A stretch of 40,064 bases of DNA from NCBI GenBank assembly GCA_022616315.1, contig JAKEEX010000464.1, positions 1 through 40,064 on the forward strand, written 5' to 3'. Numbering within the stretch: position 1 is the first letter of the stretch; every line of letters starts with the position of its first letter. The stretch comes from Myxococcaceae bacterium. GTDB taxonomy: Bacteria > Myxococcota > Myxococcia > Myxococcales > Myxococcaceae. Under the pieces are notes generated by a model. That model had not been told where the DNA came from and ran no database searches. It saw only the letters and a list, made by a program, of their open reading frames with translations. Position numbers and translations under genes: made by a program. Positions 1-40,064 of this stretch are shown here, one piece after another.

Positions 1-640
1 GCTCCAGCAGCACGTGCCGCCTGTACGCGGTGAGGCAGCCGGACAGGCACATCACCGAGCGGAAGCTGCGCTCCAGGGACTTGAGCCACTCCTGCGCGAA
101 GTAGAACTTGATCTCCACCATCCGTGTCAGCCAGGTCTGGTGGCGGTTGATGACGAAGGTTCGCCCCCCCACCGCGGCGATGCGCGGCGTGACGAAGCGG
201 CGCACCAGCTCCCGCACGGCCCGGCGGTCCGCGGTGACGTCGGAGTCCACCGAGACGATGAGCTCCGTGTCCGTCGACCGAACGCCCAGGTTGATGGCCC
301 TGCGCTTGCCCAGGTTCTCCGGATTCTGGAGGACGCGGACGCAGCGGTGTCCCGCCGCCGCCTTCAGTGCCCACTCGCGGCTGTCGTCCGTGGAGCAGTC
401 GTCCACGACGAGGATCTCCAGCTTCTCCGCCGGGTACTCCTGCGCGATGAGGCTCTTGACGGTGTGGTAGATGCCCTCGCCCTCGTTGTACAGCGGGACC
501 ACCACCGCGACGCGGGGCTCGTAGCGGTCATCCACCGCGTTCACGAATCCACTGCGCACGCGCTTGAGGAATGGGCCGAGGACGTAGCGGTTCGAGATGA
601 GCAGCACGAACAACAACGTGATCGGGAACATCTCCCACAT
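1..640 (-). CDS. Processive family 2 glycosyltransferase (NodC/hyaluronan-synthase-like), 3' end beyond window
   Basis: Partial gene: about 213 codons are present and the frame is still open at base 1. The product starts MWEMFPITLLFVLLISNRYV, a membrane segment, followed by a GT-A domain. Visible motifs are VVVPLYNEGEG, ILVVDDCSTDD, ENLGKRRAINLG, the metal-binding VSVDSDV, and SVMCLSGCLTAYRR near the acceptor site. This order is that of membrane-bound synthases such as NodC, hyaluronan synthase and PgaC, which extend a beta-linked polysaccharide from UDP-sugars. The C-terminal Q/RxxRW motif and remaining membrane segments would lie beyond the window. The ATG at 640 is preceded by the purine-rich GCAGGGGGGCGG; an internal ATG at 631 is less likely. 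The gene is divergent from the regulator at 949. The exact polymer cannot be told. The family call is secure; the subfamily is inferred. Confidence 0.88.
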   Translation of the reverse strand, partial: MWEMFPITLLFVLLISNRYVLGPFLKRVRSGFVNAVDDRYEPRVAVVVPLYNEGEGIYHTVKSLIAQEYPAEKLEILVVDDCSTDDSREWALKAAAGHRCVRVLQNPENLGKRRAINLGVRSTDTELIVSVDSDVTADRRAVRELVRRFVTPRIAAVGGRTFVINRHQTWLTRMVEIKFYFAQEWLKSLERSFRSVMCLSGCLTAYRRHVLLE

Positions 641-948
641 CGCGGCCGCCCCCCTGCCGGAACGTTCGGTCGCACCCTCCCCTCCACAAGCTGCCCCGGG
701 GGTCAGGCCGCAGGTAGGCTGCAATTTTGCGAGGCGGGGGGAACGCCTGCCTGGTCGGGCAGGGGCCTGGGCACCGCACGCGCGCCGTTTCTTCGGGCTC
801 AAAGCGTAGGCAGCGGGCGTCCCTGAGGTAGAACGGCGACTCCAATTGAACGAAGTCGCCCGCCGGACACTCCTCGAGGGAGGGACGCTCTGGCAGGCAC
901 AGGCGCATCCCGCTCGAGTTCGGGACGGCGCGCAAGACAGGAGAGGCC
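641..948. other. Divergent intergenic region, no gene
   Basis: These 308 bases separate the glycosyltransferase (-) from the receiver-XRE gene (+). Open frames here have no family-like sequence and overlap both neighbours out of frame. I see no convincing sigma70 or sigma54 promoter, hairpin or repeat. Only the ribosome binding site ACAGGAGAGG just before 949 and a purine-rich stretch just above 640 stand out. Promoters for both genes presumably lie here. Confidence 0.5.
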
Positions 949-1542
949 GTGCAGATCCGCATCCTCGTGGTCGATGACGAGCAGGACAACTGCGACTACC
1001 TCAAGCTCATCCTGACGAAGGAGGGCTATGAGGTCGTCACCCAGACGGACCCGACCCAGACGGTGGACGTGCTGCGCACCAGCGACTTCCACCTGGTCGT
1101 GCTGGACATGATGATGCCGCAGATGTCCGGCACCGACGTGCTCGAGCAGATCCGCAAGGTGGACTCGGACATCGCGGTGGTGGTGGCCACGGCGTACCCG
1201 CACGTGGACAGCGCGGTCGCCAGCCTCAAGCTGCAGGCGAGCGACTACGTGAAGAAGCCGCTCGAGCCGGAGGCCTTTCTGGGCACCATCGAGGCGGCGC
1301 TCGCGCGCAAGGGCCTCTCCCGCGATCCCGAGGCCGAGCTGCACCGCACCATCGGGCGCACCATCCGCGACTCGCGCAAGGCCCAGGACCTCACGCTCAA
1401 GCAGCTCGCGCGCCGCACGGGCCTGTCGGTGTCGCTGCTCAGCCAGATCGAGCGCGCCGAGTCCTCGGCGTCCATCAGCTCGCTGTACAAGATTGCCTCG
1501 GCGCTGCGGCTGAGGATGGCCGAGCTCTTCGGCAACACCTGA
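949..1542 (+). CDS. Response regulator with C-terminal XRE-type helix-turn-helix
   Basis: 197 aa. Residues 1-120 form a CheY-like receiver with the acidic pair D9/D10 (VVDDE), phospho-acceptor D53 (VVLDMMMP), switch residue T81 and K103 (YVKKP). Residues about 127-195 form a Cro/C1-type DNA-binding domain (TLKQLARRTGLSVSLLSQIE, then SISSLYKIASAL). It is therefore predicted to be a phosphorylation-controlled DNA-binding regulator. Receiver plus XRE is a less common output pairing than OmpR, NarL or NtrC types. The GTG start at 949 is chosen because CAGGAGAGG lies just upstream and the receiver begins at once. No histidine kinase gene is adjacent, so it looks like an orphan regulator. Its targets are unknown; the divergent glycosyltransferase is one candidate. 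Confidence 0.93.
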   Translation: MQIRILVVDDEQDNCDYLKLILTKEGYEVVTQTDPTQTVDVLRTSDFHLVVLDMMMPQMSGTDVLEQIRKVDSDIAVVVATAYPHVDSAVASLKLQASDYVKKPLEPEAFLGTIEAALARKGLSRDPEAELHRTIGRTIRDSRKAQDLTLKQLARRTGLSVSLLSQIERAESSASISSLYKIASALRLRMAELFGNT

Positions 1543-1630
1543 TAGGCACTGACAAGAACGCGGCGATGCCAGTCGACGCTGCGTTCGTCGTGGCCTCGCC
1601 TATCGCTCCGGCTCCCAGGACGGCAACATC

Positions 1631-1671
1631 GTCGTGGTCGTGGTCGTGGACGTGGTCATGGACGTCGACGA
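1631..1671. repeat. Short GTGGTC/GTCGTG hexanucleotide-like low-complexity tract
   Basis: In the 165 bp between the regulator and the hydratase, a run built from GTCGTG/GTGGTC/GTGGAC units gives a 6 bp rhythm. It could be translated as a Val/Asp-rich peptide, but that frame runs antisense through the hydratase and has no ribosome binding site. I treat it as simple sequence. Confidence 0.5.
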
Positions 1672-1707
1672 GTCCCGGCCTTGGACTGCCGATAGAGGTG
1701 GCTTCGT

Positions 1708-2487
1708 TCAGCTTCCCGTGAAGCGGGGCGGCCGTTTCTCCTGGAATGCCGCCCTGCCCTCGCGGGCGTCATCGCTCTGGAAGGCCTCTCGGCGCAGCGC
1801 GCGCAGGCGCGCGTCCTGCTCGGGCGTGGGGCCCTGCGGCGCGAGGCAGCGGAACGTCTCCTTCATCCCGGCCACGGCCAGGGGAGCCATGCGCGCGAGC
1901 GTCTCGCAGAGTGCGAGCGCTCCGGCCTCGGCCTCCGCCGTGGGAAGCACCTCGTCGAGCAGGCCCTCCGCGAGCGCGCGCTCGGCCGTCACCGGCGTCG
2001 CGGTGAGGACCATCCACTTGGCGAAGGACGGGCGCGTCGCGGTGGTGAGCCGGCGGATGCCGTCCGCCGAGTAGACGATGCCCAGGCGCGCGGGCGGCAT
2101 GCAGAGCACCGCGTCGGTGGCGCCCACGCGCAGGTCGCACGCGAGCGCCAGGTCGCATCCCGCGCCGTAGGCGGGCCCCTGCACCAGCGCCACGGTGGGG
2201 AGCGCGTGCGTCTCGAGGAGACGCAAGGTGTCCGCGAGCAGGTCGTCCGGGAGCGGTCCGCTCTCCAGGGCATCCGGCAGGCGGGTGAGGTCGTAGCCGG
2301 AGCAGAAGGCGCGCCCTCCCTCCCCGCGCACGAGGAGCGCCCGGATGGCCGGGGCCCGGGCAGAGCCGAGGGCCACGCGGAGCTCACCGAGCAGCGCGTC
2401 GTCCAGGGCGTTGCGCCGCGTGGGGTTGCTCAGGGAGAGGACGCGGACCCCCGAAGGGAGGTCTTCGATGTGGAGTGCGGCACGCAC
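1708..2487 (-). CDS. Enoyl-CoA hydratase/isomerase family protein
   Basis: 259 aa, the usual length for crotonase-fold enzymes. The N-terminus has VRVLSLSNPTRRNALDDALL. The first oxyanion-hole loop is GRAFCSGYDLTRL; the second is GPAYGAGCDLALACDLRV, followed by PPARLGIVYSADG. The Glu usually found in the second loop (AxGGGxELA) appears as GAGCDLA, so the acid/base residues may differ from classical hydratases and the reaction is uncertain. The start is GTG at 2487, 12 bp after the stop of the biotin carrier gene, so it is the last gene of a three-gene operon. With biotin carboxylase and carrier upstream, 3-methylglutaconyl-CoA hydratase in leucine breakdown is one reasonable guess, as in the yng cluster of Bacillus. 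That is inference. Confidence 0.9.
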   Translation of the reverse strand: MRAALHIEDLPSGVRVLSLSNPTRRNALDDALLGELRVALGSARAPAIRALLVRGEGGRAFCSGYDLTRLPDALESGPLPDDLLADTLRLLETHALPTVALVQGPAYGAGCDLALACDLRVGATDAVLCMPPARLGIVYSADGIRRLTTATRPSFAKWMVLTATPVTAERALAEGLLDEVLPTAEAEAGALALCETLARMAPLAVAGMKETFRCLAPQGPTPEQDARLRALRREAFQSDDAREGRAAFQEKRPPRFTGS

Positions 2488-2499
2488 GGCGGCGCTGCG

Positions 2500-2712
2500 C
2501 TAGCCGAGCACCACCAGCACGTCGCCCTCGTTCACGGGCTGGCTCTCCTTGCAGCGGATCTCCTTCACCACCCCATCCTCCGTCGACTCCACCGGCATCT
2601 CCATCTTCATGGACTCGAGGATGACGAGGGTGTCCCCCGCGGAGATGCGCTGGCCCTCCTTCACTTCGATCTTCCACACGGTCCCGGTGATGTGTGCCGC
2701 AACGTCCGCCAT
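2500..2712 (-). CDS. Stand-alone biotin/lipoyl attachment protein (biotin carboxyl carrier)
   Basis: 70 aa, a single biotinyl-domain protein. The attachment motif ESMKMEMP is present, with the modified Lys between the two Met residues, flanked by the two half-barrel repeats ([20 protein letters not shown] and [20 protein letters not shown]). It lacks the long N-terminal linker of AccB, so it resembles the small carriers of YngHB type that serve acyl-CoA carboxylases outside fatty-acid synthesis. The ATG is at 2712, 42 bp below the biotin carboxylase stop, and the hydratase follows after 12 bp. It should be biotinylated by BirA and shuttle carboxyl groups from the neighbouring biotin carboxylase to a carboxyltransferase that is not in this window. 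Confidence 0.93.
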
Positions 2713-2754
2713 GTCTGCACCTCGTGAACGTCCAGGGGGCCGGTCCAGGGCCCC

Positions 2755-4104
2755 TCACGGACGGGCGTGATGCTCCAGGAAGCGCGTGTCGAGCGTGCCC
2801 GCCTGGAACGCCGGGTCGCGCACGATGCGCAGGTGGAGCGGGATGTTCGTCCTGATGCCCTCCACGCGGAAGCGGGAGAGGGCGTCCTCCGCGCGCCGGA
2901 TGGCCTGGGCACGGTCCGCGCCGGACACGATGAGCTTGGCGATCATCGGATCGTAGTTCGGCGTGACGACGTTGCCCTGCGCGTAGCCCGCGTCCAGCCG
3001 GATGCCCTCGCCGGTCGGCGGCTCGAAGACGGTCAGCGGTCCCGGTGACGGCAGGTACCTCACCGGGTCCTCTGCGTAGATGCGGAACTCGAGCGCGGCT
3101 CCCGTGCGCCGCACGTCCTCCTGACGCACCGTGAGCGGCTCTCCCGCGGCGATGCGCAGCTGCCAGCCGATGAGGTCCAGCCCCGTGGTGAGCTCCGTCA
3201 CCGGGTGCTCCACCTGGAGCCGGGCGTTCATCTCGATGAAGTAGAACTCCCCGTCCGCGACGAGGAACTCCACCGTGCCGGCGTTGGCGTAGCCGAAGGC
3301 GCGCGCGGCCTTCAGCGCCGCGTCCGTCATGCGCCGGTGCAGGTCCGCGTTGCGGCCCTCCAGGAAGAGCGGCGAGGGGGCCTCCTCCACCACCTTCTGG
3401 TGGCGGCGCTGGATGGAGCACTCGCGCTCGAGGCAGTGGATGAGGTGGCCGTGGTGGTCCCCCAGCACCTGCACCTCGATGTGGCGGGGCGCCGGGAAGT
3501 AGCGCTCCAGGTAGACGCCCTCACGGCCGAAGGCGGCCTTCGCGCGGTCCGAGGCCTGGCGGAAGGCCTTCTCCAGCTCGGCCGCGTCCCGCGCCACCGC
3601 CATGCCGATTCCGCCGCCTCCTCCCGCCGCCTTGCACAGCACCGGGTAGCCGATGCGCTCTGCCACCGCGAGCGCCGCCTGCGCGTCCGGGAGGACACCC
3701 TCGGAGCCCGGCACCACGGGAACACCGGCGGCCTGCACCAGCCTGCGCGCCTGGCTCTTGTCCTTCATGCGCAGCAGGGACTCGGGTGGAGGGCCCACAA
3801 ACGTGAGCCCCGCCTCCTTGCACGCGCGAGCGAACTCCGCGTTCTCGGAGACGAAGCCGTAGCCCGGGTGGACGGCGTCCGCACCCGTGCGCCGGGCCGC
3901 GTCCAGGATCGCCGCGACGTTGAGGTAGCTGTCCTTCGCAGGCGCGGGCCCGAGCTTCACCGCCTCGTCCGCCTCGCGCACGAAGGGCAGCTCCGCGTCC
4001 GCCTCCGAGTAGACGGCCACCGTGGACAGGCCCCTCTGGCGGGCGACCGCGAGGATCCGACGGGCAATCTCGCCGCGGTTGGCGACCAGGAGCTTGCGAA
4101 GCAT
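2755..4104 (-). CDS. Biotin carboxylase subunit of an acyl-CoA carboxylase
   Basis: 449 aa, the normal length for AccC-type subunits without a fused carrier. Order: N-terminal domain LLVANRGEIARRIL; ADAVHPGYGFVSENAEFA; ATP-grasp glycine loop KAAGGGGGIGM; ERECSIQRRHQKVVEEAPS; catalytic and metal-binding FYFIEMNARLQVEHPVTE; C-terminal domain GAALEFRIYAEDP. It carboxylates biotin on the carrier encoded 42 bp downstream, using ATP and bicarbonate. The small separate carrier plus enoyl-CoA hydratase suggests methylcrotonyl-, propionyl- or related acyl-CoA carboxylation rather than housekeeping acetyl-CoA carboxylase. No carboxyltransferase is nearby, so it is either encoded elsewhere or shared. 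The enzyme class is certain, the acyl substrate is not. Confidence 0.96.
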   Translation of the reverse strand: MLRKLLVANRGEIARRILAVARQRGLSTVAVYSEADAELPFVREADEAVKLGPAPAKDSYLNVAAILDAARRTGADAVHPGYGFVSENAEFARACKEAGLTFVGPPPESLLRMKDKSQARRLVQAAGVPVVPGSEGVLPDAQAALAVAERIGYPVLCKAAGGGGGIGMAVARDAAELEKAFRQASDRAKAAFGREGVYLERYFPAPRHIEVQVLGDHHGHLIHCLERECSIQRRHQKVVEEAPSPLFLEGRNADLHRRMTDAALKAARAFGYANAGTVEFLVADGEFYFIEMNARLQVEHPVTELTTGLDLIGWQLRIAAGEPLTVRQEDVRRTGAALEFRIYAEDPVRYLPSPGPLTVFEPPTGEGIRLDAGYAQGNVVTPNYDPMIAKLIVSGADRAQAIRRAEDALSRFRVEGIRTNIPLHLRIVRDPAFQAGTLDTRFLEHHARP

Positions 4105-4296
4105 CGTGGCGGCAACCTACCGATGGCCGCAGGGGTGGACAAGCATCCCGGTGCGCGGCCCCTGCGCGGAGTGTCCAGAAGGGCGTCGCAGTGCGACAGG
4201 GCTGTAGCGCGAGGCCACGCAGGGCCCGCTCCGTGAGCACCCGCGGAGGTCCGTGTCCGTTGCCCGGGCGCGAGGCGCTCGCGTAGCGTGGTCTCC

Positions 4297-4674
4297 ATGG
4301 CAGGAGCTGGGCACGGCTGCGCGGTGGTGGACCTCGCACAGGCGCGGGAGCTGCGCGCCGGTGGGCGTCTCCTCGCGGAGGTGGAGCGGGAGCTCCTGGA
4401 GGTGCGCTCCCGAGTCACCGCGCTGTGCGCCGCGGGCGCGCTGTTCACGCGGAGAGGGGGTCGGGACGGGCGGCGGCTGCTGGTCGCGCAGGAGGCGCTG
4501 CTCGAGGCGCGGCGTCTCCTGGTGGAGGTCACCGGGACGGGAGCCGTGCCCGCACCGCGCCTCGCGGTGACACGGGAGAGGCTCTTGCGCTGGGCCCGCG
4601 AGCACCGTGGACGCGCGCGCCAGACGCTCGAGCGGACCCCCTTCCACGCTCCCCCTGGGAGAGGGACGGGGTGA
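4297..4674 (+). CDS. Small Arg/Leu-rich helical protein, unknown
   Basis: 125 aa from the ATG at 4297 (a GTG at 4288 is also in frame; neither has a strong ribosome binding site). The body is rich in Leu, Glu, Arg and Ala in heptad-like patterns (LLAEVERELLEVRSRVTALC, LLVAQEALLEARRLLVEV), suggesting two or three amphipathic helices or a coiled coil. There is no signal peptide or known motif. Third codon positions are strongly G/C like the neighbours, which supports real coding. The last dozen residues (TPFHAPPGRGTG) and the stop codon are encoded by a REP-like palindrome, so the C-terminus may have been replaced by element insertion. It precedes a membrane protein on the same strand by 46 bp. 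I do not recognise the family. Confidence 0.55.
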   Translation: MAGAGHGCAVVDLAQARELRAGGRLLAEVERELLEVRSRVTALCAAGALFTRRGGRDGRRLLVAQEALLEARRLLVEVTGTGAVPAPRLAVTRERLLRWAREHRGRARQTLERTPFHAPPGRGTG

Positions 4675-4678
4675 GGGG
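4640..4678. repeat. REP-like palindromic element
   Basis: The sequence contains CTCCCCCTGGGAG followed by AGGGACGGGGTGAGGGG. This closely resembles the dispersed proteobacterial palindrome with CTCCC/GGGAG arms and a GGGTGAGGG tail, recognised from general knowledge. It overlaps the last codons and stop of the small gene at 4297-4674. Only one copy was noticed in the window. Confidence 0.5.
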
Positions 4679-4720
4679 AATGTGCAACTCCCGCCCCGGA
4701 CGCGCTAGGACGCGTGCACC

Positions 4721-5425
4721 ATGAACGTGCTCGTCGTCTATGCCCGGCTCTACGCTGAGTGTCTGCGCAACGCCCTGGACGGTATCCGGCGCAATGCGTG
4801 GACGCTGCTCCTCCCCATGGTGCTGCTGTTCGTCTGGGAGCTGTCCATCCGGCTGATCGGGTCGATGCAGCTGGGCCTCATCGGCGGCATCCTCGCGGGC
4901 CTCGGCCGCGCGGCGCTCGTGAGCTGCTACCTGTACTTCGTGGGCGAGGTCGTCGCGCAGAGCAAGGTGAGGCCCGCGGAGTTCTCGCGCAGCTTCGGCG
5001 CGTACTTCTGGGCCATCATCAACGTGTACTTCGTCCTCTGGGTGGTGGAGCTCGTCCTCGGCATGTTGCCCAACGCCGGGCTCCTGCTGACGGCGCTCTG
5101 GCTCGTGTCGCTCGTCGCGCTCAACGCCCTGCCGGAGACGCTGTACCAGCGGGGCAGCTACGGTGGCCTCGCGACGATCCAGGAGAGCTTCCGGTTCCTC
5201 CAGGACAACTGGGTCGAGTGGCTCGTGCCCAATGCGCTCCTGGTGGGCGCGCTCTATGCCGTCCTGAGCTTCGGGCCGCGGCTCGGCGTCCCCTGGTGGG
5301 GAGCGTACGTCGTCGCGGGCGCGCTGCTCCACGTGGCCATGGTGTTCCGAGGCCACCTGTTCCGCGCGCTCGTGTCGTCCAGCCACCGACAGCGGATGTT
5401 CCGGCACAGGGAGCTGGGGCGGTAG
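4721..5425 (+). CDS. Integral membrane protein, unknown
   Basis: 234 aa with about five or six predicted membrane segments. Clear ones are around residues 27-47 (TLLLPMVLLFVWELSIRLIG), 50-75 (LGLIGGILAGLGRAALVSCY), 90-135 (AIINVYFVLWVVELVLGMLP then LLLTALWLVSLVALNALPE), 165-190 and 195-215. The loop GSYGGLATIQESFRFLQDNW is a likely cytosolic helix. The N-terminus has no cleavable signal. There is no transporter or enzyme motif that I recognise. Its TAG stop (5423-5425) touches the ftsZ stop codon (5426-5428) in convergent orientation, so there is no room for a terminator between them. The function is unknown; only the membrane topology can be read. Confidence 0.85.
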   Translation: MNVLVVYARLYAECLRNALDGIRRNAWTLLLPMVLLFVWELSIRLIGSMQLGLIGGILAGLGRAALVSCYLYFVGEVVAQSKVRPAEFSRSFGAYFWAIINVYFVLWVVELVLGMLPNAGLLLTALWLVSLVALNALPETLYQRGSYGGLATIQESFRFLQDNWVEWLVPNALLVGALYAVLSFGPRLGVPWWGAYVVAGALLHVAMVFRGHLFRALVSSSHRQRMFRHRELGR

Positions 5426-6664
5426 TCAGGGCATCTCGGTGTGCCCGGCTCGCCTCAGGAACGTCGGGATGTCGAACTGGTCGTCGTCCAGGGGCAGTGG
5501 CGCGTCGCGCACCACCGCGGGACGGGCGAGCGCGGGGCGGGCCTCTGCCGGAGCCAGCGTGGCGCGGGCTGCCGACTTCGAGGGCACCAGGGTGGCCACC
5601 TCGCCGTCGCGGGCCTGAACCATTGCAGTGGGCGCGGGAGCCGGCACGGGTGCGCGGGCCGCGACGACGGGCATGTGCGCGGGCATGCTCCCCAGGCGAT
5701 GCCGCGCCTCGCGGTGCTGGAAGCCCGTGGCGATGATGGTGATCTTCACCTCCTCCTGCATCTCGTCGGAGATGAGGGAGCCGAAGATGATCTCCGCCTC
5801 GGGGTCCGCCGCGTCGTGCACCAGGGTGAGCGCCTCGTTGACCTCCTGGAGCGTGAGGTCGCGGCCACCGGTGATGTTGATGAGCAGCCCCGTGGCGCCG
5901 TCGATGGTGACGTCCTCGAGCAGGGGGCTCGAGATGGCCTGCTGCATGGCGCTCAGCGCCCGCTTGTCCCCGTGCGCGCGGCCGGTGCCCATCAGCGCCT
6001 GGCCCCGGTCGCTCATGATGGTCTTCACGTCCGCGAAGTCCACGTTGATGTAGCCGTGGTACTGGATGAGGTCGCTGATGCCCTGCACGGCGTTGAGCAG
6101 CACCTCGTCCGCGCGCTTGAACGTCTCCAGGAGCGGCATGGGCTCGTTCGAGAGCGTCAGGAGCCGCTGGTTCGGGATGGTGATGAGCGTGTCCACCGCG
6201 GCGCGCATCTGCGCCAGGCCCTCCTCGGCCTGCTTGCGGCGCCGGTTGCCCTCGAAGAGGAAGGGCTTGGTCACCACGCCCACCGTGAGGCAGCCCAGGC
6301 TCTTGGCGATGTCCGCGATGATGGGCGCCGCGCCCGTGCCGGTGCCGCCGCCCATGCCCGCGGTGACGAACACCATGTCCGCGCCGTCGAGCGCGGCGGC
6401 GATCTCGTCGCGGGACTCCTCCGCCGCCTGGCGCCCCATCTCAGGGTTCGCGCCCGCACCGAGGCCCTTGGTGAGCGACGTCCCAATCTGGATGCGGATG
6501 GGCGCCTTGTTGGCCGCCAGCGCCTGGATGTCCGTGTTGGCCGCGATGAAGTCCACCCGGTCGAGGCTTGCGGCGATCATCGTGTTGATGGCGTTGCAGC
6601 CGCCGCCGCCCACGCCCACCACCCGGATCTTCGCCGCCTGCTTGTTCTGCTCGAACGAGTCCAT
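5426..6664 (-). CDS. ftsZ: Cell division protein FtsZ
   Basis: 412 aa. The tubulin-like GTPase polymerises into the Z-ring at midcell. Visible motifs: nucleotide-binding start [15 protein letters not shown] (about 15-29); tubulin signature GGGTGTG at 105-111; [17 protein letters not shown]; the T7 loop region [11 protein letters not shown] that completes the neighbour's GTPase site; a Pro/Ala-rich linker after about residue 325; and the C-terminal peptide [15 protein letters not shown] that binds FtsA and other tethers. The start is the ATG at 6664 with GTGAGGTGGGC upstream; an in-frame ATG at 6688 has no similar site and adds eight unconserved residues. It is the last dcw gene, 221 bp after ftsA, and probably has its own promoter. 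It ends stop-to-stop against the membrane protein gene on the other strand. Confidence 0.99.
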
Positions 6665-6736
6665 GCCCACCTCACGGGCCGCGCGCACGCACGAGGCGGT
6701 CCCCGGCCCTGGCGGGGACGACGCGGCGGTCCCGCC

Positions 6737-6764
6737 ATCATCCCCGGGCCGGATCCACGGTCAA
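6737..6764 (-). promoter_or_regulatory. Candidate ftsZ promoter
   Basis: On the minus strand in the 221 bp gap between ftsA and ftsZ, a -35 TTGACC (6759-6764) and -10 GATGAT (6737-6742) are separated by 16 bp. The start point would be near 6730, giving a leader of about 65 nt. The spacer begins GTGGATC, as in the mraZ promoter region (TTGACC then GGGTGGATC), which makes chance less likely. This is a by-eye match only. Confidence 0.38.
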
Positions 6765-6885
6765 GTTTTCCGCAACACGCCTGTAGCAACTCGCGGAAGT
6801 CCCGCGCCCGCACACGCACTGACACGGACGCGCCCCCGGGGCGACGCAGCGCACCTTGCGCGATGCAGGAGCAGGGCTCCCCGGC

Positions 6886-8118
6886 TCAGAAGATCTCCTG
6901 GAGCCACTCCTTCATGCGGCTCTTGACCTTCTTGTAGGTGTTCTCCTCGCGGATGCGGAACATGCTGCGGTCCGTGTTGCGGGCGCCGTAGACCACCAGG
7001 CCCACTCCGGTGGCGTACATGGGGCTCTTGACCACATCCACGAGCCCACCGATGCCGCGCGGCATTCCGCGGCGCACCGGGAGGCCCATCACCTCCTCGG
7101 CGAGCTCGGGCATGCCGCTGAGCAGGGTGGCGCCGCCGGTGATGACCACGCCGGACGCGAGCAGCTCCGCGCAGCCGGACTTCTGGATCTCGCGGTGGAC
7201 GAGCTGGAAGATCTCCTCCACGCGTGGCTCGAGGATCTCGCAGAGGATCTGCCGCCCCACCACGCGGGGCTGGCGGCCCCCGACGCTGGGCACCTCGATG
7301 GTCTCGTCCTTGCCCACGAGGCTGGACAGGCAGTTGCCGTACTTCTGCTTGATGCGCTCGGCCTCGTGCTGCGGGGTGCGCAGGCCGATGGCCACGTCGC
7401 TCGTGAGGTTGTGGCCGCCGAGCGCGATGACGGCCGTGTGCACGATGGAGCCGCCGGCGAAGATGGCGATGTCGGTGGTGCCACCCCCGATGTCCACCAG
7501 GCACACGCCCAGGTCCTTCTCCTCGTCGCTGAGGACGGCCTCGGCGGAGGCGAGCGGCTGCAGCACGATGTCGTTGACGTTCAGCCCCGTCTTGTTGGCG
7601 CACTTGACGATGTTCTGCGCGCTGGAGACGGCGCCCGTGACGATGTGGACCTTGGCCTCCAGGCGCACGCCCGCCATGCCGAGCGGATCCTTGATGCCGC
7701 CCTGGTCGTCGATGATGAACTCCTGGGGCAGGACGTGGATGACCTCGCGGTCCATGGGGATGGCGATGGCCTTGGCCGCGTCGATGACGCGCTGCATGTC
7801 CGCGTCGCGGACCTCACCGTCCTTCACCGCCACGATGCCGGCGCTGTTCATGCCGCGGATGTGACCGCCGGCGATGCCGGTGTAGACGTGGCTGATCTCG
7901 CAGCCCGCCATCAGCTCGGCCTCCTCGATGGCGCGGCGGATGGAGGCGACGGTCGCCTCGATGTTGACCACCACCCCCTTGCGCAGACCCTTGCTGGGGT
8001 GGGTGCCGATGCCGATGATGTCGATGCCGACGTCGGTGAGCTCCCCGACGATCGCGCAGATCTTCGTCGTTCCGATGTCGAGCCCGACGAGGATCTCCCC
8101 GCCCTTCTGCTTCGCCAT
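6886..8118 (-). CDS. ftsA: Cell division protein FtsA
   Basis: 410 aa, an actin-like ATPase that anchors FtsZ to the membrane and recruits late divisome proteins. The first phosphate loop is LVGLDIGTTKICAIVGE; the second is VCLVDIGGGTTDIAIF; the adenosine region is VVITGGATLLSGMPELA. The last 19 residues (ENTYKKVKSRMKEWLQEIF) form an amphipathic helix, the membrane-targeting sequence. The ATG at 8118 follows AGGGGAGACGGCA. It lies 22 bp after ftsQ and 221 bp before ftsZ, the usual Q-A-Z order. Length and motifs are typical, with nothing missing. Confidence 0.98.
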   Translation of the reverse strand: MAKQKGGEILVGLDIGTTKICAIVGELTDVGIDIIGIGTHPSKGLRKGVVVNIEATVASIRRAIEEAELMAGCEISHVYTGIAGGHIRGMNSAGIVAVKDGEVRDADMQRVIDAAKAIAIPMDREVIHVLPQEFIIDDQGGIKDPLGMAGVRLEAKVHIVTGAVSSAQNIVKCANKTGLNVNDIVLQPLASAEAVLSDEEKDLGVCLVDIGGGTTDIAIFAGGSIVHTAVIALGGHNLTSDVAIGLRTPQHEAERIKQKYGNCLSSLVGKDETIEVPSVGGRQPRVVGRQILCEILEPRVEEIFQLVHREIQKSGCAELLASGVVITGGATLLSGMPELAEEVMGLPVRRGMPRGIGGLVDVVKSPMYATGVGLVVYGARNTDRSMFRIREENTYKKVKSRMKEWLQEIF

Positions 8119-8140
8119 TGCCGTCTCCCCTACTGCCCCA

Positions 8141-9046
8141 TCACTCCCGTGAAGGGGCCGACTCGTGCTGCGCCAGCGCGCCGCTCCTCCCGGAGGCGGA
8201 CGCCGAGACCTTGACTGCGACCCATCCGGGCCGTGCCCGGTTGTCGAGATGAATCACCTCGGCGCCCATGCGCCGTCTTGCGAGCTCCGCGCGCACCAGC
8301 GCGAGCCTGTGGAGGTGCGGCGTCACGTTGCCCTGGGGCAGGCGGACCTCCTGGCCCGCGCCGGTGACGAGCACCGTACCGTCCGCTTCGAGGCGCACCT
8401 CGGACAGCCGCCCGGCCTTCGCGAGCCCTGCGTCCGCGTACGCATCCATCACCGCGAGCGCCTCGCGCAGCCGCGCGGAGGTGGCCTCCGGGTCCGCCAC
8501 GTAGGCGTCGCGCTCCACGCCGGTGACGAGCGGGAGATCCACCGCGTCGCCGCGCTGGAGGCGCTTGAACGGGGTGCCCTCGGCGTTCAGCAGGTAGAGG
8601 TCCCCCATGGCGAGCAGCGCCGCCGGCTCGTGCTCGTCCACGTGGATGGCCAGGCCAGAGGGAAGGTGGCGGGTGGCCACCACCCGGCGCACCCAGGGGT
8701 GTGTCGCGAGGGCGCGCTCGAGGGCGTCCACGTCCAGCGCGAAGAGGTTGAGGCCGGGGGTGATTCCGCCCAGGCGTGCCAGCTCCCCCGGGGACACCCG
8801 CGAGGCCCCCTCGACTGTGAGCTTCTGCAGGGTGAAGGTGGGCGAGGTGAGCGCCCAGTTGCGTGCGCGGGTGAGTCCCCAGACTGCTGCGGCGGCGAGG
8901 ACGAGGTACCCGGCGAGCTTCAGCAGCGTGGGCGCGAGGGTGCGCATCCGGGCGGACGTCTCGGCCCGTCTCTGCGTCACATCCACCCAGCGGCGGTTTC
9001 TGGTCGCTCCGAAGCTCAAGGCAGGGGCATGGTGGACGCAACCCAT
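8141..9046 (-). CDS. ftsQ: Cell division protein FtsQ
   Basis: 301 aa, a single-pass inner-membrane divisome protein that links early and late division proteins. Layout: Arg-rich cytoplasmic tail of about 35 residues, membrane segment near 36-58 (LAPTLLKLAGYLVLAAAAVW), then a POTRA domain (FTLQKLTVEGASRVSPGELA, LARLGGITPGLNLFALDVDA) and a beta domain. The ATG at 9046 has GGCGAGGTGC before it. The Asn-Arg-Arg segment and tail would allow shorter starts, but none has a better site. It follows ddl after a 119 bp gap, one of the few long gaps in the cluster. FtsQ diverges fast in sequence; POTRA, topology and position make the call. Confidence 0.95.
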   Translation of the reverse strand: MGCVHHAPALSFGATRNRRWVDVTQRRAETSARMRTLAPTLLKLAGYLVLAAAAVWGLTRARNWALTSPTFTLQKLTVEGASRVSPGELARLGGITPGLNLFALDVDALERALATHPWVRRVVATRHLPSGLAIHVDEHEPAALLAMGDLYLLNAEGTPFKRLQRGDAVDLPLVTGVERDAYVADPEATSARLREALAVMDAYADAGLAKAGRLSEVRLEADGTVLVTGAGQEVRLPQGNVTPHLHRLALVRAELARRRMGAEVIHLDNRARPGWVAVKVSASASGRSGALAQHESAPSRE

Positions 9047-9149
9047 GCACCTCGCCAGTTTTCGGCCACAGGGATGTAGCGGTGCGTCCTGAGTCCGGCG
9101 TGGAACGCGGCGGTCACCGCCGCTTCAGGCACTGGGATTGAGCCGAGGA

Positions 9150-9178
9150 GCGGGGACTCGCGGGGTTAGCGTCCCCGC
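9150..9178. repeat. Inverted repeat spanning the ddl stop codon
   Basis: GCGGGGAC (9150-9157) and GTCCCCGC (9171-9178) are perfect 8 bp inverted arms with a 13 nt loop that contains the ddl TAA stop. No T-run follows on either strand, so it is not a classical intrinsic terminator. It could tune messenger stability or read-through between ddl and ftsQ. Confidence 0.35.
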
Positions 9179-10209
9179 GCCGCGCGCCTGCGCGCCAGCT
9201 CGAGCTGCCCCTCGAGGAACTCGCGGACAGGGGTCCCCTCGGCGGCCAGCTGCTGCGGGATGAACGAGGCCTTGGTCATCCCCGGGAGCGTGTTGATCTC
9301 CAGGAACACGGGCCCCTGCTGCCCCAGGATGACGTCCGTGCGCGAGTAGCCTACGCACCCCATGGCCTTGTGGGCCGTGACGGCCAGGGCCTGCGCGGCC
9401 CTGAAGAGGTCCTCCGGAACCTCCGCGGGGGTGATCTCGACCGTCCCCTTCGCGAGGTACTTGCCCTCGTAGTCGAAGGCCCGGCCCGGGTCCACGCGCA
9501 CCTCCGAGCACGGCAGCGCCCGCGTGCTCCCGTCGAGACCGTCCACCACGCCCACGGTGAGCTCGGTGCCCTGGACGAACGCCTCGCACACGTAGGGAAT
9601 ACCCGGATGGGAGGCGATCTCCCGCGCGGCGCGCACGGCCTCGTCCCCGTTGCGCACGTGGTGAAGGCCCACGCTCGAGCCTCCGCGCATGGGCTTGGCC
9701 ACCGCCCGTCCGTGACGGGAGAGCATGTCGCTCAGCGCGCGGCGGATGGCGGCCTCGTCACCGGTGAGCTCCACCGCCTCCATGACGCGCACACCCGCGG
9801 CCTTCGCGAGCGCCTTCGCCCGCTCCTTGTCGAAGCCCGCCGCGCTCGCGAGGGAGCCGGAGCCGGTGAAGGCCAGGCCGCGCTTCTCCAGCTCGCGCTG
9901 CACCGTGCCGTCCTCGCCCTCGCCGCCGTGGAAGCCGAGGAAGAAGGCCCTGCCCCGGGCCTCGGCCGAGTCCAGCGCCGCAGCGAGCGTGGGCCAGCGC
10001 GGTGTGCCCGGGAGGTGGAGGTCCGTCGTGTACGGGTTCTGGTGCGCCGCGAGCACGTCGCGCGGACACGGCGTCACCGCGCCGTCCGGTGACTGGAACC
10101 ACACGTCCGCCTCGGACAGCACCGTCGCCACGTTCTGCGCGGAGGCCACGGACACCCGCCGCTCGTCGGAGGTGCCGCCGAAGAGAATGACCACGTCACT
10201 CGCGCTCAT
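9166..10209 (-). CDS. ddl: D-alanine--D-alanine ligase
   Basis: 347 aa cytoplasmic ATP-grasp enzyme that joins two D-Ala residues for the MurF step. Motifs: VILFGGTSDERRVSVASA at the N-terminus (substrate loop), FHGGEGEDGTVQ, KPMRGGSSVGLHHV (omega/serine loop), YSRTDVI and the metal-binding FLEINTLPGMT. The Tyr/Ser region lies where D-Ala-D-Ala specific enzymes carry it, and there is no sign of D-lactate ligase changes, though this was judged by eye. The ATG at 10209 follows GAGGAGGCATCTAGGT. It sits 22 bp after murB and upstream of ftsQ, as in many dcw clusters. Confidence 0.97.
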   Translation of the reverse strand: MSASDVVILFGGTSDERRVSVASAQNVATVLSEADVWFQSPDGAVTPCPRDVLAAHQNPYTTDLHLPGTPRWPTLAAALDSAEARGRAFFLGFHGGEGEDGTVQRELEKRGLAFTGSGSLASAAGFDKERAKALAKAAGVRVMEAVELTGDEAAIRRALSDMLSRHGRAVAKPMRGGSSVGLHHVRNGDEAVRAAREIASHPGIPYVCEAFVQGTELTVGVVDGLDGSTRALPCSEVRVDPGRAFDYEGKYLAKGTVEITPAEVPEDLFRAAQALAVTAHKAMGCVGYSRTDVILGQQGPVFLEINTLPGMTKASFIPQQLAAEGTPVREFLEGQLELARRRAARGR

Positions 10210-10231
10210 ACCTAGATGCCTCCTCAGGCCT

Positions 10232-11152
10232 TCAGTCGAACCGCCCTACCCGCTTCACCTCGGGCGTCATCTGGACGCCCGTCTCCCCGGCCACGCGCTC
10301 CTGCATCAGCGCGATGAGCCCCGTCACGTCCCGCGCCGTCGCGCCGCCCAGGTTGACGATCCAGTTGGCGTGCAGCGTGGAGATCTGCGCGCGCCCCAGC
10401 GTGTGTCCCTTCAGCCCCACCCGCTCGATGAGGGCACCGGCGTGGTGCCCGGAGGGGTTGGTGAAGACGGACCCGAAGTTGGGCTGCGACAGCGGCTGGG
10501 TGCGCTTCCTGTAGCCCAGGTCCGCGTCCATCCGGGCCTGGCTCTCCGCCCTGTCTCCCGGACGGAGCGCGAAGCGCACGCGCGTCACCACGGCGCCCTT
10601 CGGCAGCTCCGTGTGGCGGTAGCGGTAGGGGATGTCCGCGCGCGGGAGCCACGCCAGGCCGTCCGAGGTGGCCACCTCCACCGCCTCCACGGCGCTCAAA
10701 CACTCACCCATCTTCGTGCCGGCGTTCATGGTGACGGCGCCACCGAGCGTGCCGGGGATGCCCGCGAGGAACTCCGCGCCCACCAGCCCGTGCGCCTTCA
10801 TCCCGTTGACGAGCTTCACGATGGCGGCGCCCGCGCAGAACGTGAGGCGCTTCCCGCCGCCCTCGAGGGGCTCCACGGACTCGGGGAAGAGGTCCGCGGG
10901 CAGACGCACCGTGAAGCCGGGGATGCCACCGTCCCCGACGAGGGTGTTGGCGCCCCCTCCGATGACCGTGACCGGCAGGCCCTCCTGGCGTGCCAGGTGG
11001 AGGAGCGCGACGAGCCCCTCCGCGGTCCGGGGGCGCACGGAGAGCTCCGCGGCCCCACCCACGCGCACCGACGTCCACGGGGCGAGCGGGAGGAGGGGCG
11101 TCACGTCGCCGGGGACCCGACGCCGGACCTCCGTGACGAGGGACTCCTCCAC
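10232..11152 (-). CDS. murB: UDP-N-acetylenolpyruvoylglucosamine reductase
   Basis: 306 aa flavoenzyme that reduces UDP-GlcNAc-enolpyruvate to UDP-MurNAc with NADPH. FAD-binding residues lie in VTVIGGGANTLVGDGGIPGF and AGIPGTLGGAVTMNAGT. The active-site serine region is PNFGSVFTNPSGHHAGALIE, followed by HANWIVNLGGA. The length and absence of the long extra loop of E. coli MurB fit the type II form found in many bacteria. The start is GTG at 11152, one base after the murC TGA (TGAGGTG), with GGGGGG in the end of murC serving as a possible ribosome site. The close coupling suggests translational coupling with murC. Confidence 0.97.
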   Translation of the reverse strand: MEESLVTEVRRRVPGDVTPLLPLAPWTSVRVGGAAELSVRPRTAEGLVALLHLARQEGLPVTVIGGGANTLVGDGGIPGFTVRLPADLFPESVEPLEGGGKRLTFCAGAAIVKLVNGMKAHGLVGAEFLAGIPGTLGGAVTMNAGTKMGECLSAVEAVEVATSDGLAWLPRADIPYRYRHTELPKGAVVTRVRFALRPGDRAESQARMDADLGYRKRTQPLSQPNFGSVFTNPSGHHAGALIERVGLKGHTLGRAQISTLHANWIVNLGGATARDVTGLIALMQERVAGETGVQMTPEVKRVGRFD

Positions 11153-11153
11153 C

Positions 11154-12559
<1,406 letters not shown>

Positions 12560-12563
<4 letters not shown>

Positions 12564-13687
12564 CGCTTCCCTTCCGCCTCCTGGCGGGACCGGCCCGAGG
12601 GGCCGTACTTCTCGGTCATCAGCGCCATACACTCGTCCGCCAGCTCCTTGGCGGCCTCGGGGCGGCCCAGGAGCCCCGCCTTCTTCTCCATGTGGCGGAG
12701 GCGCTCGGGGTGGTCCTTGAGCGCGCGGATCTGCTCCGCCAGCGCCTTCCCCGTGAGCTCCTCCTCCCGGAACATCAGGGCCGCGCCCGCGTCCACCAGG
12801 GCGCGTGCGTTGATCTCCTGGTGGTTGTCCGCGGCGCGGGGGAAGGGAATGAGGATGCTGGCCTTCTTGCAGACGGTGAGCTCGGCGAGCGTCGTGGCAC
12901 CGGCGCGGCAGATGACGAGCTCCGCGCGTGCGTAGGCCTGGCTCATGTCGTCGATGAACTCCACCACATCCGCGTCGAAGCCGCGCGCCCGGTAGCCCTC
13001 GCGCACCACCGCGACGTCCGCCTTGCCCGTCTGGTGCACGAAGTGGAGCTGGTCCTTGATGTCCTCGAGGTGCTCGAGCGCCTCGAGCATCCGCTGGTTG
13101 ATGCCCTTGGCGCCGAGGGAGCCGCCGAAGACGAGGACGGTGAAGCGGTCGTGGGCCACGCGGCTGCGCAGGTAGTTGTCCAGGAGCTTGCGCCGGATGG
13201 GGTTGCCCGTCAGGTGGACCTTCTCCTCGGGGAAGTACGCGCGCGCCGCGTCGAAGGAGGTGAAGACGCGCTTCACGACGTGGCCGAGGAGCTTGTTCGT
13301 CATCCCGGGGAGCGCGTTCTGCTCCTGCACGGCGGTGGGGATGCGCAGGAGCCACGCGGCGAGCACCACCGGGCCGCTCGCGTAGCCGCCCACGCCCACC
13401 ACCACGTCCGGGCGCCACTTGCGCAGGAGCTGGACGCTCTCGAGGAAGGCGCTCGGGAGGGCCACCAGCGCCTTGAGGAGCCGCACGGCCCCCATGCCCT
13501 TGAGGCCCGAGACGTGGATGACCTCGAGCGGGTAGCCCGCGGCCGGCACCACGCGCGCCTCCAGGCCGCGGTCCGTGCCCACGAAGACCACCTCGTTTCG
13601 CACGTCGCGGGTCGTCACCTCCTCCGCGAGCGCGATGCCCGGGAAGAGATGGCCACCGGTGCCGCCGCCTGCGATGAGCACCCTCAT
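12560..13687 (-). CDS. murG: Lipid II synthase MurG (GlcNAc transferase)
   Basis: 375 aa GT-B enzyme at the inner face of the membrane. It transfers GlcNAc from UDP-GlcNAc to lipid I to make lipid II. The N-terminal lipid-I-binding loop GGTGGH is at 8-13; [23 protein letters not shown] and [15 protein letters not shown] follow; the UDP-GlcNAc site is [12 protein letters not shown] plus [17 protein letters not shown]. It ends in a basic tail ([14 protein letters not shown]). The ATG at 13687 overlaps the ftsW TGA by the ATGA pattern, and murC overlaps its own stop in the same way. It thus lies in a translationally coupled ftsW-murG-murC-murB chain. Confidence 0.98.
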
Positions 13688-14922
13688 GCTGGCACCCCGC
13701 GTGGCGGAACGACCGAGGACGTGCGGGGCCGCACGGGGCCCTCCGCGGTGGCGCTCACGGACAGGAGCACGCCCGCCGCCGCCATCAGGAGCGTGAGCGA
13801 GGAGCCTCCGTAGGAGACGAACGGCAACGTGAGCCCCTTGGTCGGAAGCATCCCCATGGCCACCGACATGTTCACCACGGCCTGGAAGCCGATGACGGCG
13901 GTGACCCCGAGGGCAAGGTAGCTGCCGAACGTCTCGGGGGCCCTGAGGGAGGCACGCACGCCCCTCCAGAGGACCACGCCGTAGAGCGCCACCAGCACGC
14001 ACACGCCGATGAGCCCCAGCTCCTCCCCGATGATGGAGAAGATGAAGTCGGTGTGGGCCTCCGGCAGGAAGAAGAGCTTCTGCCGCCCGTCGCCCAGGCC
14101 CAGCCCCGTCACGCCCCCCGAGCCGATGGACATGAGGGACTCCGCGACCTGGTAGCCCAGGTCGTGCCGGTGCGGCCACGGATCGAGGAAGGCCTGGATG
14201 CGCTTCATGCGGTAGGGCGAGCTGGCGATGGCGTGATAGCCCAGCGGCAGGGCCAGGAGGACCGAGCCCACGAGGTAGCTCAGCTTGGCCCCCGCGGCGA
14301 AGAGCAGGAGGAACATGACCGTCAGCAGGAGGACGGCGCTCCCGAAGTCCGGCTGCTGCAGGCAGAGGAGGATGAGGACACCACCCACGAGCACGTGGGG
14401 GAGGAAGCCCACCGAGAACGTGGCCACCTTCTCGCGCTTCTTGGCGAGCGAGTACGAGAGGTAGACCACCCACGCGAGCTTGGCGAACTCCGCCGGCTGC
14501 AGCGAGTAGAGCGGAAGGCGGATCCACCGGCGCGCCCCGCCCGCGGTCACACCGATGCCGGGGATGAGCACCAGCACCAGCAGCACGAACGCCGTGAGCA
14601 GCAGCGGGTAGGAGAGCCGCGCCAGCCGCCGGTAGCCCAGCTTCAGGAGAAACGCCATGGCGAGCAGCCCGAGCACCGCGGCCACCGCCTGGCGCTTGAG
14701 GAAGTAGAAGCTGTCCCCGTAGCGCTGCTCCGCCGTCACCGCGGAGGCGCTGTAGACCATCACCAGCCCGAGTGACACGAGCGCCAGGACGGCGCCGAGC
14801 AGGAGCGGATCCAGGCGGACGGCGCCGGGCGCGGGAGCGGGCTTGACGGACACGGACGGTGGCACGGAGCGAGGGTACGCGCCTTCGTGCGATTCCCAAG
14901 TTTCCTGCGCGGACGTCCTCAC
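13684..14922 (-). CDS. ftsW: Septal peptidoglycan glycosyltransferase FtsW (SEDS)
   Basis: About 412 aa with ten membrane segments, a SEDS-family polymerase that works with the FtsI transpeptidase at the septum. Signature parts: [52 protein letters not shown], and the C-terminal [19 protein letters not shown]. The chosen start is GTG at 14922, overlapping the murD stop (GTGA), the junction type used elsewhere in this operon; it gives a cytoplasmic tail of about 47 residues. In-frame GTGs at 14865 or 14853 would shorten that tail, but neither has a good ribosome site. The open frame running further upstream belongs to the murD region and is not conserved. Family certain, start uncertain. Confidence 0.95.
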
Positions 14923-16298
14923 CGGAGCGCCCCCACCAGCGCCTTGAAGGTGTCCCCGCGGTGCTCGAAGCTGCGGAACTGGTCGAAGCTGGCGCACGCG
15001 GGGCTGAGCAGCACCACGTCCCCGGCGCGTGCATTCTCGCGCGCGAACCGCACTGCGCCTTCCAGCGTCCCGCACGCGTGCACGGGGAGGACCCCCGCGT
15101 ACGCCTCGGCGAGCACGGGCGCGTCCTGTCCCACGGTGAGCACCGCCTTCACCCGGCCGCGCGAGGCGTCCACCATGGGCGCGTAGGAGGCGCCCTTCCC
15201 CTTGCCGCCGGCGATGAGCCAGACGTTGGCGGGAAAGGCGGCGAGCGCCACCAGGGTGGAGTCCACGTTGGTGGCCTTGGAGTCGTTGACCCACTCCACG
15301 CCCTCGAGCTCCCGCACCAGCTCCAGCCGGTGCGGCAGGCCCGGGTAGGCGTCCAGGCCCCTCTGGATGTCGGAAAGGGAGAGGCCCGAGGCGTGCGCCA
15401 GGAGCGCCGCCGCCATGGCGTTCTCCAGGTTGTGCCGGCCGCGAAGCGCCCGGTTGCGCAGGACGAAGCGGCCCTCCGCGCCCGCGGTGCGCAGGAGGAA
15501 GCCTCCCTCGCCGTCCGCCACGGCGCCCTCGTCCACGTCCCCGCTCCCGGGCTGCGAGGAGAAGAGCCAGCGCGTCCCGCGGGTCCGCGAGGCGAGGGCC
15601 GTCACGGCGGCATCGCGAGCGTTGGCCACCGCGACGTCCCCCTGGGCCTGGGCGAGGAGGATGCGCGCCTTGGCCTCACCGTACGCCGCGTGAGACGGGT
15701 AGCGGTCCAGGTGGTCCGGCGTGAGGTTGAGCAGCGCCGCGGCGTTCACCCGCACGCTCCGGATGCCCTCCAGCTGGAAGCTGGACAGCTCCACCACGTG
15801 GACGTCGTAGGGGGTGCTGGAGAGCGCCGCCTCGGACAAGGGGAGTCCCAGGTTGCCGCCCACGAAGGCGCGTCGTCCTGCGGCCTGGAAGAGCGCGCCG
15901 GTGAGCGCGGTGGTGGTGCTCTTGCCGTTGGTGCCGGTGATGCCGACGAAGGGCACCTCCGGGAGGAAGCGCGAGGCGAGCTCCACCTCGCCGATGACCT
16001 CCACCCCCGCCGCCTCGGCGTCCCTCAGCTCGGGCAGCGCGAGCGGCACGCCCGGGCTCACCACGACGAGGTCCGCCTCGCGAAGGAGGCCGTCCGGAGT
16101 GGGGCCCGGATGCAGCGCCACGCCGCGCGCCCTCAGCTCCGCGGCGAGCGGGCCGAGCTCCGCCTCCGTGCGGTTGTCCAGTGCGGCGAGGCGTGCGCCC
16201 TCCCGCTCGAGCAGCCGGAGCGCCGACAGGCCGCTCTTCGCGAGCCCGAAGACGACGGCGCGCTTCCCCGAAAGACGCTGTCCCACCGGCGCGGCCAC
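14919..16298 (-). CDS. murD: UDP-N-acetylmuramoyl-L-alanine--D-glutamate ligase
   Basis: 459 aa cytoplasmic Mur ligase. The N-terminal UDP-binding part is AVVFGLAKSGLSALRLL; ATP loop GTNGKST at 122-128; VELSSFQLEGI; LLNLTPDHLDRY; NDSKATNVDST and the C-terminal LLSPACASFDQF all match MurD. It adds D-Glu to UDP-MurNAc-L-Ala. The start is GTG at 16298, 12 bp after the mraY stop, with AGAGGGTCGCCC as ribosome site. Its TGA overlaps the likely GTG start of ftsW. Confidence 0.98.
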   Translation of the reverse strand: MAAPVGQRLSGKRAVVFGLAKSGLSALRLLEREGARLAALDNRTEAELGPLAAELRARGVALHPGPTPDGLLREADLVVVSPGVPLALPELRDAEAAGVEVIGEVELASRFLPEVPFVGITGTNGKSTTTALTGALFQAAGRRAFVGGNLGLPLSEAALSSTPYDVHVVELSSFQLEGIRSVRVNAAALLNLTPDHLDRYPSHAAYGEAKARILLAQAQGDVAVANARDAAVTALASRTRGTRWLFSSQPGSGDVDEGAVADGEGGFLLRTAGAEGRFVLRNRALRGRHNLENAMAAALLAHASGLSLSDIQRGLDAYPGLPHRLELVRELEGVEWVNDSKATNVDSTLVALAAFPANVWLIAGGKGKGASYAPMVDASRGRVKAVLTVGQDAPVLAEAYAGVLPVHACGTLEGAVRFARENARAGDVVLLSPACASFDQFRSFEHRGDTFKALVGALR

Positions 16299-16310
16299 GG
16301 GCGACCCTCT

Positions 16311-17489
16311 TCAGCGCAGCTTCAGGGACAGGAGCGCCACGCCGCCGCAGAGGATGGCGACGATCCAGAAGCGGACGATGATCTTCGGCTCCGCGAGGCC
16401 CTTCAGCTCGAAGTGGTGGTGCACCGGCGCCATCTTGAAGATGCGCTTGCCGGTCATCTTGAACGACGCCACCTGCAGCATGACCGAGAGGATCTCCGCG
16501 AAGAAGATGCCGTGGACGATGGCGGAGGCCACCTCGTTCTTGCTCAGGACCGCGAGCCCACCCAGCGCGCCGCCCAGCGCGAGGCTGCCCACGTCCCCCA
16601 TGAAGACGGACGCGGGGTAGGTGTTGAACCAGAGGAAGGCGATGCCCGCGCCCATGATGGCGGCACAGAAGACCGCGAGCTCCGCCCCGCCCGGCACCTG
16701 CGGGATGCCGAGGTACTTCCACAGCGGCGTGGCCACCAGGCGCGGCACGCCGTTGATGAGCTCGCTGTCGGCCAGGTTCAGCGTGGTGCCCGCGGCGTAG
16801 CACAGCACCGCGAACGTGAACGCCGCCACGATGGTGGGCACGATGGCGAGGCCGTCCAGGCCGTCCGTGAGGTTCACCGCGTTGGACGTGCCCACCACCA
16901 CGAACCAGCCGAAGACGACGTAGAGCCAGCCGAGGTCCGGGTTGAAGCGCTGCGTGGGCACGAAGGGCAGCGTCAGCCGCGTGTCGATGAGCAGCCGCGG
17001 CCCGAAGCTGCCGTCCGCGTGCGTCCACTCGCAGAGGAAGACGAAGACCGCCACCAGGTAGAAGACCGTCTGCAGGACGATCTTGTACCGGCCCGGGAGC
17101 CCCTTGGAGTTGCGCTTGGAGAGCTTCAGCCAGTCATCCAGGAAGCCGGTGAAGCCGTAGCCGTAGGTGAGCAGCAGGATGACCCACACCACGCGCGAGG
17201 TGAGGTCCGCGAACAGCAGCGTCCCGGTGCCGATGCACAGGAGGATGAGCATGCCGCCCAGGGTGGGGGTGCCCTTCTTCTTCTTGTGCGTGTCCGGCGT
17301 GTCCTCGCGGACGTTGTCCTGCCCGTGCTGCTGGAAGCGCAGCCAGCCGATGAGCGGCTTCCCGACGAACATCCCGAGCAGCAGCGACGCGACACCCGCG
17401 GCGATGATGCGGAAGGTGGGGTAGCGGAGGAAGTTCAGGAGGCGGCCCGCCTCGCTGTCCTGGATCCACTGGTAGAGCAGATAGAGCAT
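16311..17489 (-). CDS. mraY: Phospho-N-acetylmuramoyl-pentapeptide transferase
   Basis: 392 aa polytopic inner-membrane enzyme making lipid I from UDP-MurNAc-pentapeptide and undecaprenyl phosphate. Conserved parts: KKKGTPTLGGMLIL, FLDDWLKLSKRNSKGL (the first Asp pair), SNAVNLTDGLDGLAI (catalytic Asp), VFMGDVGSLALGG and PVHHHFELKG. About ten hydrophobic segments are visible. It is slightly longer than E. coli MraY (360), mostly in the region after FVFLCEW, where EWTHADGSFGPRLLID is an extra loop. The ATG at 17489 directly abuts the murF TGA (TGAATG), so translation is probably coupled. It is the target step of several natural nucleoside inhibitors. Confidence 0.98.
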   Translation of the reverse strand: MLYLLYQWIQDSEAGRLLNFLRYPTFRIIAAGVASLLLGMFVGKPLIGWLRFQQHGQDNVREDTPDTHKKKKGTPTLGGMLILLCIGTGTLLFADLTSRVVWVILLLTYGYGFTGFLDDWLKLSKRNSKGLPGRYKIVLQTVFYLVAVFVFLCEWTHADGSFGPRLLIDTRLTLPFVPTQRFNPDLGWLYVVFGWFVVVGTSNAVNLTDGLDGLAIVPTIVAAFTFAVLCYAAGTTLNLADSELINGVPRLVATPLWKYLGIPQVPGGAELAVFCAAIMGAGIAFLWFNTYPASVFMGDVGSLALGGALGGLAVLSKNEVASAIVHGIFFAEILSVMLQVASFKMTGKRIFKMAPVHHHFELKGLAEPKIIVRFWIVAILCGGVALLSLKLR

Positions 17490-18890
17490 TCAGTGACTTC
17501 CGGTTGCAGCAGCCGTGCCGGTGAGGCCCGCCACCACGCGCTCCAGGCGCATGCCACGGCTGGCCTTCACGAGCACGGTGTCACCCGCGGTGAGGCGCGG
17601 GGTGAGCCAGTCGAGCAGCGCATCGACGTCGGTGAAATGTGCGGCGTCCGTCCCGAGAGTCCTCCTGGCGGCCGCGGCCCCGGCGGCGCTCCGCGGACCG
17701 AAGAAGGCCGCCACCCGGGCCACACCTGCGGCCTTCAGCCCGAGCTCCTCGTGGGCGTGCGCCTCCTCCTCGCCCAGCTCCAGCATGTCTCCCAGCACCA
17801 CCACGGCGCGCCCTTCTCCCGCGAGGCCCTTCAGCGTCGTCAGTCCCGCGGCCATGGAGCCGGGGTTCGCATTGTAGCAGTCGTCCAGCACCTGGACGCC
17901 GTGGAGGCCCTGCTTGAGGTTGAGCCGGCCGGCCCACGGGCGAGCAGCCGTCAGTCCCGCCAGGCACTCCTCCGGCGTGAAGCCGAGGGCGAGGGCCAGG
18001 GCCGCGGCACCCGCCGCGTTCATCGCGTTGTGGGCGCCCAGGAAGCCGAGCAGGAAGGCGTGCTCCACACCGTGGAAGGACAGCCGCACCTGCTGCCCGT
18101 CAGCCGCACGGGGCTCGGCGGAGAGCAGACGCACGTCCGCCCGCGCGTCCGTGCCGAACGTCAGCTGCCGGCGCCCCGAGGTCGCGGCCTGCGCGACGAT
18201 GCGCGCGTCGTCCAGGTTCACCACGGCCGTGCCGCCCTGGGAGAGCGCGTGGAAGAGCTCTCCCTTCGCGCGCGCCACCCCGTCGATGCCACCCACACCC
18301 TCGGTGTGCACGGGCTGCACCACCGTCACGAGGCCGGCGTCCGGCTCGGCGATGCGGGTGAGCCGGTCGATCTCCCCGAGGTGGTTCATCCCCATCTCGA
18401 CGATGGCCGAGCGGTGCTCCGGGGCGAGCCCGAAGAGGGTGAGGGGCACGCCCACCTCGTTGTTGAGGTTGCCGTGCGTCTTCAGCGCGGGGCCGCGGGT
18501 GCCGAGGATGGCGGCCACCATCTCCTTGGTGCTCGTCTTGCCGTTGGAGCCCGTGACGGCGCCCACCGGGATGCGGAAGCGGCGCCGGTGGAGGCGCCCG
18601 AGCGCGCCGAGCGCCACGAGCGTGTCCCCGACCTCCAGCAGCGGCAGGCCCGCGGGCGCACCGGGACGCTCCCGCCCGCGCTGCACCACCGCGAGCGCCG
18701 CGCCCCGCACCGCCGCCTCGGCGAGGAAGCGGTGCGCGTCGTACTTCTCCCCCACCAGCGCCACGAAGAGGCTGCCGGGGACGAGCGTGCGCGTGTCGGT
18801 GGAGACGCCCGTCAGCACGGAGGGAGCGTCGCCGAGGAGCTGGCCCGAGGTGGCCTCGAGCAGCTCCGCCGGGGTGAAGGTGACGGTCAT
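17490..18890 (-). CDS. murF: UDP-N-acetylmuramoyl-tripeptide--D-alanyl-D-alanine ligase
   Basis: 466 aa. It adds the D-Ala-D-Ala made by Ddl, completing the cytoplasmic pentapeptide precursor. Motifs: GVSTDTRTLVPGSLFVAL at the N-terminus, ATP loop GSNGKTSTKEM (114 onward), HGNLNNEVGVPLTLF, IVEMGMNHLGEI, NAMNAAGAAALAL and VLDDCYNANPGSM. All are typical of MurF rather than MurE. The ATG at 18890 lies 15 bp after murE with AGAGGACCC as ribosome site. Its stop abuts the mraY start. Confidence 0.98.
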   Translation of the reverse strand: MTVTFTPAELLEATSGQLLGDAPSVLTGVSTDTRTLVPGSLFVALVGEKYDAHRFLAEAAVRGAALAVVQRGRERPGAPAGLPLLEVGDTLVALGALGRLHRRRFRIPVGAVTGSNGKTSTKEMVAAILGTRGPALKTHGNLNNEVGVPLTLFGLAPEHRSAIVEMGMNHLGEIDRLTRIAEPDAGLVTVVQPVHTEGVGGIDGVARAKGELFHALSQGGTAVVNLDDARIVAQAATSGRRQLTFGTDARADVRLLSAEPRAADGQQVRLSFHGVEHAFLLGFLGAHNAMNAAGAAALALALGFTPEECLAGLTAARPWAGRLNLKQGLHGVQVLDDCYNANPGSMAAGLTTLKGLAGEGRAVVVLGDMLELGEEEAHAHEELGLKAAGVARVAAFFGPRSAAGAAAARRTLGTDAAHFTDVDALLDWLTPRLTAGDTVLVKASRGMRLERVVAGLTGTAAATGSH

Positions 18891-18905
18891 CCGGCTGGGT
18901 CCTCT

Positions 18906-20417
18906 TCAGGCGCCCTGCGGCAGCGCGCGGGCGGCGCGGACGGCCTCCTCGCGGTCATCGAAGGGCAGCTTCTCGGCGCCCACCTGCTGGTAGGCCTCGT
19001 GGCCCTTGCCCGCGATGAGCACCACGTCCTCGGGACGCGCCAGGCCCACGGCGAGCTGGATGGCCGCGCTGCGGTCCCCCTCCACCAGGTAGCCCTTCTC
19101 GCCGCTCCGCGCCTTCGCGGGGCTCATGCGGCGCACGCCCGCCTTCTCGAGGCCCGGCGTCACCTGGGAGATGATGTCCTCGGGGTCCTCGCCGCGGGGG
19201 TTGTCGCTCGTCACCACGGCCACGTCGGCCAGCTCGCCCGCGGCCTGCCCCATCAGCGGGCGCTTGCCCTGGTCGCGGTCCCCGCCGCAGCCGAACACCA
19301 CCAGCACCCGGCCACGCGCGAGCGCACGCGCCGCCTCCAGCGCGCGCCGCAGCGCCTCGTCCGTGTGCGCGTAGTCCACGAGCACGTTGACGCCGCTCGT
19401 GTCCACCCGCTCCATGCGTCCGGGCACGCGGGCGACGCGCTCGATGCCGTCCTGCACGTCCCGGCGGGAGAAGCCCGCGCCGAGCGCCATGCCGGCCGCC
19501 GCGAGGATGTTCTCCAGGTTGTGGGGCCCGAGCAGGCGCGAGCGCACGGGGATGTCCCCGGCCGGCGTCTTCAGCGTCGCGCGGATGCCGTCCAGCGTCA
19601 GCTGCACGTCGGTGGCGGAGATCTCCCCGGCGCCGGTGCGGCTGAACTTCCACGCCATGCGCTTCTGGCCGCGCAGCTCGTTGTAGATGCGGCTGCCGTA
19701 GGTGTCGTCGCCGTTGACCACCGCCACGCCGCCCGGCGAGAGCAGCTCCTGGAAGAGCCTCCGCTTGGCCTGGAAGTACTCCTCCATGTCCTTGTGGTAG
19801 TCGAGGTGGTCACGGCTGAGGTTGGTGAAGGCCGCGGCACGGAAGGAGAGGCCGTGCACGCGCTCCTGCGCCAGGGCGTGGCTGCTCACCTCCATGACGA
19901 CGGTGTCCGTGCCGGCATCCACCATCTCGCGCAACGTGCGCTGGAGCGTCAGCGCGTCCGGAGTCGTGTGCGGCGCCTCGAGCGTGCGCCCCGCGAACTT
20001 GTACTGGATGGTACCGAGGAGCCCCGTCGTGGCGCCTCCGGCCGCGGCGATGGACTCCAGCAGGTAGCTGGTGGTCGTCTTGCCGTTGGTGCCGGTGATG
20101 CCGAGCAGCGTCAGCTCCTGCGCGGGGCGGCCGTAGAAGTTGGCGGCCACGATGGCCAGCGCCTGCCGGACGTTGCTCACGACGAAGAAGGGAACCTGGC
20201 TCGGTATGGGCCTCTCGGCCAGCACCGCCACCGCGCCCCGGCTCACCGCCTCTCCGACAAACTGGGCTCCGTCCGTCTTGGTCCCGGGGAGGGCCACGAA
20301 GAGGTCGCCTGCCTTCACCTGCCGCGAGTCCAGGACCACACCGGTGACGTCCGCGCTCGCGCGTCCACCGGAGGCCTGCTCAGCGCCACATCCCGCCAGC
20401 ACATCCGTCAGCTTCAT
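18906..20417 (-). CDS. murE: UDP-MurNAc-L-Ala-D-Glu--meso-diaminopimelate ligase
   Basis: 503 aa Mur ligase adding the third stem residue. ATP loop GTNGKTTT at 109-116; EVSSHALAQERVHGL; TNLSRDHLDYHKDMEEY; GPHNLENILAAAG; DYAHTDEAL; and the amino-acid-specificity motif DNPRGEDP at 405-412. DNPR is the meso-diaminopimelate signature (Lys-adding enzymes differ), which fits a Gram-negative wall. The start is ATG at 20417 with AGAGGACGAG upstream; the open frame extends 22 codons further but without conservation. The 102 bp to the ftsI stop is long for this operon. It holds a weak TAGGAT -10-like site but no clear -35, so an internal promoter is possible. Confidence 0.97.
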   Translation of the reverse strand: MKLTDVLAGCGAEQASGGRASADVTGVVLDSRQVKAGDLFVALPGTKTDGAQFVGEAVSRGAVAVLAERPIPSQVPFFVVSNVRQALAIVAANFYGRPAQELTLLGITGTNGKTTTSYLLESIAAAGGATTGLLGTIQYKFAGRTLEAPHTTPDALTLQRTLREMVDAGTDTVVMEVSSHALAQERVHGLSFRAAAFTNLSRDHLDYHKDMEEYFQAKRRLFQELLSPGGVAVVNGDDTYGSRIYNELRGQKRMAWKFSRTGAGEISATDVQLTLDGIRATLKTPAGDIPVRSRLLGPHNLENILAAAGMALGAGFSRRDVQDGIERVARVPGRMERVDTSGVNVLVDYAHTDEALRRALEAARALARGRVLVVFGCGGDRDQGKRPLMGQAAGELADVAVVTSDNPRGEDPEDIISQVTPGLEKAGVRRMSPAKARSGEKGYLVEGDRSAAIQLAVGLARPEDVVLIAGKGHEAYQQVGAEKLPFDDREEAVRAARALPQGA

Positions 20418-20519
20418 CTCGTCCTCTGCTCCGGGCCATGTGTGGGTCTTGCCGCCCGAGACGCTCCGCCTCGGGGGACACACCCCGCCCCATCCTAGAC
20501 GCCGCTTTTGGCGGGCCCT

Positions 20520-22535
20520 TTACCGCGACGCAAGCTCCAACGTCACCAGTGCGCCCTTCTCCACGACGCTCCCGGCGGCTGGCCGCTGGGTCACCACGCG
20601 TCCGCTGCCAACCAGCCGGGGTGTCAGCTCCATTCCCACCAGCCGCGCCACGGCCTCCCGTCCCACCTGCCCCTGCAGGTCCGGAATCCGGACCGCTCCC
20701 CCGCCAGGGCTGCCAGCCACCGACACCTCCACCACCGCCGGACGGGGCGGCTCGGCCGCAGGAGGCGGCTCCTCGCGTCCCACCTCCGCCACCACCTGGC
20801 CCCGGCTCACGGCCTGCGACGGAGGCACGCCCATGTAGGCAAGAGACGCCTCCGCAATCTCCCGGACCGCGGGTGCGGCCACCAGTCCGCCGTACACGTC
20901 CGTCTTCGGTTCGTCCACCACCACGTGGACCACCAGGCGGGGGGCCTCGGCCGGCACCATGCCCACGAAGGAGGCAATCCGCTTGTCCGAGTAGCCCCCG
21001 GCCACCGTGTCCACCTTCTGCGCGGTGCCCGTCTTGCCGGCCACCCGGTAGCCGGGCATGGCCGCGCGGGGCGCCGTCCCCCCCTTGCTCACCACGGACT
21101 CGAGCATCCGCACCACCCGCCGCGCCGTGCCCTGGGAGACGACCTGGCGCACCTTCGTCGGCTTGTTCTCGAGCAGCACCACCCCGTCCGGGTCCACCAC
21201 GCGGGAGACGAGGAAGGGCCGCATCAGCTGCCCCCCGTTGGCCAGCGCCGCGTATGCCGCCGTCACCTGCACCACGGTGGCCGTCAGCCCCTGACCGAAG
21301 GACTGCGTCGCGAGCGCCACGTCCGCGCGCGGGAACGGGAGGCTTCCCTTGCCCTCTCCCGGCAGCAAGAGGCCGGACCTCTCACCGAAGCCGAAGGACT
21401 GGAAGGCCGCCACGAGGCGCTCGCGGCCCAGGCGCTGGGCCACCTTCGTCATGCCGATGTTGGAGGACACCCGGAGGATGCCCTCCGGCGTGAGCAGACC
21501 GTAGGCGTGCGAGTCGTTGATGGTGTGGCTCCCGATGCGCAGGGCGCCCTGCTCGCAGTCGAACGTCTGGTCCGGCCCCACCGCGCCCGCCTCCAGCGCC
21601 GCGGCCACCACGAAGGGCTTCATGGTGGAGCCGGGCTCGTAGAGGTCCAGAGCGGCGCGGTTGCGCATCTGCGCCAGGGTGGCGCTGCCGGGCAGGTTGG
21701 GGTTGAAGCGGGGATGGTTGGCGAGCGCGAGCACCTCGCCGGTTGCGGGGTCCATCACCACGACCATGCCGGCCACGGCGCGCGCGTCGTGCACCGCCTT
21801 CGCGAGCGCCTTCTCCGCGACGTACTGGATGTGCCGGTCCAGCGTGAGCGTCACGCTCGCACCGGTGTGGTCCTCCGGGTCCGCCGCGCCCTCCACCAGC
21901 GCCTTGCGGCCGCGCGCGTCCCTCAGGCCCGGGACCTGCGCGGACTCGCCGGACAGCTCGTCCTCGAAGGCGCGCTCCAGGCCCTCCAGGCCATGCCCAT
22001 CCGTGCCCACCATGCCGAGCACGTGCGCGGCCAGCTCCCGCTGAGGGTAGAAGCGTCGCGGCTCCTTCGTGTACCCCACACCCGGAAGCCCGAGCGCGCG
22101 GACGGCGTCCCCCTCCCGGGGCTTGAGCTGCCGCTTCACCCAGGCGAAGCGCTTGCCCCTCATGAGGCGCGCCTCCAGCTCCCCTGAGTCCAGCGACAGT
22201 CGCTTCGCCAGCGCGCGTGCGGCCCGCGGCACGTCCGTGAGGAGCGAGGGGTCCACCCAGACGGAGTCCACGTCCACGCTCTGCGCGAGCGGGACGCCCC
22301 GCCGGTCGAAGATGTCCCCGCGTCGCGCCGGCACCTCGATGTGGCGCACGTACTGGTCGCGCGCGAGCCCCTCCAGCCGCTCGCGCTCGAAGACCTGCAG
22401 CTTCACCGCACGCACCAGCACCACGCCCAGGAGGCAGAGCAGGACCGCCCCGAGCATCGCCACCCGGAGCCGCACCCAGCGGCCCGGTGCGTCCACGCTG
22501 ACCTGGGCCGCGCGCAGGTGGGTCTGCGTCCTCAC
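20520..22535 (-). CDS. ftsI: Septal transpeptidase FtsI (PBP3) with C-terminal PASTA domain
   Basis: 671 aa. Short cytoplasmic tail, membrane segment about 22-43, dimerisation domain (RRGDIFDRRGVPLAQ), then the penicillin-binding transpeptidase: STMK at 303-306 (catalytic Ser), SSN at 357-359 and KTGT at 501-504. A Pro/Glu linker (about 588-600) leads to a PASTA domain at about 613-671 (IPDLQGQVGREAVARL, VVTQRPAAGSVVEKG). PASTA on a class B PBP is typical of Gram-positives and SpoVD/PBP2x types; E. coli FtsI lacks it. The GTG start at 22535 overlaps the ftsL stop (GTGA), with GGAGCACGAG upstream. Its partner polymerase is FtsW, encoded in the same cluster. Confidence 0.97.
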   Translation of the reverse strand: MRTQTHLRAAQVSVDAPGRWVRLRVAMLGAVLLCLLGVVLVRAVKLQVFERERLEGLARDQYVRHIEVPARRGDIFDRRGVPLAQSVDVDSVWVDPSLLTDVPRAARALAKRLSLDSGELEARLMRGKRFAWVKRQLKPREGDAVRALGLPGVGYTKEPRRFYPQRELAAHVLGMVGTDGHGLEGLERAFEDELSGESAQVPGLRDARGRKALVEGAADPEDHTGASVTLTLDRHIQYVAEKALAKAVHDARAVAGMVVVMDPATGEVLALANHPRFNPNLPGSATLAQMRNRAALDLYEPGSTMKPFVVAAALEAGAVGPDQTFDCEQGALRIGSHTINDSHAYGLLTPEGILRVSSNIGMTKVAQRLGRERLVAAFQSFGFGERSGLLLPGEGKGSLPFPRADVALATQSFGQGLTATVVQVTAAYAALANGGQLMRPFLVSRVVDPDGVVLLENKPTKVRQVVSQGTARRVVRMLESVVSKGGTAPRAAMPGYRVAGKTGTAQKVDTVAGGYSDKRIASFVGMVPAEAPRLVVHVVVDEPKTDVYGGLVAAPAVREIAEASLAYMGVPPSQAVSRGQVVAEVGREEPPPAAEPPRPAVVEVSVAGSPGGGAVRIPDLQGQVGREAVARLVGMELTPRLVGSGRVVTQRPAAGSVVEKGALVTLELASR

Positions 22536-22876
22536 CTCGTGCTCCGCGCCGCCAGTGCGCCGCGCGCCTCCTGCCGCGGGGCCGGCAGGGTGATGAGGGC
22601 GCCGGCCTCGGGCGGCCCCATGCCGAGCTGCTCGCGGGCGAGCGCCTCCAGGCGCTGTGGCCCACTCAGGGTGGCGCGCTCGAGCGTCAGGCGGTGGTGC
22701 TCGCGCTCGAGCCTGCGGCCCTCGGCCTCCAGCTGGCTCAGGGCGTAGCCGCTGTCCACCACCAGCACGCGCCCGGTGACGTGGACGATGCCCGCCACGG
22801 CGAAGAGGAGGAAGAACATGGCCGCGGGGAGGAGGGCACGAAGCACCTCGCCGAAGCTCGCCTGGGACTTGCTCAT
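22532..22876 (-). CDS. ftsL: Cell division protein FtsL
   Basis: 114 aa bitopic protein. Membrane segment about residues 13-37 (LLPAAMFFLLFAVAGIVHVT), then a heptad-rich periplasmic coiled coil about 44-85 (LSQLEAEGRRLEREHHRLTL) ending in the LEALAREQLGM motif common to FtsL/DivIC. In the FtsQ-FtsB-FtsL complex it activates FtsW-FtsI. The ATG at 22876 overlaps the rsmH TGA (ATGA), and its own stop overlaps the ftsI start. Sequence conservation in this family is poor; topology and gene position carry the call. A Pro/Arg/Ala tail of about 25 residues is unusual and unassigned. Confidence 0.93.
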   Translation of the reverse strand: MSKSQASFGEVLRALLPAAMFFLLFAVAGIVHVTGRVLVVDSGYALSQLEAEGRRLEREHHRLTLERATLSGPQRLEALAREQLGMGPPEAGALITLPAPRQEARGALAARSTR

Positions 22877-23781
22877 CGCACTCGCTCCACTGCGCGCAGG
22901 CGCGCGCTCCGGGCGCGGGGGTTGCGCGCCACCTCGTCCTCACCCGCCACCACGGCCTTGCGCGTGAGGACGGAGAAGTCACCTCTCCTGCCGCACCCGC
23001 ACACCGGCATCCCGGGCGGGCAGATGCACTGGCCCTCCAGCGCGCGGAAGCCTTCCTTCACCCGCCGGTCCTCGAGCGAGTGGAAGCTGATGACGGCGGC
23101 CACACCGCCCACCCTCAGCATCCGCGGGAGCGCGGCCAGCAGCCCGTCCAGCGCCTCCAGCTCCCCGTTCACCGCCATGCGCAGCGCCTGGAAGGTGCGG
23201 GTGGCCACGTGGATGCGCTCCGGCCAGGCCTTGCGCGGAACGGCCGCCTTGATGGCGTCCACCGCCTCGAGCGTGGTGGTGGGCTCGCGCTCCTTCAGCT
23301 TGCGCGCGATGGGCCGCGAGAAGCGCTCCTCGCCCAGGCGGAAGATGAGGTCCGCGAGCTCCTCCTCGCCCGTCGTGCGGATGAGCTCGGCCGCGGTCGG
23401 CCCCTCAGGTCCCATCCGCATGTCGAGCGGACCCTCGGTCTGGAAGGAGAAGCCGCGAGAGGCCTCGTCCAGCTGGGGCGAGGAGACCCCGAGGTCCACC
23501 AGCACACCGTCCACGGGCAGCACGTCTGAGAGGAGCCGCGGCAGCTCGCCGAAGTTGCCCTGCCGGGCCGTGAAGCGCGTCCCGAAGCGGCTCAGCCGCG
23601 CGCCGGCGGCCTCGAGCGCACGCGGATCCCGGTCCACGCCGTACACGGTGGCGCCCTGCTCGAGCAGGAGCTCGCTGTGGCCGCCGCCACCGAGCGTCCC
23701 ATCCACCAGCACGCGGCCGGCCCCGGGGCGCAGGAGGCCCACGGCCTCCCGGGGCAAGACCGTCTGGTGAGCGAAGTCCAC
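22873..23781 (-). CDS. rsmH: 16S rRNA (cytosine-1402-N4)-methyltransferase RsmH (MraW)
   Basis: 302 aa SAM-dependent enzyme that modifies the 16S rRNA decoding site; the usual gene after mraZ. SAM motif LVDGTLGGGGHSELLLEQG; GVDRDPRAL; VLVDLGVSSPQLDEASRGF; FSFQTEGPLDMRM; VISFHSLEDRRVK; and the C-terminal RNPRARSARLRAVER. The start is GTG at 23781 with GGGAGGGGCC before it, 14 bp after the STAS gene. Four of its Cys lie in the QCICPPGMPVCGCGRRGD segment, which may bind metal. Confidence 0.98.
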   Translation of the reverse strand: MDFAHQTVLPREAVGLLRPGAGRVLVDGTLGGGGHSELLLEQGATVYGVDRDPRALEAAGARLSRFGTRFTARQGNFGELPRLLSDVLPVDGVLVDLGVSSPQLDEASRGFSFQTEGPLDMRMGPEGPTAAELIRTTGEEELADLIFRLGEERFSRPIARKLKEREPTTTLEAVDAIKAAVPRKAWPERIHVATRTFQALRMAVNGELEALDGLLAALPRMLRVGGVAAVISFHSLEDRRVKEGFRALEGQCICPPGMPVCGCGRRGDFSVLTRKAVVAGEDEVARNPRARSARLRAVERVR

Positions 23782-23795
23782 GGCCCCTCCCGTCT

Positions 23796-24191
23796 CTAGA
23801 TGGGGTCGGTGGGGACCACGGAGAACGCGGCCCGCGCGTCGTTGCAGTGCGGGTACACCTCGAACACGCCGTGCGCGCCGGAGGCCCGCAGCACCGCCGC
23901 GAGGTAGCTGGACAGGCCGGACAGCTTCACGTCCCCGCCGGCGCGCCGGAGCGCCTCCACGCGCGGAAGCAGCGGGCGGACACCGCGGTAGTCCAGGTGG
24001 GGGACCTCCGTGAAGTCCAGCACCACCTGCGTGACGCCGCGCTGGAGCAGCCGGAACAGCTCGTCACCCACCTCGGCGAGCTCCTTCACGCCCAGCTCAC
24101 CCTCGAGCAGCAACGTGAGGACGTGCCCGGACGCGCCGCGCTCGTCGCGGTCCCACACCTGCTCCACCTGACGCTCGCTCCACTGCTCCAT
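23796..24191 (-). CDS. STAS-domain protein inserted between mraZ and rsmH
   Basis: 131 aa with one STAS fold (about 22-115): HVLTLLLEGELGVKELAEVG, VTQVVLDFTEVPHLDYRGV, GGDVKLSGLSSYLAAVLRAS, and a C-terminal GVFEVYPHCNDARAAF. The family includes anti-anti-sigma factors such as SpoIIAA, where the loop before helix 2 reads DSSG and the Ser is phosphorylated by an anti-sigma kinase. Here that loop is DYRG (67-70), so the Ser is replaced and the protein should not be switched this way. It may act as a docking or scaffolding module. The ATG at 24191 has AGAGGGAGGGAC upstream. It lies in the operon between mraZ (39 bp) and rsmH (14 bp), not a standard dcw member. No anti-sigma kinase is nearby. Partner unknown. 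Confidence 0.88.
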   Translation of the reverse strand: MEQWSERQVEQVWDRDERGASGHVLTLLLEGELGVKELAEVGDELFRLLQRGVTQVVLDFTEVPHLDYRGVRPLLPRVEALRRAGGDVKLSGLSSYLAAVLRASGAHGVFEVYPHCNDARAAFSVVPTDPI

Positions 24192-24230
24192 CTGACCGTC
24201 CCTCCCTCTGAACGTCGCCGCGCGGGGCCG

Positions 24231-24683
24231 CTACCCCTGCCGCAGCTCCCCGAGCACCCGCGTCAGCTCGGCCGAGTCCACCGCCGTGCGGGCCTCGTCC
24301 TGCGCCTTGCGCCAGCCGTCCGCGCTCCACAGCTCGATGACCTTCACCATCCCCGCCCACACCACGTCCTTCTCCAGCCCCGCGTGAGTCCGTAAGGACG
24401 GGGGCACCAGGAGCCGCCCGAGCCTGTCGAGCGTCACCTCCTGCGCCGGCGCCACGTAGAGGCGCATCAGCGTCTTCACCCCGGGCTCCATGGGGTTGCG
24501 CTTGGCCAGGGCCGCCTCGAGCGCCTCCCACTCGCGCACCGGATACGCGTGCAGACACGCGTCGAGCGCCGTCGTGAGGATGAGGCGCTCGTCGTAGGCG
24601 CCCACGAGCGTGTCGCGCAGCTTCGCCGGCAGGCTCGTGCGGCCCTTCGCGTCAATCTGGTGCTCGAAGACTCCACGGAACAC
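24231..24683 (-). CDS. mraZ: Transcriptional regulator MraZ
   Basis: 150 aa, matching the family length (about 143-152). Two MraZ/AbrB-like swapped-hairpin halves are seen, each with a DxxxR motif: [15 protein letters not shown] near the N-terminus and [18 protein letters not shown] in the second half. MraZ is the first dcw gene and in E. coli represses the cluster by binding 10 bp spaced TGGGN repeats. The start is GTG at 24683 ([15 protein letters not shown]), aligning with the family start MFRG; its ribosome site is weak. A GTG at 24752 would add 23 unconserved residues and lies inside the predicted operator, about 5 nt from the predicted transcription start, so I reject it. Confidence 0.94.
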
Positions 24684-24726
24684 GCGCTTGGGGCAGCCCA
24701 GGGTTGGGGCAAGGTGCGTGAGGCGG

Positions 24727-24752
24727 ATCCACCGCTTCCCACTCCTTGCCAC
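24727..24752 (-). promoter_or_regulatory. Predicted MraZ operator (three GTGG repeats, 10 bp period)
   Basis: On the mraZ strand, GTGGCA (24747-24752), GTGGGA (24737-24742) and GTGGAT (24727-24732) recur at exactly 10 bp, so TGGNN boxes are parted by 5 nt. This is the architecture known for MraZ sites in E. coli (TGGGN boxes with 5 nt spacers). They lie between the predicted transcription start (about 24757) and the mraZ GTG, suited to autorepression. Confidence 0.7.
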
Positions 24753-24763
24753 TTCGGCCCGCG

Positions 24764-24792
24764 AAGCTAACGGTGGCGATCCACCCGGTCAA
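24764..24792 (-). promoter_or_regulatory. Predicted mraZ/dcw promoter
   Basis: -35 TTGACC (24787-24792), 17 bp spacer, -10 TAGCTT (24764-24769) on the minus strand; start point near 24757. The spacer holds the inverted repeat GGTGG-ATCG-CCACC (plus-strand arms 24772-24776 and 24781-24785), including a GTGGAT box. It is the only good sigma70-like match upstream of mraZ that I saw. Confidence 0.6.
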
Positions 24793-24803
24793 GAAACCGG
24801 GAG

Positions 24804-24832
24804 TTGTCCACAGCTATCCACAGCAATCCACA
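24804..24832. promoter_or_regulatory. Three tandem TCCACA repeats, 10 bp period (second MraZ-like cluster or DnaA boxes)
   Basis: Plus strand TTGTCCACA (24804-24812), CTATCCACA (24814-24822) and CAATCCACA (24824-24832), each followed by G. On the mraZ strand they read TGTGGA at 10 bp steps, the same geometry as the operator downstream of the promoter. The first two also differ by one base from the DnaA box TTATCCACA. They lie just upstream of the mraZ -35 and in the leader region of the divergent PilZ gene. Confidence 0.6.
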
Positions 24833-24938
24833 GGCTGTCGCGTGGATGCAGCGTGTCGTGGAGGCAGCGCGCGTCGCGCCTTTCCTCGCACATCGAATCG
24901 CTGGTACCTCACGGGGTTCCACGCCCAAGAGGGGGGAG

Positions 24939-25667
24939 ATGGACCTTCCACGCTCGATGTCCGGCAAAGCTCCCGTGCGACTGAGGGTCAGCTACCGGAG
25001 CCCCGCGTCGCTGCTCGGGGAGCTGACCCGGAGCGTGAACAAGGGCGAGGTCCAGCTGCCGAGCCAGCGCGAGGTGGCGGTGGGCACGCGCTTCGTGTTC
25101 GAGCTGCACGCCTCGGGGCTGGACACACCCGTGGAGGTCCTGGGCGAGGTGGGGCGCGTGCTCCGGCTCGGGCCCGAAAGCTACCTCCTGAGCGTCCGGT
25201 ACGAGGCGGGCGCGGACCGCACCGGCGTTGACTCGGCGCTGGCGCGCATCTTCGAGGCGCACCGGGACGAGCAGACGCGTCGCTACCCGCGCATCCCCTT
25301 CCACCTGCGCACGCAGGAGGAGAGTGCGGACTCACCCACGTACGTCGTGCGCAACATCTCGCGCGGAGGCGCGGGGCTGACGGTGGCGGCGTCGCACATG
25401 CCAGGGCACGTGCGTCCCGGACAGCCGGTGCTCCTCGAGATGTGGCTCGAGGACGGCGTGCTGCCGCTCCACGGCGAGGTGGCCTGGGTCTACGCACCGG
25501 CGGGCGGTGTCCAGGGCTTCGCGCCCGCGCTCGGCATTCAATTCGGGCGTCTCCGGCCCGAGCTCACCGCGCGCCTGGACCGCGTTCTCGCCCTCCGTGC
25601 ACTTCCACCACCGATGCTCCGCTCGCGCCTCAGCTTCGGACTGGACGCGGTGGGCCGCATGCCCTGA
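24939..25667 (+). CDS. PilZ-domain protein, predicted c-di-GMP effector
   Basis: 242 aa from the ATG at 24939 (AAGAGGGGGGAG upstream; ATG 24957 is an alternative). The second half is a PilZ domain with the c-di-GMP-binding RRYPR at 114-118 and N139-x-S141-x-x-G144 (RNISRGGAGL), then RPGQPVLLEMWL and ALGIQFGRL. The first half (about 12-100: VRLRVSYRSPASLLGELTRS, VGTRFVFELHASG) looks like a second, degenerate PilZ-like barrel without the RxxxR motif, as in other myxobacterial tandem PilZ proteins. It has no signal peptide or membrane segment, so it is cytoplasmic. It is divergent from mraZ and shares its regulatory region. A longer open frame upstream would run through the repeat cluster and is not conserved. 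Confidence 0.88.
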   Translation: MDLPRSMSGKAPVRLRVSYRSPASLLGELTRSVNKGEVQLPSQREVAVGTRFVFELHASGLDTPVEVLGEVGRVLRLGPESYLLSVRYEAGADRTGVDSALARIFEAHRDEQTRRYPRIPFHLRTQEESADSPTYVVRNISRGGAGLTVAASHMPGHVRPGQPVLLEMWLEDGVLPLHGEVAWVYAPAGGVQGFAPALGIQFGRLRPELTARLDRVLALRALPPPMLRSRLSFGLDAVGRMP

Positions 25668-25698
25668 CGCCAGAGAGCACGCGCAGCCCGGGTGACGC

Positions 25699-26715
25699 TC
25701 AGCGCGACGGCGACTCCGCTGGAGGTTCAGGGAACGCGGCCCGCACGCACGCCTCGGATGCGAGCCCATGGCGCACGGCGTGCCAGGCAGCCTCCGCCGG
25801 CGCGTCGAAGAGCACCATCCCCTCAAAGCGCGCGGCGTCCTCCGCGTGTCCGACCTTGCGGATGTAGATGTGCTGCACGCGCTCCGGGAAGGCCTCTCGC
25901 ATCTCCGCGTAGACCTCGGGGTCGTGCTCGCTGGAGTCGCCCACGAACACCACCGGCTGCTGCATCTGCGTGAGCAGCTGGCGGATGCGGGGTTGCTTGT
26001 AGCCGCGCAGCGTGCCGGGGCCGAGGTTTCGCAGGTACAGTCCCGTGAAGGGGAAGCCGTTTCGCGCGAGGAAGCGCATCATCCGCGGGCCGTACTGCAC
26101 GGGCGAGCCGCTCACCACCGCGACTCCGGGCCGCGCCGGCTTCCCGGTGCTCAGGCACCGCACGAACTCCGCCATGCCCTCCACCACGGGCTGCGTGTCC
26201 GCGTCCTGGAGGAGCGCGGAGGTGAAGAGGCCGCGCGCGCTCAGCACGTTCGTCTGCCCGAGCGTGTCGTCGAAGTCGGTGACGACGAAGAAGGGTGCCT
26301 CGTCCGCCACCACCTCCACGGGGGTGCGGGCCTCGGCCCCGGGAGCGCGGGCGCGGACCTCGTGCAGCCCCGCCAGGAAGCCCGGCCCTCCGTCGGGCGC
26401 GCGGAACGTCACCTCGAACCGGCCGTCCTGGCCGCTGCGCAGCTCCGCCGTCTGCCCTGCAAAGGAGAGCTGGAGCGGTGCCCCCTCCCAGTTGCCGGCG
26501 GTCAGGCGCCGCAGGTTTCGCGCGAGCGTGGAGCTCCCGGGCGAGGGCGCATCCCGGTACACCCGTCCGGAGACGGTCACCTCCCGCGTCGAGCCCAGCG
26601 CGGGGGCCAGGAAGACGGCGGGCGCGGCGTGGGCCACCGTGGCGCCGAGAAGACAACAGAGCAGGACGGCCGGATGGCAGGCACCCGGGCGGCGGGGCTT
26701 CGTGCGCGACGACAT
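25699..26715 (-). CDS. Exported App1-like HAD phosphatase (DUF2183)
   Basis: 338 aa. Signal peptide at about 1-31 (PAVLLCCLLGATVAHA, then cleavage before APAVF). An N-terminal beta-rich domain (VTVSGRVYRD, LSFAGQTAELRSGQDGRFEV) precedes a HAD-type catalytic domain with the nucleophile motif DFDDTLGQT, then VAVVSGSPVQYGPRM, GYKQPRIRQLL and VFVGDSSEHDPEVYAEM. This is the DUF2183 arrangement of yeast App1, a phosphatidate phosphatase. A bacterial secreted version may dephosphorylate lipid or other phosphates outside the cytoplasm; the substrate is inferred only. The ATG at 26715 follows GGGAGGCCACC. It converges with the PilZ gene (31 bp) and diverges from carD. Confidence 0.87.
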   Translation of the reverse strand: MSSRTKPRRPGACHPAVLLCCLLGATVAHAAPAVFLAPALGSTREVTVSGRVYRDAPSPGSSTLARNLRRLTAGNWEGAPLQLSFAGQTAELRSGQDGRFEVTFRAPDGGPGFLAGLHEVRARAPGAEARTPVEVVADEAPFFVVTDFDDTLGQTNVLSARGLFTSALLQDADTQPVVEGMAEFVRCLSTGKPARPGVAVVSGSPVQYGPRMMRFLARNGFPFTGLYLRNLGPGTLRGYKQPRIRQLLTQMQQPVVFVGDSSEHDPEVYAEMREAFPERVQHIYIRKVGHAEDAARFEGMVLFDAPAEAAWHAVRHGLASEACVRAAFPEPPAESPSR

Positions 26716-26849
26716 GGTGGCCTCCCAACCGCCGACGCCGTGCCGCCATTCGGACCGGTACGGCGCACGTGGAAGCGGAAGGGCGTGGCGTCGCCCGGGG
26801 CTCGGTGCTAGGACCACCGACGTCCTTTCCCTCGTGCCCGAGGGGGTAC

Positions 26850-27788
26850 ATGCCAGACGCGTCCGCGCCACTCAGCATCACGGTGAATGACCGCGTGGTC
26901 TACCCGAACCAGGGTGTCTGCCGGGTGACGGCCATCGAGCCGATGGAGGTTGCCGGACAGCGGCTCACCTTCGTCACGCTCCGCCGGGAGGAGGACGGCG
27001 CCCTCGTCCGCGTGCCGCAGGCCAAGGTGGTCGCCATCGGGCTGCGAAAGGTGGCCACTCCCGAGGACGTGGCCTCCATCTTCGCGTTCCTCAAGGCGGA
27101 CAGCGACAAGGCCGACCTCGACTGGAAGCAGCGCGCGCGAACGAACGTGGAGCGGATGACCTCCGGCGGCCTCCTGGGGCTCACCGAGGTGGTGAAGGGG
27201 CTCGCCGTCCTGTCCGAGCTCCGCCCGCTGCCCACCAAGGAGCGCGAGCTCTACGACACCGCCCGCCACCTGCTCGTGGCCGAGCTGTCCGCCGCGCTCA
27301 ACACGGCCCCGTGCAACGCCGAGGACGCGGTGGACGTCATCCTCTTCCCGCCAGGGCGCGAGCGTCCCAAGCGCACCGCGGAGGAGTTCCGCCAGCGGGC
27401 GGATGTCGAGGGGCTCGAGCTGGACGAGGAGCTGCTCGGGCTCGACACCGACCTGGAGCTTCCCGCGGAGGAGGAGGCACCCTCCGAGGAGGAGGCCGCG
27501 GAGGAGGCCCCCGCCGAGGAAGAGGAGGAGGCCGCGGAGGCCGCCCCCAGGAAGCGCGGGCGTCCCCCCAAGCCGAAGCCTGCGGAGGCAGAGGCCGCCG
27601 CCCCGAAGAAGCGCGGACGTCCTCCGAAGGCGAAGCCGGAGGTGGCCGAGGCCGCAGCGCCGAAGAAGCGGGGGCGCCCTCCCAAGGCCAGGGCCGCCGA
27701 GGCAGAGGCGGCGCCTGCGAAGAAGCGCGGACGCCCTCCGAAGGCGAAGGCCGAAGGGGCCGAGAAGGGCGCCAGGAAGAAGAAGTGA
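26850..27788 (+). CDS. carD: Global transcription regulator CarD
   Basis: 312 aa, close to the 316 aa of Myxococcus xanthus CarD as I recall it. Residues 1-180 are the CarD/CdnL/TRCF domain (NDRVVYPNQGVCRVTAIEPM, VPQAKVVAIGLRKV, LLGLTEVVKGLAVLSELRPL, KERELYDTARHLLVAEL) that binds the RNA polymerase beta subunit. Residues about 200-230 are Glu-rich. Residues 234-312 carry four AT-hooks with RGRP at 236, 255, 274 and 293, an exact 19-residue period. This HMGA-like tail is distinctive of myxobacterial CarD, which with CarG acts at ECF-sigma promoters in light-induced carotenogenesis and fruiting-body development. The ATG at 26850 follows GAGGGGGTAC; carG follows after 55 bp. Confidence 0.97.
   Translation: MPDASAPLSITVNDRVVYPNQGVCRVTAIEPMEVAGQRLTFVTLRREEDGALVRVPQAKVVAIGLRKVATPEDVASIFAFLKADSDKADLDWKQRARTNVERMTSGGLLGLTEVVKGLAVLSELRPLPTKERELYDTARHLLVAELSAALNTAPCNAEDAVDVILFPPGRERPKRTAEEFRQRADVEGLELDEELLGLDTDLELPAEEEAPSEEEAAEEAPAEEEEEAAEAAPRKRGRPPKPKPAEAEAAAPKKRGRPPKAKPEVAEAAAPKKRGRPPKARAAEAEAAPAKKRGRPPKAKAEGAEKGARKKK
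27540..27755 (+). repeat. Four 57 bp imperfect repeats encoding the CarD AT-hooks
   Basis: The KRGRPPK units recur every 19 codons (57 bp), with Ala/Glu/Pro spacers between them, at the 3' end of carD. The DNA repeats are imperfect. They could allow slippage or recombination to change the AT-hook number. Confidence 0.75.
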
Positions 27789-27843
27789 GGCACACTGCTG
27801 CAGGACGGCGCACACGCGCCCGAGTGTCGATGAGGAGCGCCAC

Positions 27844-28356
27844 GTGATCCGCGTCGTGACGTTGGCCAGCTACGACGAGAAGCAGCTCGAGAAGTTCTGC
27901 CGCGTCCTCTACACGGCGTTCGGAGTGGGCTGCGAGCACACGGGGCCACTCGCGCTGCCGCCGGACCTCAAGGACCCACTGGATGCGGAGCAGGCGCTCG
28001 CGCGCGCGCCGCTGGTGCGCTCCTACGCGGACGACAAGGTGCTCTACCTCACCCCGCGCAAGCTGAAGGACCGCGAGCTGCCCTCTGGCACCGCCCCCAC
28101 CACTGGCTTCGCGCTGTACGGGCAGGACAAGGCGCTCCTCAGCACCTACGGAGTGAAGGACCTGGAGGCGGGACAGAAGCTGGTGGCGCGCCACGCGATG
28201 CAGCTGCTCGGGCACCTGTGGGAGCTCCACCACTGCCTGGACCCGCGCTGCGCGATGTACCCGCCCTGGACGCCGTCCTACCCGGTCGGAGACGCCGCGT
28301 TCTGCACCTTCTGCCGCGACAAGAGCGAGCAGAAGATCCGCCTTGCGAAGTCCTGA
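27844..28356 (+). CDS. carG: CarD partner protein CarG (archaemetzincin-like, probably non-catalytic)
   Basis: 170 aa, near the 169 aa I recall for M. xanthus CarG. Archaemetzincins carry HExxHxxGxxHC, then CxM and CxxC. Here the matching stretch is QLLGHLWELHHC followed by LDPRCAM, and FCTFC after 15 more residues. The first His is Gln and the catalytic Glu is Leu, so the zinc ligands are largely kept but protease activity is not expected. CarG in M. xanthus is a zinc-binding protein without protease activity that binds CarD. The GTG start at 27844 has GATGAGGAGCGCCAC upstream. Its position right behind carD matches the known pair. Confidence 0.95.
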   Translation: MIRVVTLASYDEKQLEKFCRVLYTAFGVGCEHTGPLALPPDLKDPLDAEQALARAPLVRSYADDKVLYLTPRKLKDRELPSGTAPTTGFALYGQDKALLSTYGVKDLEAGQKLVARHAMQLLGHLWELHHCLDPRCAMYPPWTPSYPVGDAAFCTFCRDKSEQKIRLAKS

Positions 28357-28372
28357 CGCCCGTCCGCGCGCC

Positions 28373-29311
28373 ATGAGGGCCCTTCCCGCACTCGAGCTCG
28401 TGGCGCTCGTCGTGGCCGGCCTGCTCGCGCTCGTCTTCCACTGGCGCCTTCCCCACACCCTGCCGGACGAAGAGGACTACCGTCAGGTGGGCAAGCACCT
28501 CTCGGCACACGCACGGCCAGGGGATGCGGTGGTGCTCCAGCCCTGGTGGACGGACCGCGCGCGCCTCTACCTCCCTCCCACGCTCCCGCTCTGGAGTGAC
28601 GTGCACAACGCCACGCGTGACTACGTGGAGGCGGAGCGGCTGTGGGTGCTGTCCCAGCCGCTGCTTCCGCGCTCGGACGCGGCCGGGTTCGCGCGCGACT
28701 TCTTGCCCGGACGCACGCCGGAGGGGCCACCCGTGCGCTTCGGGACGCTGGAGCTCACGGCCTACCGCAATGGCCGCCACCGGCACGAGGCCTTCCGCGC
28801 CACCCGCGCCGTCGCCTCCGCGCAGGTGTACCTGGAGGACCTGCGCAGCGGAGAGCGCACGTCGTGCCCGTGGGACGGGAAGGCGCACCGCTGTCCCGGG
28901 CCTTCGCACCTCTACGTCGCGCCCGAGTGGCGCGAGGTGGACTTCGCGCCTCTGCGCTGTCTGTGGATGCACGCACCGGGCGGTCCGGTGAGGCTCGTGG
29001 CGGAGTTTCCGGACGTCCCCTCCTCCGCGCTCCTGCGCCTGGAGGCGGGAATCGTCGGCGAGCACGCGGTGCAGAAGGGTCCGCGCGTGACGCCGGCGCA
29101 CCTGGGTGTGGACGACGCCGCGACGGGTGAGGCGCTGCTGCAGCTGACGCTCGCACCGGGGACGGAGGGCCTCGAGCGCGTGGACCGCCCGGCGCGCCCA
29201 CGTGAGGGCCCGCGCACCCTCAAGGTGTGGACGCAGTCGGACCTGGCGGAGCTGCGCTGGGACTGTCTGGACGTGGCTGCGCTCGGTGCCCCGGCGCAGG
29301 AGGGCTACTGA
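28373..29311 (+). CDS. Membrane-anchored extracytoplasmic protein, unknown
   Basis: 312 aa from the ATG at 28373, 16 bp after carG; the ribosome site is poor. One N-terminal membrane anchor (about 5-25, LELVALVVAGLLALVFHW), then a soluble region. The early part (EEDYRQVGKHLSAHARPGDA, VVLQPWWTDRARLYLP) resembles the periplasmic C-terminal region of PMT/ArnT-type glycosyltransferases, where a similar phrase follows the last membrane helix. The later part is beta-rich and Cys-containing (ERTSCPWDGKAHRCPGPSH). Its stop lies 1 bp before the GTG of the PMT-like gene. I infer the pair works together, this protein supplying or regulating an extracytoplasmic domain. No named family recognised. Confidence 0.8.
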   Translation: MRALPALELVALVVAGLLALVFHWRLPHTLPDEEDYRQVGKHLSAHARPGDAVVLQPWWTDRARLYLPPTLPLWSDVHNATRDYVEAERLWVLSQPLLPRSDAAGFARDFLPGRTPEGPPVRFGTLELTAYRNGRHRHEAFRATRAVASAQVYLEDLRSGERTSCPWDGKAHRCPGPSHLYVAPEWREVDFAPLRCLWMHAPGGPVRLVAEFPDVPSSALLRLEAGIVGEHAVQKGPRVTPAHLGVDDAATGEALLQLTLAPGTEGLERVDRPARPREGPRTLKVWTQSDLAELRWDCLDVAALGAPAQEGY

Positions 29312-29312
29312 C

Positions 29313-31226
29313 GTGTCGGCCGTCGAGCAGCTGAAGGAGGCCGCGCCCTCCCCGTCCGCGGACGTCCCGTCGTCGCCTGCGATGGGGGCGCCGACGTCTT
29401 GGTGGGCCCCGTCGCCCCTCACCCGGGTGGATCGCGCCGCGAGCTGGGCCCTCTTCGCCGCCGCGTTCACCGCGCTGCTCGCCGTGGAGCAGGCGGTGGG
29501 CTTCACACGCGACGAGAGCGTGTACTTCGCCGCGGCACAGAGCGCGTCACGGTGGTTCCAGCTCCTGTGGACGCACCCCGCCGAGGCATTCACCGACGCG
29601 GCCATCGTCCGCGCGTGGGACTTCAACCACGAGCACCCGGTGCTGCTCAAGTCGCTGTTCGGGCTCAGCCACCTGCTCTTCCACGACGCGCTCGGGTGGG
29701 TACGCCCGGCCACTGCGTACCGCCTGCCGGCCTTCGCCTTCGCCGCGCTCATCCCCCTGCTCGTCTACCGGATGGGGCTCGGGCTGTTCGGACGGGCCGC
29801 GGCGCTCTTCGCCGCGTCGAGCTTCCTGCTCGTCCCGCGCCACCTCTTCAACGGCGTGCTGGCCTGCTTCGACGTCCCGGTGGCGGCCATGTGGCTGCTC
29901 GTCGTGTACCTCTTCTGGCGCTCGCGCGAGGACGCGCGGTGGGGGCTCCTCTCTGGCCTCGCCTTCGGGCTCGCGCTGGCCACCAAGCACAACGCGCTCT
30001 TCCTGCCGCTCGTGCTGCTGCCGTTCGCGGCTCACCAGGCCTGGCGCGCGACGGCGGCGGCTCCTTCGGGGCGCCACACGCTGGTCCAGCTCGCGGCGCT
30101 GTACACGGTGGTCGCCGGACTCTTCGGGCTGCTCGCGCTCATCCTGGGTCCGGTGGGCTTCCAGCGGCGCTTCGTCCTGCTGTCCCCACACACCCTGCTC
30201 TTCCTCGTGGCGGTGGTGGGCACGGGCGTGCTGCTCGCGCAGTTGAGGACCCGGGCGGACGGGGCGTTCCGCGCGGTGCTGCCGCTCGGCGCCATGGCCG
30301 TGCTGGGCCCCGCGGTCTTCTACCTGCACTGGCCCTACCTCTGGCACCACCCCGTGGACCGCGCGGCGTGGTACCTCCGCTTCCACGCCCAGCACGTGCA
30401 CTACGCGTGGTTCTACCTGGGCACGCTGCTGCGCGCTCCGCCCTTCCCGCTCGCCTACGTCGTGGTGAAGACGGCGCTCACCGTCCCCACGTCCCTCTTC
30501 GTGCCCATGGTCACCGGCCTCCTGGCGGTGGTGGGGCGCGCGCTGCTGGCACTCCCGGCGCGCACGCGTGCGTGGGTGCGCCCGGTGTCGTTCGGCGAGG
30601 CCCTCGTGGCCGTCAACGCGCTGGTGCCCATCGCCATCATCAGCCACCCACAGGTGCCGCACTTCGGTGGCGTGAAGCACTGGCTCCCGGCCATGCCCTT
30701 CCTCGTGCTGCTCGCCGGCGCCGCCGTGGTGCGTGCCGGCCGGTCGCTCGCAGAGCGGACACCCGGACGCGCGCTCGCCGGGCCGCTCGTGGCGGTGCTG
30801 TCGGTGCTCCTCCTCGCGCCGGCGCTGTGGGGCACCTGGCGCGTGTGGCCCTACGGGACCGCCGCGTACTCGGAGCTCGCGGGAGGACTGCCCGGGGCCG
30901 CGTCCCTCGGGATGCAGCGGCAGTTCTGGAGCAGCCACGTCACCGGCGTGCTGCCGTGGATCAACACCCACGCGCCGCACGGCGCACGCGTGTACCTCCA
31001 CGAGGTGAACGGCTACTCGTTCCGGGACTACCAGGCCAACGGGATGCTCCGGCCGGACCTGCGGCCCGCAGCGGGGCCGGGCGACTCGCACATTGCCGCA
31101 TACCAGTACCACCAGGAGTTCCGCGCGCACGAGTACGACATCTGGCAGGCCTACGGGACCACACACCCCGTCACGGGGCTCTACGTGGACGAGACGCCGC
31201 AAGTTGTGGTCTACGTGAAGCCGTGA
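29313..31226 (+). CDS. PMT/ArnT-like glycosyltransferase (GT-C, family 39 type)
   Basis: 637 aa polytopic protein. After a Ser/Pro/Ala-rich tail of about 40 residues comes the first membrane helix and then GFTRDESVYFAAAQ, with the D-E of the first periplasmic loop that GT-C enzymes use for catalysis. Next come AWDFNHEHPVLLKSLFGLSH, FGLALATKHNALFLPLVLLP (lipid-carrier region) and about eleven helices. A soluble periplasmic end (VLPWINTHAPHGARVYLHEV, YDIWQAYGTTHP) follows. Such enzymes transfer a sugar from a polyprenyl-phosphate donor to protein or lipid. The GTG at 29313 has AGGAGGG 8 nt upstream. Donor and acceptor cannot be read from the sequence. Confidence 0.9.
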   Translation: MSAVEQLKEAAPSPSADVPSSPAMGAPTSWWAPSPLTRVDRAASWALFAAAFTALLAVEQAVGFTRDESVYFAAAQSASRWFQLLWTHPAEAFTDAAIVRAWDFNHEHPVLLKSLFGLSHLLFHDALGWVRPATAYRLPAFAFAALIPLLVYRMGLGLFGRAAALFAASSFLLVPRHLFNGVLACFDVPVAAMWLLVVYLFWRSREDARWGLLSGLAFGLALATKHNALFLPLVLLPFAAHQAWRATAAAPSGRHTLVQLAALYTVVAGLFGLLALILGPVGFQRRFVLLSPHTLLFLVAVVGTGVLLAQLRTRADGAFRAVLPLGAMAVLGPAVFYLHWPYLWHHPVDRAAWYLRFHAQHVHYAWFYLGTLLRAPPFPLAYVVVKTALTVPTSLFVPMVTGLLAVVGRALLALPARTRAWVRPVSFGEALVAVNALVPIAIISHPQVPHFGGVKHWLPAMPFLVLLAGAAVVRAGRSLAERTPGRALAGPLVAVLSVLLLAPALWGTWRVWPYGTAAYSELAGGLPGAASLGMQRQFWSSHVTGVLPWINTHAPHGARVYLHEVNGYSFRDYQANGMLRPDLRPAAGPGDSHIAAYQYHQEFRAHEYDIWQAYGTTHPVTGLYVDETPQVVVYVKP

Positions 31227-31274
31227 GGCCGGCGCCTCCATGCCGGTGGGTGCCGTGCCCGGAGGGGTTACGAC

Positions 31275-31874
31275 ATGGCACGCGCAAGGCTCGCCGTCGC
31301 TGCTGCACTGTTGCTGGGGGTGGTGTCGGCGTGTGAGGGGACGCCGCGCGCGCAGTCGAAGCGCGCCGAGCTGCGCCGCCTCGGCGGGGACCGCGTGGAG
31401 ATCGTCCCCGCGAAGGACCAGCTCCCCTACTGCCTCGCCTTCACGCGCTCCTCCACGGGCGTGCTGCGGCAGCTCACGATGACGCACGAGAACAAGTCGG
31501 TGCGCTGCAATGCGGGTGAGCCCATGGGCAACGTGAGCTACCGCATCCCGGTGGAGGAGGGCGACGTGTCGCTCTACGTCTTCCTCTCCGACCAGAAGCT
31601 GAACGCGGGCTCGGTAAGCCAGCAGCTCTACGAGATGCCGACCAACCAGCGCTTCACGCCCATCAACCTGCGCCTCCCGGGGCAGGTCTTCGTGGAGACG
31701 CTCTCGTTCGCGCCCGAGAAGGACTCCGAGGTGGCCGTGGGCGCGGTCGTGAAGCCCGGCGGGCAGCTCGAGACTCAAGTCCCCGCTGCACCCGCACAGC
31801 AGAGCTGGGCCGCGCCGGCTCCCGCGGACGCCGAGGCGGCGAAGGGCGCGGTCAGCTCGGGCGCCGTGCGCTGA
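31275..31874 (+). CDS. Predicted lipoprotein, unknown
   Basis: 199 aa. Signal peptide with lipobox VVSAC (Cys20, LAVAAALLLGVVSACEG), so it should be lipid-anchored. The mature part has two further Cys (PYCLAFTRSS and SVRCNAGEP) that could form a disulfide, and a beta-rich core (GNVSYRIPVEEGDVSLYVFL). It ends in a low-complexity Ala/Pro/Ser tail. The ATG at 31275 has GGAGGGGTTACGAC upstream. It follows the PMT-like gene by 48 bp on the same strand and converges with the alcohol dehydrogenase gene 19 bp away. No family recognised; linkage to the glycosyltransferase is only by position. Confidence 0.85.
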   Translation: MARARLAVAAALLLGVVSACEGTPRAQSKRAELRRLGGDRVEIVPAKDQLPYCLAFTRSSTGVLRQLTMTHENKSVRCNAGEPMGNVSYRIPVEEGDVSLYVFLSDQKLNAGSVSQQLYEMPTNQRFTPINLRLPGQVFVETLSFAPEKDSEVAVGAVVKPGGQLETQVPAAPAQQSWAAPAPADAEAAKGAVSSGAVR

Positions 31875-31893
31875 CGTACCCGGGCGCGGGCGC

Positions 31894-33078
31894 TCACCAC
31901 GCCGTCCGCGCCAGCTGCAGCAGGTCCGCCTTGGAGCAGCGCCGCGGGTTGCACTGGTGGCTCGCGTCCTGGAAGGCCTTGGCGGCAATCCGGGGCAGGT
32001 CCTCCTCGCGCACGCCCACGTCGCGGAGGCGCGTGGGGAGCCCCACCTCCGCGTTGAGCGCGCGCACGCGCTCCACGGCACGCCGCGCCAGCACGTCCTC
32101 CCGCTCGCGCGCGTCCTCGCCCATGGCCACCGCCAGCTGGGCCATCCGCTCCGCCGCCGCCTCGCGGTTGAACTCCATCACCGCGGGCAGGCAGAGCGCG
32201 TTGGCCAGTCCGTGGTGCGTTCCGGAGATGGGCGTGAGCGCGTGCGCCAGCGCGTGGCACGCACCGAGCCCCTTCTGGAAGGCCATGGCCCCCTGCATGG
32301 CGGCCACCATCATGTCCGTGCGCGCCACGAGGTTGCGGCCCTCGCGGACCGCCACGGGCAGCGAGCGCGCGACGCGCCGGATTCCGTCGATGGCCACCGC
32401 GTCCGCGAGCGGGTGGAAGCCGCTGGCGACGTAGGCCTCCAGGCAGTGGGTGAAGGCGTCCATCCCCGTTGCGGCGGTGGGCCCGGGCGGCAGCCCCAGG
32501 GTGAGCTCGGGGTCGCAGATGGCGGCCTTCGGGAGCAGGAAGGGGCTGAAGATGACCGTTTTGCGGCCCGTGTCCTTCAGCGTGGCGACCCCGGAGCGGC
32601 TCACCTCCGAGCCCGTGCCCGCGGTGGTGGGGATGGCGATGAGCGGCGGGAGCGTGTCCTCGACGTGGCGGTCCCCGCCCGTCGCGTCGTCGTAGCGGCT
32701 GAGCGGTGGTGGGTGCATGGTGCGCAGCTGCACGAGCTTCGCCGCGTCCAGTGGGCTCCCTCCACCGAGCGCGATGAGGCCGTCGCACCCTCCCGCAATG
32801 TACGCGGCGAGCCCCTCCTCCACGTCCCGCTCCGTGGGGTTGGGCTCCACGCCCTCGAAGACCACGAAGGACACGCCCCCGGCGCGAAGCGAGTCCTGGA
32901 CGCGGGATGCGAGCCCGGCGCGCACCACCCCGGTGTCCGTCACCAGGAGCGGCTTGCGCATCCGCAGGCGGGCCACGTGCGCGGGCAGCCGCTGCAGCGC
33001 CCCTGCGCCGAACACGATGCGCGTGGGCCAGGCCATCTCGGTGACGCGGGCCTCGGTCGGAATGTCGAACAGACGCAT
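31894..33078 (-). CDS. Iron-containing (group III) alcohol dehydrogenase
   Basis: 394 aa. NAD-binding GGGSPLDAAKLVQL, IPTTAGTGSEVSRSGVATLK, then metal and active-site segments TGMDAFTHCLEAY and GLGACHALAHALTPISGTHH, with His residues placed as in Fe/Zn type III dehydrogenases. About half of family members reduce or oxidise short primary alcohols, others amino- or keto-alcohols. The ATG at 33078 has a strong site (GGAGGAGGGAGGAGCC). It is the last gene of an operon with a glutamine-synthetase-like ligase (38 bp upstream) and an aldehyde dehydrogenase, so an alcohol in the same pathway, possibly gamma-glutamylated, is the inferred substrate. Confidence 0.95.
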   Translation of the reverse strand: MRLFDIPTEARVTEMAWPTRIVFGAGALQRLPAHVARLRMRKPLLVTDTGVVRAGLASRVQDSLRAGGVSFVVFEGVEPNPTERDVEEGLAAYIAGGCDGLIALGGGSPLDAAKLVQLRTMHPPPLSRYDDATGGDRHVEDTLPPLIAIPTTAGTGSEVSRSGVATLKDTGRKTVIFSPFLLPKAAICDPELTLGLPPGPTAATGMDAFTHCLEAYVASGFHPLADAVAIDGIRRVARSLPVAVREGRNLVARTDMMVAAMQGAMAFQKGLGACHALAHALTPISGTHHGLANALCLPAVMEFNREAAAERMAQLAVAMGEDAREREDVLARRAVERVRALNAEVGLPTRLRDVGVREEDLPRIAAKAFQDASHQCNPRRCSKADLLQLARTAW

Positions 33079-33116
33079 GGCTCCTCCCTCCTCCCCGGGG
33101 CTCCTGGCCCCGGCCT

Positions 33117-34580
33117 TCACGCGAGCTCGAAGTAGCGCTCCAGCTCCCACGGCGTGACGGCCCGCTCGTGCTGGCGGACCTCCCACTCCCGGGTGCGGCA
33201 GTAGTGGTCCACGAAGCCCTCGCCGAGCAGCTCACGCGCCACCCGGCTGCGCCGCAGCAGCGCGACCGCGTCCTTGAGGGTGCGGGGGAGCGGCGGGGCC
33301 TCGGTGGCGTAGCCGTTGCCGGACGTCGGACGCGGAGGCTCCACGCGGTGCCGGATGCCCCAGAGCCCCGCAGCGAGGCTCGCCGCCATGGCGACGTACG
33401 GGTTCATGTCCGCGCCGGGCAGGCGGTACTCCACGCGCGTGCCCTTGGGGCCGCCGGGGATGACGCGCACCGCGCACGTGCGGTTCTCCACGCCCCAGGT
33501 TGCCCGCGTGGGCGCCCACGTGTTCTCCACGGCGCGCTTGTAGCTGTTGACGGTGGGCCAGCAGAGGGCCGTGAGCTCGGGCATCAGCGTCAGCTGTCCG
33601 CCCAGGTAGTGGCGCATCGGGGTGCTCCGCCCGCCCTCCGCGCGCGCGTCATGGAAGAGGTTGCGGCGGCCCTCCACGTCCCAGAGGGACTGGTGGAGGT
33701 GGCCGGAGCAGCCGGGGAGCCGCGCGTCCACCTTCGCCATGAAGCAGGCGAGCACGCCGTGGCGCGCGCAGATCTCCTTCACCGCCGTCTTGAAGAGGGC
33801 CGCCTTGTCCGCCGCGCGCTCGAGCTCGTCGTAGCGGAGGGCCGTCTCGTACACGCCCGGGCCCGTCTCCGTGTGCATCCCCTCGACGTCGATTCCGAAC
33901 GCGCGGCACCCGTCCACGATGGCATGCACCAGCTCGGCGTGGGCGCTCGAGCGCAGCCACGAGTAGCCGAACATGCCGGGGCTCAGGTGCGTCAGGCGCT
34001 GGAACCCCTTGTCGCGCAGGGACTGCGGCGTCTCGCGGAAGAGGAAGTACTCGAACTCGGCGCCGAAGCGCGGCAGGTAGCCCATATCCCGGGCCATCCG
34101 GCTGACGCGCTGGAGGAGCTGCCGCGGGCTCGGCTCGAAGGGCCCGCCCTTCCCGTCCACGAAGTCCAGGAGGAAGGCGGCGGTGTCCGGCTCCCACGGG
34201 ATGATGCGCCCGCTCGACACGTCCACGCGCGCCTGCAGGTCCGGGTAGCCCGAGTGCCACCCCGTCACCTCGGCGTTGTCCAGGAGCTCGTCGGCCACGT
34301 CCCAGCCGAAGATGACGTCGCAGAAGCCGAGGCCCCCGCCCACCGCGGACAGCAGCTTCTCCACGCTGATGTACTTTCCGCGCCAGACGCCATCCACGTC
34401 GAAGCCGCCCACCTTGGCCTTGGTGGCGCCCTTCTCGTGGAGCCACCGCTCCAGCGCGTCCACGCCCGCGGGCTCGCGCTCGACGGTGGTGCCCACGGTC
34501 CTGCGGCGCACCCGCTCGCCACGGGCGGTCCTCAGGGGCGTGCTCCGGCGTGCGAGGCGCTTGCTCCCTCGGGTCATCAT
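33117..34580 (-). CDS. Glutamine-synthetase-like gamma-glutamyl-amine ligase
   Basis: 487 aa. After a basic N-terminal stretch of about 38 residues (partly RRR-rich) come the GS beta-grasp and catalytic domains: FGAEFEYFLF, GMHTETGPGVYETALRYDEL, FMAKVDARLPGCSGHLHQSL, AVENTWAPTRATWGVENRTC, and RVEYRLPGADMNPYVAMAAS. The Tyr adenylylation loop of type I GlnA is not seen. This pattern matches PuuA/GlnA3/GlnA4-type ligases that couple glutamate to polyamines or ethanolamine rather than ammonia. ATG at 34580, with GAGGGGGATGGACGC upstream; a second ATG follows directly. It lies between aldehyde and alcohol dehydrogenase genes. Ligase family is firm; the amine substrate is inferred. Confidence 0.9.
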   Translation of the reverse strand: MMTRGSKRLARRSTPLRTARGERVRRRTVGTTVEREPAGVDALERWLHEKGATKAKVGGFDVDGVWRGKYISVEKLLSAVGGGLGFCDVIFGWDVADELLDNAEVTGWHSGYPDLQARVDVSSGRIIPWEPDTAAFLLDFVDGKGGPFEPSPRQLLQRVSRMARDMGYLPRFGAEFEYFLFRETPQSLRDKGFQRLTHLSPGMFGYSWLRSSAHAELVHAIVDGCRAFGIDVEGMHTETGPGVYETALRYDELERAADKAALFKTAVKEICARHGVLACFMAKVDARLPGCSGHLHQSLWDVEGRRNLFHDARAEGGRSTPMRHYLGGQLTLMPELTALCWPTVNSYKRAVENTWAPTRATWGVENRTCAVRVIPGGPKGTRVEYRLPGADMNPYVAMAASLAAGLWGIRHRVEPPRPTSGNGYATEAPPLPRTLKDAVALLRRSRVARELLGEGFVDHYCRTREWEVRQHERAVTPWELERYFELA

Positions 34581-34600
34581 GCGTCCATCCCCCTCACCCT

Positions 34601-36088
34601 TCAGACGGGCGGAAGCTTCGTCCAGACGGCCTTCACCTGGGTGTACCCATCCAGCGCGTGGTGCGAGAGGTCGCGGCCCCAGCCGGACTCGCGGAAGCCG
34701 CCGAAGGGCGCCGCGTCGTCGAACTCGTTGTAGCAGTTGATCCACACCACGCCGGACCTCAGCCGCTGCGCCAGCACCTGCGCCCGCGCCACGTCGCGCG
34801 TCCACACGCCGGCGGCCAGGCCGAAGGGCGTTCCGTTGGCCACCTCGAGCGCCTCCGCGTCGTCGTCGAAGCGCATGCAGGCGAGCACGGGGCCGAAGAT
34901 CTCCTCCTGGGCGATGCGCATCCCGGGGCCCACGTCTCCGAAGACGGTGGGCTGCAGGAAGGCGCCGCGCGCCCTGTCCCCGCCCGTGTCGCGAGCGCCG
35001 CCGGTGAGGAGCCGCGCCCCCTGCTCCACCCCGCTCCGGATGTAGCCGAGCACCGTCATGAGGTGCTTCTCGCTCACCTGCGCGCCCATCTCCGTCCGCG
35101 CATCGAGGGGGTCTCCCACCACCATCTTCCGTGCGCGCGCGACCAGGCGCTCCACGAAGGGCTCGTACGCGTCGCGGTGCACGAGCACCCGGCTGCCCGC
35201 GTTGCAGATCTCGCCCTTGTTGCTGAAGATGCCCCAGAAGCACGCCTCCACCGCGGCGTCCATGTCCGCGTCCGGGAAGACGAGCTGCGGGCTCTTGCCG
35301 CCGAGCTCCAGGGTGAGCTTCTTCAGGTTGCTCGCGGCGCTCGCCTGCAGGAGGCGGCGCGCGGTGCGGCCCGAGCCGGTGAAGGAGAGCTTGTCCACCT
35401 CCGGATGCCGCGCGAGCGCCTCTCCCGCCTGGTCCCCCAAGCCGGGCACCACGTTGAGGACGCCGGGAGGGAGGCCCGCCTCCAGCGCCAGCTCGCCCAG
35501 CTTGAGCGCCGTGAGGGGCGTGAGCTCGGAGGGCTTGAGCACCACCGTGCACCCGGCCGCGAGCGCGGGCCCGAGCTTCCAGCACGCGAGGCACGTGGGG
35601 TAGTTCCACGGGACGATGGCGCCCACCACGCCGAGGGGCTCGCGCCGGGTGTAGGTGTGGAAGGGCCCGTCCACCGGGAGCACCTCACCCAAGCAGTGGC
35701 CCGCGAGCTCGGAGAAGTAGGCGAGCGTGGCCGCGCCGGGACCCACGTCCCCGGAGAGGGCCTGCCGGAACGTCTTGCCGTTGTTGAGCGACTCGACGAG
35801 CGCGAACTCGTCGCGCCGGGAGGACAGGAGCTCCGCAAAGCGGCGCAGCACATTTCCACGCGCCCGGCCTCCCAGACGCGCCCACGGCCCCTCCTCGAAG
35901 GCCCTGCGCGCGGCACGCACCGCGCGGTCCACGTCGGGGGCCGTCGCCGCGGGTGCCTCGCAGAGGGGCTCGCCCGTCGCGGGGTTGATGACGGGAAGCG
36001 TGCCACCCTCGACAGGCTCCACGTGCTGGCCGTCGATGAGGAGCCGGAGGGTCGGGAGCCTGGGAGTGAGCGCGCGTGCGTCGGTCAT
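34601..36088 (-). CDS. NAD(P)-dependent aldehyde dehydrogenase
   Basis: 495 aa. NAD-binding PWNYPTCLACWKLGPALAAG, KPSELTPLTALKL and FTGSGRTARRLLQ; catalytic Glu in LTLELGGKSPQLVF and Cys in NKGEICNAGSRVLVH; end motif PFGGFRESGWGRDL. It resembles betaine/gamma-aminobutyraldehyde-type enzymes. The ATG at 36088 follows AGAAGGCCCGTCCG. It is first in the operon ALDH - ligase (20 bp) - Fe-ADH (38 bp). The set would allow a gamma-glutamylated amino-alcohol to be oxidised first to the aldehyde and then to the acid. Substrate not proven. Confidence 0.95.
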   Translation of the reverse strand: MTDARALTPRLPTLRLLIDGQHVEPVEGGTLPVINPATGEPLCEAPAATAPDVDRAVRAARRAFEEGPWARLGGRARGNVLRRFAELLSSRRDEFALVESLNNGKTFRQALSGDVGPGAATLAYFSELAGHCLGEVLPVDGPFHTYTRREPLGVVGAIVPWNYPTCLACWKLGPALAAGCTVVLKPSELTPLTALKLGELALEAGLPPGVLNVVPGLGDQAGEALARHPEVDKLSFTGSGRTARRLLQASAASNLKKLTLELGGKSPQLVFPDADMDAAVEACFWGIFSNKGEICNAGSRVLVHRDAYEPFVERLVARARKMVVGDPLDARTEMGAQVSEKHLMTVLGYIRSGVEQGARLLTGGARDTGGDRARGAFLQPTVFGDVGPGMRIAQEEIFGPVLACMRFDDDAEALEVANGTPFGLAAGVWTRDVARAQVLAQRLRSGVVWINCYNEFDDAAPFGGFRESGWGRDLSHHALDGYTQVKAVWTKLPPV

Positions 36089-36416
36089 CGGACGGGCCTT
36101 CTGGGCGGGAGGGGACGCCGGCAGGGTTCGAGGCCGGCCGTGCGGGACGGCGAGCTGACGCGGGGCAGGACGGTAGGCACCGCCCGCGGGGAGGGCAACG
36201 TGGGCCGGATGGACAACGTCGTCCTCCGGAAACTCTGCGCGCCCGCGCCGGTTCCCGCCGGCATTGCACGCACCCAGCGACGCGCGCCGCTGTTCACCCG
36301 CCGCGGGTTCGGTCCGACCTCCTGGCCCATTGCAGTGCCGGCGCCGAGCACAACTTTTACCGCACGCGTGGGGGAGTGACGGGACCGGGACACGCCCCCT
36401 TTGCGCGAGGTGGGTG
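36089..36416. other. Divergent intergenic region
   Basis: 328 bp between the aldehyde dehydrogenase (-) and alpha/beta-hydrolase (+) genes. It must hold both promoters but I see no clear sigma70 or sigma54 match. A near-palindrome GTGC-CGGCGCCG-A-GCAC near 36337-36353 might be an operator. No gene-like frame with a ribosome site was found. Confidence 0.4.
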
Positions 36417-37217
36417 ATGACGTCCCTGATCATCCAGTGGCGGAGGCTGCAGCGCGAGGCGTCCAACCTCGCCGGCTACGTGCAGCTGAACCGTCACGGA
36501 AGGCAGGTGGAGCGGCGGACGGACTTCACCCGCTGCACGCGCCCCGTGCTGCTGCTCTACGGGCTGCTCAGCACGCGCCGTGTGCTGGAGGTGCTCGAGC
36601 ACCGGCTGCGGCGGGACGGCTACTGCGTGTGGAGCATCCACCTGGGGGGCATGTTCGACGCGCTCAACACCCGCGGCATCGACGAGAGCGCCGCGCTCGT
36701 GGCGCAGAAGGTCGAGCGAATGTACGCGCGCTACCAGATGGGCCCGCTCGCCATCATCGGCCACAGCCTGGGAGGGCTCATCGGTCGCTACTACGTGAAG
36801 AGGCTGGGCGGGGACCAGCGCGTCTGTACGCTCATCACGCTGGGGACGCCCCACGCGGGCACGCCCGTGGCGTACCTCGGCTGCGCGACGGTGGGGGCGG
36901 TCTCTCCGAGCGTGTGGCAGATCACGCCCCGTGCCCGGTTCCTGAGGGCCCTGGACGCGGGCGCCTTCCCCCGGCACGTGCGCCTGGTGTCCATCTACTC
37001 GCGGGCGGACGGCCTGAGCCCCTACCCCAGCTGCCTCCTCGGCGAGCCGGCCGCGGACAACCTCGCGCACGTGGAGGTGACGGGCGTGGGCCACCGCGAC
37101 TTCCTCACCCGCCGCGCCGTGTATGCGCACGTCCGCAAGGAGCTGTCGCTCGCCTTCGCACCTGCACAGGCCCACCCGCGGACCCTCCCCTTCTCGCAGG
37201 CCGCGCCGGTGGGGTAG
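36417..37217 (+). CDS. Alpha/beta-hydrolase (lipase-like)
   Basis: 266 aa. Nucleophile elbow IIGHSLGGLIGRYYVK, substrate-strand start PVLLLYGLLSTRRVL, GTPHAGTPVAYLG, and the C-terminal SIYSRADGLSPYPSCLL and VGHRDFL, which supply the likely Asp and His of the triad. This resembles the triacylglycerol-lipase/PGAP1-like group; no signal peptide is evident, so it is cytosolic or exported by an unrecognised route. ATG at 36417 (GTG 36414 precedes it in frame) with GCGAGGTGGGTG upstream. A small unknown gene follows after 12 bp. The substrate is unknown. Confidence 0.88.
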   Translation: MTSLIIQWRRLQREASNLAGYVQLNRHGRQVERRTDFTRCTRPVLLLYGLLSTRRVLEVLEHRLRRDGYCVWSIHLGGMFDALNTRGIDESAALVAQKVERMYARYQMGPLAIIGHSLGGLIGRYYVKRLGGDQRVCTLITLGTPHAGTPVAYLGCATVGAVSPSVWQITPRARFLRALDAGAFPRHVRLVSIYSRADGLSPYPSCLLGEPAADNLAHVEVTGVGHRDFLTRRAVYAHVRKELSLAFAPAQAHPRTLPFSQAAPVG

Positions 37218-37229
37218 AGAGGGGCGGCC

Positions 37230-37676
37230 ATGCCGTCGCGCTGGGAACAGCTCCTCGCAGCAAAGCCGGTACCGTTGCTCGAGCACTTCCGCGACGAGGT
37301 GGCGAAGCTCCTCGCCACGGACCTCGAGCGGTGGCCGCCGCCGGTGCAGGAGGTGGACCCGGCCACCATCGGTGCCTTCGCGACCGTGCTGGCGCCTGAC
37401 GCCCCTGCGCCCCATCCGGCGGTGTACGCCGAGGCCTTCCGGCTCGCGCGCTGGCAGCTGGGGCGCGAGCTCGACGCCTACGACGACTACCTCCGCAACC
37501 GCCGCTTCCTCGCGGCGGGGGTCCCACCCTCGGACCGCCCCGCCCTCCTCTTCCTGGAGCGGTGGCTCACGGAGCAGATGCACGAGCTGGGGGAGGCGAC
37601 GGGGGGACGCTTCAACCGTCCCCTCATGCTCGAGTGCCTCGAGCGCACCGAGGCCCTGCTGCGCGCACGTCGCTAG
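37230..37676 (+). CDS. Small helical protein, unknown
   Basis: 148 aa. ATG at 37230 follows GAGAGGGGCGGCC, 12 bp after the hydrolase, suggesting one operon. All-helical in appearance, with no membrane segment or signal peptide (VAKLLATDLERWPPPVQEVD, DAYDDYLRNRRFLAAGV, LLFLERWLTEQMHELGEA). No motif recognised. The good ribosome site and G/C-rich third positions support it as real. Confidence 0.75.
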   Translation: MPSRWEQLLAAKPVPLLEHFRDEVAKLLATDLERWPPPVQEVDPATIGAFATVLAPDAPAPHPAVYAEAFRLARWQLGRELDAYDDYLRNRRFLAAGVPPSDRPALLFLERWLTEQMHELGEATGGRFNRPLMLECLERTEALLRARR

Positions 37677-37771
37677 AGCCCTCCCCCGCGCGTGAGGTGC
37701 GCAGCGCCTGCCGGGTGTCCCGAGGAGAAGCCGCTTTACCGCACGCCCCATCTGCCTTAAGCCGCGCGGTC

Positions 37772-38920
37772 ATGGACGTCACGGGTACCCCGCCGGCCGG
37801 GAACCGGAAGCGCCTCGTTCTCCTGGCGGGCCTGTGGTTGTTTCTGCTGCTCGTGGCGGTGGTGTTCCGCGGCGTGCTGCTCGTGTTCGCGGGTGCCGCG
37901 CTCATCGCCTACCTCATTGCCCCCGGGGTCAACCGGCTGAGCAAGGTGCGTATCCGCGGCCACGCCATTCCGCGCTGGGTGGCGGTGCTGCTCCTCTACG
38001 CCCTCTTCTTCGTGGGCGTGTACCTCTTCGTCGTCGCGCTGGTGCCCAACATCTACGCGGAGCTCGTGCGCATCAGCGGTGGGGCGGTGACGTGGGCGCG
38101 CACGCTGACGCCGGAGCGCATCGAGGAGATTGCCGCCGCGGCGGAGGCCTGGCTGCGCGAGCGTGGCATTCCGGCGGCCCTCTCGAGGCGCAGCCTGGCG
38201 GAGCGGGGGCCGGAGGAGGGCGTACAGCTGTCGCTGGACCTCCACCTCTTCGTGGAGGGGCTCATCGACCGGGCGGCGGAGCTGCTCGAGGAGAACGTGG
38301 GGGACATCGTCGCCGTCAGCCGCGGCATCCTCACGGCGGTGCTGGCCGGCATCTTCATGACGTTCTTCATGCTGATGGTGGCGGCCTTCCTCTCCATCGA
38401 CTCGCGCGCCATCGGCGCCTACGCGCGGAGCCTGGTGCCCCGGGAGTACGCCGAGGACGTCCAGGTGCTCGCGGCCACCATCGACCGGAGCCTCGCCGGC
38501 GTCGTGCGTGGCCAGGTGACCATCTGTCTGGTCAACGGCGCGCTCACGTTCCTGGGGCTCGTGCTGTTCCAGGTGAAGTTCGCCTTCCTCCTGGCCACCA
38601 TCGCCACCTTCCTGAGCCTCATCCCCATCTTCGGCACCATCATCAGCTCGGTGCCCATCGTGCTCATCGGGCTGTCCGGGAGCTTCGGGACGGGCGCGGC
38701 CATCCTGGCGTGGATCATCGGCATCCACGCGCTGGAGGCGTACGTCCTCAACCCGAAGATCATGGGCAGCGCGGCGCGGATCCACCCGGTGGTGGTGGCC
38801 TTCGCGCTCATCGCGGGGGAGCGGAGCTACGGGCTGGTGGGGGCGCTGTTCGCCGTGCCGGTGGCGGCCATCCTCGTGGCCTGCTTCGACTTCATGAGGA
38901 AGCGGGTGCAGGCCACGTGA
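37772..38920 (+). CDS. AI-2E/PerM-family transporter
   Basis: 382 aa with about eight membrane helices in the family layout: paired N-terminal helices (LVLLAGLWLFLLLVAVVF), a long amphipathic cytosolic middle (IEEIAAAAEAWLRERGIPAA), then paired helices and the conserved SLAGVVRGQVTICLVNGALT, FAFLLATIATFLSLIPIFGT and EAYVLNPKIMG near the end. Members export the autoinducer AI-2 or act as Na+/H+ antiporters; the ligand here is unknown. The ATG at 37772 has a weak ribosome site, 95 bp beyond the previous gene. It ends 10 bp from the convergent rho stop. Confidence 0.92.
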   Translation: MDVTGTPPAGNRKRLVLLAGLWLFLLLVAVVFRGVLLVFAGAALIAYLIAPGVNRLSKVRIRGHAIPRWVAVLLLYALFFVGVYLFVVALVPNIYAELVRISGGAVTWARTLTPERIEEIAAAAEAWLRERGIPAALSRRSLAERGPEEGVQLSLDLHLFVEGLIDRAAELLEENVGDIVAVSRGILTAVLAGIFMTFFMLMVAAFLSIDSRAIGAYARSLVPREYAEDVQVLAATIDRSLAGVVRGQVTICLVNGALTFLGLVLFQVKFAFLLATIATFLSLIPIFGTIISSVPIVLIGLSGSFGTGAAILAWIIGIHALEAYVLNPKIMGSAARIHPVVVAFALIAGERSYGLVGALFAVPVAAILVACFDFMRKRVQAT

Positions 38921-38930
38921 GCTTTTGGCC

Positions 38931-40064
38931 CTAGCGGTTCATCGAGCCGAGGAACTCCGCGTTCCCGGCGGTAGGCCGCATGTGCTTGAGCACGAACTCC
39001 ATCGCGTCGATGGGCGTGAACGGATGGAGCACCTGCCGGAGCGCCGTGATGCGGATGAGGTCCGCGGTCGACAGGAGCAGCTCCTCCTTGCGCGTGCCGG
39101 ACTTGTTGATGTCCAGCGTGGGGAAGATGCGCTTCTCCATCAGCTTGCGGTCCAGCACGATCTCCGAGTTACCGGTGCCCTTGAACTCCTCGAAGATGAC
39201 CTCGTCCATGCGGCTGCCGGTGTCGATGAGCGCCGTGCCGATGATGGTGAGGCTCCCACCCTCCTCGATGTTGCGGGCCGCGCCGAAGAAGCGCTTGGGC
39301 TTGTGGAGCGCGTTGGCGTCCACGCCGCCGGAGAGGATCTTCCCGCTCGAGGGGACCACCGTGTTGTAGGCACGGGCCAGGCGGGTGATGGAGTCGAGCA
39401 GGATGACCACGTCGTGCTTCTGCTCCACCAGGCGCTTGGCCTTGTCGATGACCATCTCGGCGACCTGGACGTGGCGCGTGGCGGGCTCGTCGAAGGTGGA
39501 GGACACCACCTCGCCGCGCACGCTGCGCTCCATGTCCGTCACCTCCTCGGGCCGCTCGTCCACCAGGAGCACGATGAGCTTCAGGTCCGGGTGGTTCTTG
39601 CTGATGGCGTGCGCGATGTTCTGCAGCAGCACCGTCTTGCCCGCCTTCGGGGGCGCCACGATGAGGCAGCGCTGCCCGAGCCCGATGGGGCAGAACATGT
39701 CGATGATGCGGGTGGTCATCTCCGCGCCGTCGTGCTCGAGCTTGAGCTTGCGCGTCGGATAGAGCGGCGTGAGGTTGTCGAAGAGGATGCGCTCCCTGGC
39801 CTCCTCGCTGAGCGGGTCCACGAAGTTGACGCGCTCCACGCGCGACAGGCCGAAGAAGCGCTCCCCCTCGCGTGGCTGGCGGATGGTGCCGGACACCGTG
39901 TCCCCGGGGCGCAGGTTGAAGCGGCGCACCTGGCTGGGGGAGACGTAGATGTCGTCCGGGCTCGGCTGGTAGTCGCTGTCCGCGCTGCGCAGGAAGCCGT
40001 ACCCGTCGCTCATCAGCTCGAGCACGCCCTCGGCCTGCACCTCGAAGCGCTTGTCCGCGATGCC
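38931..40064 (-). CDS. rho: Transcription termination factor Rho, 5' end beyond window
   Basis: Partial: 377 residues, frame open to base 40064. It starts inside the cold-shock-like RNA-binding domain ([20 protein letters not shown]). A GTG at 40040 is internal, since eight conserved-looking codons precede it. Then comes the RecA-like motor: [17 protein letters not shown] (Walker A), [33 protein letters not shown] (Walker B), the Q/R loop GILSGGVD-type [20 protein letters not shown], and [20 protein letters not shown]. The C-terminus [20 protein letters not shown] is complete with a TAG at 38931. Rho unwinds RNA:DNA hybrids and ends untranslated transcripts. The N-terminal extension common in Myxococcota lies outside the window. 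Confidence 0.98.

Follow-up and report, generated by a model that had tools for sequence, protein, structure and literature searches.

A predicted MraZ operator and a lineage-specific upstream repeat array at the mraZ promoter of a Myxococcaceae bacterium

Introduction

When two clusters of the same short repeat flank a single promoter, do they answer to one regulator or are they different in kind? This question is raised by the mraZ locus of a Myxococcaceae bacterium (assembly GCA_022616315.1, 5.54 Mb in 912 contigs), whose relatives within the family include Myxococcus, Corallococcus, Archangium and Pyxidicoccus. The stretch analysed here (the window, 40,064 nucleotides of contig JAKEEX010000464.1) carries on its minus strand mraZ, a STAS-domain gene, rsmH and an ftsI-like penicillin-binding protein gene, in that order, and thus the head of the dcw cluster. 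The STAS-domain gene (23796-24191, minus strand), placed between mraZ and rsmH, is an insertion in the usual dcw order and is also found in a genus that lacks mraZ. On the same strand, a TTGACC-17-TAGCTT promoter stands between two GTGG triplets, each with a spacing of exactly 10 bp. A first-pass annotation of this DNA read both as MraZ sites that could form a looped or bidirectional switch, perhaps controlling the divergent PilZ gene as well. The features of the region are as follows.

24231..24683, minus strand: mraZ, GTG start at 24683, 150 aa (VFRGVFEH...), Pfam MraZ 2.2e-29
24723..24752, minus strand: predicted MraZ operator, GTGGCAAGGA, GTGGGAAGCG, GTGGATCCGC, in 10-bp phase directly downstream of the -10 element
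24764..24769, minus strand: -10 element TAGCTT of the dcw promoter; TATTTT in most relatives, TAGCTT also in G008/L039
24781..24784, minus strand: seventh GTGG, located between the -35 and -10 elements; forms one half of the inverted repeat GGTGG-ATCG-CCACC
24787..24792, minus strand: -35 element TTGACC of the dcw promoter; the TTTCTTGACC block is conserved across the family
24804..24833, minus strand: upstream array, CTGTGGATTG, CTGTGGATAG, CTGTGGACAA; final GTGG 19 bp before the -35 element, flanks not MraZ-like
24804..24812, plus strand: TTGTCCACA, array unit 3, the only array unit that fits the family DnaA box TT[C/T/G]TCCACA
24939..25667, plus strand: PilZ-domain gene divergent from mraZ, ATG at 24939, Pfam PilZ 8e-11

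Results and Discussion

The repeats at the promoter

The promoter named by the first-pass annotation was recovered, with its -35 and -10 elements at 24792-24787 and 24769-24764 of the minus strand and a spacer of 17 nt. The phased triplets on its two sides were also confirmed, the GTGG cores starting at 24752, 24742 and 24732 in the downstream cluster and at 24831, 24821 and 24811 in the upstream one (all minus strand), and both clusters are called as period-10 repeats by TRF. The seventh GTGG is likewise present in the spacer (start 24784, minus strand); it was rejected as a real MraZ box, having no constant phase in relatives when these were compared by eye, and is probably incidental.

Within the window the pattern GTGG-N6-GTGG-N6-GTGG matches twice, at the two clusters of the mraZ promoter and nowhere else; no match is expected, and none occurred in any of 100 dinucleotide shuffles. 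Across the 5.54-Mb assembly the pattern has eight matches against four for its reversed control, and a lone 10-bp-phased GTGG triplet is therefore unremarkable genome-wide, while two of them within 80 bp at mraZ are remarkable. In spite of their shared core, the downstream and upstream clusters differ in kind.

The downstream cluster is a predicted MraZ operator

Loci of mraZ were gathered from 60 relatives and 59 named genome records, and those in which mraZ was unrecognised by the start-motif search (e.g. L009, L018, L044-L046, L048 and L049) were excluded. An operator was counted where three boxes in 10-bp phase, matching the GTGG core in no fewer than 11 of its 12 bases, stood upstream of mraZ. 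Such a triplet was present in all 77 non-redundant related mraZ loci. The first two boxes of the family operators read [A/G]GTGGNAA; for the third, GTGGATC or GCGGATCAG is common. The downstream cluster of the window has three GTGG-type boxes in 10-bp phase just past the promoter of an mraZ-led dcw operon, and its score on the profile built from the other operators is 37.4 bits, where their own leave-one-out median is 33.4 bits.

A further comparison is offered by three genomes, G028, G083 and G084, all large and from a single genus, which keep rsmH in an otherwise complete dcw head and have no MraZ match; a search by tblastn for an MraZ remnant in these mraZ-less genomes gave none that was credible. 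G011, a sister that has mraZ, shares their dcw promoter almost base for base over a stretch that begins upstream of the -35 element, takes in the -10 element and runs as far as ...TATTTTCCGCCGCCCG. After this point unrelated sequence takes the place of the GTGG boxes of G011, and the STAS start lies only 244-245 bp from the TTTCTTGACC block at the -35 element, as against 608 bp in G011. Because the boxes vanish with mraZ while the promoter, the GGGTAGG motif of its spacer and a CTGTTGC element upstream remain, there is strong comparative evidence that MraZ reads the downstream triplet rather than the upstream region. The loss of mraZ with retention of the promoter and erasure of the operator amounts to a natural deletion experiment, and it backs the operator assignment without bench work.

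Thus, a cluster kept with mraZ in 77 of 77 loci and gone with it in three genomes bears out the earlier proposal of MraZ binding downstream of the promoter, and its identification as a canonical, ordinary MraZ operator is strongly supported by sequence comparison; these myxobacteria would then have the standard one. An MraZ oligomer is predicted to occupy the three phased GTGG boxes directly downstream of the -10 element and, by analogy with E. coli, would most likely repress its own operon by blocking the promoter.

The upstream array lacks the hallmarks of an MraZ site

The upstream array, which reads TTGTCCACAG CTATCCACAG CAATCCACAG on the plus strand, keeps the 10-bp phase exactly (GTGG starts as given above). 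In the form TGTGGAY-N3-TGTGGAY-N3-TGTGGAY it is unique in the source genome at up to one mismatch, and the CTGTGGAY array, also at up to one mismatch, is absent from the 95 other family genomes, the source being the one positive of 96. The repeats had been expected to be conserved wherever mraZ is; this expectation holds for the downstream cluster (77 of 77 loci) and fails for the upstream one.

The bases around the GTGG cores differ as well. A T precedes GTGG in three of three array units, as against none of 154 first and second boxes and four of 77 third boxes of the family operators. None of the three units has a purine before GTGG or an A at +5 (two bases after GTGG), whereas 84 of 85 family operators have at least two purines before GTGG and all 85 have at least one A at +5. 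Outside GTGG the array scores -28.5 bits on an MraZ profile that, being built from homologous loci, may reflect descent as well as specificity; this is below all 85 operators, of which the worst scores -10.4, and resembles what is seen in random sequence (mean -22.6) and in the other six GTGG triplets of the genome, taken as chance occurrences (-28.0 to -6.3).

What stands at this position in relatives is also informative. In 47 aligned core-family promoters, those without mraZ included, the sequence CTGTTGC[A/G]..TTTCTTGACC is found where the array sits in the window, and as this element persists without mraZ the position is one that hosts MraZ-independent elements. The CTGTTGC[A/G] element lies directly upstream of the dcw -35 element in core Myxococcaceae and is not known to be bound by any protein; in another clade its place is taken by CTACAGGCTGGATCAT.

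From these comparisons the array is most likely a lineage-specific, non-MraZ site that lies about 45 to 75 bp ahead of the predicted start of transcription and either is used by a different DNA-binding protein (among named candidates DnaA comes first, though weakly) or is a neutral tandem repeat; the choice between these two is a matter of inference. Considered jointly with the downstream assignment, we regard it as likely that the downstream cluster is the MraZ operator and the upstream array a lineage-specific feature of one or the other kind. Three explanations of the array are weighed below: a neutral repeat, which is a serious rival, a site for another protein, DnaA foremost, and a deviant MraZ site, which is less likely.

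A neutral short tandem repeat or a mobile-element relic, arisen by slippage of the 10-bp unit CTGTGGATNG and bound by no protein, is a possibility to be taken seriously, short of being probable. The array is found in one family genome only, as such an origin would suggest. Moreover, exact 10-bp-phased TGTGGA triplets occur in just three of 195 phylum genomes (the source, G088 and G093), and those outside the source follow IS3-family transposase genes (L206 and L208) or, at L209 of G088, lie inside a longer tandem repeat; an extra C before TGTGGA is common to all of them. At L206 (G088) and L208 (G093) the triplets, CTGTGGANNN in 10-bp phase, stand just past the stop of the transposase gene. 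Against a neutral origin, the intergenic region is short and the array lies immediately next to a promoter within it. Its likeness to the insertion sequence copies stops at the TCCACAG core, with matches at six of 15 and three of 15 other positions. The window contains no such element, and the source genome has only a distant one (37%); a relic of the IS3 family, though conceivable, is not supported.

That the array is a set of DnaA boxes coupling the dcw promoter to replication initiation is a tentative suggestion and on balance doubtful. Like DnaA boxes (TTATCCACA; TT[C/T/G]TCCACA near dnaA in the family), all three units contain TCCACA on the plus strand, and one of the three, TTGTCCACA, fits the family pattern, which was derived from the dnaA loci of the family, the source genome's own dnaA being cut by a contig end. 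DnaA is moreover known to act as a transcription factor, and in Caulobacter it binds the promoter region of ftsZ (PMC8203912). The array differs, however, in that the other two units, CTATCCACA and CAATCCACA, are poor and lack the initial TT, in its tight 10-bp phase where the DnaA sites at dnaA in the family are some 20-22 bp apart, and in having no conservation at mraZ; in E. coli, DnaA boxes upstream of ftsZ are irrelevant to ftsZ transcription (PMC8203912). With a single good unit, a firm call of a DnaA array was rejected, and a literature search for DnaA at mraZ found nothing pertinent among the titles and abstracts listed. The further proposal that this lineage gained a DnaA-responsive array upstream of the -35 element, opposite the MraZ operator, such that replication initiation and MraZ would jointly set division gene expression, is improbable. 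At the dnaA loci themselves (L055-L084), the DnaA motif that reads GGKDHSTV in other members of the order is FNKDHSTV or FGKDHSTV in many Myxococcaceae, and the boxes in the vicinity of the gene lean towards TTCTCCACA and TTTTCCACA.

That the array is a second MraZ operator whose flanks deviate, forming a two-site looped or bidirectional switch with the first, is unlikely. The array does share the core, the 10-bp phase and the strand of the operator, its last unit standing 59 bp from the first box, and a second MraZ-like cluster exists in the same intergenic region of six relatives, albeit on the other strand. A T before GTGG is also seen in the outer MraZ boxes of some relatives (TGTGGATC in Archangium, TGTGGCA in L004 and L016). 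Nevertheless, the want of a purine at -1 and of an A at +5 in every unit and the occurrence of the array in one of 96 family genomes speak against MraZ binding, and with centres 79 bp apart, or about 7.5 helical turns, the two clusters would face opposite sides of the helix. On flanks and conservation a second MraZ cluster was therefore rejected as the best reading. The earlier proposal of an MraZ site upstream of the promoter is thus left without support, given the absence of the array from the 95 other family genomes, its lack of MraZ flank bases and the MraZ-independent element that relatives carry there, and a looped or bidirectional MraZ switch around this one promoter is not supported here. 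Two same-strand triplets within 80 bp, from a genome total of eight, would arise with a chance of about 4e-4 by our own arithmetic if the other triplets are placed at random, which weighs against the clusters being unrelated, and the coincidence of phase, strand and place between them remains unexplained.

A reversed cluster in Archangium-type relatives

The nearest thing to a bidirectional arrangement is found in relatives. Five Archangium-type loci (L014, L017, L108, L118 and L176) and L005 carry two 10-bp-phased boxes (GTGGGA...GTGGA) on the opposite strand, the final GTGG lying 20 bp (21 in L014) upstream of a divergent TTGACC-17-CAT(T/A)AC promoter, a spacing that is constant though the intervening bases vary. 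In five of the six loci the next gene is a small lipoprotein-like gene (...CGGGAKLGGGK...). Profile scoring finds MraZ-like flanks in most of these clusters, which appear to be a genuine second MraZ-like cluster and possibly a second MraZ target, a hint that the reach of MraZ in these bacteria may extend beyond the dcw operon. The reversed two-box cluster is absent from genome G060 and from the window.

The window array resembles the reversed cluster in that it, too, adds another phased GTGG cluster to this intergenic region, and in its distance from TTGACC (19 bp from its final GTGG, near the 20-21 bp of the Archangium cluster). It differs in that the reversed cluster is on the opposite strand, has mostly MraZ-like flanks and belongs to the divergent promoter.

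Comparison with known MraZ sites

MraZ of Burkholderia binds a fragment arranged like the window operator, with four 7-nt repeats separated by 3-nt spacers downstream of the -10 element (PMC7761207). As described in PMC7761207 and PMC8475190, through which the E. coli results of Eraso et al. 2014 are cited here, the dcw operators of E. coli and Burkholderia cenocepacia share with the window GTG repeats at 10-bp phase, downstream of the -10 element at the first dcw gene, which encodes MraZ. The MraZ site of Mollicutes, given in PMC8475190 after Fisunov et al. 2016 as direct repeats of AAAGTG[T/G], is like the window operator in its purine-rich base before GTG and its direct repeats at the mraZ promoter, and unlike the upstream array, in which a T precedes GTG in every unit. 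The window operator has three boxes where Burkholderia has four, and the locus departs from the E. coli and Burkholderia cenocepacia sites, as these are summarised in the two papers, by an extra, probably non-MraZ array upstream of the -35 element.
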